Source of the DNA: Actinomycetes bacterium
GTDB lineage: Bacteria; Actinomycetota; Actinomycetes; Actinomycetales; Microbacteriaceae
Assembly: GCA_021779075.1 (NCBI GenBank)
Contig: JAJYBG010000002.1
Location: 1 to 61,855, forward strand
DNA length: 61,855 bases
Direction of reading: 5' to 3'
Within the stretch, counting starts at the first letter, position 1; every line of letters starts with the position of its first letter. The translations under genes and the position numbers were made by a program. This document shows, in pieces, positions 1-61,855 of the stretch. Below the pieces are notes generated by a model. The model was not told where the DNA came from. It saw only the letters and a list, made by a program, of their open reading frames with translations, and searched no databases.

Positions 1-462
1 CGATCTATGCTCACCGCGAAGGACTCGGAGGTCGACATCGTGGTCGGGCTCGAACTCGGTGCGGACGACTACGTGACGAAGCCGTACTCGAGCCGCGAGC
101 TGCTCGCGCGCATCCGCGCCGTGCTGCGCCGTCGCACCGAGCCGGACATCGTCGACGATGGCGTGCTCGAGGTCGGCGACGTGCGCATGGACGTCGACCG
201 CCACACCGTCAGCGTCTCGGGCACCGACACCCCCATGCCGCTCAAGGAGTTCGAGCTGCTCGAGCTGCTGCTGCGCAACGCGGGCCGTGTGCTGACGCGC
301 GGCCAGCTCATCGACCGCGTGTGGGGCAGCGACTACTTCGGCGACACGAAGACCCTGGACGTGCACATCAAGCGAATCCGCTCGCGCATCGAGCGCAATC
401 CGTCGGACCCGAAGATGCTGGTGACCGTTCGCGGGTTGGGCTATCGCTTCGAGTCCGAGTAA
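1..462 (+). CDS. regX3: Response regulator, OmpR/PhoB family, RegX3-like (5' end outside window)
   Basis: The frame is open at base 1, so the N-terminus with the phospho-acceptor Asp is outside the window. What remains is the end of the receiver domain (MLTAKD switch segment, then GADDYVTKPYS with the conserved Lys) and a complete OmpR-type winged-helix DNA-binding domain that ends in a GLGYRFE wing. The wing and the CarD gene that follows point to RegX3, the phosphate-responsive partner of SenX3 in actinobacteria. The RegX3 name rests on gene order and overall look; another OmpR-family regulator is possible. Confidence 0.85.
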   Translation, partial: RSMLTAKDSEVDIVVGLELGADDYVTKPYSSRELLARIRAVLRRRTEPDIVDDGVLEVGDVRMDVDRHTVSVSGTDTPMPLKEFELLELLLRNAGRVLTRGQLIDRVWGSDYFGDTKTLDVHIKRIRSRIERNPSDPKMLVTVRGLGYRFESE

Positions 463-479
463 CTCACCGGCTTCGCCCG

Positions 480-959
480 CTACTGCGCGGCCGCGCTCGG
501 AGCGAGCGTGGCGTAAGCGCCGATCTCGTTCGTGAGCACCGGCACATCGAGAGTGACGCCCTCGCCGCCGCTGCTCTGGAAGTAGAGCGGGACGAGCGAG
601 CCCGGCTGGGCGTCGAGACCGGAGAAAGTGACGGTCGTCGTCGGGCCGATCACGGTGACCTGGCTGCCGCCGGTGAGGGCCACCGATTGCGTCAGCGCGG
701 CATCGGCGTTCGGCTGCACCGTGACGGTGCCGCCCAGGACATCGGGCGAGACGAAGGTTGCCACGAGGTTCGCCGCGCCATTGCCGCCGTCGACCAGGAA
801 GGCATTGCGCACGGCGATGCCATTGCCGAAGTTCCCGCTGACGCCGTCGCTGGCGACGTAGTGCTTGGTGGTGGCCTGCGGGGAGAGAAGGTTGCAGCCG
901 GCGAGGCCGCCGGCGAGGCCGACGGAGAGGACGATGGATGCTGCGGCGCGTGCCTTCAC
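480..959 (-). CDS. Predicted secreted lipoprotein, function unknown
   Basis: 159 aa. A GTG start at 959 is chosen because a GGAGG box sits 5 bases before it; longer readings run back through carD and ispF and are shadows. The N-terminus is a lipoprotein signal: Lys/Arg, a hydrophobic stretch, then the lipobox LAGC at about residues 20-23, so the mature protein should be anchored to the outer face of the membrane. The rest is a Gly/Ala/Thr/Val-rich, probably beta-rich domain with no cysteine. I do not recognise the family. It converges with the RegX3-like gene and diverges from carD. Confidence 0.75.
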   Translation of the reverse strand: MKARAAASIVLSVGLAGGLAGCNLLSPQATTKHYVASDGVSGNFGNGIAVRNAFLVDGGNGAANLVATFVSPDVLGGTVTVQPNADAALTQSVALTGGSQVTVIGPTTTVTFSGLDAQPGSLVPLYFQSSGGEGVTLDVPVLTNEIGAYATLAPSAAAQ

Positions 960-1098
960 GAAACCTCCGTAGGTGACAAATTCGGAATCGAGTCTAGTCC
1001 ACGCCGACGGGCGGCCGAGGCGCCGGGATGCCCGGATCGGCGCGGTTCTGAGGCCGATCAGCCCCCCGGCGGCCCCGGTCGGCGTCGGCCCGCCGTGG

Positions 1099-1104
1099 TA
1101 GACT
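1099..1104 (+). promoter_or_regulatory. Probable -10 box of carD
   Basis: TAGACT lies 26 bases before the carD start. A GAAAGGA ribosome binding site at 1117-1123 separates them, so carD should have a short leader, unlike the many leaderless genes nearby. Confidence 0.45.
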
Positions 1105-1130
1105 GGGCGTTGCTCTGAAAGGACCCCTTC

Positions 1131-1613
1131 ATGCTCTTCGAGGTTGGCGAGACCGTCGTTTACCCCCATCACGGTGCAGCGACAATCACCGAAGTCAAGA
1201 AAAGGGTCATCAGGGGCGAAGAGAAGGTCTACCTCAAGCTCAACGTCACCCAGGGCGACCTGACCATCGAGGTTCCCGCCGACAACGTCGACCTCGTCGG
1301 CGTGCGCGACGTCATCGGCAGGGAGGGCCTCGACCGCGTGTTCGAGGTGCTGCGCGCCCCGTTCACGGAAGAGCCGACGAACTGGTCCCGCCGGTACAAG
1401 GCCAACCTTGAGAAGCTCGCCTCGGGCGACGTCATCAAGGTTTCCGAGGTCGTGCGCGATCTCTGGCGCCGCGATCAGGACCGCGGTCTCTCCGCCGGTG
1501 AGAAGCGCATGCTCGCCAAGGCGCGCCAGATCCTCATCTCCGAGTTGGCGCTCGCTGAGAAGACCGACGAGGAAAAAGCCTCGAATGTCCTCGACGAGGT
1601 GCTCGCGTCGTGA
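1131..1613 (+). CDS. carD: CarD-family RNA polymerase-binding regulator
   Basis: 160 aa, the usual length of CarD. The N-terminal RNA-polymerase-interaction domain begins [15 protein letters not shown], the standard opening of the family, and the C-terminal half is helical ([12 protein letters not shown] and following), matching the DNA-binding domain that stabilises the open promoter complex at rRNA and other promoters. A GAAAGGA box precedes the ATG. In related genomes ispD and ispF follow; here only ispF is found, after 133 bases. Confidence 0.95.
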
Positions 1614-1746
1614 TCCGTTTCCGCGCCGTCGCTGCTGCGGCGCGGGTGGCCCTGTCGGCTGCGCAGGTGACGTGCATGTTGCCGAACCGCCATGGCCGGT
1701 AGGGCGCGTTCGTTGCGTTGCGTGCCGGTGACGCGAGGATGACGGC

Positions 1747-2226
1747 ATGACCCCGCGCGTGGGCATCGGCACGGACACCCATCGTTTCGGCGACGGGCCG
1801 CTGTGGCTGGCCTGCCTCGAATGGCCCGGTGAGCGCGGCCTGACCGGGCACTCCGACGGCGACGCCGCCGCGCACGCGATCGTCGACGCCCTGCTGTCAG
1901 CCGCTGGGCTCGGCGACATCGGCTCCGTCTTCGGGGTGGACGACCCGCGCTTCGCCGGAGCGCACGGCGAGGTGTTCCTCGCCGCGGCGCGGCGCATGGT
2001 CGAGGCGGCCGGGTTCCGCATCGGGAACGTCGTCGTCCAGGTCGTCGGCAACCGCCCCCGACTCGGACCGCGCCGGGCGGAGGCCGAGGGCGTGCTCGGC
2101 GGAATCCTCGGCGCGCCGGTCTCGGTCTCGGCGACGACGACCGATGGGCTCGGCCTCACGGGCCGCGGCGAGGGTCTGACGGCCGTCGCCACCGTGTTGC
2201 TGCATTCTTCGCCGCGCCCGTCTTAG
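1747..2226 (+). CDS. ispF: 2-C-methyl-D-erythritol 2,4-cyclodiphosphate synthase
   Basis: 159 aa, complete. IspF converts CDP-methylerythritol 2-phosphate to the cyclodiphosphate in the MEP route to isoprenoids. The metal ligands are visible: Asp10 and His12 in GTDTH, and His43 in DAAAH, with the GHSDGD motif just before. The C-terminal signature [15 protein letters not shown] is intact. A GAGGA box precedes the ATG. IspD, which makes the previous intermediate and is normally encoded directly upstream or fused, is not in the window. Confidence 0.95.
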
Positions 2227-2296
2227 CCGGGCGCGCATCCGCCGTAATCGCCGGATCACCATGGCCGGGTTGGTGCGTTCGTCGCCTCCGCCGCCC

Positions 2297-2302
2297 TACC
2301 GT
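2297..2302 (+). promoter_or_regulatory. -10 box of leaderless channel gene
   Basis: TACCGT followed by exactly 6 bases and the ATG at 2309. This fits a leaderless transcript and supports 2309 over the in-frame ATG at 2261. Confidence 0.5.
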
Positions 2303-2308
2303 AGGCGT

Positions 2309-3100
2309 ATGGCGGCGATCGGCACCCTCACGCAGCAGCGCTGGCGCACGTTCTCCGACTGGCCGCTCGCGGGTGCGGCCTTCGTCTTCCTCGTCGCCTA
2401 CGCCCTCGAGGTGCTGCTCGACCTGCGCGGTAGCGCGCGGGATGCCGCCGACATCGTCATGGGGGCGGTGTGGGTCGTCTTCATCGTCGACTACCTCCTC
2501 AACCTGTGGCTCGCTGAGCGGAGGTGGCACTGGTTCTGGCGCCATATCCTCGACCTGCTCATCGTCGTGCTGCCGATGTTCCGGCCGCTCCGGCTGCTGC
2601 GTCTCGTGCGCATCGTCGCGGTCGTCGACCGCATCGCCGGCGTGGCGTTCGGCCGGCGGATCCTCCTCTACATCTCCTCTTACACGGTGGCCGTCGTCTT
2701 CATCGCCTCGCTCGCCGAGCTCGACGCCGAGCGGGATGCGGCGGGGGCGACGATCCGCTCTTTCGGCGACGCACTGTGGTGGGCCTGCGCCACGATCACG
2801 ACCGTCGGCTACGGCGACTACGTGCCGGTGACGGTCACGGGGCGCCTCGTCGCGATCGGTCTCATGGTCGTGGGCATCATCCTCATCGGCACGATCGCCG
2901 GCACGGCGGGCACCTGGATGATCTCGCGGTTCAGCGAGCAGGAGGAGTCCGACCTCAGAGCCGTCCGGCGTGAGCTCGCCGTCGTCGCCCGCGAGCTTCG
3001 GGCGCTGCGCACCGGCGTCCACGAAGGCGCACCGCCGCCCGAGACCGGCACCGTCACGCTCGAAGGGCCCGACGGACCGCCCGGTAAACTCGGCCCGTGA
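2309..3100 (+). CDS. Voltage-gated-like potassium channel protein
   Basis: 263 aa from the ATG at 2309; an in-frame ATG at 2261 would add 16 Pro/Arg-rich residues and has no better signal. About four S1-S4-like membrane helices are followed by an Arg-rich S4-like segment ([17 protein letters not shown]), a pore helix, the selectivity filter TTVGYGD (GYGD at 167-170) and a last membrane helix. The cytoplasmic tail is a charged predicted coiled coil and ends in a Pro/Gly stretch. A six-segment K+ channel is the best reading. The stop overlaps the cysS start by 4 bases (GTGA), so the two are translationally coupled. Confidence 0.85.
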
Positions 3101-4527
3101 CAGTGCGCCTCTACGACACCAAGGCTCAGGCCCTGCTCGATTTCGTGCCACTGGTGCCGGGCCATGTCGGCGTCTACGTGTGCGGTCCCACCGTCCAGTC
3201 GTCGCCGCACATCGGGCACCTGCGCAGCGCGCTGAACTACGACATCCTGCGCCGCTGGCTCGCCCATCGCTTCGGTGACGTCACGCTGGTGCGCAACGTC
3301 ACCGACATCGACGACAAGATCCTGGTCAATGCCGCGGCGGCTCAGGCGGCCGGTTCGCGCGAGGAGTGGTTCGCGCTGGCCTACCGGTTCGAGCTGGAGT
3401 TCACGGCGGCGTACCGCGCCCTCGGAATCCTGCCGCCGACGTACGAGCCGCGCGCGACCGCGTCGATCCCTCAGATGCAGGAGCTCATCGGCCGGCTCAT
3501 CGACCGCGGCCACGCCTACGCCGCCGCGGACGACTCGGGCGACGTGTACTTCGATGTGACGAGCTGGCCGGCCTACGGCGCGCTCACCCACCAGTCGGTC
3601 GACGACATGCAGGACGCCGCCGACGCCGACCCGCGTGCCAAGCGCGACCCGCGTGACTTCGCCCTGTGGAAGGGCCGTAAGGCCGACGAACCGGAGTCGG
3701 CGTCGTGGAACAGCCCCTGGGGGCCGGGCCGCCCCGGCTGGCACATCGAGTGCTCGGCGATGAGCGCGCGCTATCTCGGCCCCGCCTTCGACATCCACGG
3801 CGGCGGACTCGACCTGCGCTTCCCGCACCACGAGAACGAGCTCGCCCAGTCGAACGCGGCCGGCGACGCCTTCGCGCGCTTCTGGGTGCACAACGGACTC
3901 GTCAACGTGAACGGCCAGAAGATGTCGAAGTCGCTCGGCAACTCCATCTACGCCGCCGACCTGCTCGGTGCGGCCCGCCCGCTCGTCGTGCGCTATGCGC
4001 TGGGTTCGGCGCACTACCGCTCGACGATCGACTACACGGATTCCTCCCTCGCAGAGGCCGAGGCCGCCGTGTCGCGCATCGAGGGCTTCCTCGAGCGCAG
4101 CGGCCGCCGACTCGAGGGCACGCGGTTCACGACGGCCGCTGTGCCGGCCATCCCCGACGAGTTCGGTGAGGCGATGGACGATGACCTCGGCGTGCCGCAG
4201 GCGATCGCCGTGCTGCACGAGACGGTGCGCGAGGGCAACACCGCCCTCGACGCAGAGGATCTCGGCACCGCGGCCGCCGCACGCGGCAAGGTGCTCGGCA
4301 TGACCGCGGTGCTCGGCATCAGCCCGAACGAGTGGGCGGACGAGTCCGGCACCGCGGCCGCCGATGCGCTCGGCGCGCTCGTGACTAGGCTTCTCGACGA
4401 GCGCCAGGCCGCGCGCGCGGCGAAGGACTTCGCCGTCGCCGACCGGGTGCGCGACGAGCTTCTGGCTGCCGGCATCCAGATCGCAGACACTCCCAGCGGA
4501 TCGAGGTGGAGCCTTGGCGACAAATAG
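3097..4527 (+). CDS. cysS: Cysteine--tRNA ligase
   Basis: 476 aa, the normal length. It charges tRNA-Cys with cysteine. The class I motifs are intact: HIGH at residues 38-41 and KMSKS from residue 275; the WHIECSAM segment near residue 230 carries zinc-binding residues. The GTG start overlaps the end of the channel gene. The 3' end overlaps rlmB by 14 bases. The MshC mycothiol ligase is a close paralogue, but it is shorter at the C-terminus and the rlmB neighbourhood favours true CysS. Confidence 0.97.
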
Positions 4528-5470
4528 GAAGGGCACCGGTGGGCATGGCCGCAAGGCCCTCGCCGGCAAGGGCCCGACGCCGAAGGCGGAGGACCGCGAA
4601 TACCACCCCGCGCACCGTCGCAAGCAGCTCGCCGAGCGGGCGGCGGCCAACGTCGCGAAGCGCGGCGGTGCCGATGCCGGGGCGTTCGGCGCGTCGGGGC
4701 GACGCCCCCAGGGCACCGACGACACCGAGATCGTCACCGGGCGAAACTCCGTGCTCGAGGCGCTGCGGGCCAAGATCCCGGCGATCGCGCTGTACATCGC
4801 GGCGAAGGTCGACATCGATGATCGCGTGAAGGAGTCCCTCGCGCTCGCGACGCATCGCGGCATCCCCGTGCTCGAGGTCATGCGGCCGGAGATCGACCGG
4901 ATGGCCGGGCGCGACGCCGTGCACCAGGGCATCGCGCTCAAGGTGCCGCCCTATGCGTACGCGCACCCGCAGGAGCTGCTCGACTCCGTCCTCGAGAAGG
5001 GGCTCACGCCGCTGCTCGTCGCCCTCGACGGCGTCACCGACCCGCGCAACCTCGGGGCGATCATCCGCTCGACGGCGGCGTTCGGCGGTCAGGGCGTCAT
5101 CGTGCCGCAGCGCCGCTCGGCGGGGGTCAACGCCGCGGCCTGGAAGACCTCGGCGGGCGCCGCGGCGCGCACTCCGGTCGCGATGGCGGCGAACCTCACC
5201 CAGACGCTCAAGGATTACCAGAAGCGCGGGCTGTTCGTTCTCGGCCTCGACGGCGGCGGCGACACCCCGCTGCCCGGCCTCGCTCTCGCCGACCGTCCGG
5301 TCGTCGTCGTCGTGGGCAGTGAGGGCAAGGGGCTGTCGCGGATCGTCACCGAGACCTGCGACCAGGTCGTGTCCATCCCGATCAGCGCCGTCGAGTCGCT
5401 CAACGCCGGCATCGCGGCATCCGTCGCCCTCTATGAGATCGCGAAGCTCCGCGCGGGTCGATCGAGCTAG
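4514..5470 (+). CDS. rlmB: 23S rRNA (guanosine-2'-O-)-methyltransferase, SpoU/TrmH family
   Basis: 318 aa, TTG start inside the end of cysS with GAGGTGGAG before it. The first 75 residues are a basic, disordered extension (many Lys/Arg/Gly) typical of actinobacterial members. A substrate-binding domain follows ([10 protein letters not shown]), then the SPOUT methyltransferase domain with the motifs [22 protein letters not shown] and [20 protein letters not shown] that build the knotted SAM site. RlmB methylates G2251 in the peptidyl-transferase region. The gene order cysS-rlmB supports the name. Confidence 0.95.
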
Positions 5471-5572
5471 CCGGCCGCCCCCGACTGGCCCCAAAAGACC
5501 CCCTCTGCGGCGACGAGGGCGAGGAAGGCGAAGAAGCCCGCGACGGCTCCTAGCCGGGGTGGAGGCGCCGGG

Positions 5573-6862
5573 TCACACCGTGGCCCGCCAGTCGCCGTCG
5601 GAGCCGGGCGGGTCGGGCGGATCGGCCAGCGCGATGGCCTCCGTGGGCACGGCGATGACCGTCGCCTCGTCCCGGCGGTGACGCAGCACGGTGCTGATGT
5701 AGCTCTGCACCGCCTCGGCCAGCGGCACATTCCGCTTCTGGTCCTGCGAGATGAACCAGCGGTGGTCGAGGAGCTGGTGGAACACCTCGGCAGGCTCGAG
5801 CTTGCCGCGCAGCTCGACCGGGATGCTGCGCACCACCGGCTCGAACACGCGTGTCAGCCACTCCTGGGCGATGGCCTCCTCGTCGGCGCCCGGTCGGGCG
5901 TGCGTCACCGCGTAGCCGTCGAGGTCGTTGAGCAGGCGGCGGGCCTGGTTCTCGCCGGCGTCGAGGCCGGTGAGCCGGAGCAGGCGGCGCTGGTGGTGTC
6001 CGGCATCCACCACCTTGGGCTGGATGCGCACCGTCGAGCCCTCGTCGCCGGTGACGATCGTGAGTTCCCCGATGTCGAAGCCGAGGTCGTTGAGCCGCCC
6101 CACGCGCTCGGTGATGCGCCAGCGCTCGTCGGCGTCGAAGGTCTCGCTCTCGGTGAGTTCGGTCCACAAGGAGTGGTAGGCGTCCGCGATGCCGCGCGAG
6201 ATGGCGACCGGGTCGAGGTCGTCGGACGCCCGCCCCCCGGCCTCGAGGTCCATGAGCTCGCCTGCGATGTTGACCGTCGCGATCTCGAGGTCGTGCTCCC
6301 GCTGACCCGAGGAGAGGCCGGATTCATGGAGCTCGCCGGTCTCCGCGTCGACGAGGTAGGCGGCGAAGGCCCCGGCATCCCGCCGGAACAGCGTGTTGGA
6401 CAGCGAGACGTCGCCCCAGAAGAAGCCGACCATGTGCAGTCGCACGAGCAGCACGGCGAGCGCGTCGACGAGGCGCGTCGCGGTATCGGGGCGCAGCGTC
6501 CGCGAGAACACCTGCCGGTAGGGCAGCGAGAACTTGAGGTGCCGCGTCACGAGGCACGGCATGAGCGCCTCGCCCGTCGCGGCGGTGCGCCCGGTGACGA
6601 CCGCGACCGGCTCGACGCAGGGGATGTCGAGGCGCTGCAGGGTGCCGAGCATCTCGTACTCGCTCTGGGCGAGTCCCGCCGTCGTCTCCTTGACGGCGGC
6701 GACGTACCCTGACAGATTCGCGAACCGCACGAGGTGCCGCGAGATGCCCTTGGGCAGTTGCGCGATGGTGTCATTCGCCCAGTCCTCGAGCGGGAGCCGC
6801 CAAGGCAGATCCAGCAGGGCCGGATCCACCGTGGCAGACGTGATGGAGAGCGAGTCGGGCAC
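5573..6862 (-). CDS. DUF4032 protein with kinase-like fold
   Basis: 429 aa. The N-terminal two thirds resemble a lipopolysaccharide-kinase/protein-kinase fold: a beta-rich lobe with a candidate ATP-contact Lys (VKET), then GFFWGDVSLSNTLF, which has the shape of a kinase catalytic loop (D...N), and VDAETGE in the place of the metal-binding DFG-like segment. The C-terminal third matches the DUF4032 architecture common in actinobacteria. The substrate is unknown. It is 5 bases downstream of the ABC ATPase gene on the same strand, so the two may be co-transcribed. Confidence 0.8.
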   Translation of the reverse strand: MPDSLSITSATVDPALLDLPWRLPLEDWANDTIAQLPKGISRHLVRFANLSGYVAAVKETTAGLAQSEYEMLGTLQRLDIPCVEPVAVVTGRTAATGEALMPCLVTRHLKFSLPYRQVFSRTLRPDTATRLVDALAVLLVRLHMVGFFWGDVSLSNTLFRRDAGAFAAYLVDAETGELHESGLSSGQREHDLEIATVNIAGELMDLEAGGRASDDLDPVAISRGIADAYHSLWTELTESETFDADERWRITERVGRLNDLGFDIGELTIVTGDEGSTVRIQPKVVDAGHHQRRLLRLTGLDAGENQARRLLNDLDGYAVTHARPGADEEAIAQEWLTRVFEPVVRSIPVELRGKLEPAEVFHQLLDHRWFISQDQKRNVPLAEAVQSYISTVLRHRRDEATVIAVPTEAIALADPPDPPGSDGDWRATV

Positions 6863-6867
6863 GGTGC

Positions 6868-7962
6868 CTAGTCGACGATGGCGCCGCCGATGCGCCCGCC
6901 CGTCTCCACGTTGAAGATGTGGACGTGCGCCGGCTTCAGCCGGATGACGACGGTCTCGCCGCCGCTCGGGCGGTCGCGGCCGTCGATGCGGGCGACGACG
7001 TCGCTGCGCTGTCCCGAGCGTTCGGCGTGACCAGAGAGGTAGCCGTCGGCGCCGAGCTCCTCGACGATGTCGACGTGCACCTCGAGGCCGTGCTCGGCCG
7101 CGGCGGAGAGCACGACGTCCTCGGGGCGGATGCCGATCGTGACCTCGTTGCCGGCGCCGGCGAGCAGCGCGGCATCCACGGGGATGAGCTGCGTGCCGAA
7201 CTGCACCCCGCCCTCGACGACGTCGACCGTGAAGAGGTTCATGGCCGGGCTGCCGATGAATCCGGCGACGAAGACGTTGATCGGGTTCGAGTAGAGCTCG
7301 CGCGGGGTGCCGACCTGCTGCAGCACGCCGTCCTTGAGCACGGCGATGCGGTCGCCCATCGTCATCGCTTCGGTCTGGTCGTGCGTGACGTAGACCGTGG
7401 TGACGCCGAGGCGGCGGGTGAGTTGCGAGATCTGGGTGCGGGTCTGCACGCGCAGCTTCGCGTCGAGGTTGGACAGCGGCTCGTCCATGAGGAAGACCTG
7501 GGGGCTGCGCACGATCGCGCGGCCCATGGCGACGCGCTGGCGCTGGCCGCCGGAGAGCGCTTTGGGCTTGCGCCCCAGATACTGCTCGAGGTCGAGCATC
7601 TTGGCCGCCTCGAGGACGCGCCTCTCGCGTTCCTCCTTGCGCACTCCGGCGATCTTGAGTGCGAAGCCCATGTTCTCGGCCACCGTCATATGCGGGTAGA
7701 GCGCGTAGTTCTGGAACACCATCGCGATGTCGCGATCCTTCGGGGCGACGTCGGTGACGTTGCGATCGCCGATGAGGATGTCGCCCTCATCGAGCTCCTC
7801 GAGGCCGGCGAGCATGCGCAGTGCCGTGGACTTTCCAGAGCCGGACGGGCCGACCAGGACGATGAACTCGCCATCGGCGATCTCGAGGTTCAGCTTGTCG
7901 ACGGAGGGGCGGGTGTTCCCCGGGTAGATCCGGGTGGCGTGGTCGAAGACGACGGACGACAT
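6868..7962 (-). CDS. ABC transporter ATP-binding protein, UgpC/MsiK/SugC type
   Basis: 364 aa from the ATG at 7962, chosen because a GAGGAGAA box lies 8 bases before it; the earlier GTG at 7980 would overlap that box. Walker A is GPSGSGKST, the Q-loop is MVFQNYALYPH, the signature is LSGGQRQRVAMGRA, Walker B is VFLMDEP with the D-loop SNLDAKLR, and the H-loop is VTHDQ. A C-terminal TOBE/OB regulatory domain follows. This is the family that energises carbohydrate importers. No permease or binding protein is nearby, which fits a shared multi-sugar ATPase such as MsiK, but the sugar cannot be named. Confidence 0.93.
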   Translation of the reverse strand: MSSVVFDHATRIYPGNTRPSVDKLNLEIADGEFIVLVGPSGSGKSTALRMLAGLEELDEGDILIGDRNVTDVAPKDRDIAMVFQNYALYPHMTVAENMGFALKIAGVRKEERERRVLEAAKMLDLEQYLGRKPKALSGGQRQRVAMGRAIVRSPQVFLMDEPLSNLDAKLRVQTRTQISQLTRRLGVTTVYVTHDQTEAMTMGDRIAVLKDGVLQQVGTPRELYSNPINVFVAGFIGSPAMNLFTVDVVEGGVQFGTQLIPVDAALLAGAGNEVTIGIRPEDVVLSAAAEHGLEVHVDIVEELGADGYLSGHAERSGQRSDVVARIDGRDRPSGGETVVIRLKPAHVHIFNVETGGRIGGAIVD

Positions 7963-8168
7963 GACGGTAGTTCTCCTCACCGGCAGGCACGTGCCGGACG
8001 ATCCGCAGTGAGTGGGAGTTGTGCGGCCCCGGGGCTGGTGCCATGCTAGGGCATCAGGTCGCGCGCCGATCCGGCGTCCCGTTCGGGGGATTGCCAGGAG
8101 CGCCGACCTAGGATCGAAAGGCTCTACCCCCGGCGCCCGCCCCCGCGCCGCCCTTCGAAAGCGACTTT

Positions 8169-9119
8169 ATGACTGACCTTCCGCCGCGCGCGGACCGGCC
8201 GGCTAACGGCGAGCGCCGTGCCGCCGCCCGCGAGAAGGCCCGCCGACTGCGCGACGACCAGGCCAAGCGCGATCGCCGCCGCGGCTGGCTGACCTGGGTC
8301 GGCATCGCCGTCGGCATCGCCGTCATCGGCACCGTCATCGGGGTCGTCATCAGCACGAGCGTCCGCCCGCCGCAGTCGGGGCCGGCGAACATGAGTTCCG
8401 ACGGCATCCTCATCGGCACGGGCCTCAAGGCCGAACGCTCTGCGCCGCTCGCGGCGCACGCGACCCCGACGCCCAATCCGGTGAGCACCGCGGGCCAGAC
8501 CGTGACCATCGTCGAGTACGTCGACTACCTCAGCCCGCTGGGCGCGCAGTTCACCGCCGCCAACAGCGACCAGCTCAGCGCTCTCGTGAAGTCGGGCGCC
8601 GCGACCGTCGAGATCCACCCGCTGCCGCTGACGACGGAATCCGGGGATGCCGCGCTGCACGCCGTCAACGCCGCTGCCTGCGTGGCCAACTTCGACCCCG
8701 ACAACTTCTGGACGTACCACAAGGACGTCTTCGCCAGCCAGCCACCGCCCGGCGGCGTGCTGTCCGACGGCGACCTGCAGCAGATCGCCGTCGAGGCGGG
8801 CGCGACGAGCAAGGACGTTGCTGCCTGCATCGCCGACCACCGCTACGACAGCTGGGCGCAGGATGCCGCAGGCCGGGCCCTGGAGGGCCCGCTGCCGAAC
8901 TCCGACACCGCCGCGCTCGGCACGAATACGCTGCTCGTCGTGGTGAATGGCAAAACTTATACGGGCTCGCCCACGAGCGCGCAGGACTTCCGCGTGTTCA
9001 TCCAGCTCGCCCAGAGCAGCGCATACAGTACCGCCTCGCCGCAGCCGAGCGCCACGAGCACGCCGTCGCCGTCCGCGTCGACCACCGTGGGTTTCACCAG
9101 TGGCACCGGCACCAAGTGA
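8169..9119 (+). CDS. Membrane-anchored thioredoxin-fold protein lacking CxxC
   Basis: 316 aa. A basic cytoplasmic N-terminus (about 40 residues), one membrane helix (residues 43-62) and an extracytoplasmic domain like the DsbA/MauM-type thioredoxins of actinobacteria: VTIVEYVDYLSPLG in the place of the usual FxDYxCPxC active site. The redox pair is replaced by Ser122-Pro-Leu-Gly125, so thiol-disulfide exchange is unlikely. Two other cysteines (AAC and AAC contexts) remain. The C-terminal 40 residues are a Ser/Thr/Pro-rich tail. It lies 12 bases before a KAS III-like gene and may be co-transcribed with it. Confidence 0.8.
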   Translation: MTDLPPRADRPANGERRAAAREKARRLRDDQAKRDRRRGWLTWVGIAVGIAVIGTVIGVVISTSVRPPQSGPANMSSDGILIGTGLKAERSAPLAAHATPTPNPVSTAGQTVTIVEYVDYLSPLGAQFTAANSDQLSALVKSGAATVEIHPLPLTTESGDAALHAVNAAACVANFDPDNFWTYHKDVFASQPPPGGVLSDGDLQQIAVEAGATSKDVAACIADHRYDSWAQDAAGRALEGPLPNSDTAALGTNTLLVVVNGKTYTGSPTSAQDFRVFIQLAQSSAYSTASPQPSATSTPSPSASTTVGFTSGTGTK

Positions 9120-9131
9120 CAGGATGAAATC

Positions 9132-10106
9132 ATGCTGAAGACAGCGCCCGCCGTCGCGGGTTCCCGGATCGTCGGTATCGGCCACTTCCAGCCGGAGAAG
9201 GTGCTCACCAACTTCGACCTCGCCACGATCGTCGACACGAACGACGAGTGGATTCGGCAGCGCACCGGCATCGTCGAGCGTCACATCGCCTCCGCGGAGG
9301 AGACGGTTCCGGTGATGGCCGCCGCCGCCGCGCGTCACGCGCTCGCGGATGCCGGCCTCGGTGTCGACGACATCGACCTCTGGGTGGTGACGTCAACCTC
9401 GGCGCTCGACCACAGCCCCAACATGGCTGGCCGGGCCGCCGCGATCCTGGGCGCGACGAACAGCCCTGCCATCGTCGACGTCAACGTCGCCTGCTCGGGC
9501 TTCGAGCACGCGTTGGCGATCGCCGACAACGCGATCCGCGCCGGCAGTGCGACGCGCGCTGTCGTCATCGGCGCCGAGAAGCTCAGCGACATCACCGACT
9601 GGACGGATCGCACGACCTGCGTGCTCATCGCCGACGGCGCGGGCGCCTTCGTCATCGAGGCATCCGACGAGGTCGGCATCGGCCCGGTCGTGTGGGGCAG
9701 CGAGACCGAGATGGAGCGCGCCGTCGTCGTCGAGCGCTCCAACGGCAACAAGTTCACCCAGGACGGGCGGATGATCCTGCGCTGGGCGCTGAGCAAGTCG
9801 GCCGACATCGTGCGCTCGGCCGTCGCCACGGCGGGGCTCGACATGGCCGACATCAAGGTCTTCGTGCCCCATCAGGCCAATCTGCGCATCATCGAGCCGA
9901 TCGTCGGCCAGCTCGGCTTCGAAGACGACACCGTGATCGTCACCGACATCGTGGTCTCGGGCAACACCTCGGCGGCGAGCGTCCCGCTCGGCTTCTCGAA
10001 GTGGTGGCACGAGGGCAGGATCCCGGCCGGCGCTCCGGCACTGCTGTTCGGCTTCGGCGGCGGCTTCGCCTGGGCCGGCCAGGTCGTGATGACGCCGTCG
10101 CGCTGA
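9132..10106 (+). CDS. Beta-ketoacyl-ACP synthase III-like condensing enzyme
   Basis: 324 aa. The catalytic triad of the FabH family is intact: Cys121 in VACSGF, His247 in VPHQANLR and Asn278 in SGNTSAAS. The N-terminal DEWIRQRTGI segment is the usual substrate-entrance motif. The C-terminus GFGGGFAWAGQVV is complete. FabH condenses a short acyl-CoA starter with malonyl-ACP. No fab operon partners are beside it, so it could be the housekeeping enzyme standing alone or an alternative-starter paralogue. A second FabH-like gene lies at 55105-56154. Confidence 0.88.
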   Translation: MLKTAPAVAGSRIVGIGHFQPEKVLTNFDLATIVDTNDEWIRQRTGIVERHIASAEETVPVMAAAAARHALADAGLGVDDIDLWVVTSTSALDHSPNMAGRAAAILGATNSPAIVDVNVACSGFEHALAIADNAIRAGSATRAVVIGAEKLSDITDWTDRTTCVLIADGAGAFVIEASDEVGIGPVVWGSETEMERAVVVERSNGNKFTQDGRMILRWALSKSADIVRSAVATAGLDMADIKVFVPHQANLRIIEPIVGQLGFEDDTVIVTDIVVSGNTSAASVPLGFSKWWHEGRIPAGAPALLFGFGGGFAWAGQVVMTPSR

Positions 10107-10143
10107 GACCGGCCCTGGAGCGCCGAATAGACTTGGCGCGGTC

Positions 10144-10216
10144 GCCGGCTTAGCTCAGTTGGTAGAGCAGCTGTCTTGTAAACAGCAGGTCGTGAGTTCG
10201 AGTCTCACAGTCGGCT
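10144..10216 (+). tRNA. tRNA-Thr (anticodon TGT)
   Basis: 73 bases folding into a full cloverleaf: acceptor GCCGGCT paired with AGTCGGC (one G-U), D-arm GCTC...GAGC, anticodon loop CTTGTAA giving anticodon TGT, and T-arm with TTCGAGT. The discriminator is T10216. CCA is not encoded. TGT reads ACA/ACG Thr codons. Confidence 0.95.
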
Positions 10217-10299
10217 CGCGTTCTCGAGGTGGCTGGCGACGCGACGCGATGCGTCACGCAGTTCACGCCGGACTGGGGGACTCTCGTTCGCCAATCGCC

Positions 10300-10315
10300 A
10301 AGAACTGCGATTCTT
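10300..10315 (+). promoter_or_regulatory. Inverted repeat upstream of glpX, candidate operator
   Basis: AAGAA-N6-TTCTT, with the sequence CGATTCTTTC (10308-10317) shared exactly with the repeat at 12823-12838 between the RamB-like gene and pckG. Its centre is about 60 bases before the predicted glpX transcription start, a position more usual for an activator. No binding data exist here; the call rests on symmetry plus recurrence at two gluconeogenic loci. Confidence 0.55.
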
Positions 10316-10353
10316 TCGCCGTGCAGCGCGGAAATTCACCCGGTATGCGCGCT

Positions 10354-10359
10354 TAGCGT
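10354..10359 (+). promoter_or_regulatory. -10 box of leaderless glpX
   Basis: TAGCGT, 7 bases before the GTG at 10367. It decides the glpX start in the absence of a ribosome binding site. Confidence 0.5.
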
Positions 10360-10366
10360 GAAAGCC

Positions 10367-11359
10367 GTGACTCTCACCGTCGAAGACACGAACCGTGCCG
10401 CCCCCGCCGTCCCCGACCGCAACATCGCCATGGAACTGGTCCGCGCGACCGAGGCCGCGGCCATCCGCGCGTCCTCGTGGGTCGGCAAGGGCCGCAAGAA
10501 CGATGCCGACGGCGCGGCCGTCGACGGCATGAGGGCGTTCCTCTCCACGGTCCACTTCGACGGTGTCGTCGTCATCGGCGAGGGCGAGAAGGACAACGCA
10601 CCCATGCTCTTCAACGGAGAGCACGTCGGCGACGGCCTGGGGCCGTCGTGCGACATCGCCGTCGACCCCGTCGAAGGCACCTCGCTCACCGCGGCCGGGC
10701 GCCCCAACGCGCTGTCCGTGCTCGCCGTCTCCGACCGCGGCTCGATGTACGACCCATCGGCGGTGTTCTACATGGACAAGCTCGTCGCAGGTCCGGAGGG
10801 CGTCGGCGTCGTCGACATCCGCAATCCGATCGCCGAGAACATCCGTGCGCTAGCGAAGGCCAAGCGCAAGAGCGTCGAAGACATCCGGGTGGCTGTGCTC
10901 GACCGCCCTCGGCACGAAAAGCTGATCGCTGAGATCCGCGAGGCCGGCGCCGGCGTGCACCTCCTGCTTGACGGCGACGTCGCAGGCGGCATCACGGCGG
11001 CGAGCTACGACTCGCCCGTCGACCTGTGCGTGGGTATCGGCGGTTCACCCGAAGGCATCATCACCGCCTGCGCGGTGAAGGGTCTCGGCGGTCTGATTCA
11101 GGGCGTCCTCGCTCCTCGCGACGACGCAGAGCGGCAGAAGGCGCTCGACGCCGGGCACGTGCTCGACCGCGTGCTCGAGGCCGATGACCTCGTCAGGGGT
11201 GACAACACGTACTTCGTCGCGACGGGCATCACGTCCGGCGACCTCGTGCGCGGCGTCGAGCGCACCAGCCGCGTCATCCGCACCGAGTCGCTGGTTCTGC
11301 GCTCGGCCTCGGGCACGGTGCGCCGTGTCATCTCGGAGCACCTTCCGGCGAAGTGGTGA
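10367..11359 (+). CDS. glpX: Fructose-1,6-bisphosphatase class II
   Basis: 330 aa from the GTG at 10367; the reading frame is open further upstream, even through part of the promoter, but family members start near here. GlpX removes the 1-phosphate of fructose 1,6-bisphosphate, the committed gluconeogenic step; in actinobacteria it is usually the only FBPase. Metal- and phosphate-binding motifs are intact: VVIGEGEKDNAPM, VDPVEGTSLT, LDGDVAGGI and GIGGSPEGIITACA. It converges with the RamB-like regulator, with 4 bases between the stop codons, and shares a candidate operator with it. Confidence 0.95.
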   Translation: MTLTVEDTNRAAPAVPDRNIAMELVRATEAAAIRASSWVGKGRKNDADGAAVDGMRAFLSTVHFDGVVVIGEGEKDNAPMLFNGEHVGDGLGPSCDIAVDPVEGTSLTAAGRPNALSVLAVSDRGSMYDPSAVFYMDKLVAGPEGVGVVDIRNPIAENIRALAKAKRKSVEDIRVAVLDRPRHEKLIAEIREAGAGVHLLLDGDVAGGITAASYDSPVDLCVGIGGSPEGIITACAVKGLGGLIQGVLAPRDDAERQKALDAGHVLDRVLEADDLVRGDNTYFVATGITSGDLVRGVERTSRVIRTESLVLRSASGTVRRVISEHLPAKW

Positions 11360-11363
11360 CGAA

Positions 11364-12806
11364 TCAGCCCTGCGCGTGCCGCTCGAGGAACTCGTAGAGT
11401 TCGTTGTCGTCGACGCCGGGGAACTCGCCCTCCGGCAGCGGCGAGAGCACATGCGCATGCAGGCGGGCGCTCGGCCAGGCGTTGCCCGACCAGTGCGAGG
11501 CGAGGTCGGTGGGCGGGTTCCGGCAGCACTCCGGGTCGGGGCAGAAGGACTTCGCCCGGTTCGTCGTCTCGCGCCCGCGGAACCACTTCGCATCGTCGAA
11601 GGGCACTCCGAATGTGATGGAGAAGGCTTCGCTTCCCGCCGTTCCCGTCTGGGTCGAGCACCAGAAGGTGCCCGCTGGGGTGTCGGTGTACTGGGAGATC
11701 TCGGTGGTGTGGGATGCCTGACTCAGCGCCGAGCGCGCGATCCACTTCCGGCAGGCATACTGTCCCTCGACAGCGCCGGTCACGTCGGTCGGCAGGGGCA
11801 ATCCGTCGTTCTCGTACGCCCGGTAGATGGCACCGTCGTCGCCGACGCGCAGGAAGTGCACGCGCAGGTCGAGGTGGCGGGTGGCCAGGTTGGTGAAGCG
11901 CTGCGCGGCGGATTCCTGGGTGACGCCGAACGCGTCCCGGAAGTCCTCGACGGCGAGTTCGCGGTTCTTCTTCGCCTGGGCGAGGTAGGCGACCGCCGCC
12001 GACTCCGGCATGAGGCAGCATGCGGCGAAGTAGTTGATCTCGAGGCGCTGGCGCAAGAAGTTCTCGTAATCGCCAGGGGGAGTGTGGCCGAGTACGCGAT
12101 GCGCGATCGCCTGCAGCGCCATCGAGCGCAGGCCGTGACCGCCGGGAATCGACGAGGGCGGCAGGTAGATCTTGCCGCCGGGCAGATCGGTGATGCTGCG
12201 CGTCGAGCGCGGCAGGTCGCTGACGTAGATGAGCGTGAAGCCGAGCTGCTCGGCCATGATGCTCACCTCGCGATGGGTGAGTGCGCCGGAGGTGTGGCCG
12301 GTCTTGGCGACGAGCTGCTCGGCGGTCCTCTCGATCTCGGGAAGGTAGTTGTCGCGCTCGCGCATCCAGGCGCGCAGCTCGGTGTTGGCCCGGCGCGCCT
12401 CCTCCGGGGTCGCGATCTTCTCGGATGCCGCCCGCGCGAGCTCGCGGTGCAGGCCGACGAGCGCCTCGAGCATGGGCGTGGGCGTTCCGCGGGGCACCTT
12501 GACGACGGGAAGGTTCGTCTTGGCGTAGAGGCTTGATCGCTGGTAGCGGGCGAGCTCGAGTTCGAGGGCGCTGCGTTCGTCCGGCGGCTCGCTGCGCAGC
12601 AGCTCAGCGAGCTCGACGCCGAGCGCCTCGCCGATGCGGGTGAGCAGCGAGAGCTTCGGCTCGCGCTTGCCGTTCTCGATGAGCGAGAGCTGACTGGGCA
12701 CGGTGTCGACGAGTTCGCCGAGCCGGTCGAGCGTCAATCCGCGCTGCGTGCGGTAGTGGCGGATGCGGTGGCCGACCGTGGCCATGTCAGTGGTGCTCGA
12801 TGGCAT
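11364..12806 (-). CDS. ramB: RamB-like transcriptional regulator (HTH, IrrE-like and DUF2083 domains)
   Basis: 480 aa; RamB proteins of corynebacteria and mycobacteria are about 474 aa. Domains in order: XRE-type helix-turn-helix (residues about 12-70, [20 protein letters not shown]...[10 protein letters not shown]), an IrrE/ImmA-like segment whose HExxH metal motif is replaced by AIAHRVLGH (about 250), and a C-terminal DUF2083-like region rich in Cys and Trp ([10 protein letters not shown]). RamB controls acetate, propionate and glyoxylate-cycle genes. Here it is divergent from pckG. A leaderless promoter (TAACGT, 6 bases before the ATG) and an inverted repeat upstream of that box suggest autoregulation. 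The RamB name is by architecture; a paralogue for short-chain fatty acid genes is possible. Confidence 0.85.
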
Positions 12807-12812
12807 GTCTTG

Positions 12813-12818
12813 ACGTTA
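12813..12818 (-). promoter_or_regulatory. -10 box of leaderless ramB-like gene
   Basis: On the minus strand TAACGT is followed by 6 bases and the ATG at 12806. Confidence 0.55.
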
Positions 12819-12822
12819 GCGG

Positions 12823-12838
12823 AAGAATGACGATTCTT
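12823..12838 (+). promoter_or_regulatory. Inverted repeat between ramB-like gene and pckG, candidate operator
   Basis: AAGAA-N6-TTCTT, extended on the right by TTCC and on the left by GG. It covers the spacer just upstream of the minus-strand -10 box at 12813-12818, so a bound protein would block the regulator's own promoter. The decamer CGATTCTTTC (12831-12840) is identical to that at the glpX site. A half-site-like TGATTCTT occurs near 12862, closer to pckG. Confidence 0.6.
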
Positions 12839-12940
12839 TCCACAGCATTTGGCTCAGTTGGCCGTGATTCTTGGCTCATTCTCGTATTACGGCATGAAAT
12901 TCACTGCATTGACGCGGTGCAAGGCAAAGGAAAGACGACG

Positions 12941-14767
12941 ATGACGCTCCTCGATCGCCCGTTCGCTATCGGCAACTCCCAAACGCAGGACGTCCGCAGG
13001 TGGGTCGACGAGATCGCTGCGCTCACCACGCCGGCCGACATCGTCTGGATCGACGGCTCGCGCGCCGAGGCGCACCGCCTCGCCCGCCAGCTGGTCGACG
13101 AGGGCAAGCTCATCCGCCTCAACGCGGAATGGCGCCCGGGCAGCTTCCTGGCGCGCTCCGACCCGGCCGACGTCGCCCGCGTGGAATCCCGCACGTTCAT
13201 CGCCTCCGAGAAGGAGGAGGACGCCGGCCCCACCAACAATTGGATGGCCCCCGATCGGATGCGCGCCGAGCTCGAGGTTGCGTTCGACGGCTCGATGCGC
13301 GGCCGCACGATGTACGTCGTGCCGTTCTCGATGGGTCCCGTCGGCGGCGCACTGTCGAAGCTCGGCGTCGAGATCACCGACTCGGCCTATGTCGTGCTCA
13401 GCATGGGGATCATGACCCGCATGGGCCAGCAGGCGCTCGACCTCATCGACGCCGGCGAGGCCTGGGTCAAGGCCGTGCACTCGGTGGGCTACCCGCTCAT
13501 CGACGCCGACGGCGTCACGCGGCCCGACGTCGCGTGGCCGGCGAATGACACGAAGTACATCAGCCACTTCCCCGAGAGTCGTGAGATCTGGTCGTTCGGC
13601 TCGGGCTACGGCGGCAACGCGCTGCTCGGCAAGAAGTCCTACGCACTGCGCATCGCCTCGGTGATCGCCCGCGACGAGGGCTGGCTCGCCGAGCACATGC
13701 TCATCATCAAGGTCACCTCACCGGCCGGGCGCGTCTTCCATCTCGTCGCCGCGTTCCCCTCGGCGTGCGGCAAGACCAACCTCGCGATGCTGCGCTCGCC
13801 GCTGCCCGGCTGGAGGGTAGAGACCATCGGCGACGACATCGCGTGGCTGCGCCAGGGCCCCGACGGGCGGCTGTGGGCTATCAATCCCGAGGCGGGGTTC
13901 TTCGGCGTCGCCCCCGGCACCGGTGAGAGCACTAACCCCAATGCCATGGAGACGATCTGGGGCAACACGATCTTCACGAACGTGGCGCTCACCGACGACG
14001 GCGACGTGTGGTGGGAGGGCAAGACCAAGCAGGCGCCCGCGCACCTCATCGACTGGGAGGGCAACGACTGGACCCCGGCGTCGGGCCGGCCCGCCGCGCA
14101 CCCGAACTCGCGCTTCACCGTGGCGAGCGCGCAGTGCCCGTCGATCGCCGACGAATGGGACGCCCAGAACGGCGTCCCGATCGACGCGATCATCTTCGGC
14201 GGCCGCCGCGCGAGCAATGTGCCACTCGTCACCGAGGCCCGCTCGTGGTCGCACGGCGTCTACATGGGCGCGACGATTTCGTCCGAGCAGACCGCAGCGG
14301 CCGAGGGCGCCGTCGGTGAGCTGCGCCGCGACCCGTTCGCGATGCTGCCGTTCTGCGGCTACAACATGGCCGACTACTGGGGCCACTGGCTCAAGGTCGG
14401 CGAGGAGCTCGGCGGCAACGCCCCGAAGGTGTTCAACGTCAACTGGTTCCGCCGCGGCAAGGACGGCTCGTTCCTCTGGCCGGGCTTCGGCGAGAACATC
14501 CGCGTCATCGAGTGGATCTGCAATCGCGTCGCCGGCGAGGCCGAGGCGGTCGAGTCGCCTATCGGCAGCCTTCCCGCCGAGGGATCGCTCACGCTCGACG
14601 GCCTCGACATGACGAAGGCGCAGCTCACGGAGCTCTTCGACGTCAACCCCAAGGCATGGCTCGACGAGACCGACCTCGCGGAGGCGTACTTCCAGCAGTT
14701 CGGCGACAAGGTTCCGAAGCGGCTGCGCGCCGAGCTCGATTCGATCAGATGGCGCCTGCGCGAATAG
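12941..14767 (+). CDS. pckG: Phosphoenolpyruvate carboxykinase (GTP)
   Basis: 608 aa, the normal size of the GTP-dependent enzyme. An AAGGAAAG ribosome binding site before the ATG at 12941 fixes the start; longer readings lack a signal. It converts oxaloacetate and GTP to PEP, CO2 and GDP. The P-loop [11 protein letters not shown] and the metal/PEP-binding IGDDIAWLR are intact, as are NWFRRGKDG and [11 protein letters not shown]. It faces away from the RamB-like gene across 134 bases that contain the inverted repeat, and ends at a terminator shared with the convergent protease gene. Confidence 0.97.
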
Positions 14768-14798
14768 TCCTCAGTCCGCGCACTGCCGCAGAAGCAGG

Positions 14799-14834
14799 GA
14801 AGACCCCCGGGATCTACGCGATCCTGGGGGTCTT
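14799..14834. terminator. Bidirectional hairpin terminator between pckG and the protease gene
   Basis: AAGACCCCC-GGGATC pairs with GATCC-TGGGGGTCTT around a short loop. It follows pckG by about 30 bases and overlaps the last codons of the convergent protease gene. Confidence 0.75.
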
Positions 14835-16619
14835 CTTGCTCGTCGAGTAGTGGCTGACGTAGCCGGTCTTCGTTCCGGTCACCCGCACCTGGATCGTCCT
14901 GCCGCGCAGCGCCACGGTGAGCTTGAGCGTGCGGCCGGCGGCGCCCTTGATCGGATGCCCGTTGGCGTACCACTGGTAGTGCAGCCTCACGCCGCCCGGC
15001 TTCCAGGTGCCCGCCCGCGCGCTGAGGGTGTGCCCGACCTGCTTCGGGCCGACGATGGTCGGCGCCGGCATCGCGGTGAGCTTCGCCAGGGCGACGGCGT
15101 AGGCACGTGACGTCACGGCCGTGGGCGTGTAGTTCGTGCGACTCGCGGTGATCCGAAGGGACAACCTGTGCCCGCCCATCGCGGGCGTGATGGCCAGCGA
15201 TGCCGTGGTCTGGCGGGCGATCGGCTTGCCGTCGAGCAGCCACTGGACCTTGATGGTCTTGAGGTCGGCCGCGGGATTCCAGGCGGGGAGACGCGTGGAG
15301 ACGGTCTTGCCTACCTGGATCGTTCCGGCGATCGTCGCCGGGACGAGCGTCACGCGCGGGTTGAGCCGGATCGGCCCGGTCGTCGTCAGCAGCTCCCAGT
15401 TGGGCAGGAAGTGGGCGACGTCGTAATTCGTGGCGATCGAGATCAGCGGAAAGTACACCGATTCGGTTCCCGGGGCTGCGGGGCCGGCGCAGGCTTGGGT
15501 CGGACTCGAGTTATCGTCGATCGCGTTTCCGCCTGAGAGGATGCCGACGGCGAACTTGCCCATGACCAATCCGCCGCCGCTGTCGCCTTCGTTGACGCAG
15601 ATGTCTGTGACGATCGAGTTGACGGCCTTGCCGCTGACCGAGATCGGGTGGCGGGTCGCTGCCGAGTCGACATAGCTCACGTGCCCGCACTGCCATCCGG
15701 TGCGGTAGCCCGAATGGCACACAACTGCCCCGGCGATCGCCGGGGCAGTCCCGGTTATGGGGAGGGTGCTGGTGCCCATGATGGCGTTCGGCGCCGTTGT
15801 GCCGTCGAACGGCGAAGTGTCGCCCCACGTCGTCACGTCAGCCTGCTGCTGGATGCCCGCGTTCAGCCTGACGAGGCCCGCGTCGATGTTCGACCCGAAC
15901 TGCGTGTTCGCGGTGATGACGGTGCCAAGCTTCGTCGGTGAGGTGGGTGTAGGCGACGTCATGCAGTTCGATGTGCAGGCATCGCGCACATCGGTGCCGA
16001 GGGTCGAGGCGGTCGCAGGGGAGGCTGCATTGGAGGCGCAGTGGCCCGCGGTGAGGAACTCGTGCGCGCCGGTGATGGCGTCGATGCCGTTAAAACCCAC
16101 CGAGCACAGCCAGTCCGAGGTGGGATCCGTCGAGTCTGGTACCGACCAGCCGGCGCCGCCGTGGAGCCCGGTGGCGAGCTCGGGATCGGACATCGTGTGC
16201 ATCGAGGCGGGCGAGGGGGTCTTGGCAGGCGCGCCGAGGGCGGCGGTCGCGCCGGCCTGGGTCACGATCGCCGCATCCTGCGTAGAGGCGACGTTGACGA
16301 CGAGCTCGGTGCCGTCGAGATGCGAGCCGAGCACGTCGACGCCGGCATCCCGCAATCCGGAGAGGGTCGCGTCGGCCGCGGCCCCGGCGGCACCCTCCGC
16401 ATAGAACTCGGCGACGCTGATGCCGAGCTGGTCCTTGAGGGCGGTCGCGAGGTCCGCGGGCGCGCTGGCCGCGGCGCCGGCGAATTGGGCGGCGCTGTAC
16501 TCGCCGACGTGGGGCAAAGATCTCTGAGGTTCCGCGGACACCGGCACCACGCCGGTCAAAGCGGCCGTGGTGAGTGCGATTGCACCGCCGATCGCCGTCC
16601 AGAGCCGCGCGCCCGTCAT
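14814..16619 (-). CDS. Secreted trypsin-like serine protease (S1, streptogrisin-like) with C-terminal repeat domains
   Basis: 601 aa. A signal peptide (residues 1-29, ending VSAEP) is followed by a pro-region (about 30-165) resembling the propeptides of alpha-lytic/streptogrisin proteases. The chymotrypsin-fold domain carries a catalytic triad: His193 in LTAGHC, Asp246 in IDAGLVRL and Ser347 in NEGDSGGG. Several cysteines suit disulfide bonds outside the cell. From about 420 on, two Ig-like modules of about 85 residues repeat (P...VGxT/VSxRxxxW.P...VQWL/YQWYxxGxPI), common in secreted actinobacterial proteins. The target substrate is unknown. Confidence 0.9.
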   Translation of the reverse strand: MTGARLWTAIGGAIALTTAALTGVVPVSAEPQRSLPHVGEYSAAQFAGAAASAPADLATALKDQLGISVAEFYAEGAAGAAADATLSGLRDAGVDVLGSHLDGTELVVNVASTQDAAIVTQAGATAALGAPAKTPSPASMHTMSDPELATGLHGGAGWSVPDSTDPTSDWLCSVGFNGIDAITGAHEFLTAGHCASNAASPATASTLGTDVRDACTSNCMTSPTPTSPTKLGTVITANTQFGSNIDAGLVRLNAGIQQQADVTTWGDTSPFDGTTAPNAIMGTSTLPITGTAPAIAGAVVCHSGYRTGWQCGHVSYVDSAATRHPISVSGKAVNSIVTDICVNEGDSGGGLVMGKFAVGILSGGNAIDDNSSPTQACAGPAAPGTESVYFPLISIATNYDVAHFLPNWELLTTTGPIRLNPRVTLVPATIAGTIQVGKTVSTRLPAWNPAADLKTIKVQWLLDGKPIARQTTASLAITPAMGGHRLSLRITASRTNYTPTAVTSRAYAVALAKLTAMPAPTIVGPKQVGHTLSARAGTWKPGGVRLHYQWYANGHPIKGAAGRTLKLTVALRGRTIQVRVTGTKTGYVSHYSTSKKTPRIA

Positions 16620-16685
16620 CTCGCGCCCGACCTCATGTCGGAAGAGCCTACGCGTGCGCCTCTCGGGAGCGCAGGCCTCGCAGGC

Positions 16686-17000
16686 TCAGCCCTGCGCGGC
16701 GTTCCACTCCGTGATGCCGCCGGCGAGGTGGGCGACCGTCCAGCCCTCGGCGGCGAGCGTCCTGCCGGCGTGCTCCGACCGGCTGCCGTGCGCGCAGTAC
16801 AGCACGACGCCCTCGTACTGGTAGTCGGAATCCGGTCGCGCACCGGCGCGGAACTGCGAGAACGGAACGCTCACGGCGCCGGGAATCGCCGGCGCCTCGG
16901 CGATCTCCTCCGGTTCGCGCAGGTCGATGAGCAGCCCCACCTCCGAGGCGTCGAGGCGTTCGCGCAACTCCGCGGGGGTCAGCGTGACGAGGTCGCTCAC
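16686..17000 (-). CDS. Rhodanese-like domain protein
   Basis: 104 aa, a single rhodanese domain. The GTG start at 17000 overlaps the stop of msrB by 4 bases, so the two are coupled. It has LLIDLREPEE near the N-terminus and the active-site loop YCAHGSRS with the only candidate sulfur-carrying Cys. Single-domain rhodaneses move sulfane sulfur; partnership with methionine sulfoxide reductase suggests a role in sulfur or redox repair, which is inference. Confidence 0.9.
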   Translation of the reverse strand: MSDLVTLTPAELRERLDASEVGLLIDLREPEEIAEAPAIPGAVSVPFSQFRAGARPDSDYQYEGVVLYCAHGSRSEHAGRTLAAEGWTVAHLAGGITEWNAAQG

Positions 17001-17404
17001 TGCGCGTCCCCCGGTGCGAACTTGAGCGAGATCGAGTTCATGCAGTAGCGGTCGCCGGTGGGGGTGCCGAAGCCGTCGGGGAAGACGTGGCCGAGGTGCG
17101 ACCCGCAGTTGGCGCAGCGCACCTCCGTGCGCACCATGCCCAGCGTACGGTCCTCGATGAGTTCGACGGCCTCCGGGCGGACGCTCTCGTAGAACGAGGG
17201 CCAGCCGCAGCCCGAGTCGAACTTGGTGCCGCTCTTGAAGAGCTCGGCGCCGCAGGCGGCGCAGGTGTAGAGGCCGGTGCGGCTCTCGTCGAGCAGCTCG
17301 CCCGTCCACGGGCGCTCCGTCGCGGCCCCCCGCAGCACGGTGTACTGTACCGGGTCGAGTTCGGCCCGCCACTCGGACTCCGACTTTGATACCGCGTATG
17401 CCAT
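16997..17404 (-). CDS. msrB: Peptide-methionine (R)-S-oxide reductase
   Basis: 135 aa. The ATG at 17404 has GGAGGAAG directly before it. MsrB reduces the R form of methionine sulfoxide in proteins. Two CxxC pairs (CAAC, CANC) bind structural zinc, and the catalytic Cys is in DRYCMNS. The motifs KFDSGCGWPSF and LGHVFPDG are complete. It is the first gene of a two-gene unit with the rhodanese. Confidence 0.96.
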   Translation of the reverse strand: MAYAVSKSESEWRAELDPVQYTVLRGAATERPWTGELLDESRTGLYTCAACGAELFKSGTKFDSGCGWPSFYESVRPEAVELIEDRTLGMVRTEVRCANCGSHLGHVFPDGFGTPTGDRYCMNSISLKFAPGDAQ

Positions 17405-17513
17405 GACTTCCTCCACCACGAGTCGACAACCACAATAACCACCGCGCTGCGCGCCGGGGCGGCGATCCAGCGAATCGCCGCGCGCGCTACCCGCCGGCGA
17501 TAGGCGGTCTGAC

Positions 17514-17519
17514 TATTCT
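17514..17519 (+). promoter_or_regulatory. -10 box of leaderless DUF3263 gene
   Basis: TATTCT is followed by 6 bases and the GTG at 17526. Confidence 0.55.
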
Positions 17520-17525
17520 CCCGCC

Positions 17526-17780
17526 GTGGCGCCACTATCGGAGCGGGAAGAATCCATCCTCGCCTTCGAACGGGACTGGCTGGCCGGCGCCCGCGCGAAG
17601 GAGCAGGCGATCCGCTCTCAGTTCGCGCTCTCCCCGGCCCGTTACTATCAGGTGCTCGGCCGCCTGATCGAGACGCCGCAGGCCCTCGCCTTCGATCCCA
17701 TGCTCGTCAAACGCCTGCTGCGCCAGCGTGACGCCCGCCGGGCAGCCCGCCTCGCGCGCACCCGGCCGCTGATCCCCTGA
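17526..17780 (+). CDS. DUF3263 protein
   Basis: 84 aa, all helical by composition. The pattern LSEREESILAFERDWL, then AKEQAIRSQFALSPARYYQVL and a basic C-terminus, is that of the DUF3263 family found only in actinobacteria. The middle part looks like a helix-turn-helix. Function is unknown. It is followed 20 bases later by a LytR_C protein, the usual partner. Confidence 0.85.
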   Translation: MAPLSEREESILAFERDWLAGARAKEQAIRSQFALSPARYYQVLGRLIETPQALAFDPMLVKRLLRQRDARRAARLARTRPLIP

Positions 17781-17800
17781 TCTCCCGCAAGGACACCCGT

Positions 17801-18334
17801 ATGACGCAGAAGCACCCCGCCGACCGGTTCGACGTCGCCGACCACACGGAGCGCGTCGGCGCCCACCGTACGCCTAGCCCCGCCGCCCGCGCCTGGGTGT
17901 GGATCGGGTGGTGCGCGCTCGCCACAGCGGTCATCGTCTTCGGCGGCTGGATCACCATCCGGGCCGTCGGCTCGTCCTCCGACGCGGGCGGTCTGCCGGG
18001 TTCCGCACCGTCGGAGACGACGGTGACGTCGACGACGGCGCCGAAGGTCAGCGCGGCGGCGCAGGTCACGGTGCTCAACGCCTCGGGCACCCAGTCACTC
18101 GGGGATTCCGCGGTGAAGGCCCTCGTCTCCGCAGGCTTCAAGAACGCGTCCGGGGTCAACGCGAGCCAGCACGACGTCACCAGGACGACGATCTACGTCT
18201 CCGACACTAAGAACCTCGCCTTTGCGGCCGGTGTGGCCACGGCGCTCGGCGTCGGCCAGATCGTCGTCTCGACGGAATACGGGTACACCGGCGACAACGT
18301 GACCATCGTGCTCGGGTCGGACTATTCGGGCTGA
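17801..18334 (+). CDS. Membrane protein with LytR C-terminal domain
   Basis: 177 aa. A basic cytoplasmic segment (about 1-33), one membrane helix (34-53), a Ser/Thr/Pro linker, then a LytR_C domain (about 85-177, beginning QVTVLNASG) facing outside. This domain is found at the end of LytR-CpsA-Psr cell-wall ligases; the catalytic LCP domain is absent here, so it may act as a stand-alone wall-binding module. Probably co-transcribed with the DUF3263 gene. Confidence 0.85.
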   Translation: MTQKHPADRFDVADHTERVGAHRTPSPAARAWVWIGWCALATAVIVFGGWITIRAVGSSSDAGGLPGSAPSETTVTSTTAPKVSAAAQVTVLNASGTQSLGDSAVKALVSAGFKNASGVNASQHDVTRTTIYVSDTKNLAFAAGVATALGVGQIVVSTEYGYTGDNVTIVLGSDYSG

Positions 18335-18396
18335 GCTCTGGTCCTGGATCTCGCGTTCTGAGGTCGTCCGCAGCGCGTGGGCTGCCGCCTTTCGCC

Positions 18397-18439
18397 GGGG
18401 CGCGCGATCGATCCACCGGATCGATCGCCTGAGCGCCCC
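18397..18439 (+). terminator. Long hairpin between LytR_C gene and cspA
   Basis: GGGGCGC then GCGATCGATCC, a 3-base loop, and GGATCGATCGC, then a 4-base bulge CTGA and GCGCCCC. All 18 arm positions pair. It may end the upstream unit or act as an RNA element; there is no strong T run. Confidence 0.6.
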
Positions 18440-18599
18440 GCGCGCCTTATTTCCGGCGGATGACGGCTGCGGCACGCCCAGGTAACCATTTGCCTTAATC
18501 GGGCATCCGAGCGGATTCCGCCGCCTGGCCGCTGCTACTGTCTGGCTCACGCGCAGCAGTTCCCCTGGGCGGGCACAGCAAGCAATGGAGTAAGAAGAA

Positions 18600-18803
18600 A
18601 TGGCGAATGGGACCGTCAAATGGTTCAACGCTGAAAAGGGCTACGGCTTCATCACCGTCGATGAGGGCGGCCAGGACGTATTCGTCCACTACAGCGCCAT
18701 TGACATGGGCGGCTACAAGACCCTGGAAGAGGGTCAGAGGGTCGTCTTCGAGGTCGGCACGGGCGCCAAGGGCCCGCAGGCGGAATCGGTGCGGCTGGCG
18801 TAG
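18600..18803 (+). CDS. cspA: Cold-shock protein, CspA family
   Basis: 67 aa, a single cold-shock domain. RNP1 is KGYGFI and RNP2 is VFVHY; both nucleic-acid-binding motifs are complete. A GGAGTAAGAAG stretch precedes the ATG. CspA-type proteins bind single-stranded RNA/DNA and prevent secondary structure. Between the upstream hairpin and the ATG there are 160 bases, which leaves room for a regulatory leader. Confidence 0.96.
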
Positions 18804-18824
18804 CACCACCCACTGGGCTTCGAT

Positions 18825-18857
18825 CGGGTGCCGCTCGGGAATCCCGGGCGGCACCCG
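18825..18857 (+). terminator. Hairpin after cspA
   Basis: CGGGTGCCGC pairs with GCGGCACCCG around an inner CGGGA/TCCCG. It lies 21 bases after the cspA stop and isolates it from groEL. No T run. Confidence 0.65.
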
Positions 18858-18880
18858 CATGCTCACGCCCGGTGATCCGG

Positions 18881-18907
18881 CTTGCACTCCCCAGGGGCGA
18901 GTGCCAG
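18881..18907 (+). promoter_or_regulatory. Degenerate second CIRCE element
   Basis: CTTGCACTC-N9-GAGTGCCAG matches the CIRCE arms at 7 of 9 positions on each side and keeps the 9-base spacing. It starts 35 bases before the perfect CIRCE copy. Confidence 0.6.
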
Positions 18908-18915
18908 AATCATCC

Positions 18916-20599
<1,684 letters not shown>

Positions 20600-20651
20600 T
20601 CTGAGGGTCGGGGTCGAGTAGTCGCAGGGCACCGAGACTCCGGTAGATCAT

Positions 20652-20689
20652 CAGAGGCGGGACACCCCTTTCAGGGTGTCCCGCCTCTG
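20652..20689 (+). terminator. Terminator after groEL
   Basis: A 15-bp perfect stem (AGAGGCGGGACACCC with its complement) around a 6-base loop, 53 bases after the groEL stop. Confidence 0.85.
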
Positions 20690-20782
20690 TGCTGCGTGCC
20701 GGACGCCTTCGAGAGGCGAAGAGACGTTCGTTGCGCGAGAGGGTGGCGGCGCCACGATTCCCCGTGCGTCGCCGGCACAGCA

Positions 20783-20825
20783 GGAGCGGGGCACCCCATT
20801 CTCGGGGCGCCCCGCTCCGTTTTTC
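20783..20825. terminator. Second hairpin terminator, next to the WXG100 gene
   Basis: GGAGCGGGG pairs with CCCCGCTCC, with an inner CCCC/GGGG, followed by GTTTTT in the plus direction. It also sits just past the end of the minus-strand WXG100 gene and can serve both strands. Confidence 0.75.
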
Positions 20826-20838
20826 GGCGCGATGCCGT

Positions 20839-21129
20839 TCAGCTCATGAACATGTGCGCGTTGTGCTGCTCGACGTCCGCGTACTGGCTGGCCGCAGCTT
20901 GGAGGGCGGTGTGGATGCTGCTCATCGCCTCTTCGAGCTCGAGCTGCGCCTTCTGCCACTCGCCGAGCACGGTCTGGAAGGCGCTTGCCGCGCTGCCCGA
21001 CCAGGACTGCTGCAGACCCGCGAGCTGCGCGGTGAGGGTCTGAGCCTCGTTCTGCAGTCGCGCGAGGGTGGATTGGGCGGCGGTGGTCGTGGAGTGCACG
21101 ACGTCGGCGTCGACCTGGAAGATGGCCAT
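20839..21129 (-). CDS. WXG100-family (ESAT-6-like) secretion target
   Basis: 96 aa, the size that gives the family its name. A helical hairpin with the turn motif WSG in SWSGSAASAF at about residues 43-45. Proteins of this family leave the cell through type VII (ESX) secretion as helical dimers. No other ESX component lies in the window, so partner and role cannot be inferred. A GGAGACTCCC stretch precedes the ATG. Confidence 0.88.
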   Translation of the reverse strand: MAIFQVDADVVHSTTTAAQSTLARLQNEAQTLTAQLAGLQQSWSGSAASAFQTVLGEWQKAQLELEEAMSSIHTALQAAASQYADVEQHNAHMFMS

Positions 21130-21289
21130 GGGAGTCTCCTTCAGTGGTGGGGTAGGGATGGCCAGACGCTAGGGCGGGGGCGGCACGCGGCGGCCCCGGC
21201 GCGGAAGCGCCCTGTGGATGGGGGATCGGTGCGTCCGGTTGTGAGGGGCGAGCGGTAACGGCGGAGGGGCTTTCGCCGATGGTGAGGAT

Positions 21290-21448
21290 ATGGAGCAGGC
21301 ATTCGCGCTCTTCGGATTCGTGGTCCCGTCGGACGCGCGCACGGCCGCGGCCGGGCTGCCCGTGGTCGAGGGCGTCGAGCGCATCGCCGAACGTCTCGGG
21401 GTGCCGAAGCACCTCCGCCCGCTCATCGTCGAGTTGGCGACGGCCTGA
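21290..21448 (+). CDS. Small hypothetical protein
   Basis: 52 aa. An ATG with GGTGAGGAT before it opens a frame that runs to TGA just before the convergent histidine kinase gene. The composition is protein-like (MEQAFALFGFVVPSD, then VERIAERLGVPKHLRPLIVELATA), with two predicted helices and third-position G/C bias in this frame. I do not recognise it. It may be a true small gene or the remains of one. Confidence 0.5.
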   Translation: MEQAFALFGFVVPSDARTAAAGLPVVEGVERIAERLGVPKHLRPLIVELATA

Positions 21449-21449
21449 G

Positions 21450-23105
21450 CTACCCGGCGAGGGGCAGCGCCACGCGGAACGTCGCCCCGCCGCCCGGGGT
21501 GTCGAGCACCGCTACGCTGCCGCGGTGGGCGCGCACGATCGAGTTGACGATCGCCAGCCCGAGCCCTGAGCCGCCGGTCTCGCGGGTGCGCGAGGTGTCG
21601 GCGCGCCAGAAGCGCTGGAAGATCTTCTCGCGGATCTGCGGCGGGATCCCCTCGCCGTGATCAATGACGTCGAGCAGGGCGCGACGGCCGACGAGGTCGA
21701 CCGTGACGCCGATCTCGATGGGAGAGCCCGCCGGCGTGTAGCGGACCGCGTTGGCGATGAGGTTGGCGAGCACCTGGCGGAGCTTGTTTTCCTCGCCCAG
21801 GACGATCGCGGGGAGTGTCTGAGGGGTGGGGATGTCGTCGAGGTGCAGCGGCACGGTCTCTGTCAGGACCACCTGGCTGCGCCGCGAGCGCCCACGGCGC
21901 AGCCGGGCGAGAGCCGAGCCCGCGAGGGCGATCGGCCCGGTGGCGCCGTCGATGGGCGCGGGGCGCGGCGGCGCGGCGAGCGTCCGGACGCCGGTGCCGC
22001 CGCCCTGGATGGAGGCGACGACGCGGAAGGTGCGGTCGGGGTTGGCGGCGCCGGCGTCCAGTGCGGCGTCGTGCGCGAGAGGCAGCAGGTCGACGCGCGC
22101 GAGGTCGAGCGGACGGGCCTCGTCGAGGCGCGCGAGCTCCAGCAGGTCTTCGACGAGGAGGCCCATGCGCACGGCTTCCTTCTCGATGCGGCCCATCGCC
22201 TGGGTCACTTCTTCCGGGGTGCTCAGCGCGCCCATGCGGTAGAGCTCCGCGTAACCGCGCACGGTGACGAGCGGCGTGCGCAGCTCGTGGCTGGCATCCC
22301 CCACGAAACGGCGCATCTGCTCGATGGTGCGCGCGCGATCGCGGAAGGCGCGGTCGATGCGGCCCAGCATCGTGTTGAGCGAGCGGTTGAGGCGGCCGAC
22401 CTCGGTGTTGGGCTCGGCGCCGCCGAGGCGCTGGCTGTAGTCGCCGTCCGCGATGGCGGCCGCGGTGCGTTCGACCTCGCGCAGCGGGGCGAACGCCGCG
22501 GTGACGAGCATCCGAGTGAGGACGGCGCCGACCACGACGACGATGACCGAGAAGCCGAGGAAGATCGACAGGTAGCTCGCGATCGCGGAGTTGATCTGCT
22601 CGGTCGAGACGGCGACGATGACCGTGCCCTGCTGCGAGGTGCTCGCGTAGGTGACGACCTTGCACAGCGCCCGGTACTGCACGGTGCCTGAGGCGTTGGC
22701 GATGGTGAACGGGCCGCCGGCGGCGCAGTCCTTGCCCTGCGCCACCGTCATCGTCTTCGGCACGACGGGCTGCGTCGCCGCAGCGGCGGCCGTCCAGTTC
22801 GTGGCGCCGAGCGCGCCCTGGGCGTCGTAGCGCACCATGAAGTAGTCGGTGCGGGTGCCGTCGTCATCGATGATCGCGGCGTGCGCCTGGGCCGAGTCGA
22901 ACACCGCGTTGATGTTGGCCGGGGCGGATGCCGCCTGCAGCTGCTCATCGAGTTGCTGCAGCAGCACGGGCCGGAAGAGCAGCATCGTGCCGAGGCCCGA
23001 GAGCAGCAGGCCGAAGGTGAGCAGCATCACCGTCACGCCGGTCACCTTGGTACGCAGCGAGATGGCGGCCCAGGCCGCTGCGATCGATCGGTGCATGATG
23101 CTCAC
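21450..23105 (-). CDS. Sensor histidine kinase, two membrane helices
   Basis: 551 aa from a GTG; an ATG at 23096 is the alternative. One membrane helix at about 25-47, an extracytoplasmic sensor of about 130 residues with two cysteines, a second helix at about 185-207, then a HAMP domain. The H-box is SHELRTPL with the phosphorylated His273. The N-box (NLIANAVRYT), G1 (DHGEGIPP) and G2 (GGSGLGLAIV) are intact. An unusual Pro/Arg/Ala-rich insert of about 75 residues lies between the dimerisation helices and the N-box. It resembles TcrS/TrcS-type kinases. The signal is unknown. It follows its response regulator by 31 bases. Confidence 0.9.
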   Translation of the reverse strand: MSIMHRSIAAAWAAISLRTKVTGVTVMLLTFGLLLSGLGTMLLFRPVLLQQLDEQLQAASAPANINAVFDSAQAHAAIIDDDGTRTDYFMVRYDAQGALGATNWTAAAAATQPVVPKTMTVAQGKDCAAGGPFTIANASGTVQYRALCKVVTYASTSQQGTVIVAVSTEQINSAIASYLSIFLGFSVIVVVVGAVLTRMLVTAAFAPLREVERTAAAIADGDYSQRLGGAEPNTEVGRLNRSLNTMLGRIDRAFRDRARTIEQMRRFVGDASHELRTPLVTVRGYAELYRMGALSTPEEVTQAMGRIEKEAVRMGLLVEDLLELARLDEARPLDLARVDLLPLAHDAALDAGAANPDRTFRVVASIQGGGTGVRTLAAPPRPAPIDGATGPIALAGSALARLRRGRSRRSQVVLTETVPLHLDDIPTPQTLPAIVLGEENKLRQVLANLIANAVRYTPAGSPIEIGVTVDLVGRRALLDVIDHGEGIPPQIREKIFQRFWRADTSRTRETGGSGLGLAIVNSIVRAHRGSVAVLDTPGGGATFRVALPLAG

Positions 23106-23136
23106 ACGCTACGCGGCCGAGTTGGGCTGCGGTCGG

Positions 23137-23832
23137 TCAGGAGGCCTTGCCGGCCTTGAGCATGTAGCCGAAGCCGCGCTTGGTCTGGATGAGCGGCTCA
23201 CTCGAGTGCGCGTCGACCTTGCGGCGCAGGTACGAGATGTAGCTCTCGACGATCCCGGCGTCGCCGTTGAAGTCGTACTCCCACACGTGGTCGAGGATCT
23301 GCGCCTTGGACAGCACCCGGTTGGGGTTGAGCATGAGGTAGCGCAGCAGCTTGAACTCGGTGGGCGAGAGCTCGATCGGGGTCTCGCCGACGAAGACCTC
23401 ATGGGTGTCCTGGTCCATCGTGAGCTCGCCCGCGCGGATGACGGCGTCATCGTCGGCTTGCATGGTGCGACGGAGGATCGCCTTGATGCGCGCGACGATC
23501 TCATCAAGGCTGAACGGCTTCGTGACGTAGTCGTCACCGCCGACGGTGAGGCCGGTGATCTTGTCCTCGGTGTCGTCCTTGGCGGTGAGGAAGAGGATCG
23601 GCGCCGTGTAGCCTGCGCCGCGGAGGCGCTTGGTGACGCTGAATCCGTTCATGTCGGGGAGCATGACGTCGAGGATGATGAGGTCCGGCTCCTCCTCGAG
23701 GACGGCCGAGATGGCCTGGGCGCCGTTGCCGACGGCGCGGACGGCGAAGCTGGCGAAGCGCAGACTCGTCGTCAGCAGGTCGCGGATATTGGGTTCGTCG
23801 TCGACGATGAGGATGCGTGGTCCTGCGGTCAT
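23137..23832 (-). CDS. Response regulator, OmpR/PhoB family
   Basis: 231 aa from the ATG at 23832; an upstream in-frame GTG (23850) has a possible TATTCT box before it and would add six residues. Receiver domain with acidic pair DD at 11-12, phospho-acceptor Asp55 (LDVMLPD), switch Thr in LTAKD and Lys in YVTKPF. An OmpR-type winged helix ends with KRGFGYML. It is the first gene of a two-component operon with the kinase downstream. The output genes are not identifiable. Confidence 0.92.
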   Translation of the reverse strand: MTAGPRILIVDDEPNIRDLLTTSLRFASFAVRAVGNGAQAISAVLEEEPDLIILDVMLPDMNGFSVTKRLRGAGYTAPILFLTAKDDTEDKITGLTVGGDDYVTKPFSLDEIVARIKAILRRTMQADDDAVIRAGELTMDQDTHEVFVGETPIELSPTEFKLLRYLMLNPNRVLSKAQILDHVWEYDFNGDAGIVESYISYLRRKVDAHSSEPLIQTKRGFGYMLKAGKAS

Positions 23833-23924
23833 GCCAACAAGTATCTGCACGTTTCCTGAGAATATCCAGGGTGTTGTTGTTGTCCATGCCGAATGCGCGC
23901 CGTGTGCCGATGCGCGCCCCCGCC

Positions 23925-23930
23925 TAGGCT
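23925..23930 (+). promoter_or_regulatory. -10 box of leaderless flavoprotein gene
   Basis: TAGGCT is followed by 6 bases and the ATG at 23937. Confidence 0.55.
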
Positions 23931-23936
23931 GGGGCC

Positions 23937-25166
23937 ATGGCGAGCGAACGGATGGTCATCGTCGGCGGCGGGCTGGCAGCGGCGAGCGCGGCGGAGCAGC
24001 TGCGCGAGGAGGGATTCGACGGCGAGATCGTGCTCGTCGCGGGTGAGAGCCACGTCCCCTACCTCAGGCCGCCGTTGTCGAAAGAGTTTCTCGGCGACCT
24101 GGCGGCGAGCGAGGAATCCACCTGGATCCAGCCACCGTCCTGGTACGACGACCGCGCGATCGACCTGCGCGTCGGCGTCGCCGCGACCGCGCTCGACCTC
24201 GCTGCGCGCACCGTGGCGCTGGACGACGGCGCGGTGCTCGGCTATGACGCCGTGCTCCTCGCCACCGGCGCGTCGGCCCGCGCGCTCGGGGTGCCCGGCG
24301 CCGACGCCTCCGGCATCCGCTACCTGCGCACCCTCGAGGACAGCGCCGGGCTCCGCGCAGACCTCGCCTCCGGCGGCAGGCAGGTGGTCATCGTCGGAAG
24401 CGGCTGGATCGGCATGGAGGTCGCCGCGCACGCGCGCAGCTACGGCAACGACGTCACGGTCGTCGGCCACTCGGCGGTGCCGCTCGAGTCGGGCGTCGGC
24501 GCCGAGCTCGGCGCGTTCTATGCCGGAGTGCACGCCGGGCACGGCGTGACCTTCGTCAACGGGACCCGGGTCACCGGCGTCGACTCCCGCGGCGGGCAGG
24601 TCACCGGAGTGCAGACGGACTCCGGCGCCATCGCCGCCGACCTCGTCATCGTCGGCGCGGGCGCGCCGCCGAACACCGGGCTCGCCGAGGACGCCGGGCT
24701 TGCCGTCGAGAACGGCATCCTCGTCGACGAGCACCTGCAGGCCGCGCCCGGCGTCCTCGCCGCCGGCGACGTCGCCAATCCGATCCATCCGGTGCTCGGC
24801 GCGCGGCTCCGCAGCGAGCACTGGGCCAACGCCATCGACGGCGGCAGGATCGCGGCGCGGAACATGCTCGGGCACGGCGCGGTGCTCGACAAGGTGCCTT
24901 ACTTCTACAGCGACCAGTACGACGTCGGCATGGAGTACGCGGGCTACCTGCCCTTGACCCACGGTGTGCCCGCGATCATCCGCGGATCGCTCGAATCGGC
25001 TGAGTTCGTCGCGTTCTGGGTGGCCGGAGGCCGGCTCGTCGCCGGCATGAACGTCAACGTGTGGGACGTCAACGAGAGCATCCAGGCCCTCATCGCCTCC
25101 GGTGCGCCGGTGGATGCGGCGAAGCTCGCCGACCCCGACGTGCCTCTCGACGCGATCGCCGAGTAG
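23937..25166 (+). CDS. FAD-dependent pyridine nucleotide-disulfide-type reductase (ferredoxin reductase-like)
   Basis: 409 aa. An FAD-binding GxGxxG-like motif opens the protein (VIVGGGLAAASAA), a second dinucleotide motif for NAD(P)H is GSGWIGMEV (about 155), and the C-terminal FAD contact is GVLAAGDVA. A reductase C-terminal dimerisation domain follows with PYFYSDQYDVGMEYAG, the hallmark of ferredoxin/rubredoxin reductases of oxygenase systems. It lacks the CxxC of disulfide reductases. The electron acceptor is not encoded nearby. Confidence 0.9.
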   Translation: MASERMVIVGGGLAAASAAEQLREEGFDGEIVLVAGESHVPYLRPPLSKEFLGDLAASEESTWIQPPSWYDDRAIDLRVGVAATALDLAARTVALDDGAVLGYDAVLLATGASARALGVPGADASGIRYLRTLEDSAGLRADLASGGRQVVIVGSGWIGMEVAAHARSYGNDVTVVGHSAVPLESGVGAELGAFYAGVHAGHGVTFVNGTRVTGVDSRGGQVTGVQTDSGAIAADLVIVGAGAPPNTGLAEDAGLAVENGILVDEHLQAAPGVLAAGDVANPIHPVLGARLRSEHWANAIDGGRIAARNMLGHGAVLDKVPYFYSDQYDVGMEYAGYLPLTHGVPAIIRGSLESAEFVAFWVAGGRLVAGMNVNVWDVNESIQALIASGAPVDAAKLADPDVPLDAIAE

Positions 25167-25170
25167 CCGC

Positions 25171-26094
25171 GTGGCCGAACTTTACCTGCCGCCGCTTCGT
25201 GATCCGGTGCGGCGCATCGGCGCGCACGCCTTCGACTTCTCGCGCCAGGTGGTGGTGATGGCGGTCGTCAACCGCACGCCCGACTCGTTCTACGATGTCG
25301 GCCGTACTTTCGGCCTCGACGCCGCGGTGGATGCCGCACTCGCCGCCGCCCTGGCGGGGGCCGACTGGGTCGATGTCGGGGGAGTGCCCTTCGCGCCGGG
25401 GCCTGCGCTCCCCGCCGAGGAGGAGGCCGAGCGGGTCGTGCCGGTCATCCGGAGGCTGCGCGAGCGATCGGATGCGGTGATCTCGGTCGACACCTTCCAC
25501 GCCGCGGTCGCCCGCGCCGCGATCGCGGCAGGCGCCGATGTCGTCAATGACACCACGGGCATCCATGACCTCGAGCTCGGCCGGGTCGTCGCCGACTCCG
25601 ACGCGACCCTCGTCATCACCCACTCGCTCGCAGCCCAACAGGGCAAGGGGCCGCGCACCCAGTTCCCGCGCCCTGAGTACGGCGACGTCGTCGGCGAGAT
25701 CGGCGCGTTCCTGCGCTCGCGGATCGAGCTCGCGGTGTCACTCGGCATCCCCGAGCATCGCCTCATCATCGATCCAGGCCACGACCTCAACAAGAACACC
25801 CTGCAGACACTGGAGATCACGAGGCGCCTGTCGGAGATCGCCGACATTGGCCTGCCGGTGCTCGCCGCGGCGTCGAACAAGGACTTCATCGGCGAGACGC
25901 TCGATGCGGGGCGCGGCGAGCGGGTGAGCGGTTCGCTCGCGGCCGCGGTGTTCAGCATCCTGCAGGGCGCCCGGATCGTGCGGATGCACAACGTCCCCGA
26001 GTCCGTCGCCGCAGTACGGATGACGGAGGCGCTGCTCGGCTGGCGGCCTCCGGCCGGCGCGCTCGTGCACAACATGGGCGAGTTCAATGAGTGA
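25171..26094 (+). CDS. Dihydropteroate synthase-like protein (FolP2 type)
   Basis: 307 aa from a GTG 5 bases after the preceding stop. It is a TIM-barrel pterin-binding protein: VNRTPDSFYDVG, SVDTFHAAVA, VNDTTGIHD and DPGHDLNKNT are recognisable. The family's substrate loop DIGGESTRPG reads DVGGVPFAPGPA here, so the Glu-Ser-Thr-Arg group that helps hold p-aminobenzoate and pyrophosphate is missing. That matches the second, folate-independent FolP of actinobacteria. Dihydropteroate synthesis is therefore doubtful. It overlaps the next gene by 8 bases. Confidence 0.85.
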   Translation: MAELYLPPLRDPVRRIGAHAFDFSRQVVVMAVVNRTPDSFYDVGRTFGLDAAVDAALAAALAGADWVDVGGVPFAPGPALPAEEEAERVVPVIRRLRERSDAVISVDTFHAAVARAAIAAGADVVNDTTGIHDLELGRVVADSDATLVITHSLAAQQGKGPRTQFPRPEYGDVVGEIGAFLRSRIELAVSLGIPEHRLIIDPGHDLNKNTLQTLEITRRLSEIADIGLPVLAAASNKDFIGETLDAGRGERVSGSLAAAVFSILQGARIVRMHNVPESVAAVRMTEALLGWRPPAGALVHNMGEFNE

Positions 26095-26689
26095 TGTCGC
26101 GATCGACCGGCTCTGGCCGAAGCCCGCCGAGGGCCTGTCCGACGACGAGATCATCGCGGGCTACGCCCCGCCGCGCCCCGGCTGGCTGCGGCTGAGCTTC
26201 GTCGAGTCGCTCGACGGGGCAATCGAACACGACGGGCGCTCGGGCGCGCTGGGGGACGCCGCCGACCGGCGGGTCTTCGACCTGCTGCGCTGGCCGGCGG
26301 ATGCGATCCTCGTCGGAGCGGGGACCGTGCGCATCGAAGGCTATTCCGGTCCTCTGCTCGGCGAACGCGGTATGGCCTGGCGGCGTGCGCACGGAATGTC
26401 CGATACGCCGGAGCTGCGGGTCGTCGGGCGGGCGGCGGATGTGCCCGGTATCGCAGCGGTGCGCACCCTGGGGTATCCGCTTGTCACCTGCGAGGGCGGG
26501 CCGACCCTTGCCGGCTCGCTGCTCGCTGCGGGGCTCGTCGACGAACTCTGCCTGACGCTCGCGGCGAGGTTCGAGGGCGCCGGGTCCGGCCGGCTCACCG
26601 GCGAGGTCGCCGCCGCCGTGCAAGTGATGGAGCTCGCCCAGGTGCTGCGTTCAGGCAGCACGCTCCTGCTGAGGTACGTCATGGCGTAG
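26087..26689 (+). CDS. RibD C-terminal/dihydrofolate reductase-like reductase
   Basis: 200 aa. A single RibD_C (DHFR-like) domain: RLSFVESLDGAI, ADAILVGAGTVR and the NADPH-site GGPTLAGSLL are clear. Such stand-alone domains reduce pyrimidine or pterin-like substrates. Pairing by 8-base overlap with the FolP2-like gene suggests one pathway acting on a pterin- or flavin-related molecule; this is inference. Confidence 0.88.
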   Translation: MSDVAIDRLWPKPAEGLSDDEIIAGYAPPRPGWLRLSFVESLDGAIEHDGRSGALGDAADRRVFDLLRWPADAILVGAGTVRIEGYSGPLLGERGMAWRRAHGMSDTPELRVVGRAADVPGIAAVRTLGYPLVTCEGGPTLAGSLLAAGLVDELCLTLAARFEGAGSGRLTGEVAAAVQVMELAQVLRSGSTLLLRYVMA

Positions 26690-26734
26690 CCGGTCTCGAC
26701 GCGCCGCAGCGCCGTCGCTCAACCGGCGGGACGA

Positions 26735-27307
26735 TCAATCGCCGTCTTCATCGACGTCCGCGAAGTCCTCGTCGTCGTCTTCATCCTCGTCTTCGAGCTC
26801 GACCTGGTCGTCGAGGTCGTCACCGTCGAAGTCGTCGACATCGTCGACATCGTCGAGGTCATCGTCCTCATCGCCGGTATCGAGATCGCCCTCGTCGAGA
26901 TCGTCGTCGAGGTCGTCCTCGCTCTCGCTCGCCGCCACGACGGCGAGCTCGTCGATCGGCGGTTCCTCGCCCGCGGCCGCAGCCGCGTCGCGCAGCGCCT
27001 GCTGCTGGGCCTGGTACTCGGCGAGCCGGTCGGCCCACGGCACCCATTCGGGTGCGAGCAGGGCGCGCTCGCCCGGCATGAGCTCGGTCTCGAGCACGTT
27101 GACGCTCCCGGTCGCCGGATCGCGCGAGAGCGACACCGTCCAGAACCAGCCCGGATAGCCCGGCATCGTGTTCTCGAAGAGCAGCGAGACGACACCGTCC
27201 CCCTCGTCGAGGTGACCGGCCGGCGCGCCGATCGTCGCCGCGGGCGTGATCTCCGCGAGCGCCTCCCGGGCGCGGTCGACGGCAGCGAGCAGGATCTCGT
27301 CAGGCAT
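26735..27307 (-). CDS. DUF3027-type protein with very acidic tail
   Basis: 190 aa. The ATG at 27307 overlaps the stop of the cold-shock gene by 8 bases. The first 130 residues form a globular domain (MPDEILLAAVDRAREAL..., then PGYPGWFWTVSLSRD and LAPEWVPWADRLAEYQ) characteristic of the DUF3027 family. The last 60 residues are almost entirely Asp and Glu, with a few Val/Leu. Function is unknown. Such a tail could mimic nucleic acid or bind the neighbouring nucleic-acid-binding protein. The coupled cold-shock gene is the usual neighbour in actinobacteria. Confidence 0.85.
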   Translation of the reverse strand: MPDEILLAAVDRAREALAEITPAATIGAPAGHLDEGDGVVSLLFENTMPGYPGWFWTVSLSRDPATGSVNVLETELMPGERALLAPEWVPWADRLAEYQAQQQALRDAAAAAGEEPPIDELAVVAASESEDDLDDDLDEGDLDTGDEDDDLDDVDDVDDFDGDDLDDQVELEDEDEDDDEDFADVDEDGD

Positions 27308-27680
27308 CGAGGTCGTCAGCGACCTTGCGCAGCATGAGCGCGACCTTGCGACCCGTCGCGGCGCCCGGGTAGCGGCCGTGACGGAGGTCGCCGCCGATGG
27401 AGTCGAGGAGCTTGACGAGGTCCTCGACGATGACGGCCATGTCGTCGGCCTTGGGACGGCGCGCCTTGGCGATGCTCGGCGGAGCGTCGAGCACGCGCAC
27501 CGAGAGCGCCTGGGCGCCGCGCTTGCTGTCGGCGATGCCGAACTCGAGCCGCGTCCCGGCCTTGACGACCGTTCCGGCGGGCAGCGCCGACGCATGCAGG
27601 AACACTTCCTGCCCATCGTCACCGGCAATGAAGCCGAAGCCTTTGTCCTCGTCGTAAAACTTGACCTTGCCGGTTGGCAT
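27300..27680 (-). CDS. Cold-shock domain protein with C-terminal extension
   Basis: 126 aa. The cold-shock domain (1-66) has KGFGFI and VFLHAS as RNP motifs. The 60-residue extension is helical and ends in a basic patch (RKVALMLRKVADDLDA); extended proteins of this type are typical of actinobacteria. Translationally coupled to the DUF3027 gene. Confidence 0.92.
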   Translation of the reverse strand: MPTGKVKFYDEDKGFGFIAGDDGQEVFLHASALPAGTVVKAGTRLEFGIADSKRGAQALSVRVLDAPPSIAKARRPKADDMAVIVEDLVKLLDSIGGDLRHGRYPGAATGRKVALMLRKVADDLDA

Positions 27681-27746
27681 CGGGAAATCCTCGTTTCAGA
27701 AAATCTGCGCCGCAAAGCCCCTGAGGGCGCCTCGGCCGAAGTTCAT

Positions 27747-27752
27747 TATCCT
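27747..27752 (+). promoter_or_regulatory. -10 box of leaderless small membrane protein gene
   Basis: TATCCT, 7 bases before the GTG at 27760. Confidence 0.45.
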
Positions 27753-27759
27753 TGATGAC

Positions 27760-28050
27760 GTGGCCCGCCCTGAAACACCTCAGCCCGTGAAGACCCCGAC
27801 GGGGTCCGTTCAGCGGTACCTGTCCTATCTGACCTTGTTCCTCATCGGCGCATCGGTGCTGGCCATCATCGCCATCATGGTCTGCACGGGCATATTCCAC
27901 CTCAACATCCGGACGGCGCAGAGCAGCGCCTGGGACTACCTCTTCGGGCTGCCGCTCGTCGCCCTCCCGCTCGGCGTTGCTTGCATCATCGCGCTCTTCA
28001 TCGTCAACGCCGTCCAGCGCAGTCGGGCCAACCGGAAGGTGACGAAGTAG
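27760..28050 (+). CDS. Small membrane protein, function unknown
   Basis: 96 aa from the GTG at 27760, chosen for the -10 box; a longer reading would overlap the divergent cold-shock gene. Two membrane helices (about 27-50 and 64-86) joined by a short loop, with a basic C-terminus (RSRANRKVTK) in the cytoplasm. I do not recognise the family. Confidence 0.75.
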   Translation: MARPETPQPVKTPTGSVQRYLSYLTLFLIGASVLAIIAIMVCTGIFHLNIRTAQSSAWDYLFGLPLVALPLGVACIIALFIVNAVQRSRANRKVTK

Positions 28051-28078
28051 CCGGCGCGGGCGACCGAAGAGGCCGGCG

Positions 28079-29881
28079 ATGACCAGCGCGTTGACGCTCG
28101 CAGCGCACCTCGCCGCGCTGAGCGATGACGAACTCACCGCCCTCATCGAGAACCGCAAGCTGCCGCGCAAGATCGGGGACTTCTACGACCTCGCCGAGGC
28201 GCTGCTCGAGCCGGCCTCGCTGCAGCCCGTGCTCGGGCAGCTCGACCGGCACGCGCTGGGGATGCTGGCCGCCATCGCGGCGGGCCGCCCCGTCGCTCTC
28301 GGCTCCGATGCCGCCGAGGCCAGGTTCGACCGCCTCCGCGCATCCGCCCTCGCCTATGTCGAGGGCGGCGGGCTGCGCACCTACGACGGCGTGCGAGCGC
28401 TGCTGCGGGCCTGGCCGAGCATGGGCCTGCCGAGCATCGAGGACCTCATCGGATCCCGGCAGCCGTTCCCGCTCGTGCTGCTGCCGACCCAGACCGCGGC
28501 CGACATCGACCCGGTCGCCGCCGAGCGCGCCTTCCACACGGTCCAGGCAGTCGCCGAGCTGCTGCTTCAGCTGGACCGCGAGCCGGCCCGCGAACTGCAG
28601 AAGGGCGGCCTCAGTCTGCCCGACACTCGACGCGTGGCCATGGCCATGGGCGTCGACACGACGACGGTGCCCGCCCTGCTCTGGCTCGCCTACACCTCCG
28701 AGCTCATCGCCCGCGATGGCTCGCTCGTCCTCACCACCGCGGGCGCCGAGCGCTGGTTGAGGCTCACCACCGCCCTGCGCTGGCAGGAGCTCGCGATCAG
28801 CTGGCTCGCCGCCCTGCCGGATGCCATCCGCGAACTGCTCGGCGAGCGTGCGCACACCCGCTGGGGGAGCGATCTCCACGAGGTGCTCGAGTGGCTCATG
28901 CCAGCCGCCGGCGAGATGCTCGTGACGCTCTCAAGCCGTTTCGAGCCGACCTCCGAACTCCTCGGCATCCGCGTCGGCGACATCCCCAGCAGCTACGGAT
29001 CGGCGCTGCTCGCCGGCAGCCCGGAGGACGCCGTCGCCCTCCTCGTGCCCCATCTGCCCGGCGAGGTCGACAAGGTCTACGTGCAGCAGGACCTCTCCAT
29101 CGTCGCCCCCGGACCGCTCGCGCCGGCCGTCGACGCCCGGCTGCGCGCCCTGGCCGACGTCGAGAGCCGGGCGCTCGCCTCTACCTACCGCGTCTCCGCT
29201 TCGAGCATCGAGCGCGCGATAGGCGCCGGTGAGACCGCGGAGTCGCTGCGCGGCTTCCTCGAGGCGATCTCGCTCACCGGAATCCCGCAGCCGCTCGACT
29301 ATCTCATCTCCGAATCGGCGAGCCGCTACGGGCGGGTGCGGGTGCGCGACCAGGCGGCGCATGCGGCGTTCCGCACTGTGATCTCATCGAGCGATCCCGC
29401 CCTCATCTCGCAGATCGCCGTCGACAAGGCGTTCCTCCCGCTCTCGCTGCAACGCATCGACGACAGCGCCCTGGGCTCGCGCTTCGCCCGCGACGTGGTG
29501 TACTGGGCGTTCGCGGACGCCCGCTATCCGGTCGTCGCCGAGGATGCCAAAGGCAAGCCGGTGAGCGTGCGCAAGCGCCACGCGGTGACGACCGCCTCGC
29601 TCGAGCTGCCCGACCGGGCGGGCCAGCTCGTCAAGCGGCTGCGCGAGAAGGATGCCGGCGAGCCGCAGTCGCCGACCGCGTGGCTGACCCGCCAACTCGA
29701 GGTCGCGGTCCGCGATCGCCGACCGCTGCTCGTCACCGTCGGCCTGCCGGGCGGGGACGAACAGGAGTTCACGATCGAGCCGACGGGCGTCGGCGGCGGC
29801 AGGATGCGCGGCCGCGACCGGCGAGCCGGCGTCGAGCGGACGCTGCCGCTCGCATCGATCACCGCCGTGCGGCCGCTCTAG
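28079..29881 (+). CDS. Helicase-associated domain protein, partner of XPB helicase
   Basis: 600 aa. It matches the actinobacterial family encoded next to XPB/ERCC3 (Rv0862c type in mycobacteria). The long middle part is alpha-helical, with an Ala/Leu-rich N-terminus opening LAAHLAALSDDELTALIENR. It has no Walker motif, so it is not itself a helicase. It probably forms a complex with the XPB protein in DNA repair or transcription-coupled processes; this is inferred from constant adjacency. A hairpin and a new -10 box separate the two. Confidence 0.85.
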   Translation: MTSALTLAAHLAALSDDELTALIENRKLPRKIGDFYDLAEALLEPASLQPVLGQLDRHALGMLAAIAAGRPVALGSDAAEARFDRLRASALAYVEGGGLRTYDGVRALLRAWPSMGLPSIEDLIGSRQPFPLVLLPTQTAADIDPVAAERAFHTVQAVAELLLQLDREPARELQKGGLSLPDTRRVAMAMGVDTTTVPALLWLAYTSELIARDGSLVLTTAGAERWLRLTTALRWQELAISWLAALPDAIRELLGERAHTRWGSDLHEVLEWLMPAAGEMLVTLSSRFEPTSELLGIRVGDIPSSYGSALLAGSPEDAVALLVPHLPGEVDKVYVQQDLSIVAPGPLAPAVDARLRALADVESRALASTYRVSASSIERAIGAGETAESLRGFLEAISLTGIPQPLDYLISESASRYGRVRVRDQAAHAAFRTVISSSDPALISQIAVDKAFLPLSLQRIDDSALGSRFARDVVYWAFADARYPVVAEDAKGKPVSVRKRHAVTTASLELPDRAGQLVKRLREKDAGEPQSPTAWLTRQLEVAVRDRRPLLVTVGLPGGDEQEFTIEPTGVGGGRMRGRDRRAGVERTLPLASITAVRPL

Positions 29882-29891
29882 CGGATTCCGC

Positions 29892-29916
29892 CGCAGCCTG
29901 CCGTTCACAGGCTGCG
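29892..29916 (+). terminator. Hairpin after the helicase-associated gene
   Basis: CGCAGCCTG and its complement CAGGCTGCG around a 7-base loop, 11 bases after the stop. No T run follows. Confidence 0.55.
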
Positions 29917-29931
29917 ATGCACCGCCCGCGA

Positions 29932-29937
29932 TAGAGT
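29932..29937 (+). promoter_or_regulatory. Probable -10 box of XPB helicase gene
   Basis: TAGAGT, 8 bases before the ATG at 29946. Confidence 0.4.
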
Positions 29938-29945
29938 TGCACGTT

Positions 29946-31592
29946 ATGGCTGACGGCCCTCTTATCGTGCAAAGCGACCGCACTGTCCTGCTCGAAGTGG
30001 CCCACCCTCAGGCCGAGGATGCACGTCACGACCTCGCCGTCTTCGCCGAACTCGAACGCGCGCCGGAGCACATCCACACCTACCGGATCACCCGGCTCGG
30101 CCTCTGGAACGCGCGCGCCGCCGGTCACACCGCGGAGGACATGCTCGCGACGCTGGAGCGCTACTCGAAATTCGCGGTGCCGCAGACGGTGTCCGTCGAC
30201 ATCCGCGAGACCGTGGGGCGCTACGGCCGCCTCGTCATCGAGCGCGATGCGGACGGCGCGCTCGTGCTGAGTTCGACCGACGTCCCCGTTCTGATCGAGG
30301 TCGCGGGCGCCAAGCGCATCGCGCCCTTGCTCGGCGAGCGCATCGGAGACTCCGCCTTCGCGGTGCAGGCCTGGGCGCGCGGCGCCCTCAAGCAGGAGCT
30401 CGTCAAGCTCGGCTGGCCGGCGGAGGATCTCGCCGGCTACACGCCCGGCACGCCGCATCGCATCGACCTCAACGAGGACGGCTGGCATCTGCGCGACTAC
30501 CAGAACAAGGCCGTCGAGAGCTTCTTCGACGGCGGCTCCGGCGTCGTCGTGCTGCCCTGCGGCGCCGGCAAGACGCTGGTCGGCGCGGGCGCGATGGCTA
30601 CGGCCAAGACGACGACGCTCGTGCTCGTCACCAACACCGTGTCCGCCCGGCAGTGGCGCGACGAACTGCTCAGACGCACCTCGCTGACGGCGGAGGAGAT
30701 CGGCGAGTACTCGGGCTCGGCGAAGGAGGTCAAGCCCGTCACCATCGCGACCTACCAGATCCTCACCGCCAAGCGGAAGGGCGAATACGCCCATCTCGCC
30801 CTGCTCGACGCCCTCGACTGGGGCCTCATCATCTACGACGAAGTGCACCTGCTGCCCGCGCCCGTGTTCAAGCTCACCGCCGAACTGCAGGCTCGGCGCC
30901 GACTGGGGCTCACGGCGACGCTCGTGCGCGAGGATGGCCGCGAGGGCGACGTGTTCTCGCTCATCGGCCCCAAGCGCTTCGACGCTCCCTGGAAGGAGAT
31001 CGAGGCGCAGGGATTCATCTCGCCGGCCGCCTGCTACGAGGTGCGCATTGACCTGCCGGCCTCCGACCGGCTCGAGTACGCGGCCGCGGCCGATGAGGAG
31101 CGCTACCGGCTCGCCGCCACCGCCCCCGCGAAGCTCGATGTCGTGAAGCGGCTCGTCGAGAAGCACGCCGGAGAGCGCATCCTCGTCATCGGCCAGTACC
31201 TCGACCAGATCAACGAGCTCGCCGAGGCGCTGAACGCGCCCGCGTTGACCGGCCAGACGCCGGTGACCGAGCGCGAGTCGCTCTACCAGCGCTTCCGGGA
31301 CGGTGATCTCACCGTCCTCGTGGTGTCGAAGGTGGCGAACTTCTCGGTCGATCTCCCCGAGGCCACCGTCGCCGTCCAGGTGTCGGGCTCGTTCGGGTCG
31401 CGCCAGGAGGAGGCACAGCGTCTCGGGCGGCTGCTGCGACCGAAGGAATCCGGTCTGCACGCGAACTTCTACACGCTCGTCGCGCGCGACACCGTCGACC
31501 AGGATTTCGCCCAGAACCGTCAGCGCTTCCTCGCCGAGCAGGGCTACGCATACACGATCCTCGACAGCGCCGACCTCGCGCAGGCTGCCTGA
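29946..31592 (+). CDS. XPB/ERCC3-like DNA helicase
   Basis: 548 aa. Start at the ATG at 29946; a TTG nine bases earlier is in frame. Domains: N-terminal helicase-associated domain (1-170), RecA-like domain 1 with Walker A PCGAGKT (Lys209) and DEVH box (from Asp298), and RecA-like domain 2 ending in QRLGRLLRPK (motif VI). ATLVRED carries the RED motif of XPB. A 3'-5' helicase of nucleotide excision repair/TFIIH type that is widespread in actinobacteria. Converges with serC, with 6 bases between. Confidence 0.93.
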   Translation: MADGPLIVQSDRTVLLEVAHPQAEDARHDLAVFAELERAPEHIHTYRITRLGLWNARAAGHTAEDMLATLERYSKFAVPQTVSVDIRETVGRYGRLVIERDADGALVLSSTDVPVLIEVAGAKRIAPLLGERIGDSAFAVQAWARGALKQELVKLGWPAEDLAGYTPGTPHRIDLNEDGWHLRDYQNKAVESFFDGGSGVVVLPCGAGKTLVGAGAMATAKTTTLVLVTNTVSARQWRDELLRRTSLTAEEIGEYSGSAKEVKPVTIATYQILTAKRKGEYAHLALLDALDWGLIIYDEVHLLPAPVFKLTAELQARRRLGLTATLVREDGREGDVFSLIGPKRFDAPWKEIEAQGFISPAACYEVRIDLPASDRLEYAAAADEERYRLAATAPAKLDVVKRLVEKHAGERILVIGQYLDQINELAEALNAPALTGQTPVTERESLYQRFRDGDLTVLVVSKVANFSVDLPEATVAVQVSGSFGSRQEEAQRLGRLLRPKESGLHANFYTLVARDTVDQDFAQNRQRFLAEQGYAYTILDSADLAQAA

Positions 31593-31598
31593 CGGTTG

Positions 31599-32711
31599 CT
31601 ACCCCAAGTGCTCGACCGCGTACTCGATCGAGCGGATGAGCTGGGCCACGTCGGACGGCTCGATCGCGGTGAAGGTCGCGATGCGTAGCTGGTTGCGGCC
31701 GAGCTTGCGGTAGGGCTCGGTGTCGACGATGCCGTTGGCGCGCAGCGTCGCAGCGATCTCGGCCGCGTCGATGTCCTCGAAGTCGATGGTGACGACGACC
31801 TGCGAACGCTCGGCGTCGTTCGCGACGAACGGCGTCGCGTACGAGACCGACTCGGCCCAGTCGTAGAGCAGACCCGACGACTTCTTCGTGCGGGCATCGG
31901 CCCAGGCGAGCCCGCCCTCCTCGTTGATCCAGCGGGTCTGCTCGTTCATGAGGAACAGCGTCGCGATCGCCGGGGTGTTGAGGGTCTGGTCGAGACGCGA
32001 GTTGTCGAGCGCCAGCTTGAGGGAGAGGGACTCGGGGATGTAGCGGCCCGAGGTGGCGATGCTCTCGATGCGCTCGATCGCGGCAGGGCTCACGGCGGCG
32101 AGCCACAGGCCGCCGTCCGAGGCGAAGTTCTTCTGCGGGGCGAAGTAGTAGACATCCGCCTCGGTCGTGTCGAAAAGGATGCCGCCTGCGGCGCTCGTCG
32201 CGTCGACGACGGTGAGCGCGCCGGCATCGCCCGCGGCGCGCACCACCGGGTGCATGACGCCGGTCGAGGTTTCGTTGTGCGGGTACGCGTACACGTCGAC
32301 GCCCTCGACCGCGACGAGCGCCGAGCGGGTGCCCGCGGGGGCGTCGACGACGACGGGTGCGTCGAGCCACGGAGCCGCGGCGGCCTTGGCGAACTTCGCG
32401 CCGAACTCGCCGAAGGTGAGGTTCTCGGAGCGCTTCTCGATGAGGCCGAAGGCCGCGGCGTCCCAGAACGCGGTCGAGCCGCCGTTGCCGAGGATGATCT
32501 CATACCCCTCGGGCAGTGCGAAGAGTTCGGCGAGCCCCTCCTTGACCGAGTGGACGAGGTGCTTGACCGGCCTCTGGCGATGCGAGGTGCCGAGCAGTTC
32601 GACGCCGGCGGTCGCGAGGGCCGTGATCGCCTCCTGGCGGATCTTCGACGGACCGCATCCGAAGCGTCCGTCGGCGGGCTTGAGTTCATCGGGCAGCACG
32701 ATCGAGGCCAT
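31599..32711 (-). CDS. serC: Phosphoserine aminotransferase
   Basis: 370 aa, of the actinobacterial SerC type. It makes 3-phosphoserine from 3-phosphohydroxypyruvate and glutamate, and also serves pyridoxal biosynthesis in some bacteria. The N-terminus FGCGPSKI, the VDATSAAGG segment and the PLP-binding Lys in APQKNFASDGG are intact. A leaderless promoter lies directly upstream. Divergent from the DtxR-family gene. Confidence 0.95.
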   Translation of the reverse strand: MASIVLPDELKPADGRFGCGPSKIRQEAITALATAGVELLGTSHRQRPVKHLVHSVKEGLAELFALPEGYEIILGNGGSTAFWDAAAFGLIEKRSENLTFGEFGAKFAKAAAAPWLDAPVVVDAPAGTRSALVAVEGVDVYAYPHNETSTGVMHPVVRAAGDAGALTVVDATSAAGGILFDTTEADVYYFAPQKNFASDGGLWLAAVSPAAIERIESIATSGRYIPESLSLKLALDNSRLDQTLNTPAIATLFLMNEQTRWINEEGGLAWADARTKKSSGLLYDWAESVSYATPFVANDAERSQVVVTIDFEDIDAAEIAATLRANGIVDTEPYRKLGRNQLRIATFTAIEPSDVAQLIRSIEYAVEHLG

Positions 32712-32717
32712 ATCCCG

Positions 32718-32723
32718 ATCCTA
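32718..32723 (-). promoter_or_regulatory. -10 box of leaderless serC
   Basis: On the minus strand TAGGAT is followed by 6 bases and the ATG at 32711. Confidence 0.55.
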
Positions 32724-32786
32724 TTTCGTAGGCTGGGAGGGCACGCGCGCCGCACGCGCCTGCGCAAGCCCACTGGAGCCGCTGAA

Positions 32787-33476
32787 GTGACCGATCTCGT
32801 CGACACGACGGAGATGTACCTGCGCACGATCCTCGACCTCGAGGAGGAGGACATCGTGCCGTTGCGCGCGCGCATCTCCGAGCGGCTCGGGCACTCCGGC
32901 CCCACCGTGTCGCAGACGATCGCACGCATGGAGCGCGATGGCCTGGTCCGCGTCTCAGGCGACCGCCACCTCGAGCTCACCGAGGCGGGCCGCCGCCGCG
33001 CGATCGACGTCATGCGCAAGCATCGCCTCGCCGAGCGGCTGCTCAGCGACGTCATCGGCCTCGAGTGGGAGTTCCTCCACGACGAGGCCTGCCGCTGGGA
33101 GCACGTCATGAGCGACCTCGTCGAGGAGCGCATCGTGGCGCTGCTCGGCAACCCGACCGAGTCGCCCTACGGCACGCCGATCCCGAGTCTCGACGACGCC
33201 GGTTCCGCTCTGTCGACGACGTTCCTCGACGGGGTGCGCCGCGCGACGGATGCCATCGCCGGAGCCCCGGGCCCGGTGACGAGCACCATCCGCCGTCTCA
33301 GCGAGCCGGTGCAGTTCGAGCCGGAGCTGCTCGCGACGCTGCGTGCCGGGGGCATCCTGCCGGGCAACACGGTGACGCTCGCCCGCGTCGGCGGCCGGGT
33401 CGCGGCGGCGGTCGACGGCTACCCCCCGATCGATCTCGACTTCGAGACCGCAAGCCACATCTTCATCGCGGCGTAA
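32787..33476 (+). CDS. Metal-dependent transcriptional repressor, DtxR/IdeR family
   Basis: 229 aa from a GTG with a GGAG box before it. Winged-helix DNA-binding domain (1-75, recognition helix SGPTVSQTIARM), dimerisation domain with metal ligands (KHRLAERLL; ACRWEH, where Cys, Glu and His are the primary-site residues) and a C-terminal SH3-like domain (about 150-229). The complete three-domain form and the Cys favour the iron-sensing DtxR/IdeR branch over the manganese-sensing MntR. It represses iron uptake when Fe2+ is bound. Confidence 0.92.
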   Translation: MTDLVDTTEMYLRTILDLEEEDIVPLRARISERLGHSGPTVSQTIARMERDGLVRVSGDRHLELTEAGRRRAIDVMRKHRLAERLLSDVIGLEWEFLHDEACRWEHVMSDLVEERIVALLGNPTESPYGTPIPSLDDAGSALSTTFLDGVRRATDAIAGAPGPVTSTIRRLSEPVQFEPELLATLRAGGILPGNTVTLARVGGRVAAAVDGYPPIDLDFETASHIFIAA

Positions 33477-33488
33477 GGCCCGATTCCG

Positions 33489-33510
33489 CCTCTGGCAATC
33501 CTCTGGCAAT
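33489..33510 (+). repeat. Two tandem 11-bp direct repeats upstream of NlpC/P60 gene
   Basis: CCTCTGGCAAT occurs twice head to tail, so the copies lie one helical turn apart. They sit about 50 bases before a TACTCT -10 box (33556-33561) and 105 bases before the TTG start of the hydrolase. Confidence 0.5.
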
Positions 33511-33555
33511 GCGCCGAACACGCTTGGGGGATGTGACATTCCCGTTACCTTCCCG

Positions 33556-33561
33556 TACTCT
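33556..33561 (+). promoter_or_regulatory. Probable -10 box of NlpC/P60 gene
   Basis: TACTCT. It implies a leader of about 48 bases that carries an AGGT ribosome binding site. Just upstream, GTGAC-N6-GTTAC (33535-33550) has the 11-base spacing of MtrA boxes, which control cell-wall hydrolases in actinobacteria; this match is weak. Confidence 0.35.
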
Positions 33562-33615
33562 CGGTCGAGTCCAAGTGTCGGAGCCCCGGCCACCCCCACC
33601 GAACAGGTAAACCCC

Positions 33616-34515
33616 TTGGCGATTCTCGAAACATCTCTCGATCTCAACTCAATAGGCCACCCCGCGGTGAAGGGGGTCGCGTCCCCCTCCACCCGCCGCG
33701 AGGCCAAGTCGGCGGCTCTCGCCCACGAGGCCGCCGACCGCCGCCGCTCGATCGCGGTGCACCAGCTGGCGACGATCCGCGCGAAAGCCGTCAAGCGCTT
33801 CGCGGCCGCCGAGGCGAAGGCGGCGAAGTCCGTGGCGGTCCGCCGCAGCGGGAAGCCCGTCATCAAGGCGCTCGCCGTCGTCTTCGCGGTCGGCGTCGTC
33901 GCCACCGCTGCGCTGCCGGCATACGCGCTGGCCCCGAGCGCCACCACGACCGAGGTCGTCCGGCAGGCTCAAGGCGTGCAGAGCGTGACCGTTGCCGGCA
34001 ACGTCGCCGCCGCCAAGACCGTGCACGACGGATTCACCTCGCAGACCCAGACGCAGCTTCTCACCGCCGCCGCCCAGGCCGCTGCGGCGAGCCTGGCGAG
34101 CTACCGGGCCGCCTATTCGGGCCCGTCGTACGTGCAGGCCCTCGCCAACCCGCCGCAGCCGAACTTCTCGCTCGCGGCCGTGTTCGCCACCGCGCAGAGG
34201 TACCGCGGCGTGCCCTACGTCTACGGCGGCGACACCCCGGCCGGCTTCGACTGCTCAGGCTTCGTGCGCTGGGTGTACGGCCAGTTCGGCATCAGCCTGC
34301 CTCACTCGGTCTCGGCGCAAGGCTGGATCGGCACCCGCATCTCGGCGGCCGATGCGCAGCCCGGCGATGTCATCGTGCTCTCCGACGGCTCGCACGACGG
34401 TTTCTACGCCGGCCCGGGCATGATCCTCGACGCGCCGGAGCGCGGCAAGGCCGTGCAGAGCCGCCCGATCTGGACGTCGAGCTACTACATCGTGCGGTTC
34501 GGGATCAAGCACTGA
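33616..34515 (+). CDS. Secreted peptidoglycan hydrolase, NlpC/P60 family
   Basis: 299 aa, TTG start with an AGGT box before it. A long basic N-terminus (about 75 residues) precedes the membrane/signal segment (KALAVVFAVGVVATAALPAYA, about 76-96). A linker follows, then the NlpC/P60 domain (about 180-299) with catalytic Cys213 in FDCSGFVRW and His260 in GSHDGFYAG. Such enzymes cut the D-Glu/diamino-acid peptide bond and act in daughter-cell separation. No separate wall-binding domain is visible. Confidence 0.92.
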   Translation: MAILETSLDLNSIGHPAVKGVASPSTRREAKSAALAHEAADRRRSIAVHQLATIRAKAVKRFAAAEAKAAKSVAVRRSGKPVIKALAVVFAVGVVATAALPAYALAPSATTTEVVRQAQGVQSVTVAGNVAAAKTVHDGFTSQTQTQLLTAAAQAAAASLASYRAAYSGPSYVQALANPPQPNFSLAAVFATAQRYRGVPYVYGGDTPAGFDCSGFVRWVYGQFGISLPHSVSAQGWIGTRISAADAQPGDVIVLSDGSHDGFYAGPGMILDAPERGKAVQSRPIWTSSYYIVRFGIKH

Positions 34516-34572
34516 CGCCGCGGTGAGCGACACGGCGTGGGGCAATCCGGGTCGTTTCGCATTTTTCGGGGT

Positions 34573-34578
34573 TACCCT
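34573..34578 (+). promoter_or_regulatory. -10 box of leaderless His-rich leader peptide
   Basis: TACCCT is followed by 6 bases and the GTG at 34585. Confidence 0.55.
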
Positions 34579-34584
34579 CCTGTT

Positions 34585-34680
34585 GTGATGCACCGCTACC
34601 ACCATCACCACCACCGGCACTCCTGCCAGGTGGCAGTCTCCTTCGGCGTCGTCCTCGTGACGGCGCCGTTTGCGTCTTAA
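34585..34680 (+). CDS. His-rich leader peptide upstream of HNH endonuclease gene
   Basis: 31 aa, GTG then ATG as the first two codons. Residues 2-12 read MHRYHHHHHRH: seven His codons within ten, including a run of five. A Cys follows, then a hydrophobic end (VAVSFGVVLVTAPFAS). The TAA is 11 bases before the HNH gene. A hairpin overlaps the last His codons (34611-34633), and a terminator-like hairpin lies in its 3' half. This is the layout of an attenuation leader sensing charged tRNA-His, but the downstream gene is not a histidine gene. Metal sensing through the His/Cys peptide is an alternative. Confidence 0.65.
   Translation: MMHRYHHHHHRHSCQVAVSFGVVLVTAPFAS
34611..34633 (+). promoter_or_regulatory. 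Hairpin overlapping the His codons of the leader
   Basis: CCACC-GGCA pairs with TGCC-GGTGG with one bulged A and a 4-base loop. A ribosome stalled on the His codons would open it. Confidence 0.55.
34645..34678 (+). terminator. Terminator-like hairpin inside the leader, candidate attenuator
   Basis: GGCGTCGTC pairs with GACGGCGCC (one G-U) around CTCGT, and is followed by GTTTGCGTCTT. It lies 14 bases before the HNH gene. Confidence 0.6.
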
Positions 34681-34691
34681 AAGGGGCCTCC

Positions 34692-35192
34692 ATGCGCACT
34701 CTCGTTCTGAACGCCGGTTACGAACCGCTCGCGGTCGTGTCGTTCAAGAGGGCCCTCGCGCTCGTCATGAACAACAAGGCGACGGTGGTGCAGGTGGATG
34801 CCGAGCATCCGGTGTTCGGCGTCGCCGACGTGTGGGACCGCCCCTCCGTCATCCTGCTCACGCGCTACGTGCGCCTGCCGCACGGCCGCAACGTGCCCGT
34901 GTCGCGCCGCGGGGTGCTGCGCCGGGACGCCCACCGCTGCGCCTACTGCGCGAAGCCGGCGAGCACGATCGACCACGTGCTGCCGCGCTCGAAGGGCGGG
35001 CAGGACTCGTGGGAGAACCTCGTCGCCTGCTGCCTGCGCTGCAACAACGTCAAGGGCGACCGGATGCTGCACGAGCTCGGCTGGCACCTGCGTTTCACCC
35101 CGCGGATGCCCCATGAGCCGACCTGGCTGGTCCGCGGCGCCTCGGAGCACCTGCAGCCCGAGTGGGAGGACTACTTCGCCGAGGCGGCGTAG
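34692..35192 (+). CDS. HNH endonuclease
   Basis: 166 aa, an actinobacterial single-domain HNH protein. An AAAAGGGG stretch precedes the ATG. The N-terminal half opens RTLVLNAGYEPLAVVSFKRAL. The HNH core has IDHVLPRSKGG (His of the first strand), NLVACCLRCNNVKGD and two CxxC zinc pairs (CAYC, CLRC). Nuclease activity is expected; the biological target of this family is not known to me. It is the last chromosomal gene before the island. Confidence 0.9.
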   Translation: MRTLVLNAGYEPLAVVSFKRALALVMNNKATVVQVDAEHPVFGVADVWDRPSVILLTRYVRLPHGRNVPVSRRGVLRRDAHRCAYCAKPASTIDHVLPRSKGGQDSWENLVACCLRCNNVKGDRMLHELGWHLRFTPRMPHEPTWLVRGASEHLQPEWEDYFAEAA

Positions 35193-35199
35193 CCCCGGC

Positions 35200-35440
35200 G
35201 TCCCTTCGCCCTGATGAGGCCTCGGAGCTTGAGGGACGAGCAACTCCGTCCTGAAGGAACGCACCCCTGCTCATCGGGTGAGGCCAGATCCGCAGCCTTC
35301 GCGCTGCCGGCATCGACGAACCACGCCGACCCGTAACCGGGTGACACCTCGACCATCTCCGAGGCAGCAGATCCGCTACATCCCCAACGAATCAACTCGA
35401 AGTATCGCTGCTTCACCGGCCCTTCACGGCGTACCCGTGC
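35200..35440 (-). pseudogene. Transposase remnant (IS30-like N-terminal part)
   Basis: Reading the minus strand gives VKQRYFELIRWGCSGSAAS, then EMVEVSPGYGSAWFVDAGS. This is the helix-turn-helix start typical of long actinobacterial IS30-type transposases. The frame then runs out of similarity and stops near the HNH gene; no catalytic DDE part is left. It marks the left edge of the catabolic island. Confidence 0.6.
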
Positions 35441-35591
35441 TGGAACCCCACCTCGACGCGCGCCTGATCACCGCATTCCGGGCAAGTTTGGTCTGCGGGA
35501 CCAAGATCCGAGCATTGCCGGCATGCAATGATGCTTGCGCGCAGCGGACGCCATGGTCCACATCGGCGCGTTGGTTATCAAGGAGGATAAG

Positions 35592-36581
35592 TTGGCGCAG
35601 CGGTATACGGCTCGGGACTTGGTCGGCGTTCTGGGAATCGTGCCGACACCCGCAACACCTGACGCCGGGCGCTGGGACGCGAGCAGCACGGTCAATGTGG
35701 ACGTGACCACCTCGATGATTCGCGCAGTGGCTCCGGTCGTCGACGCCATCATCACGCTCGGTACGTTTGGCGAAGGCGCGACCCTCACTGAGGACGAAGT
35801 CGTCACTTTCATGAAGACCGTCGTGTCCGAGAGCGGCACGACGCCGACGTTCGCCGGCGCAACCACACTGAACACCCGAGACACGATCCGCCGCGCCCGC
35901 ATGCTCCTGGACATCGGAGTCGACGGCTTGTTCCTCGGACGACCGATGTGGTGCGAGATGGACGATGACTCGATCGTTCGCTTCTATTCCGATATCGCGG
36001 ACGCTCTGCCGGACGTCCCCGTCATCTTGTACGACAACCCCGCGGCATTCAAGGGAAAGATCTCTTCGGAGTTGTACGCGAGGCTTGCGGCGATCCCCAC
36101 GCTCATCGGCGCGAAGTACACATCTCTTGGCAGCCAGTACGCGGATGATGTCCAGGCCTGCGGCGACGAGATCCGACTGCTTCCCATGGATGCCGACTGG
36201 CTGGATGCTCGTCGAGCGGCCGGTCAACATGTCGCTGCTTGCTGGACCCCCAGCGCCGCATGCGGTACCGAGCCGCTTGAGCGGTTGCGCGAGGCGATGG
36301 CCTCTTCCGATTGGGACGCCGCTGACGCGATCAGCCGGGACCTCAAGCGGGCCTACTCGACGCTCATGCCGGATGGCGACTTCTCGCAGTTCTCCAAATA
36401 CAACATCCCCCTCGACAAGGCGCGGATCGCCGCGGCTGGTGTCACCGATCCCGGCCCGGCCCGGCCGCCGTACCAAACGGCTCCCCAGGCGTATCTCGAC
36501 GGCGCGATCGAGACGGGACGCCGGTGGGCCGAGTTGCAGCGTAGCTACACGACCCGCGCTAAGGCCAGTTCCGCCAGCTAG
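35592..36581 (+). CDS. Hydratase-aldolase of the NahE/PhdJ type (dihydrodipicolinate synthase superfamily)
   Basis: 329 aa. The TTG at 35592 is preceded by a perfect AGGAGG, better than any upstream start. (beta/alpha)8 barrel. GVLGIVPTPATPD, TFGEGATLT, GATTLNTRDTIRRAR and GLFLGRPMW match trans-o-hydroxybenzylidenepyruvate and 2'-carboxybenzalpyruvate hydratase-aldolases of naphthalene and phenanthrene breakdown. The Schiff-base Lys is in IGAKYTS and the catalytic Tyr in ILYDNP. It would cleave an aryl-butenoate to an aldehyde and pyruvate. No ring dioxygenase is present in the island, so the true substrate is open. Base composition is lower in GC than the flanks. Confidence 0.88.
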   Translation: MAQRYTARDLVGVLGIVPTPATPDAGRWDASSTVNVDVTTSMIRAVAPVVDAIITLGTFGEGATLTEDEVVTFMKTVVSESGTTPTFAGATTLNTRDTIRRARMLLDIGVDGLFLGRPMWCEMDDDSIVRFYSDIADALPDVPVILYDNPAAFKGKISSELYARLAAIPTLIGAKYTSLGSQYADDVQACGDEIRLLPMDADWLDARRAAGQHVAACWTPSAACGTEPLERLREAMASSDWDAADAISRDLKRAYSTLMPDGDFSQFSKYNIPLDKARIAAAGVTDPGPARPPYQTAPQAYLDGAIETGRRWAELQRSYTTRAKASSAS

Positions 36582-36695
36582 CGCTGCTCCGTCGTGCGTG
36601 GCCGTGCGACTTCACGTTGCCTAGGCACAAATTCTCTCAGAACAGGCCGATACGAGCCGGGCGACGAAGCCCGCGCCGTCAGAAAGGAAGCTCCT

Positions 36696-38024
36696 ATGTC
36701 CACCAATGAGTCGGTTCTGACCCTGTCGGAACCAACTGTTCCGCGGATGACGCCGCGCACTGTCGCCGCTACGGCGGTTGGCACCGCTATGGAGATGTAC
36801 GACTTCGTTCTGTATGGGACCGCGGCCGCCCTGGTATTCGGCCCGTTGTTCTTTCCGCAGGTGGACCCCGTCGTCGGCACGTTGGCATCGTTGGCGACCT
36901 TCGGCGTGGGTTTCGTCGCCCGGCCGCTCGGAGGTGTGATTTTCGGCAACCTCGGCGATCGAATCGGTCGAAAGCGGGTGCTGATCATCACGATGGCCGC
37001 GATGGGCGTCTTCTCCACTGTCATCGGACTGCTGCCGACCTATCAGACGATCGGTATCTGGGCTCCGATCCTTCTGGTCGCCCTGCGCCTCGTTCAGGGA
37101 ATTGCAATGGGCGGCGAGCAAGGCGGGGCTTTCGTCATGGCAGCAGAGTCCGGTGGCAAAGGGTCCGCGCGACGCGGGTTCTTGGGCGCATGGCCGGCGG
37201 TGGGCATGGCCGGCGGACTCGTTCTCGCGACTCTCATCTTCGGCGCGTTCGCGGGAGCGCTCAACAAGGATGCGTTCATCGCTTGGGGCTGGCGGGTGCC
37301 GTTCCTGATCAGCCTGGTGTTGGTCGGAATCGGTTTGGCAGTGCGATTGGGCGTGCCCGAGACCAGCGTGTTCGAGGACGTCAAGAGCCAGAACCGCACC
37401 GCGCGAGCTCCGATGGTCGAGGTCATTCGAAGCCATTGGCGAGGGATTCTGCTGGTGATCGGGATGAAGTCGGGCGAGACCGCGGCGTTCTTCCTCCTCG
37501 CAACGTTCTCAGTTACCTATGGGAGTCAATTCCTAGGCATGGAGCGCGCCGGTATTCTGAACGCCGTTCTTGTTGCCGCCGTCGTGGAGATGGTCACGGC
37601 TCCACTCTGGGGCGCGCTGTCCGACCGAATCGGACGCCGTCCGGTGATGATCTTCGGGGCAGCGTTCCTACTGGTGTTCGCCGCCCCGTTCTTCCTCCTG
37701 ATGAACACGACGTCCCTGCCTCTGGTCTACTTGGCTCTGATCCTTGCGATGGGGTTGGGTCACGCACCCCTCGCCTCTCCGTCGGGCGCGTTCTTCGCGG
37801 AGCTCTTCCCGACACGCGTAAGGCTCAGCGGGGTCTCCCTAGGGGTTCAGCTCACGGCGATGCTCGCGGGAGGCTTCACGCCGCTGATCGCCACCGCACT
37901 TCTCGCCGGGACCCACAGCATCTGGTCGGTTGCCATCTACATCGCGGCACTCGCGCTGCTCTCCTTGATCGCCACACTCGTTACACGAGAGACTTTCAGG
38001 TCCAGCGAGTTGCCCGTCGATTGA
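36696..38024 (+). CDS. MFS transporter, metabolite:H+ symporter type
   Basis: 442 aa, 12 predicted membrane helices. AGAAAGGAAG precedes the ATG. GLGDRIGRKRVL follows helix 2 and ALSDRIGRRPVM is its repeat in the second half; RLVQGIAMGGEQGG is the signature of the MHS family (shikimate, dicarboxylate and aromatic acid symporters). Its place between the aldolase and cupin genes suggests import of the aromatic or carboxylic substrate of the island. Confidence 0.9.
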   Translation: MSTNESVLTLSEPTVPRMTPRTVAATAVGTAMEMYDFVLYGTAAALVFGPLFFPQVDPVVGTLASLATFGVGFVARPLGGVIFGNLGDRIGRKRVLIITMAAMGVFSTVIGLLPTYQTIGIWAPILLVALRLVQGIAMGGEQGGAFVMAAESGGKGSARRGFLGAWPAVGMAGGLVLATLIFGAFAGALNKDAFIAWGWRVPFLISLVLVGIGLAVRLGVPETSVFEDVKSQNRTARAPMVEVIRSHWRGILLVIGMKSGETAAFFLLATFSVTYGSQFLGMERAGILNAVLVAAVVEMVTAPLWGALSDRIGRRPVMIFGAAFLLVFAAPFFLLMNTTSLPLVYLALILAMGLGHAPLASPSGAFFAELFPTRVRLSGVSLGVQLTAMLAGGFTPLIATALLAGTHSIWSVAIYIAALALLSLIATLVTRETFRSSELPVD

Positions 38025-38067
38025 CTCGAGCAAGTTTGTACAGTCCTAACGAACGAGGAGAGGGTTG

Positions 38068-38577
38068 ATGGATAACACGAACGGAAAACTGAGCGAAGAG
38101 GGACTGCAGGAATTCATGCAGGAACTGAACCGCATGCACAATCGAGACGACCAGCATGTCATCGAGCCGAATCTCGTCACCCACTCGGAGGATGCGTACT
38201 GGCTGAAAGGGACGACCGACAACCCATCCCATCTCGGCCTGCTCCGTCATCTGCCCATGAAGACGGTTGAGTTCATCCTTCAGATGATTCCCGCAGACAC
38301 TGCGACAGACCTGCAGCGTCATGTCCACGAGTCGATCCACTATGTCGCTGACGGAAGCGGATGGTCGGAGATCGGAGACCAGATCGTCAAGTGGAAAACG
38401 GGCGATTTCGTCTTCACTCCGCCGTGGATCTGGCACCGGCACTACGCTGATTCGCAGGACGTGCACATGATCATCATCGAAAACTCTCGGATGTTGAACT
38501 CCCTTGATGCGGACCTCCGCGAAAGCCGCGGCAGTATCAGCTTCGCGGACGCGTTCGGAGCCCAAGAAGATAGGTGA
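38068..38577 (+). CDS. Cupin-domain protein
   Basis: 169 aa; GAGGAGAGGG precedes the ATG. One cupin barrel: first motif RHVHESIHYVADGSG and second motif GDFVFTPPWIWHRHYAD supply several His for a metal. It looks like half of a gentisate-dioxygenase-like bicupin, but the length and single domain leave it open whether it is a dioxygenase, isomerase or sensor. Its stop overlaps the regulator start by 4 bases, which ties the two in one operon. Confidence 0.82.
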   Translation: MDNTNGKLSEEGLQEFMQELNRMHNRDDQHVIEPNLVTHSEDAYWLKGTTDNPSHLGLLRHLPMKTVEFILQMIPADTATDLQRHVHESIHYVADGSGWSEIGDQIVKWKTGDFVFTPPWIWHRHYADSQDVHMIIIENSRMLNSLDADLRESRGSISFADAFGAQEDR

Positions 38578-39959
38578 GTGAGACCGTGGATGGCGGTCAA
38601 GAATACGATCACCGGACGAAGCAGACCAATTGGTTTCCTCCGAATCAGGTTCAGTTGACTACCCCCATTCCGACTGGTGCCCCGCAGCCCTTCGCCTGGG
38701 TCCTGGAACTCACTTCACGGGTCGGTGCACCTAGCGAGTTGCCCGACAACGCGCAGGGAGTTGCGCGTCAGCACCTTGGACCCGGACCTCTGCGATGGGC
38801 TACTCAGAATGCGGTGAGCGTCGCGGATCTGATCGTCAGTACCGATCCCTCTCTCGCGTCGTTGAGCATCGCGGTCCAAGCGACGACGGAAACGCTGTTC
38901 GTGGACACACTCCTCGGACTCGTGGACCCGGGCCTTGGCCGCTTCACACGACCGGTCGTGCTGCAGTTGGCGCAGGAGGCGCTGAACGAAGGCGTGACGC
39001 TGGCCGCGGTATTGCGTGCCCTCAATCAGGCGCAAGCCGGGATCACCGAAGCGCTCCTTCACGAGTGTGAACGGCTTATTGCGCCTGGTGACCAGGGCGC
39101 GATAATGCGGGCGATCGTGACCGAGGTTGTCAGCACCCACAATCAGCTCGCCGACACCATTGTGGACATGCACTCGGCTGCGGACGACCCCGTGCGGTTC
39201 CTCGACGAAACCGAGTCGGCGGTCCTCGCAGCCCTCCTGAACGGACGTGTGCGACCGGAACGGTTCGAGCAGGTCACCCGATATCCACTCGACCGCATTC
39301 ATGTAGCGGCCGTCGCATTCAGCAAGCGGCGAGAGCCTCAGAAGCTCGTGACGACGACCGTGCAGGCTCTGGAGAGTATGGGATGCGATCAGATCTTCAA
39401 AGTGATGATCGCACCGAACGTCCTCTGGGCGTGGGGCAGTGTCCGCACTGCTGACGATCTCCACTTGGAGCCGCCGACTCAGTGCAACGGATGGACGCTG
39501 GCCGTCGGCCTCCCTGGTAGGGGAGCCGCCGGGTTTATCGCCAGCCATGACGAGGCGAGAGCTATGCAACGAGTCGCCACGATGGCAGGGTGGCGGAACC
39601 TCGGGCGAATCCTGTCCTACGACCAATATGGGGCTGTTGCAGAACTCGCCGCCCGGCCCGAGCGGCTGCGGAGATTCCTGGAGGTTCAGCTCGGCGGTCT
39701 TCTCGGTGCCGGTGGTCGCGAGACCGATCTGCGCAGCACGATGCTGGAGTACCTGAATGTCAATCGCAGCCAATACGCAGCTGCACGTCGGCTTCACGTC
39801 TCGAAGAACACCGTGAGTTACCGGCTCCGGCGTGCCGAAGAGATCCTCGGCCGAGACCTTGGCACGGACCTCAGCCCACTCCATACCGCACTGCTTGCGA
39901 CGGACATCCTCGGTGCGAGCGGTATCGCGGAGATGGACATGCCACAGGCGGGTAAGTAG
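38574..39959 (+). CDS. PucR/CdaR-family transcriptional regulator
   Basis: 461 aa. An N-terminal sensing region (about 60-220) is followed by a degenerate GGDEF-like middle domain and the C-terminal PucR helix-turn-helix at about 395-440: YLNVNRSQYAAARRLHVSK then NTVSYRLRRAEEILG. Members of this family usually activate catabolic operons in response to a pathway compound. As the last gene of the island operon it is likely its own regulator. GC is lower than in flanking genes. Confidence 0.87.
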   Translation: MSETVDGGQEYDHRTKQTNWFPPNQVQLTTPIPTGAPQPFAWVLELTSRVGAPSELPDNAQGVARQHLGPGPLRWATQNAVSVADLIVSTDPSLASLSIAVQATTETLFVDTLLGLVDPGLGRFTRPVVLQLAQEALNEGVTLAAVLRALNQAQAGITEALLHECERLIAPGDQGAIMRAIVTEVVSTHNQLADTIVDMHSAADDPVRFLDETESAVLAALLNGRVRPERFEQVTRYPLDRIHVAAVAFSKRREPQKLVTTTVQALESMGCDQIFKVMIAPNVLWAWGSVRTADDLHLEPPTQCNGWTLAVGLPGRGAAGFIASHDEARAMQRVATMAGWRNLGRILSYDQYGAVAELAARPERLRRFLEVQLGGLLGAGGRETDLRSTMLEYLNVNRSQYAAARRLHVSKNTVSYRLRRAEEILGRDLGTDLSPLHTALLATDILGASGIAEMDMPQAGK

Positions 39960-40012
39960 TCACGCCCCGATCGTGAATACGGCGTGACCGGAGTTCTCAG
40001 CACTTCGAGTGG

Positions 40013-40195
40013 GCGCTGTTCGCGACCGCGCCGGACTGGGTCGCCTGGCCCACCGACGCGCACCGGCAAGTGGGCCTGCCCCGTGAACTCGCCCGGCCCC
40101 GACGTTACGGGTTGATGCTCGTCGACGAGTTCGGCTATCTCTCGTTCGAGCACGACGTCGCGAACCCGTTCTTCCCACTCATCTCGTCCCGCTGA
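40013..40195 (+). pseudogene. IS21-family IstB ATPase fragment
   Basis: 61 codons, no start. ALFATAPDWVA, PRELARPRRYGLMLVDEFGYL and ANPFFPLISSR match the middle of IstB (Walker B LMLVDEFGYL). Walker A and both termini are gone. It marks the right edge of the catabolic island. Confidence 0.75.
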
Positions 40196-40510
40196 GCGTG
40201 CGCCTCCGTGATCCTCTTGCCCTCAACGGTGCGGGCCGGCTACCGGCTTTGAGGAGAGGCATCGGCAGCCTCCCGGCACTCGAACCATCACCGACGAACC
40301 CGCCGGCTGAACGGCCTGGCGACCGTTCACTTTTTGGCGCGCCGGAACCGTTCAGTCTTCGAGCGTCGCCGGCCGAGACGAGCCCGATCGAGGGCTCGGC
40401 TGTGCGTGCCCCGGCGCGGAAGGATGCACCGATGCTGTTCGGAGTGGCTGCGGGAGCGGAGTCGGCTCGAGAGCGGCTGGGCCCGCCCGGTACGATGGAC
40501 CGTCCGCCAC
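40196..40510. other. Gene-free stretch between IS21 remnant and tRNA-Arg
   Basis: 315 bases without a convincing gene. It holds GACCGTTCACTTTTTGG at 40320-40336, which may be what is left of the IS21 end, and a possible -10 box TACGAT at 40491-40496 for the tRNA. Confidence 0.45.
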
Positions 40511-40582
40511 GCCTCCGTAGCTCAATGGAAGAGCAAGCGCGTCCTAAGCGTTAGGTTGCAGGTTCGAGTCCTGTCGGGGGCA
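40511..40582 (+). tRNA. tRNA-Arg (anticodon CCT)
   Basis: 72 bases with a full cloverleaf: acceptor GCCTCCG with CGGGGGC, anticodon loop GTCCTAA giving CCT, and T-arm GCAGG-TTCGAGT-CCTGT. The discriminator is A; CCA is not encoded. It reads AGG. It borders the island, and tRNA genes are usual insertion sites, but I find no copy of its 3' end at the left boundary. Confidence 0.93.
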
Positions 40583-40630
40583 CAACGAAGCCGGTATGTC
40601 GGCGACCTGAGCAGTGAGGAATTCCGCTTC

Positions 40631-41695
40631 GTGAACCGCATCGTCGCCGCGCTGCCCGGACTGGCGCTCGCCGCCGCGATTGCCGCGGTCGCGACTCTCG
40701 TCGGCGCGTTCGTGCCGCTCGTCGGCAGCGCCGTGCCCGCGATCGTCATCGGGGTCGCGGTGCGACTCGCCGCTCGCCCGGGTGCATCCTTCGGCGCCGG
40801 CATCTCGTTCGCCGGGAGGCGGGTGCTGCAGGGCGCGGTGGTCATCCTCGGCCTGCAGCTCTCGATCGGCGAAGCCGCCCGCGTCGGCCTCGAGTCGCTG
40901 CCCGTCATGCTCGGCACGCTCGCGATCTGCCTCGTAGCCGCCTGGCTGCTCGGCCGCTGGCTGGGCGTGGTCGGCGATCTGCGCACCCTCATCGGCGTCG
41001 GCACGGGCATCTGCGGAGCCTCCGCGATCTCGGCGGTGGCTCCCATCATCGGTGCCGCGAGCGCCGACATCGCCTATGCGGTCTCGACGATCTTCCTCTT
41101 CAATATCGCCGCGGTCATCGTCTTCCCGCTCGTCGGGCACCTGCTCGGCATGAGCCAGCACGCCTTCGGACTCTTCGCGGGCACTGCGGTCAATGACACC
41201 TCGTCGGTCGTCGCGGCGGCGACGACGTACGGGCAGGACGCCGCGAACTACGCCGTCGTCGTCAAACTGGTGCGGACGCTGATGATCATCCCGGTCAGCG
41301 TGGGTCTCGCCGCATGGGTCGATCGCGCACGACTGCGGACCAGCGCGCCGCCGACTGGACCATCCAGTCCGACCCTCGCCTCGTCCGGCGTTGCGCCCGC
41401 GCCGCCGCGCCGCCTGACGTGGCTCGGCGTGCTCCGGCTCGTGCCGTGGTTCCTCGTCGGGTTCGCCGTCGCAGCCCTCGTGAACTCCACCGGCGTCATC
41501 CCGACGATGTGGCATCCGGGGATCGTCGCGGTGTCGCAGTTTCTCATCGCGACGGCGCTTGCCGCCATCGGCCTCTCGACCGACATCGGCGCGCTGCGCC
41601 GCGCGGGCGTGAAGCCGCTGCTGCTTGGCGGCGTGCTCTGGCTCGTCGTGAGCCTCAGCAGCCTCGGACTGCAGTGGGCTACAACAGGGCTCTGA
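40631..41695 (+). CDS. YeiH-family putative sulfate exporter
   Basis: 354 aa from a GTG with GAGGA nine bases before it. About ten membrane helices. GVGTGICGASAISAVAPII and FAGTAVNDTSSVVAA are the signature repeats of the YeiH (UPF0324) family. The hydrophilic Pro/Ser linker at about 238-262 separates the two halves. Transport substrate is unproven in the family; sulfate/sulfite export is the usual guess. Its 3' end overlaps the truA remnant on the other strand. Confidence 0.88.
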   Translation: MNRIVAALPGLALAAAIAAVATLVGAFVPLVGSAVPAIVIGVAVRLAARPGASFGAGISFAGRRVLQGAVVILGLQLSIGEAARVGLESLPVMLGTLAICLVAAWLLGRWLGVVGDLRTLIGVGTGICGASAISAVAPIIGAASADIAYAVSTIFLFNIAAVIVFPLVGHLLGMSQHAFGLFAGTAVNDTSSVVAAATTYGQDAANYAVVVKLVRTLMIIPVSVGLAAWVDRARLRTSAPPTGPSSPTLASSGVAPAPPRRLTWLGVLRLVPWFLVGFAVAALVNSTGVIPTMWHPGIVAVSQFLIATALAAIGLSTDIGALRRAGVKPLLLGGVLWLVVSLSSLGLQWATTGL

Positions 41696-41810
41696 CCGCG
41701 TCGCCCCACTGGGCGACCCAGCGTTCGATCGCGCCATCCTCGGTGTACGTCGAGTCGAGCAGGTAGAGCCCCTGCGCCGGCACACTCGTGCCGTGCTCCG
41801 AACGTGAAGC
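41679..41810 (-). pseudogene. truA 3'-end remnant
   Basis: Read on the minus strand, after an in-frame stop, it gives VPAQGLYLLDSTYTEDG, then AIERWVAQWGDAVRALL and a stop. The AxGLYLxxxxY piece is the usual C-terminus of tRNA pseudouridine synthase A. Nothing of the catalytic domain is present nearby. It is overlapped by the end of the yeiH-like gene. Confidence 0.5.
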
Positions 41811-41864
41811 CTAGGAATCCACGCAAACCCGGCCCGGCTCCCCGCCCCAGTCCGCGGCTGCGTC

Positions 41865-41870
41865 TAGGGT
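41865..41870 (+). promoter_or_regulatory. -10 box of leaderless helicase-like gene
   Basis: TAGGGT is followed by 6 bases and the GTG at 41877. Confidence 0.55.
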
Positions 41871-41876
41871 TTCTGC

Positions 41877-44800
41877 GTGTGGCGTACGGAGGAGCAGGCG
41901 GTGACCGACACGCCGGATGACTCTGCGGGCGACCCCGGCGTCCTCGGAGGCGCGCTGAACCCGCCGACCCAGCCCGCGGGCGGCGCTGCACAGGTGACCC
42001 TGGGCGCCGCGACCGGCGAGACGCCGGGCAACATCGCGGAGCACATGTGGAAGGTCTGGCGGTACGAGCTCGCCGACCTCGGCGGGCCATCGCCGCTCCT
42101 GCACTTCGCGGATGCCCCGCGCACCCGCATCGACCTCACCAGCGCGCACCCCAGCGGGCTGCCGCGCTTCATCGCCGGCGAGAGCACCCTGCTGTCGAGC
42201 CTCGTGCGTGACGAGCTCGCGCTGCGCAGTGCCCGCTATGCCGCATCCGCCATCACCGACAAGGGCGTCGAGCTGCGCTCGGTGAGGGGCATCGATGCCG
42301 TGCACCTCGCCATCGGCCTCGCGACCTGGCGTCTGGGCGGCGACGAATTCACTGCCCCCGTGCTGCTCAGGCCGGTCGCGATCCGCCGTTACGGCCGCGA
42401 CTTCGAGCTCAAGCTGCGCGGGCACGTGTTCTTCAACCCCGAGCTCGAGCGCGCGCTCGCCGAGCAGTTCGGAATCCGCCTCGACGCCGACGAGATCGTG
42501 CGCATCGCGGTGGAGGGCGGAGTCTTCAAGCCGCAGCCCGTCATCGACCGGCTGCGCCAGGTCACCGCGCACCTGCCGTGGTTCAGCGTCCAGCCGCGGC
42601 TGGTCATCTCGAGCTTCGCGGATGTCTCGCGCCGCATGCTCGCCGACGCCGACGATCTCGGCCACCCCGTCATCGACGCCCTCGCCGGGAATGCCTCGGC
42701 CCGGCAGCGCCTCGAGTCGGCGTATCGTCCGGCGCCCGTGGTGGGCCACGACGCCCGGCCGCCCGAAGTCGACACGCTGCTGCTCGACGCCGACGAGCAG
42801 CAGGACGCGGTCGTGACCCAGATCTCCGCCGGGAACTCCCTCGTCGTCACGACGCTGCCCGGCACCGGCGGCCGCCAGACCGTCGTCAACGCCATCGGAG
42901 CCCTCGTCGCCCAGCACAAGCGGGTGCTCGTGGCGAGCCCCCGACGCTCGAGCCTCGACGGCATCGCCCAGCGTCTGGCCCAGCTCGGCCTGCCCGGAGT
43001 CGCGGTGCGCGCCGAGTCGCTGCGTCGCGACCTCATCCACGCGATCGGCCGCAACGAGAAGGCGCAGCCGATCGACGTCGCCGAGGTGGACGACGCGCTC
43101 GTGCGCCTGCGCCGGGTGCTCGCCGACTACCGCGGAGCCCTGCTGCACAAGCATGTGACGCTCCGGGTGAGCACTCTCGAGGCCCTCGAGGGGGTCGCCC
43201 GGCTGGGTCTCGCCGATCCGGCACCGACCACCTCCGCACGGCTCAGCGTCGAGACCCTGGAGCGCCTCGCCGACGGCCGCGAGGTCGCGGCCGCCCAGCT
43301 CGTCAAGGCCGCGCGGCTCGGCGAGTTCCGCTACGGGCCCGCCGATTCGCCGTGGTACGGCGCCGACTTCGTCACCACGGCCGAGGGGGATGCCGCTCAC
43401 GCCCTCGCCCGCAAGCTGCACGAGGCCGAGCTGCCGCGTCTCCTTGAGCGTGCGCGCAGCCTCGTCGGCTCGACCAGGCTGCGCCAGTTCGAGAACATCG
43501 CCGAGCTCGGCATCTACCTCAAGCTCCTGGGCGATCTGCGCGAGACGCTCGACAAGTTCCAGGTCGCTGTCTTCGACCGGCCGCTCACTGATCTCATCGC
43601 GGCCACCGCCGGTCGTCACGACTCCCCACAGCTCTCCGGCGCGAACCGCCGCCGGCTGCGCAAGCTCGCCCTCGAGTACGTGCGGCCGGGAGTGCACATC
43701 GCCGACCTCCACGCCGCGCTGCTGCGCATCCAGCAGCAGCGCACCCTCTGGAACCGTTTCGCCGAGGCGGGTGCGCCGCCGGCCGTGCCGGTGGGCATCG
43801 CCGACGTTCAGGTTGCGTATCAGCAGGTCGTCGCCGACCTCGCGGCCCTTGACGAGCCGCTCAAGCGCACCGGCACGCAGGCATCCCTCATCATGCTGCC
43901 CATCGGCCAGCTCACCCACCAGATCTCCGGGCTCGCCGCCGAGTCCGAGGTGCTCGCCAACCTCCAGGAGCGCGTCGCGACGATCTCGTCGCTGCGGGAT
44001 GCCGGTCTTGACCCCCTGCTCGCCGACCTGTCCAACCGGCATGTGCCCGAGGAGCAGGTCGCCGCCGAGCTCGAGCTCGCCTGGTGGCAGTCGACGCTGG
44101 AGTACCTCCTCACCAACGAGAAGGCGCTGCTCGGCGGTCAGACCGGCGTGCTCGACCGCCTCGAGGCCGACTTCCGGCTCGTCGACGAGGCCCACGCTTC
44201 GGCCGGTGCCCGACTCCTCGCCTGGCAGCTCGCCCAGGGCTGGAGTGTGGGTGTCATCGACCACCCCGACGAGTCGGAGGCGCTCAAGCGCATCCTGCGT
44301 GTCGACCCCGTGCGCCCTGCGGCGCTCGCGGCCGCGGCCCCCCGCCTCTCGCGCGATCTGGCGCCCGTCTGGCTGACCTCGCCGTACGAGGTCGCCGATC
44401 TGCCGGACGCTCTCGACTTCGACGTCGCGATCATCGTCGACGGGGGCGCGTGCACCGTTGCCGAGAATCTCGGTGTCATCAGGCGCGCCAAGCAGCTCGT
44501 CGTCGTCGGAGACCCGGTCACGCAGACCCCGTCGCCGTTCGAGATCGCCGTGCACGAGGGGGATTCCCCGATGACTGAGCGCGGCGACGTCGAGGCGCTG
44601 CACCGGAAGTCCACCCTCGCCGAGCTCAGCGAGTTGCTGCCGGTGTTCTCGCTCACCCGCTCGTACCGGGCGGGCGGTGACGATCTCGCCGAGATGGTGA
44701 ACCGCCGGTTCTATGAGGGCAGGATCGAGGCGCTGCCCTGGGCAGGCACCTACCTCGGCCAGTCGAGCCTCACCGTGCACCACCTCGCCGACGGCTCGGG

Positions 44801-45671
44801 GCTGCCCGATCCCGAGAGCGGGGCCGTCGAGAGCGTCGACGCCGAGGTGGCCCGCGTCGTCGACCTCGTCGTCGACCACGCGCAGACCCGGTCGAAGGAA
44901 TCCCTCATGGTCGTCACCGCGTCGGCGCGCCATGCGGTGCGGGTGCAGCAGGCGATCCTGAGGGTGTTCGCGAGTCGCGGCGAGCTCTCCGACTTCCTCC
45001 TCGGGGACAAGCCGGAGCCGTTCACCGTCGTCACCCTCGAGCAGTCCGTCGCACTGAGCCGCGACCGGGTGATCTTCTCGATCGGCTACGGCCGCACGCC
45101 GCACGGGCGGCTGCTGTCGAACTTCGGTCCGCTCGCCACACCGGCCGGCGAGCGCCTGCTCGCGGTCGGCCTGACCCGGGCCCGCCGCGGGCTCGACATC
45201 GTCTCGTGCTTCACCCCGCTCGATATCGACGATTCCCGGATGCCGAGCGGCGTCGTCGCGCTCGCTGACGTGCTCGCTCTCGCGGGCGGCATCGGCGACA
45301 GCTTCCCGGACAGCCCGGACGGGGTCGAACCGCTGCTCATCGACCTCGCCGAGCGGCTGCGCGGCCGGGGCCTCGACGTGCGCGTCGGCTATCGCGGGAT
45401 GCTGCCGCTGGTCGCCTCCGCCGGCGGTAAGGCCGTCGTCGTCGAGACCGACCACGTCGTCGGCGCCGCCTCGCTGCGCGAGTCGCTGCGGCTGCGCCCC
45501 GAGGTGCTGCGCCGTCTCGGCTGGCACTATCTGCGCGTGCACAGCTTCGAGCTCTTCGCCGACCCGGGAGCGGTGGCGGCGCGCATCGGCCGCCTCATCG
45601 GCGCCCAGGGGTTCGATGTCGAGGTCGAGTCCGACGCGGCTCAGACGCAGCCTATCGACCGCCAGGCCTGA
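41877..45671 (+). CDS. Very large SF1-helicase-like protein with C-terminal REase-like domain, degenerate ATP site
   Basis: 1264 aa. A disordered start, an N-terminal family-specific domain (about 50-270), then an AAA/SF1 helicase core split by a long helical insert (about 400-820). The Walker A place reads LPGTGGRQT (about 326-335), with Arg-Gln instead of Lys-Thr/Ser. The Walker B place reads AIIVDGGAC (about 850), with Gly for Glu. Later helicase motifs are recognisable (VVVGDPVTQTP, LTRSYRAG, LLAVGLTRARRGLDIV). The last 100 residues (VVVETDHVVGAASLR, then LRRLGWHYLRVHSFELFA) resemble the REase fold attached to such helicases. Nucleotide hydrolysis is doubtful. Possibly a defence or DNA-processing factor. 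Confidence 0.8.
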   Translation: MWRTEEQAVTDTPDDSAGDPGVLGGALNPPTQPAGGAAQVTLGAATGETPGNIAEHMWKVWRYELADLGGPSPLLHFADAPRTRIDLTSAHPSGLPRFIAGESTLLSSLVRDELALRSARYAASAITDKGVELRSVRGIDAVHLAIGLATWRLGGDEFTAPVLLRPVAIRRYGRDFELKLRGHVFFNPELERALAEQFGIRLDADEIVRIAVEGGVFKPQPVIDRLRQVTAHLPWFSVQPRLVISSFADVSRRMLADADDLGHPVIDALAGNASARQRLESAYRPAPVVGHDARPPEVDTLLLDADEQQDAVVTQISAGNSLVVTTLPGTGGRQTVVNAIGALVAQHKRVLVASPRRSSLDGIAQRLAQLGLPGVAVRAESLRRDLIHAIGRNEKAQPIDVAEVDDALVRLRRVLADYRGALLHKHVTLRVSTLEALEGVARLGLADPAPTTSARLSVETLERLADGREVAAAQLVKAARLGEFRYGPADSPWYGADFVTTAEGDAAHALARKLHEAELPRLLERARSLVGSTRLRQFENIAELGIYLKLLGDLRETLDKFQVAVFDRPLTDLIAATAGRHDSPQLSGANRRRLRKLALEYVRPGVHIADLHAALLRIQQQRTLWNRFAEAGAPPAVPVGIADVQVAYQQVVADLAALDEPLKRTGTQASLIMLPIGQLTHQISGLAAESEVLANLQERVATISSLRDAGLDPLLADLSNRHVPEEQVAAELELAWWQSTLEYLLTNEKALLGGQTGVLDRLEADFRLVDEAHASAGARLLAWQLAQGWSVGVIDHPDESEALKRILRVDPVRPAALAAAAPRLSRDLAPVWLTSPYEVADLPDALDFDVAIIVDGGACTVAENLGVIRRAKQLVVVGDPVTQTPSPFEIAVHEGDSPMTERGDVEALHRKSTLAELSELLPVFSLTRSYRAGGDDLAEMVNRRFYEGRIEALPWAGTYLGQSSLTVHHLADGSGLPDPESGAVESVDAEVARVVDLVVDHAQTRSKESLMVVTASARHAVRVQQAILRVFASRGELSDFLLGDKPEPFTVVTLEQSVALSRDRVIFSIGYGRTPHGRLLSNFGPLATPAGERLLAVGLTRARRGLDIVSCFTPLDIDDSRMPSGVVALADVLALAGGIGDSFPDSPDGVEPLLIDLAERLRGRGLDVRVGYRGMLPLVASAGGKAVVVETDHVVGAASLRESLRLRPEVLRRLGWHYLRVHSFELFADPGAVAARIGRLIGAQGFDVEVESDAAQTQPIDRQA

Positions 45672-45672
45672 G

Positions 45673-45867
45673 ATGGCCGAGCGCAGGCACCGTCGCGTGC
45701 AGCGTCCTGGTGCCGCAGGCGCCGATCCGGCGCCGCAGCTTCCGGCCGGGGAGTCCGCGCCGACGAAAGCAGCCGAGGACCAGCCCTCGAGCTGGGGCGA
45801 CGGCAGCGACGGCAGCGACGGCAATGACGATCGCCTCACGCGCGACAAGCCGCCCCACTGGGGGTAG
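45673..45867 (+). CDS. Small hydrophilic protein, function unknown
   Basis: 64 aa, starting 2 bases after the helicase stop. Basic N-terminus (MAERRHRRVQRPG), a Ser/Gly/Asp-rich middle and the tail RDKPPHWG. The whole looks disordered. The tail is familiar to me from small proteins of Microbacteriaceae, but without a function. Confidence 0.6.
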   Translation: MAERRHRRVQRPGAAGADPAPQLPAGESAPTKAAEDQPSSWGDGSDGSDGNDDRLTRDKPPHWG

Positions 45868-45945
45868 CGAACCGGGCCGCGGCTCAGGGCGACGGACTGC
45901 TCGAGGGTGGCAACGGTGCACGACGATGAGGGGCTGAGACGTGAC

Positions 45946-45978
45946 GAGGGGGCCGGGGAACACCCCGAGCCCTCCCCG
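45946..45978. terminator. Imperfect hairpin between convergent genes
   Basis: GAGGGGGC-CGGGG and CCCCG-AGCCCTCCCC pair around AACA, between the small-protein gene and mscL. Confidence 0.45.
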
Positions 45979-45988
45979 ATGAGGCTTG

Positions 45989-46393
45989 CTAGTTCTTCTC
46001 CGCGAGCAGGTCACGGATCTGGGTGAGCAGCTGCTCCTGCGTCGGGCCGTCCGGCGCCTTCTCGGTGGGCGCGTTCTTCGCGGCCTGGCGCTCGAGGAAC
46101 TTCGAGTACGGCAGGACGAAGACGAAGTAGACGATTGCCGAGATGACGATAAAGTTGATGACGGCGGCGATGACCGCGCCGAACAGGATGTCCGACTGGC
46201 CGCCCGACACCGTGGGGATCGCGACGACCAGTGCCTTCGACAGGTCGCTGGCGTTGAACACCGCAGCGATGAGCGGATTGATGATGCCCGTGACGATGGC
46301 GGTCACGATCGCCGTGAACGCTGCGCCGATGACGACCGCGGTGGCAAGGCCCACCACGTTGCCCTGCGAGATGAACTCTCTGAAGCCCTTCAC
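45989..46393 (-). CDS. mscL: Large-conductance mechanosensitive channel
   Basis: 134 aa from the GTG at 46393; GAAGGG precedes it. An amphipathic N-terminal helix (MKGFREFISQGNVVGLA), TM1 with AVVIGAAFTAIVTAIV, a periplasmic loop with SGGQSD, TM2 (VINFIVISAIVYFVFV) and a cytoplasmic helix bundle. MscL opens under membrane tension to release osmolytes. Confidence 0.96.
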   Translation of the reverse strand: MKGFREFISQGNVVGLATAVVIGAAFTAIVTAIVTGIINPLIAAVFNASDLSKALVVAIPTVSGGQSDILFGAVIAAVINFIVISAIVYFVFVLPYSKFLERQAAKNAPTEKAPDGPTQEQLLTQIRDLLAEKN

Positions 46394-46457
46394 CACGTTG
46401 CCCTTCTCACACTGAGCCGGGATTCCGACTCGACAGGTGCGTATATATTGCCGGGCT

Positions 46458-46742
46458 TCAGGTCTCAGCGGAAGAGCTGCTCCCGGATGAGGGGGTCGCG
46501 GGCGGCGTCGAACCGGCGCTGCTGTCCGACGAGGTTCCTGATGATGTCCCGGTTCCGTCATGTGACGGGCGGGAATCCGTGCGGTAGAAACCGGAGCCGT
46601 TGAACGTGACACCGAGGTTGCCGAAGACCTTGCGCAGCACGCCGCCGCACTCGGGGCAGGTGGTGAGCGACGCATCCGCGAACGACTGCTGGGTGTCGAA
46701 GGTGTAGCCGCATTCGGTGCATTTGTATGAATAGGTGGGCAC
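46458..46742 (-). CDS. FmdB-type zinc-ribbon protein
   Basis: 94 aa; GAGGAGT precedes the GTG at 46742. PTYSYKCTECGYTFD and TTCPECGG form the FmdB/CxxC zinc ribbon in the first 45 residues. The C-terminal half is Ser/Gly/Thr/Pro-rich and probably disordered. FmdB was named as a formamidase regulator, but most members have unknown roles. It follows the cyclo-ligase gene on the same strand by 8 bases. Confidence 0.9.
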   Translation of the reverse strand: MPTYSYKCTECGYTFDTQQSFADASLTTCPECGGVLRKVFGNLGVTFNGSGFYRTDSRPSHDGTGTSSGTSSDSSAGSTPPATPSSGSSSSAET

Positions 46743-46750
46743 AGGACTCC

Positions 46751-47350
46751 TCAGGGGTTGGGTGCGCGGCGCAGGCGCACGATCCGCGTCGGCGTCACCA
46801 CGCCGTCGACCGGCGCGTCGTGGCGTTCGCGCGGCACGTCGTCGACGAGTTCGCCGTCGAAGAGCACCGCATACACCGGGGGACATTTTTCCATGCTGCC
46901 GAGCGTCTTGTCGAAGTAGCCGCGGCCCCAGCCGAGGCGCATTCCGGTCCGGTCGACGGCCGCGGCCGGCACGAGGATGAGGTCGACGTCGTTGACGGCG
47001 ATGGGGCCGAGCAATTCGCCCTCGGCCTCGGGGAACCCGATTGAGCCGGTGTGCTCGCTCTCGCCGTCGCCGGTCGTCCAGTCGAGCAGCCCGTCGTCGC
47101 GCGATACCGGCAGGAGGGTACGAATGCCCGCCTCGCGGGCCCAGTTGAGGAACGGCCGGGTGTTGGGCTCGTCGACGCCCGAGAGATAGGCCGACACCGA
47201 CGTCGCGTGGTGCTCTGCGACGAGGCGCTGCAGGTTCTCGGTGAGGTGCGCGGTGTCGCGCTCGCGCTCCGTCTGGGTGCGCACTCGCCGCCGTTCGCGC
47301 AGCTCCGCGCGCAGCGCCCGCTTGAGATCAGCGGTCGGGTCGGCAGGCAT
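46751..47350 (-). CDS. 5-formyltetrahydrofolate cyclo-ligase
   Basis: 199 aa from the ATG at 47350, set by the leaderless box. It makes 5,10-methenyl-THF from 5-formyl-THF and ATP. The C-terminal signature GMRLGWGRGYFDKTL, in which Gly and Lys build the ATP site, is intact, as is DLILVPAAAVDRTG. Divergent from galU across 40 bases. Confidence 0.94.
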   Translation of the reverse strand: MPADPTADLKRALRAELRERRRVRTQTERERDTAHLTENLQRLVAEHHATSVSAYLSGVDEPNTRPFLNWAREAGIRTLLPVSRDDGLLDWTTGDGESEHTGSIGFPEAEGELLGPIAVNDVDLILVPAAAVDRTGMRLGWGRGYFDKTLGSMEKCPPVYAVLFDGELVDDVPRERHDAPVDGVVTPTRIVRLRRAPNP

Positions 47351-47356
47351 GCGGCA

Positions 47357-47362
47357 ATGATA
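47357..47362 (-). promoter_or_regulatory. -10 box of leaderless cyclo-ligase gene
   Basis: On the minus strand TATCAT is followed by 6 bases and the ATG at 47350. Confidence 0.55.
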
Positions 47363-47377
47363 CGGGCGGTCGGGCGA

Positions 47378-47383
47378 TAGCCT
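47378..47383 (+). promoter_or_regulatory. -10 box of leaderless galU
   Basis: TAGCCT, 7 bases before the ATG at 47391; back to back with the cyclo-ligase promoter. Confidence 0.55.
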
Positions 47384-47390
47384 TGAGAGC

Positions 47391-48365
47391 ATGAGCGTGC
47401 CCATCGGTCACCCGGTGACGAAGGCCGTGATCCCGGTGGCGGGGCTCGGCACCCGGTTCCTTCCGGCGACGAAGGCGCTGCCGAAGGAGATGCTACCGGT
47501 CGTCGACACCCCGGCCATCCAGTACGTCGTCCATGAGGCGGTCGAGGCGGGCCTGCAGGACGTGCTGCTCGTCACCGGCCGGAACAAGAACGCGCTCGAG
47601 AACCACTTCGATCGCGCCACCGAGCTCGAGCAGATGCTCGAGGCGAAGGGCGACACCGAGAAGCTGTCGCGGGTCAGGTTTTCCACTGATCTCGCCGATA
47701 TCCATTACACCCGCCAGGGCGACCCGAAGGGCCTCGGCCATGCCGTGCTGCGGGCCAAGCGGCATGTCGGTCGCGTGCCGTTCGCGGTGCTCCTCGGCGA
47801 CGACATCATCGACGAGCGGGACATCCTGCTGGCGCGCATGCTCGAGGTGCAGCGCGAGCGCAACACCACCGTCGTCGCGCTGCTCGAGGTGCCGTACAGC
47901 CAGATCCACCTCTACGGCGCAGCCGCCGTCGAGGGCACCGACGAGGAGGACGTGGTGCGCATCACCGGCCTCGTCGAAAAGCCGGATGCCGCGGAGGCGC
48001 CGAGCAACTACGCCATCATCGGGCGCTACGTGCTCCGGCCGGAGATCTTCGACATCCTCGAGCACACCCGTCCGGGCAAGGGCGGCGAGATCCAGCTCAC
48101 CGACGCGCTCCAGGAGCTCGCGGTCGGCCCGGAGGAGAACGGCAAGGTCTACGGCGTCATCTTCCGGGGCCGCCGCTACGACACCGGCGACCGTCTCGAT
48201 TACCTCAAGTCGATCGTGCGCATCGCCGTCGACCGTGAGGACCTCGGCCCCGAGTTCCGCACCTGGCTGCGGGAGTTCGCCGCCGAGCTGCCGGAGAGGC
48301 TCGTCGCGGCGGACGCCCTGCCGGTGCCGAGCACCGGCTCCATTCCCAGTCCGGTCAGCAAGTAG
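47391..48365 (+). CDS. galU: UTP--glucose-1-phosphate uridylyltransferase
   Basis: 324 aa. The nucleotide-binding loop is AGLGTRFLPATKALPKEMLP, with LLGDDII for the metal Asp and GLVEKP for sugar binding. It makes UDP-glucose for cell-wall and glycan synthesis. In many actinobacteria the next genes are glp (a MoeA-like divisome factor), rimJ and sepX/glpR; here rimJ follows after 6 bases and glp is absent. Confidence 0.97.
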   Translation: MSVPIGHPVTKAVIPVAGLGTRFLPATKALPKEMLPVVDTPAIQYVVHEAVEAGLQDVLLVTGRNKNALENHFDRATELEQMLEAKGDTEKLSRVRFSTDLADIHYTRQGDPKGLGHAVLRAKRHVGRVPFAVLLGDDIIDERDILLARMLEVQRERNTTVVALLEVPYSQIHLYGAAAVEGTDEEDVVRITGLVEKPDAAEAPSNYAIIGRYVLRPEIFDILEHTRPGKGGEIQLTDALQELAVGPEENGKVYGVIFRGRRYDTGDRLDYLKSIVRIAVDREDLGPEFRTWLREFAAELPERLVAADALPVPSTGSIPSPVSK

Positions 48366-48371
48366 CGGGCA

Positions 48372-49034
48372 GTGGCGCTGTTCGTCCCGACGTTGACCGA
48401 CGGCGCGCTGACGGTGCGCCCGATCCGGGTGCGCGACGCTCGGGCGCTCGAGCGGGAACTCACCGACAACCGCCCGTGGCTGCGCCCGTGGGAGGCGACG
48501 AGCCCGCACGGATTCACGGGGTCCGACACTCGCGCCGGCATCCGCTCGCTCCTCGCCAACGCGCGCGAAGGACACGGGTTGCCGTTCGCGCTCGACGTGG
48601 GTGGTGAGTTCGCCGGACAGCTCAACGTGTCGTCGGTGAGCTACGGTTCGCTCTCCAGCGCGACGATCGGCTACTGGATCTCGGAGCGCTTCGCGGGCCG
48701 CGGCTACACGCCGGCCGCGGTGGCGCTGGCGACGGACTTCTGCTTCTTCCAGCTCGGCCTGCATCGCATGGAGATCTGCATCCGGCCCGAGAACGCGCCG
48801 TCGCTGCGGGTGGTCGAGAAGCTCGGATTCCGCTACGAGGGCCTGCGCCGGCGGTATATCCACATCAACGGTGACTGGCGCGACCACTTCTGCTTCGCGC
48901 TCGTCGTCGAGGAGGTGCGGCAGGGTGTCCTGCAGCGCTGGCGGACGGGAGCTGCCCCCGAGGGCGCGGCGCGCGTGCCGGATGCCGATCGTGAGGCTGC
49001 GCTGCACCCGCTCCCCATCATCACGCGGCCGTAG
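48372..49034 (+). CDS. GNAT-family N-acetyltransferase, RimJ-like
   Basis: 220 aa from a GTG. The GNAT fold is seen in LTVRPIRVRDARALERELT, ATIGYWISERFAGRGY (acetyl-CoA pyrophosphate loop) and ENAPSLRVVEKLGFRYEG. RimJ/RimL-type enzymes acetylate protein N-termini or amines. The galU-rimJ-sepX order supports this branch; the true substrate is unknown. Confidence 0.9.
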   Translation: MALFVPTLTDGALTVRPIRVRDARALERELTDNRPWLRPWEATSPHGFTGSDTRAGIRSLLANAREGHGLPFALDVGGEFAGQLNVSSVSYGSLSSATIGYWISERFAGRGYTPAAVALATDFCFFQLGLHRMEICIRPENAPSLRVVEKLGFRYEGLRRRYIHINGDWRDHFCFALVVEEVRQGVLQRWRTGAAPEGAARVPDADREAALHPLPIITRP

Positions 49035-49130
49035 CGCCCGCGAGCCGCTGAAATCGTGGTCCTCGGCTTGTCAGAGGCATGAATTGCGGCCTTTCGGCGT
49101 GGGTGGCGAGGCTGTCGGACATCCCGGTCG

Positions 49131-49136
49131 TAGCTT
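49131..49136 (+). promoter_or_regulatory. -10 box of leaderless sepX/glpR gene
   Basis: TAGCTT is followed by 6 bases and the ATG at 49143. Confidence 0.55.
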
Positions 49137-49142
49137 CTGATC

Positions 49143-50264
49143 ATGGGGAGCAACCTGCTCAGCGGCGGCCTGGTGATCGTGGTCGCCGCCGTGCTGTGGC
49201 TGCTCTACCTCATTCCGACCTGGCTGCGCCGCCGCGAGTACTCCGCGACCGAGCGCAACGCCGTCAAGCTGCAGCAGACCCTGCGCATTCTCGCGCAGGC
49301 CGCCGAGGTGCCCGAGCCCGTGGCGAACGAGGCGAGGGCCAGGCGAATGGCCGTGACGCAGCGCGCACTGCGCAAGGTCGAAAAGCTCGAGTCCCGCAAG
49401 GACCGGCTGCACGCGGAGAAGCTCGCCAAGGCCGAGGCGGAGCTGCGCGCGTCCGAGCGCGCTCGCGCGGAAGCGGTCGCGCGCGCCGAAGCCGCAGCAG
49501 AGGCCGAGGTCCGCGCCTGGGCGGAGGCCGAGGCTCGTGCCCGCGCTGCTGCCCGCCAGGCCAAGATCGACGCGGCCGTCCGCGCCGCTCGCGAGGCCGG
49601 GGTGCACACCGCGAAGGGCTCGTCGTCGGCGCGGGCCGCCAGGCGCGGCCGGCTCGGGGCATCCGGGTTCCTGGCCGTCGGGGTCGCCGGGGCCGTGCTC
49701 TCCGTCGTGTTCGGCCTCAGCTCGGTTTTCGCGCTGGTCGGCGGATTGCTCGCACTCGCCGCGGTCGCCGTGCTCGCCGCGATCGCGAACCGCCAGGCCG
49801 CTGCGCGAGCGGCTGCGGCCGCGATTCGCCGCAGCGGAAGGTCGGTCCCCCCGGGTGCCGTGTACGACCACGCGTTCCGCGACGAGGGCGTCGCCGTCGA
49901 GCGGCACGCCGAGGCCGAGACGTGGACGCCGCAGCCGCTGCCGCGCCCTCTGCACCTCGCGCGCGGCACGGTCGCGGCGAGCACGATGGCGGCGGTCACG
50001 GCTGCCGCCGAACTGCGGCGGGCGCAGGTCCGCGCTGAGATCGAGGCGAGGTACTCGTCGCTCGGCGCCGAGGTGACACCGCTTCCTACTGCACCCCGTC
50101 GGCCAACTGGCGTGCAGAGCGTGCCACTGGAGACCACGGCCGCCCCCGGTGCCGGCCCGCAGCAATCCGCCCTCGCCGCGCGTTTGGCTGCCATGGGTGT
50201 CGTCGGCGACGGTGCGACCGAGTCCATCGACGTTGCGGCCGCCCTGGTGCGTCGCCGGGCGTAG
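49143..50264 (+). CDS. Divisome membrane protein, SepX/GlpR type
   Basis: 373 aa. An N-terminal membrane helix (LVIVVAAVLWLLYLIP) is followed by WLRRREYSATERNA, the usual start of the family. A long Ala/Glu/Arg-rich coiled coil comes next (about 70-155), then two more membrane helices (about 175-218) and a disordered cytoplasmic tail. In Streptomyces and Corynebacterium this protein supports the division ring and binds Glp. Position after galU and rimJ agrees. The length of coiled coil is larger than I would expect. Confidence 0.8.
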   Translation: MGSNLLSGGLVIVVAAVLWLLYLIPTWLRRREYSATERNAVKLQQTLRILAQAAEVPEPVANEARARRMAVTQRALRKVEKLESRKDRLHAEKLAKAEAELRASERARAEAVARAEAAAEAEVRAWAEAEARARAAARQAKIDAAVRAAREAGVHTAKGSSSARAARRGRLGASGFLAVGVAGAVLSVVFGLSSVFALVGGLLALAAVAVLAAIANRQAAARAAAAAIRRSGRSVPPGAVYDHAFRDEGVAVERHAEAETWTPQPLPRPLHLARGTVAASTMAAVTAAAELRRAQVRAEIEARYSSLGAEVTPLPTAPRRPTGVQSVPLETTAAPGAGPQQSALAARLAAMGVVGDGATESIDVAAALVRRRA

Positions 50265-50363
50265 CGTCATTTCGCTCGCTCGTCGACGGGCGTGCAGCCC
50301 GGGCGGATGCCTGGGCATCCGCCCGAGCCGACCTTGCCCCCGTGATAGCCTCTTTAGGCACTT

Positions 50364-50439
50364 GGGCCCTTGGCGCAGTTGGTAGCGCGTCTCGTTCGCA
50401 ATGAGAAGGTCAGGAGTTCGAATCTCCTAGGGTCCACCA
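50364..50439 (+). tRNA. tRNA-Ala (anticodon CGC)
   Basis: 76 bases with CCA encoded. Acceptor GGGCCCT with AGGGTCC, anticodon loop TTCGCAA giving CGC, T-arm GGAG-TTCGAAT-CTCC. It reads GCG Ala codons. Confidence 0.94.
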
Positions 50440-50533
50440 TATGAGGCCTACTGGAATCGGCGTCCTCGTGACCGCCGCGGAGTAGCGCCAGAGCTAGAGA
50501 TAGCAGAGATAGAGCAGAAAATCCGTACTGGTT

Positions 50534-50560
50534 GAGCCGCCCTTCGGAGCGGCTTTCTCG
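50534..50560 (+). terminator. Hairpin after tRNA-Ala
   Basis: AGCCGC and GCGGCT around CCTTCGGA, followed by TTCTC. Confidence 0.65.
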
Positions 50561-50566
50561 GTCTCT

Positions 50567-50598
50567 GTGGTGCTGTGGTGCTGTGGTGCTTTGGTGCT
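50567..50598 (+). repeat. 8-bp tandem repeat, four copies
   Basis: GTGGTGCT three times, then TTGGTGCT. No gene spans it. Confidence 0.7.
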
Positions 50599-51065
50599 GT
50601 GTATCAGATCGACGGTGGATCTGGTGCCGGCGCATTCAGTTGATTCGGCCTTCGAAAGTGACTGCGAAGACGTTGTGCGCGGGCTTCCGCCTCGTCGCCC
50701 GGCGTGTTGTCAACGACGGTTGAAATCTGACAGACCCCTTTTCGTCGGCGAAAGTTGACCCCTCGGGTCGTGTTTCTAGTGGTCGGCCGCGCTGGTTGCG
50801 GGCGGGTGTCCCACCGTCGACGACGCCGCGGTCAGCGGCACGACGTTCAACTGCGGGCGTAGACCTTCTTCCTGAGCATCCGGCACCCCGCGCGGAGCAG
50901 GGCGAGCCTGGCGGCATCGGGGAGGCTGATGGCAAGAAGGTTGAAACCGCAGCGCGCTGACTCGGGGGTGTCGAGAGGGGCGGCCCCGAGTGCGCACCTC
51001 GGCGGCTGCGGCGCAACGGCCCCTCGGACGAGCGGCCTGATCCGTCGGAGGCGTGGCGAGGTCCG

Positions 51066-52265
51066 TCAGGCCCGCGTCAGCACGAGCGAGACGTTGTGGC
51101 CGCCGAATCCGAACGCGTTGACGAGCGCCGCCTGGAAGTCGCCCTCGCGCGTGCGTCGGATGACATCGACCTCGATCTCCGGGTCGGACTCGTCCGCGTT
51201 GATCGTCCCCGGCACGCGGCCGTCACGCAGCGCCTGCGTCGCGACCAAGGCCCCGAGCGCGCCGGATGCGCCGAGCAGGTGGCCGACCATCGACTTCGTC
51301 GAGGTGACCGACGTGCGACCCACCGCCGACACGATGGCGCGGCTCTCGTTCGCGTCGCCGAGCGGGGTCGAGGTTGCGTGCGCGTGCACGAACGAGATGT
51401 CGTCGGGACCGAGCCCGGCCGAACGCAGCGCGAGCGACATCGTGCGCGCCTGGTTCTCCGGGTCGGCGGACACGATGTTGAATGCGTCGGACGTGAGCGC
51501 TGCTCCCTCCAGGAATGCATGGATGGGGACGCCCCGCGCCCTGGCGTGGTCCTCTCGTTCGAGCACCAGCACCGCAGCGCCTTCGCCGAGTACGAAGCCG
51601 TCACGGCCGGCGGCGAATGGGCGGGACGCCGCCGTCGGATCGTCGTTCCGCGTGGAGAGGGCGCCGGTCTGCGCGAGGGCGGCAAGGGTGAGATCGGCCA
51701 CGCACGCGTCGGCACCGCCCGCGAGCACGACATCGGCGTCCCCCGCGAGGATCATCTGTCTCGCCATCAGGATGGCCTCGGAGCCGGACGCGCAGGCGCT
51801 CACGGGCGCGCGCGCACCGGCCCTTGCGCCGACGTCTATCGAGAGCCATGCTGCCGCGCCGTTGCCCATCATCATCGTCACCGTGTGCGGCGAGACCCGG
51901 CGCGGGCCTGCGTCCCTGAGGCGTTCGGTCTGCTCGAGCATGCTCGTCAAGCCACCGATCGCCGAGCCGACCACGACGGCGACCCGATCACGATCCGTCT
52001 CCGGGGTTCCTGCGTGCCGCCAGGCCTCGCGCCCCGCGAGAAGCGCGAACTGCTCGACCCGATCCATACGGCGCTGCTCGCGGACGGTGAGCCCGAGCAG
52101 TGCCTCGGCGCCGACGGTCGCCGCCAGCCGCACCGGCAGTGGCTCCGCCCATGGCTCGTCGAGCGCCGTCACACCCGATCGTCCATCGACGAGTGCGGCC
52201 CAGGTGGACGCAGCATCGCCGCCGACCGGAGTGACCGCGCCGAAACCGGTGATCGCGACTCGCAC
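51066..52265 (-). CDS. Beta-ketoacyl-ACP synthase II-like (FabF type)
   Basis: 399 aa. KAS I/II-type thiolase fold with Cys in SACASGSEA, His in HAHATSTPLGD and His in MVGHLLGASGA; the active-site Cys-His-His set is complete. It elongates acyl-ACP with malonyl-ACP. No acyl carrier protein or FabG lies beside it. Divergent from an MDR reductase across 66 bases. It may be a special elongation enzyme of the accessory region rather than the main FabF. Confidence 0.88.
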   Translation of the reverse strand: MRVAITGFGAVTPVGGDAASTWAALVDGRSGVTALDEPWAEPLPVRLAATVGAEALLGLTVREQRRMDRVEQFALLAGREAWRHAGTPETDRDRVAVVVGSAIGGLTSMLEQTERLRDAGPRRVSPHTVTMMMGNGAAAWLSIDVGARAGARAPVSACASGSEAILMARQMILAGDADVVLAGGADACVADLTLAALAQTGALSTRNDDPTAASRPFAAGRDGFVLGEGAAVLVLEREDHARARGVPIHAFLEGAALTSDAFNIVSADPENQARTMSLALRSAGLGPDDISFVHAHATSTPLGDANESRAIVSAVGRTSVTSTKSMVGHLLGASGALGALVATQALRDGRVPGTINADESDPEIEVDVIRRTREGDFQAALVNAFGFGGHNVSLVLTRA

Positions 52266-52271
52266 ACGATT

Positions 52272-52277
52272 ATCCTA
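52272..52277 (-). promoter_or_regulatory. -10 box of leaderless fabF-like gene
   Basis: On the minus strand TAGGAT is followed by 6 bases and the GTG at 52265. Confidence 0.55.
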
Positions 52278-52331
52278 AGAGCGCCGGAGCGGGAAGGTTC
52301 GTTCCGCCCCGCATGACGAGGAAGGAGCGGG

Positions 52332-53318
52332 ATGCGGGCGATCGTCGTCGACCGACTCGGCGGCCCCGATGCGATCCACGTCGGCGACATGCCCGGGCCG
52401 GTCGGCAGCCACGAGCGGGCCGACGGGATGCGGGTGCTCGTCGATGTTCGTGCGGCCGGTTTGTCCCCGATCGACGTGCTCCAGTCGCGCGGCGCCTACC
52501 AGTACGGCGCGCCGCCGCCCTATGCGCCTGGGAGCGAGGTCGCCGGAGTGGTTCGGGAGGCCGATCCGGGCTCCGGATTCGCCCCTGGTGACCGGGTCGC
52601 GGGCGTCGTCTTCTGGGGAGCGCTCGCCGAACGCTGTCTCGTCGCTCCCAAGTACACGATCCGCCTTCCGGGCACGGTGTCGTTCGCGGAGGGCGCCGCC
52701 GTGTATCTCAACTACTCGACCGCCTGGTACGCCTACTATCGCGCCGCAGTCCAGCCCGGGCAGACCGTTCTCGTCCATGGCGCAGCCGGCGGCGTCGGCG
52801 CCGCGGTGCTCGACCTCGCAACGCAGTTCGGCGCGCGCGCCATCGCCGTGGTCTCCAGTGACGCGAAGGCGGCCTTCGCCGAGCAGGCCGGCGCGTGGGC
52901 GGTCGTCCGCAGCGATACCAACTGGCTCGAGCGGGTGCGCGAACTCACCGGCGGACGAGGCGTCGACGCAGTGCTCGATCCGGTCGGCGGAGACCGGTTC
53001 ACCGACTCCCTGCGCGCGCTGCGGATCGGCGGCACCCTCGTCGTGATCGGTTTCGTCGGCGGAGGCATCCCCGAGGTTCGCGTGAACCGCCTCCTGCTGC
53101 GCAACCTCACGATCACCGGCATCTCCCTGGACACCATGGACCAGGAGCATCCGGGCACGCTCGTCATGGTCCGAGACGCCGTCCAGCGGCTCCTCGACAC
53201 CGGGATGCTTCACCCGCAGGTGGGAGCGAGGTTTCCGTTCGATCGCGCCGCCGACGCGGTACGGCTCCTCGAGCGCGGCACGACGATCGGCAAGGTCATC
53301 GTGGACGTCTCGAACTGA
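52332..53318 (+). CDS. Quinone oxidoreductase-like MDR reductase
   Basis: 328 aa; GAGGAAGGAG precedes the ATG. Medium-chain reductase fold: GAPPPYAPGSEVAGVV, then the NADPH loop VLVHGAAGGVGAAVLDLA and TGGRGVDAVLDPVGG. No zinc-binding Cys pattern, so it belongs to the zinc-free quinone reductase/enoyl reductase branch. It probably reduces an enone or enoyl-CoA with NADPH. Converges with the acyl-CoA ligase, with 7 bases between. Confidence 0.9.
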   Translation: MRAIVVDRLGGPDAIHVGDMPGPVGSHERADGMRVLVDVRAAGLSPIDVLQSRGAYQYGAPPPYAPGSEVAGVVREADPGSGFAPGDRVAGVVFWGALAERCLVAPKYTIRLPGTVSFAEGAAVYLNYSTAWYAYYRAAVQPGQTVLVHGAAGGVGAAVLDLATQFGARAIAVVSSDAKAAFAEQAGAWAVVRSDTNWLERVRELTGGRGVDAVLDPVGGDRFTDSLRALRIGGTLVVIGFVGGGIPEVRVNRLLLRNLTITGISLDTMDQEHPGTLVMVRDAVQRLLDTGMLHPQVGARFPFDRAADAVRLLERGTTIGKVIVDVSN

Positions 53319-53325
53319 GCCCCGA

Positions 53326-55017
53326 TCAGGCCCGGATGACGCCCTCCTCCTTGAGCTTGTCCGCGATCATTTCGCGCAACAGGTTCTTGCGGACCTTGCC
53401 GACGGCGGTCATGGGCAGAGATTCCATGATCTCCAGACGCTCGGGCAGTTTCTGCACCGCGACACGCTGCTCGCGCAGGAAGCCGGTCACCACTTCGAGC
53501 GTCAGGTCGTAGCCCTCGTTCACGACGACGAACGCGCACGCCTTCTCACCCAACCGCGGGTCCGGCATCGCGACGACGGCGATCTCACGGATCGCCGGGT
53601 GGCCGCTGAGCAGATCCTCGACCTCGCGGGCGCTGATGTTCAGACCGCCACGGATGATGATGTCCTTCACCCGGCCGCTCACCCGCACGAATCCGGCCTC
53701 GTCGACGTAGCCGAGGTCGCCGGACTTCGAGAACCCGTCGGCCGTGTAGCTGAGTTCGGTCTCAGCGGGCTCCCGGTAGTAACCGAGCATGAGAGACGGA
53801 CCGCGGAAGGCGATATCCCCTTCCTCGCCGATCGGCACCTCGACATCGTCGGGGCCGACGATCTTCAGCAGCCCGCCCGGAATGACGCGGCCGTCCGAGG
53901 TCACCGAGCGCTCAGGCGGATCGTTCGGCCTGCATATCGTCGTGGCGAGGTTCTCCGTGCGCCCGTACAGGCTCAGTGTGGCGAGGTCCGGGAACAGCGC
54001 GCGCGCGGCCTGTACGACCGGGCCGGGGATCGGCGCACCCGCGCAGACCCAGTAGCGCATGGTCGAAACATCGTGCCGACCCTCCTCATAGGCCTCCATC
54101 AACGTGGTGAGGAACGTCGTCGCGGTGAAGGCGAACGTGCAACCGTACCGCTCGATGCGCCGCAGTCCGTCGTCGGCGTCCCACACCGGCTGGAAATGGG
54201 TGCCGGCGCCGGCGACGAGCGGTATGACGATCCCGACCACCAGGCCCGTCGAGTGCGCGACCGGCGAAGGATTGAAGACCACGTCGTCCGGCGTGATCTC
54301 GAGTACATCGATCACCGCTCTCGCGGCTGAGTGCAAGGTGTTGAACGTGTGATAGCAGCCCTTCGGGCGGGAGGTCGTGCCGGAGGTGTACACGAGGAGA
54401 CATCCATCGTCTGCCGTCGCCGTGGCGCCGAGCGCCGCATCCAGTTCCTCGACGTCGCCTTCAGCGAACAACGTGTCGAACGCGATGAAGTCGTCCGCAA
54501 GCACCGGGTCGTCCGAACGCACGATCACGACATCGCGTAGCGCCGGCGCGCTCGGGCGCAACTCACGGTACAGCTCGCCGTAGGAGAACTTGTGGAAGAA
54601 CGCCGGGCCGATCACCACGACCGCCTCGGAGTGGCGCAGGATGTAGCCGACCTCCTCCTTCCGGAAAATCGGCATGATCGGCACGAGGATCGCGCCGAGG
54701 CGCGACAGGGCGAGCATGATCGTCACGAACTCAGCCCAGTTGGGCAGCTGCACCGCGACGCGGTCGCCGCGTTCGACACCAAGCGACCTCAGGCCGACCG
54801 CAAGTCGCACGACATCGTCGCGGAGGCTGCCGTAAGTGGCCGTCACTGTGCCGTCCGAGACGAACACGCGCTCCGGATGCTGCGCGGCCCCCGCCTTCAA
54901 AAAGTCGTACAGTACGCGGTCCTGCCACCAGCCCTCTGCGTAGTACCGGTCACGGTCTGCCGCAGTGTGCGGACCGAGGTCATGCGGTTGAGAGTCCTGA
55001 CTAGTGTGCACGGTCAT
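53326..55017 (-). CDS. Acyl-CoA ligase (AMP-forming)
   Basis: 563 aa; AAGGAGGG precedes the ATG. Adenylate-forming fold: VYTSGTTSRPKGCYHT is the AMP motif, SLYGRTENL the A5-like motif with the adenine-contact Glu, SGDLGYVDEAGFVRVSGRVKD the hinge region and GKVRKN the catalytic Lys near the end. It most resembles the cyclohexanecarboxylate/fatty-acid ligase branch. It would activate a free acid to acyl-CoA, the usual first step of the neighbouring CoA genes. Lies 87 bases downstream of the FabH-like gene. Confidence 0.92.
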   Translation of the reverse strand: MTVHTSQDSQPHDLGPHTAADRDRYYAEGWWQDRVLYDFLKAGAAQHPERVFVSDGTVTATYGSLRDDVVRLAVGLRSLGVERGDRVAVQLPNWAEFVTIMLALSRLGAILVPIMPIFRKEEVGYILRHSEAVVVIGPAFFHKFSYGELYRELRPSAPALRDVVIVRSDDPVLADDFIAFDTLFAEGDVEELDAALGATATADDGCLLVYTSGTTSRPKGCYHTFNTLHSAARAVIDVLEITPDDVVFNPSPVAHSTGLVVGIVIPLVAGAGTHFQPVWDADDGLRRIERYGCTFAFTATTFLTTLMEAYEEGRHDVSTMRYWVCAGAPIPGPVVQAARALFPDLATLSLYGRTENLATTICRPNDPPERSVTSDGRVIPGGLLKIVGPDDVEVPIGEEGDIAFRGPSLMLGYYREPAETELSYTADGFSKSGDLGYVDEAGFVRVSGRVKDIIIRGGLNISAREVEDLLSGHPAIREIAVVAMPDPRLGEKACAFVVVNEGYDLTLEVVTGFLREQRVAVQKLPERLEIMESLPMTAVGKVRKNLLREMIADKLKEEGVIRA

Positions 55018-55104
55018 GAGTACGTGCCCTCCTTAACTAGCGGTGAGGTGGTTGCAATGCCTCGCTCTGTTTGGTTTTCTGGGGTAAATCCCAGCTTCGA
55101 AATG

Positions 55105-56154
55105 CTACCCTTTTTTGCGCGATTCGCCATCACCGCCGACCGATTCCGGCAGTTCCACGACTTGGGCGGCGTAGCACAGCCCAGCTCCGAACCCGAACTC
55201 CAATGCCAGTTGCCCGCCGTGTGCGGCGCCTTCGCGCAGCAGCCGTTCCATCGCGAGTGGCACCGAGGCGGCGGAGGTGTTTCCGGTATCGATGACGTCC
55301 CGCGCGATGACGACGTCGTCGCGCAGTCCAAGTGCGGTGCCTACCGACTCGATAATGCGCAGGTTCGCCTGGTGCGGGATGAACACGTCGATGTCCTCTG
55401 GGCGCAACCCGGCAGCCTCGATCGCCTGCGCGGCGAACTGCGGCACGACCGAGGTCGCCCAGCGGAAGACGCTGGGTCCCTCCTGTCGGGCCGTCGGCCA
55501 TTCCACAGGCTCATCACCCGCGTACTTGTAGTCGAGCCAGGAATGCGTGACCGTGATCGCATCCGCATGCGTCCCATCGGAACCCCACACCGTGGGCCCG
55601 ATGCGAGGCACATCGGACGGCCCGAGAACGGCCGCACCACTGCCGTCGCCGATGATGAACGAGATCGTGCGGTCCGTCGGGTCGGCGAAGGGCGAAAGCT
55701 TCTCGGCGCCGATCAGGAGCACGTGCCGCGCAAGGCCGCTTCGGATCATCGAGTCCGCTTGGCCGATGCCATAGCAGAACCCGGCACAACCCGCGTTGAC
55801 GTCGTAGGCCGCGGCCGACGGCGACGCTCCAAGAGCGGCGGCGACGATGGGTGCCATTCCAGGTGTCTGCCGCACCCACGAAGCCGTGGCCACGATGACC
55901 GCGTCGATGTCAGCGGGATCGACGGCAGAGGCTTCGAGCGCCGCTGCGCCAGCCTGCTCGGCGAGGTCCTGCACCTGCACGTCGCGCGGGGCGCGGCGCC
56001 GCGTCACGATGCCGGTTCGCCGCCGGATCCATTCGTCTGAGATGCCGAGCGGCTCCACGATCTCGTCGTTGGTGACGACGAGACCGCCGCGTGCACCTCC
56101 AACTCCGAGGATGCGCGAATAGCCGGACGGGGTGGTGGTGCGCAATTGGGTCAT
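55105..56154 (-). CDS. Beta-ketoacyl-ACP synthase III-like (second FabH)
   Basis: 349 aa from the ATG at 56154. Cys123 in NAGCAGF, His in IPHQANLR and Asn in TGNTSAAS form the FabH triad. It is longer than the copy at 9132, with an extra segment around HSWLDYKYAGDEPVEWP. Being paired with an acyl-CoA ligase suggests a non-acetyl starter, such as a branched or cyclic acyl-CoA. The last residues are basic (GESRKKG). Confidence 0.9.
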   Translation of the reverse strand: MTQLRTTTPSGYSRILGVGGARGGLVVTNDEIVEPLGISDEWIRRRTGIVTRRRAPRDVQVQDLAEQAGAAALEASAVDPADIDAVIVATASWVRQTPGMAPIVAAALGASPSAAAYDVNAGCAGFCYGIGQADSMIRSGLARHVLLIGAEKLSPFADPTDRTISFIIGDGSGAAVLGPSDVPRIGPTVWGSDGTHADAITVTHSWLDYKYAGDEPVEWPTARQEGPSVFRWATSVVPQFAAQAIEAAGLRPEDIDVFIPHQANLRIIESVGTALGLRDDVVIARDVIDTGNTSAASVPLAMERLLREGAAHGGQLALEFGFGAGLCYAAQVVELPESVGGDGESRKKG

Positions 56155-56864
56155 TATTCGATTCTGCACTTCCAGGGAGCTTTCTGCACATCGGCTGTGA
56201 ATGTGAAGGTGATGAAACGCCACCGGCCTCGTGCCGCTCCTTTGCGGGTGGCGGCTCTCGGGTGCGAGTCGCGCAGCGCGCCTGCTCGACGTCGGCGGGT
56301 GGGACGCAGCCGATCCATAAAACTACGAATGTTGTACCACTCGACGCAGCCGACGGTCGCGAACTCGGCGTCCGTGTGTCAAGAGGCTGTTCATCCTCGC
56401 TGGCAACCCGGACAGCATGGCACCCTCCGTGTCGCGATGAGCGCAGCTAGCGGGTGCCGCGGGTTGCCTCGCCTCGGCGCTCGACGACCACCTGCGCCTG
56501 GCCTACTAGATAGAGATCCTCGATGACGAGCGCAAGGGGCCGCAGCCACGTTCTGGGCCCGCGCCCGCGCATTCTTCACCCACCGCCGACACCACCTCGG
56601 CGCTCTGCGGTGAGAAGCTCCGCGTGCGGCGGGTCAGCTCGTCACCGACGACCTCCACCCGACGACCGGATGGGTCGCTGGGAGGTTGCGGGGGAACTCA
56701 CCCGACGCCCCGGACCTTTCTTGCAGAGTCACGTCGGAATCTTTACAACGTAGTTCCGTCACAGTAGGGTCTGGTCAACGGTGACCCCCACCCAGGACGA
56801 TCTTGCAGGGACGTCATCTCGGGTCCTCAATGCCGAGGATCTAGTTCCATGCGGAGGTGCAGGA
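56155..56864. other. Long gene-free stretch between fabH-like and SDR genes
   Basis: 710 bases. No frame here has the composition of a protein, and the third-position GC bias is weak. It must hold the divergent promoters of both operons. It contains short odd fragments (for example TTCTTCACC near 56571) that may be remnants of deleted genes. I see no tRNA or clear repeat. Confidence 0.45.
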
Positions 56865-57755
56865 ATGCGTCGATTGGACGGACGGGTCGCCGTAGTCACG
56901 GGATCCGGTCGAGGTATCGGCGCCGGGATCGCGAAGCTTTTCGCGGCCGAAGGAGCCAAGGTCGTCGTCAACGATCTGGGCGCGAGCGTCGACGGCACGG
57001 GTGCCGACGTCGGCCCCGCGCAGCAGGTGGTCAACGAGATCACCGTTGACGGCGGTGAGGCGATCGTCAACGGCGGGGACGTCAGCGACTACGACTCCGC
57101 GGGCGAGCTGGTGCAGTCCGCGATCGACGCCTTCGGCAGACTCGACATCGTCGTCAACGTCGCGGGGATCCTGCGCGACCGGATGCTGGTGAACATGAGT
57201 CCGGACGAGTGGCAGGCGGTGTTGAATGTGCACCTGACTGGCACGTTCAACACCAGCAAGCACGCCGCCGTGTACTGGCGCGAGCATCGCGGCGAGGGTC
57301 AGTACCGGCTGATCAATTTCACGTCCGCCGCGGGATTGTTCGGTGCTCCGGGACAGCCGAACTATGCGGCCGCCAAGCTCGGCATCGTAGGGTTCACGCT
57401 CTCCTGCGCCAACGCGCTCAACCGCTACGGCGTCACCTCGAACGCGATCGCCCCGGGTGCGGCGACCCGCATGACCATGTCGATCCCCCCCGAGCGGGCC
57501 GCCGAGATGGGGGTGGACCTGCGCGGCATGGAGCCGGAGGCTGTGGCCTACCCGGTCGCGTACATAGCGAGCGAGGAGTCGAGTTGGCTCAACGGCCGAG
57601 TGGTCGGGGCGCAGGGCGGCAGGGTGACACTGTACGAGAACTATCACCCCGAGCAGGCGGTCGGTTCGGTCGAGCCGTGGACGATCGAGACGATCTTCGA
57701 TCAGATGCCGAGGACGTTCCATCCTGATCGACAGGGCCTGGGCGGCATCGGCTGA
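56865..57755 (+). CDS. Short-chain dehydrogenase, 17beta-HSD4/3-hydroxyacyl-CoA type
   Basis: 296 aa; CGGAGG lies before the ATG at 56865. Rossmann motif TGSGRGIGAGIA, NNAG-equivalent NVAG (in IVVNVAGILRD) and the catalytic set Ser154, Tyr167, Lys171 (YAAAK). VVVNDLGASVDGTG and ILRDRMLVNMS are typical of the HSD17B4-like dehydrogenases that oxidise 3-hydroxyacyl-CoA, here with about 50 extra C-terminal residues. It starts the CoA-transferase operon. Confidence 0.9.
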   Translation: MRRLDGRVAVVTGSGRGIGAGIAKLFAAEGAKVVVNDLGASVDGTGADVGPAQQVVNEITVDGGEAIVNGGDVSDYDSAGELVQSAIDAFGRLDIVVNVAGILRDRMLVNMSPDEWQAVLNVHLTGTFNTSKHAAVYWREHRGEGQYRLINFTSAAGLFGAPGQPNYAAAKLGIVGFTLSCANALNRYGVTSNAIAPGAATRMTMSIPPERAAEMGVDLRGMEPEAVAYPVAYIASEESSWLNGRVVGAQGGRVTLYENYHPEQAVGSVEPWTIETIFDQMPRTFHPDRQGLGGIG

Positions 57756-57899
57756 GGCGTGCGGTCGGCGCAACCCGACGCCGACCGCTCGCAATGCTGT
57801 TCCGGTGCGGCACAGCCGCCGAGACGGCATCGGCCCGGCGCAGCGAAGCACCGGGCCGCAAGGGACCGGGCCCGCGAAGCGGGCGACGAAGGAGGAGCA

Positions 57900-59054
57900 A
57901 TGAGGCTACTGGAAGGCATTCGGGTGATCGAGCTGGGCGGCGGAATCGCCGGCTCGTACGCGACGAAGATGTTCGCGGACTACGGGGCCGAGGTCATCAA
58001 GATCGAACCCCCCGAGGGCGACGAGACCCGCCGCATGGCGCCGTACATCGGCGACGTGGAGGGAATCGATCGTTCCGCGGTGTACCTGCACAACAACACC
58101 GGCAAGAAGTCGGTCGTGCTCGACCTGAACCGCGAGAGCGACCGCGGGAGCCTGAAGAAGCTCGTCGCGACAGCCGGCATCGTGGTCGAATCGTTCAAGC
58201 CGGGCGTCCTGGCGAGCTGGGGGCTCGGATACGAGGACCTGCTGGCCGTGCAGCCGCGCCTCGTGCTCACCAGCGTCACCGCGTTCGGTCAGGACGGTCC
58301 CTATGCCGACTACGAAGGTTCCGAGCTGATCTATTACGGGATGGGTGGACCGATGCTCGGCAACGGCACCGCCGATCGCGAACCGCTCAAGCTCGGCGGC
58401 TATATGCAGGTGTATCAGACCGGGAACGTCGCCGCACTGGCGACACTGGGCGCCTACCTGGTGGCGGAGGAGCAGGGCGAACCGAGCCACGTCGACGTCT
58501 CCGGATTCGAAGTCGGCCTGACCTCCCCGGACCGGCGCACGACGTTCCTGGTCAACTACGAGTTCAACGGCGAGAGCAGCGGCCGCGGCGACCTGCTCGG
58601 CGGCATTCTTCCCAACGGCGCGTTCCCCGCCGACGACGGGTACGTACAGATCATGCTCACGCAGGCATGGCTGCCTCGCATGCTCGCGACGATCCAGGAT
58701 CCCGACACGACCGCGTACTTCGCTGAGGTGGCCGCGAACCCGGCACTGTTCCCGCGCATCGAAACCAAGGAGGCGATCGACGCCGGAATGTACCCCTGGC
58801 TGCTGTCACGCACGAAGGAGGAGGCCATGGAGCAGGCCCAGGAGCACAAGTGGCCGGTGACCTCCATCAACTCACCCGCCGAGGTGATCCACAACAAGCA
58901 CTTCGCCGCCCGCGGCTTCTTCCACACCGTGGACTATCCCGCCGTTGGTCCGGTGACGCACATGGGCGCCCCGTTCCACGTCGACGCGGGCTGGGACATC
59001 GCGCCGGCGCCGAAGCTCGGCGCCGACACCGACGCGGTTCTCGGATCGCTGTGA
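57900..59054 (+). CDS. CaiB/BaiF CoA-transferase, subunit with catalytic Asp
   Basis: 384 aa; AGGAGG before the ATG. LLEGIRVIELGGGIAGSYAT and DYGAEVIKIEPPEGD are the family start; the catalytic aspartate is Asp199 in SHVDVSGFE. Class III enzymes move CoA between acids through an aspartyl-CoA thioester. It is followed 37 bases later by a second CaiB-like gene that lacks this Asp, which suggests a two-subunit enzyme like BbsEF. The free-acid partner is unknown. Confidence 0.9.
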   Translation: MRLLEGIRVIELGGGIAGSYATKMFADYGAEVIKIEPPEGDETRRMAPYIGDVEGIDRSAVYLHNNTGKKSVVLDLNRESDRGSLKKLVATAGIVVESFKPGVLASWGLGYEDLLAVQPRLVLTSVTAFGQDGPYADYEGSELIYYGMGGPMLGNGTADREPLKLGGYMQVYQTGNVAALATLGAYLVAEEQGEPSHVDVSGFEVGLTSPDRRTTFLVNYEFNGESSGRGDLLGGILPNGAFPADDGYVQIMLTQAWLPRMLATIQDPDTTAYFAEVAANPALFPRIETKEAIDAGMYPWLLSRTKEEAMEQAQEHKWPVTSINSPAEVIHNKHFAARGFFHTVDYPAVGPVTHMGAPFHVDAGWDIAPAPKLGADTDAVLGSL

Positions 59055-59091
59055 ACCGCGCGCTGCCGACAATGATGACAAAGGAGTGATC

Positions 59092-60396
59092 ATGGCGCAC
59101 CTGCCATTGCAAGGCGTGCGGGTCATCGACTTCACCGTGGTGTGGTCGGGCCCGTCCGTGACGATGTATCTAGGGGACCTGGGAGCGGAGGTGATCCGGG
59201 TGGACAACCCGTGGGTGTTCCCCAGCAGCACCCGCGGCCTGGTCGCCCGCCCCGCCCCGGAGATGATTTCGATGATGGGCATCCTGGGCAGTGCCTACCC
59301 GGATCGCGACCCCGGCGAGAAGCCGTGGGACCGGCACGCGATGTTCAACATGCATGCGCGGGGGAAGAAGCTCGCGACTCTGGATCTTCGGAAGGAGTCC
59401 GGACGGGAGTTGTTCCTGGCCCTCGTGGAGAAGTCCGACGTGCTCGTGGAGAACAACAACATCACGGTGCTCGAGCACCTCGGGATCGACCCCGAGACCC
59501 TTCACAAGCGCAATCCGAATCTGGTGATCCTGAGGCTGCCCCCGCTGGGCCAGGACGGTCCCTACGCCGGCTACCTCGGCCTGGGCGCGCACTTCGAAGC
59601 GTTCGCCGGCGTCACCGCAGTCCGCGGCTATGCCGACAGCGCTCCGGCGACGACCACGAGCGTGTTCCAGATGGACCCCGCCGCGGGAGCCACTGGAGCC
59701 TTCGCGGTGCTTGCGGCGCTACGCCGGCGCGCGCAGACCGGCACGGGCGAGGTGATCGCACTCCCGCAGGTCGAGAACGAGATGCTGCATCTGGGTGAGA
59801 TGTACCTCGACGCCGCCTCGACGGGAAATCCCAACGCACCGATGGGCAACCGGGACCGGAACTACTTGCAAGGCGCATACCCTGCGGCGGGCGATGACCG
59901 GTGGGTGAGCATCACGATCCGCAGCGATGCGGATTGGGCCGCGCTGATCGCCGAAATGGGGAATCCCGCGTGGGCCGCCGATGACCGGTTCACCACGCAG
60001 GCCGGGCGACTGGCGGCGCAGGACGAGATCGACGAGCACATTCAGTCGTGGACCTCGGCCCGGAGCCGAGAGGACACCTTCCATGCGCTCCAGGCCCGCG
60101 GCGTTCCCGCCGGTCCGCTCTATGACGAGGAGGACGTGTTCAACGACCCGCACGTCGCCGCGCGCGGCATGCTCCGCGAGATCGAGTCCGCTCATGCCGG
60201 CACGTACAGGTACCCCGCGCACCACTGGCACTGGACGGGTCCCGACCTCAAGTGGGAGCCCATCAGCGGCATGGGGCTTGACAACGAGTACGTGTACAAG
60301 GAGGTCATCGGACTCACGGATGCCGAATATCAGCAGGCGATCGACGAAGGGCACATCGTCGAGGGCTACTTGAACCCGGACGGCACCTACGTGTGA
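59092..60396 (+). CDS. CaiB/BaiF CoA-transferase-like subunit lacking the catalytic Asp
   Basis: 434 aa; AAAGGAGTG before the ATG. LPLQGVRVIDFTVVWSGPS and DLGAEVIRVDNP open the family fold. At the active-site place the sequence is EVIALPQVENE, with Ala223 for the essential Asp. Length and fold are intact, so it does not look like a decayed gene. It is best read as the non-catalytic partner of the CoA-transferase directly upstream. Unusual C-terminal extension ending in LNPDGTYV. Confidence 0.85.
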   Translation: MAHLPLQGVRVIDFTVVWSGPSVTMYLGDLGAEVIRVDNPWVFPSSTRGLVARPAPEMISMMGILGSAYPDRDPGEKPWDRHAMFNMHARGKKLATLDLRKESGRELFLALVEKSDVLVENNNITVLEHLGIDPETLHKRNPNLVILRLPPLGQDGPYAGYLGLGAHFEAFAGVTAVRGYADSAPATTTSVFQMDPAAGATGAFAVLAALRRRAQTGTGEVIALPQVENEMLHLGEMYLDAASTGNPNAPMGNRDRNYLQGAYPAAGDDRWVSITIRSDADWAALIAEMGNPAWAADDRFTTQAGRLAAQDEIDEHIQSWTSARSREDTFHALQARGVPAGPLYDEEDVFNDPHVAARGMLREIESAHAGTYRYPAHHWHWTGPDLKWEPISGMGLDNEYVYKEVIGLTDAEYQQAIDEGHIVEGYLNPDGTYV

Positions 60397-60687
60397 CGAA
60401 GCCTGCGGTCGCCGGCGCAGCCACCCGGACGGCACCGACCGAGGACGACTCCGCACCGGCGTCGCAGAGACGAACTCCCTGCTGATCGTCTGAGTCGAGG
60501 CCGTCGGCATCGATATGTCCAACGCCGCGTAGGCTTTTCCTAGCTTTCCGACGAGGCGCGCCACACCACTGGTGTCCGCTCTCCGTCGGCGCCGGGGCGC
60601 CCTGACGTATGCAGTTGCGAGCCTCCTGCGATCACTTCCCACGCTGTGGGAAAACCAGAAGAAACCACAAGAAACAGGAGATGCATC
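60397..60687. other. Regulatory gap before the mycofactocin-type SDR gene
   Basis: 290 bases with no gene. It holds the palindrome at 60636-60652 and an A-rich stretch before the ribosome binding site. Confidence 0.5.
60636..60652 (+). promoter_or_regulatory. Perfect palindromic operator candidate
   Basis: TTCCCAC-GCT-GTGGGAA, 35 bases before the ATG of the SDR gene. The 7-bp perfect arms and position are typical of a TetR- or GntR-type operator. No regulator gene is adjacent in the window. Confidence 0.6.
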
Positions 60688-61521
60688 ATGGGAAGACTGG
60701 ATGGCAAAGTCGCCTTCGTCACCGGAGCGGCACGCGGGCAGGGACGCAGCCACGCCCTGCGCATGGCCCAGGAGGGCGCCGACATCATCGCCGTGGACAT
60801 TGAGGGCCAGATCGACACGGTGCCGTATGCGATGAGCACCGCCGCCGACATGGCCGAGACCGTCAAGCAGGTAGAGGCACTCGACCGCCGCATCGTGGCG
60901 TCGCAGGCCGATGTGCGCGACTTCGGTGCGGTCAAGGCCGCTCTGGATGACGGGGTCGCCAAGCTGGGCAAGCTCGACATCGTCTCGGCGAACGCCGGCA
61001 TCTTCAGCTTCGGCACCATGGAAGAGCTGAGCGAGGAGAAGTTCAGCGACATGATCGACGTCAACCTGAAGGGCGTATGGCACGCGGCGAAGGCCGCGAT
61101 CCCGCACCTGCGGGCGAACAAGGGCGGGTCGATGATCCTGACGAGCTCGACGGCCGGGATCATGGCGATCCAGAACGCCGGCCATTACGTCGCTGCCAAG
61201 CACGGGGTCATCGGCCTCATGAAGACGCTGGCGCTGGAGCTGGCGCCGGAGTTCATCCGGGTCAACAGCGTGCATCCGACCACCGTCAATACCGACATGA
61301 TCCAGAACGCGGCCACGTACGCCTTGTTCGGCCCGGATCTGCCGGAGGCGCAGCGCACCAAGGAGGTGCTCGCACCTCGCTTCCAGGCGATGAACGCGCT
61401 GCCGATCCCGTGGGTCGAGGCCATCGACATCTCCAATGCGGTGCTGTGGCTCGCCTCCGATGAGTCGCGCTACGTCACCGGGTTGGAACTCAAGGTCGAC
61501 GCCGGACTGACGCTGAAGTAG
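60688..61521 (+). CDS. Mycofactocin-coupled-type SDR oxidoreductase
   Basis: 277 aa; CAGGAG lies before the ATG. The start RLDGKVAFVTGAARGQGRSH and an insert after the second strand (VDIEGQIDTVPYAMSTAAD, then MAETVKQVEAL) are the marks of the mycofactocin-dependent SDRs, such as carveol dehydrogenase. Catalytic Ser154, Tyr167, Lys171. In this family NAD(H) stays bound and electrons go to mycofactocin. No mycofactocin biosynthesis genes are in the window, so they must be elsewhere if the assignment holds. Confidence 0.88.
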   Translation: MGRLDGKVAFVTGAARGQGRSHALRMAQEGADIIAVDIEGQIDTVPYAMSTAADMAETVKQVEALDRRIVASQADVRDFGAVKAALDDGVAKLGKLDIVSANAGIFSFGTMEELSEEKFSDMIDVNLKGVWHAAKAAIPHLRANKGGSMILTSSTAGIMAIQNAGHYVAAKHGVIGLMKTLALELAPEFIRVNSVHPTTVNTDMIQNAATYALFGPDLPEAQRTKEVLAPRFQAMNALPIPWVEAIDISNAVLWLASDESRYVTGLELKVDAGLTLK

Positions 61522-61560
61522 CACGACCGAGCTGCACGGCCCAGAAGAGAAACAGTGGTC

Positions 61561-61610
61561 GATGCGACTCCGAGCGTCCTGACGATGTCACTGGCGCCCG
61601 GAGTCGCATC
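61561..61610. repeat. 12-bp inverted repeat
   Basis: GATGCGACTCCG and its exact complement CGGAGTCGCATC, 26 bases apart, 40 bases after the SDR stop. It could be a weak terminator or an insertion scar. Confidence 0.5.
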
Positions 61611-61719
61611 GCCGCACATCTCACCGGACGACGGGAACACGAACTCGAGTTGGCGCTGGCGGTCGGCTACACCGATCCGAGCGTCGCCGACTTCGAAATC
61701 GAAGAAGAGGACCCGCCGA

Positions 61720-61818
61720 CTACTCCACGCGGGACACCGGCACCCCGGGGCCGATTCCGGAGAGTTCGATGATGCGCACGCCGGCGAGTGGTCCGGTCGG
61801 GCGGGTCGTCCCGGTCAT
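61720..61818 (-). pseudogene. CaiB/BaiF CoA-transferase start fragment
   Basis: 32 codons on the minus strand: GPLAGVRIIELSGIGPG is the normal start of an alpha-methylacyl-CoA racemase/CaiB protein, and the frame then stops. Either a third CaiB gene is broken here, or a frameshift or sequencing error hides it. The plus strand of 61655-61720 has a protein-like frame (LALAVGYTDPSVADFEIEEE) that I cannot place. Confidence 0.5.
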
Positions 61819-61855
61819 GCGGCGGGCGTGAAACTGTAGAGCACGGTCTCCACAT

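Follow-up and report, generated by a model that had tools for sequence, protein, structure and literature searches.

A translated leader with a terminator-type hairpin ahead of an HNH-domain gene in Microbacteriaceae and its relatives

Leader attenuators of the his and trp type combine a leader peptide carrying a control-codon-like run with a hairpin and a terminator. In pyrBI-type attenuators, UTP-sensitive pausing takes place in a U-rich leader. In the pyrBI (pyrL) attenuator of Escherichia coli, as far as the accessible descriptions go, the terminator lies inside the translated leader and is prevented by a ribosome that follows close behind the polymerase. The accessible parts of three further reports describe the ilvB1 leader, which has the components of the his and trp leaders (PMC13236596), the whiB7/wblC leader of Actinobacteria, which has a leader frame and a terminator together with an antiterminator that forms on disrupted leader translation (PMC11550727), and the leaderless Cys-rich leaders of mycobacteria, in which a short frame before another gene begins with an RTG at the transcript start and this RTG suffices for translation (PMC4633059).

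The leader analysed here precedes a gene for an HNH-domain protein and resembles each of these systems in part. It shares with pyrBI a terminator within reach of the leader ribosome, but the gene, the peptide and the promoter are different, and it has selected AUA or His codons and the helices P0 and P1. A peptide rich in one amino acid, a hairpin and a terminator are shared with the his, trp and ilvB1 leaders, whereas no antiterminator was found and the gene is not one of biosynthesis or transport of the cognate amino acid; the antiterminator likewise separates the whiB7/wblC leader from it. Compared with the mycobacterial leaders, it has His or AUA codons instead of Cys, an intrinsic terminator and an HNH gene. 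As far as the literature searched shows, the element is undescribed: no account of this HNH gene's leader was found in a search whose scope excluded most subscription papers, which leaves absence unproven.

The leader and the HNH gene in the window

The window is the whole stretch of DNA analysed, positions 1 to 61,855 of the forward strand of contig JAJYBG010000002.1 (assembly GCA_021779075.1; Actinomycetes bacterium, Microbacteriaceae); features are on the plus strand unless stated otherwise. A −10 element, TACCCT (34573–34578), is separated by the six bases CCTGTT from a GTG (34585–34587), which is followed by an ATG at 34588. The GTG is the leaderless-type start of a reading frame of 31 codons plus TAA (34585–34680, stop codon at 34678–34680) that translates as VMHRYHHHHHRHSCQVAVSFGVVLVTAPFAS. 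Seven His codons are found in a block of ten (34591–34620), five of them consecutive (34600–34614). An earlier, sequence-only reading of this DNA had described both a −10 box placed for a leaderless transcript in front of an HNH gene and the His-rich frame of 31 codons, and both are present as described. Immediately 3′ of the leader stop is the Shine–Dalgarno-like AAGGGG of the HNH gene (34681–34686), the ATG of which (34692) lies 11 nt beyond the stop codon. A two-hexamer consensus promoter scan reported no promoter and no −35 element at the window leader. Genes for an iron-dependent-repressor-type regulator (32766–33473) and an NlpC/P60 protein (33616–34515) lie upstream of it.

RNA folding of 34585–34670 gave the P1 hairpin, of 9 bp with one bulge (34611–34633), and a 10-bp hairpin, with a z of −4.3 against 200 dinucleotide shuffles, none of which folded as well; for 34585–34691 the z was −3.0, again with no shuffle as good. 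P1, which has a covarying counterpart in relatives, corresponds to the hairpin that had been proposed over the last His codons. A possible start-codon hairpin, GUGAUG/CAUCAC (34585–34608), was seen in the RNA fold of the window leader. The intrinsic-terminator-type element (34644–34680) was recognized by RNA fold, covariation and covariance model. Its hairpin, CGGCGTCGTC-CTCGT-GACGGCGCCG (34644–34668), has a perfect 10-bp GC stem, and its T tail, TTTGCGTC, is weak, with four T in eight bases. The GC-rich terminator-like hairpin claimed from the letters is there; a stricter terminator scan that demanded five T in eight reported no terminator at the window leader. The leader observation in the window is not an artefact.

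The HNH gene (34692–35192) encodes a protein of 166 residues with a PLMP-like N-terminal part and an HNH domain; PF14279 and PF01844 are above cut-off and there is no room for RuvC. The gene is of nuclease type and not one of His biosynthesis, as had been read from its translation. The predicted structure has a mean pLDDT of 85.7. In a fold search, predicted residues 61–147 matched the HNH domains of IscB and Cas9, and about 50 residues, in alignments from residue 1, superposed on IscB/IsrB chains with r.m.s.d. 1.6–2.2 and Z 5.4–7.8, values under 8 being such as a common arrangement can give; the superposition on 8ctl_D spans residues 1–63. The sequence-profile match of the N-terminal part to PLMP was not significant. 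Membership of IscB was considered and rejected (NF040563, 48 bits against a cut-off of 175). Judged by the predicted structure, the protein appears to resemble PLMP-HNH proteins of the IshB type; PLMP and HNH parts without RuvC form the architecture that we take to be IshB. IshB-like proteins are named, in the accessible part of the source, as a possible origin of the IscB HNH domain (PMC12477157).

About 5.3 kb (35193–40510), within which a DHDPS-like frame lies, separate the window HNH gene from a tRNA-Arg(CCT) at 40511. This tRNA gene was found downstream of HNH in seven of nine loci scanned (L005 and L032 being one locus), in six of them within about 100 nt, and was not seen in the stretch covered for L003 and L004. 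The segment 35193–40510 may have been inserted close to the tRNA. Elsewhere in the window, an msiK RNA (RF01747) is located at 7967–8024 on the minus strand (50.1 bits, above the gathering score).

Occurrence, helices and leader frames in relatives

Of 150 family genomes, 131 had a match to the HNH query at E ≤ 0.001, in a few cases a weak one. The 211 loci collected were reduced by shared 8-mers to 184, namely 126 from the family (metagenome assemblies named by higher rank only are included here), 39 from other Micrococcales and 19 from other orders. A terminator with a score of at least 14 was found within 260 nt upstream of HNH in 122 of the 126 family loci, 19 of the 39 Micrococcales loci and one of the 19 loci from other orders; in controls this score was reached by 1/126 mononucleotide-shuffled family loci and by 6/125 in an upstream control region. 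The remaining 20 of the 39 other Micrococcales loci and 18 of the 19 from other orders lack the terminator or have one that scores too low, which counts against the pyrBI-type reading proposed below.

Covariation was analysed in alignment A1, consisting of 56 leaders of 80 references (frames starting at −115 to −92; L030, L036, L049, L050 and L057 were left out of the 80). It supports three helices: P0, which lies within the beginning of the frame and has 93.5% of its cells paired, P1, with 66% and with some misalignment between clades, and the terminator, with 99.8%. Eighteen of 23 pairs had changed on both sides, cells with two-sided change numbered 124 compared with 50 in shuffles (0/500 shuffles as high), and shifting the pairing partners by 1–3 columns abolished the covariation. 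The sequence-only reading had proposed looking for covariation in both of its hairpins, and it is seen for P1 and for the terminator; leader frame, P1 hairpin and terminator before HNH are common to the relatives. Both upstream regions also fold better than shuffles, with a mean z of −2.1 for P0 (73/86 below −1) and −1.2 for P1 (56/110 below −1).

A covariance model built on A1 matched the window at 34520–34676 with an E of 1.3 × 10−4 within the window and only 20 bits. Run against the window's own genome, it gave one reported match, the window element (E 0.0039). At E ≤ 1, matches were obtained in 98 of 120 family genomes; the genus mate G053 and 21 others of the 120 gave none. The element is specific to HNH by this comparison, 82 of the 85 family hits with E < 10−5 lying within 400 nt upstream of it. 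The idea that other genes share the leader was dropped at this threshold: the three hits away from HNH resemble ordinary gene-end terminators. With Rfam 15 no match at or above the gathering score was obtained for the window leader, and in a permissive Rfam search of ten loci tRNAs alone reached that score. Sequence comparison identifies the window element as a shortened member of the conserved HNH leader, reduced in that it has no P0, a weak T tail, a leaderless-type start and no NGCCR hairpin (described below).

Leader frames were picked by a script that took the best Shine–Dalgarno-like start 25–150 nt before the terminator. Among 141 loci with such a terminator, from the family and from other Micrococcales, 117 had a Shine–Dalgarno start and 23 had none, and the leaderless-type frame of the window was added by hand. 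In the Cryobacterium-type loci L030, L049, L050 and L057 the script chose a frame other than the RTIHTMD-type one. A frame was said to reach the hairpin if its stop lay at most 8 nt ahead of the hairpin. This was so for 117 of the 118 frames (116/117 Shine–Dalgarno-led frames, L186 failing to do so, and that of the window), compared with 139 of 236 when the +1 and +2 frames were read from the same starts, so that the overlap or abutment of frame and terminator expected of the pyrBI type is found in all but one. Relative to the 5′ arm, the stops of the 110 family frames lie at 0 to +3 (37 frames), +15 to +19 (27), beyond +45 (22), before the arm (17, including L186), at +36 to +45 (six) and at +4 to +14 (one).

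TANNNT, exactly six bases and GTG were present in ten of 22 pattern-inspected loci, the window included; one more has five bases, and the 22 are mostly those without a Shine–Dalgarno start. The same six-base gap between TANNNT and GTG also precedes leaders of other families, and TTAnnnT upstream of the leader was also found in the genus mates L003 and L004 and in L005, L006, L008–L010, L033 and L034. In L131, one of the ten, the GTG shares its frame with HNH itself. No NCBIfam or Pfam leader-peptide family matched the window peptide or those of eight relatives above cut-off (SpeFL reached 10.5 bits, short of its cut-off of 25).

The distance from terminator hairpin to HNH, with a median of 87 nt (10–90%: 72–106) over 122 family loci, would suit a leader that forms a small gene of its own, complete with terminator and simply adjacent to an HNH gene with a promoter farther downstream. 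We consider this distinctly improbable. The frames of the window, L112–L114, L120, L133, L134, L138, L139 and L141 end no more than 13 nt from the HNH start or overlap it (in L120 and the five named after it, from 13 nt before to 4 nt into HNH), and the model hits place the element before HNH.

A hairpin with the five-base loop NGCCR stands just before HNH in 93 of the 126 family loci (0.9 expected from shuffles), for example at L011:1439–1503 (+) and L023:1993–2057 (−), and in 4/39 Micrococcales loci and 5/19 from other orders; none was found in the window. Six other loop types were present in 0–4 of the 184 loci compared with 102 for NGCCR. In alignment A2, for which 61 of the 184 loci were hand-picked for diversity, many with a visible hairpin, the stem covariation score was 0.476 against 0.188 for shuffles (0/500 as high), and the count of pairs with two-sided change was not above shuffles (152/500); the count over all 184 loci is the fairer measure. 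That the hairpin extends beyond the class Actinomycetes was considered and rejected: a phylum search gave it in 3/29 loci (L213, L214 and L222), all three of which belong to the class or order. PLMP-like and HNH parts, and in many relatives a conserved hairpin near the HNH Shine–Dalgarno sequence, are features shared with IsrB and IscB and their omega RNA; the HNH protein differs by its lack of RuvC, its RNA binding and any guide RNA are hypothetical, and the window lacks the NGCCR hairpin. According to the accessible part of the report on IsrB, its PLMP domain contacts an omega RNA hairpin that bears its own Shine–Dalgarno sequence, and the authors suggest that the contact plays a role in expression (PMC9581776). 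By analogy with this contact, the NGCCR hairpin is a possible site for the HNH protein itself, and feedback is therefore a reasonable conjecture.

Codon choice and pairing of the terminator arm

The run of at least seven His in ten codons is the one six-frame case in the 61,855 bases of the window. Such runs were found in 11 of the 211 loci (533,835 bases; two are copies of others), all of them 62–137 nt ahead of the HNH start, and five CAY codons in succession occur once in the organism's own 1.78-Mb genome, at the window leader. Conservation of the His run in relatives, which the sequence-only reading had proposed to check, is not general: 14 of the 118 leader frames hold at least four His in ten codons (ten of the 14 are without AUA), 80 hold AUA, and in 28 both AUA and a His-dense stretch are missing. 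On the HNH tree, His-rich leaders fall in two places far apart, the clade of Leifsonia, Humibacter and the window and one other family; with labels assigned by eye (17 labelled of 167 rows), the trait shows at least four label changes.

Cys accompanies His in the leaders of the window, the Humibacter type (HHSHHCFHHHC) and the Leifsonia type, and in the HNH protein two pairs of Cys, all four invariant, would bind zinc. A His/Cys-rich nascent or released peptide might accordingly bind zinc or nickel and alter translation of the leader, an explanation that we regard as very unlikely: 104 of the 118 frames hold fewer than four His in ten codons, and the leaders of L117 and L132 are His-rich with no Cys in the block. 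The CAC tract could instead be an RNA feature, such as a Rho loading site when the leader is untranslated, with His as a by-product. It is C-rich, G-poor and partly unpaired in the fold, and interplay of Rho with translated leaders is known in Actinobacteria. However, both distant clades have their His runs in the leader frame, the codon selected in many of the other relatives, AUA, is not rich in C, and the intrinsic hairpin is present too; we judge this account quite unlikely.

By codon counts, the leaders of many relatives select the rare codon AUA. It accounts for 91 of 178 Ile codons across the 110 family leader frames, compared with 10 of 587 in the HNH genes of the same loci (p about 10−55), and at least one is held by 75 of the 110. 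The 118 frames contain 102 AUA in frame against 14 out of frame, and 43 of the 91 family codons lie 45–53 nt before the terminator. AUU is found 13 times to the 91 of AUA, and the codon contexts of AUA number 58; therefore neither base composition nor a single inherited motif explains the use of AUA. Among other families, in frames required to reach the hairpin, 11 of 17 leader Ile codons are AUA.

Pairing of the terminator 5′ arm with upstream RNA was calculated by equilibrium folding only, with four dinucleotide shuffles per locus, and with 34 nt of upstream RNA was 0.296 compared with 0.483 in the shuffles (n = 110). With 46, 60 and 100 nt the values were 0.427 versus 0.493, 0.453 versus 0.523 and 0.487 versus 0.552, and for the window arm they were 0.28 versus 0.42 (34 nt) and 0.31 versus 0.55 (100 nt). 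An antiterminator was thus sought with four lengths of upstream RNA, and mean pairing fell below the shuffles every time. Since the arm pairs upstream less than shuffles do, there is no sign of a selected antiterminator, and in its absence stalling of the ribosome at His codons would promote termination. That no convincing antiterminator could be found by eye was correct and informative; the form of classical amino-acid attenuation, which had been claimed alongside and which needs one, is not supported by the comparison.

In classical attenuation a ribosome stalled at His (or AUA) would free an antiterminator, and HNH would be on when the charged tRNA is short. The control-codon-like run, the hairpin and the terminator are in the correct order for it, and precedents exist, in the accessible parts of the sources, in ilvB1 of Mycobacterium tuberculosis (PMC13236596) and in whiB7/wblC for antibiotics and starvation (PMC11550727). 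The low pairing of the 5′ arm, in the 110 family loci as in the window, and an HNH gene that makes no amino acid make it unlikely. The pairing values speak against a circuit of the his/trp kind and in favour of a ribosome that covers the arm directly.

Candidate control by leader translation

We consider it somewhat probable, on sequence comparison, that a translation-gated terminator of the pyrBI type controls HNH. RNA polymerase would start at or near the GTG and transcribe a leader frame extending across the terminator hairpin and ending next to the Shine–Dalgarno sequence of HNH. A closely following ribosome would cover the terminator 5′ arm and permit read-through (ON), and it would finish where HNH translation begins, which may deliver it to HNH. 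If leader translation failed, or were slow in the slow-codon stretch, P1 and the terminator would form and HNH would stay untranscribed (OFF). The slow-codon stretch would be the His block in the window and the AUA codons in many relatives, so that the nuclease is probably made solely when ribosomes translate the leader well, whatever physiological signal this may convey.

Our confidence is held at this level because the genus mate G053 has no model match and because the baseline of pyrL counts against a pyrBI-type reading. The reduced form of the window element and the 28 frames that lack both AUA and a dense His stretch weigh against it as well. In the accessible part of the pyrL study, a polyproline stall ahead of the hairpin cut the reporter 26-fold without EF-P and under 2-fold with EF-P, and the hairpin without any stall still cut it about 18-fold, which means that coupling there was rare (PMC5021804). 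For E. coli, the accessible part of another study reports that a terminator a few bp after the stop codon is almost fully repressed and that terminators located in a coding region's first 100 bp are efficient (PMC4824070). The 5′ arm of the window terminator begins 59 nt past the GTG, inside the first 100 bp, and its protection may be poor.

A more far-reaching version, which we offer as rather unlikely in its entirety, is a nuclease checkpoint. A PLMP-HNH (IshB-type) protein would be licensed only while one tRNA keeps leader translation abreast of transcription. In the window's clade and a second one this would be tRNA-His, in many Micrococcales the rare tRNA-Ile that reads AUA, the sensor codon having been exchanged in evolution. 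The protein would in addition bind the NGCCR hairpin beside its own Shine–Dalgarno sequence and so feed back on its message, as the IsrB PLMP domain does with the omega RNA end, which would make the leader a relative of omega RNA without guide function.

The translation-gated model is directly testable, since changing AUA to AUC leaves the peptide unchanged. If it is true, a conserved translation-gated terminator would be linked to just one gene throughout a large group of bacteria. Selection would act on one rare codon, and not on a biosynthetic amino acid, without an antiterminator, and the protein so regulated would be one that resembles the non-RuvC parts of IscB.
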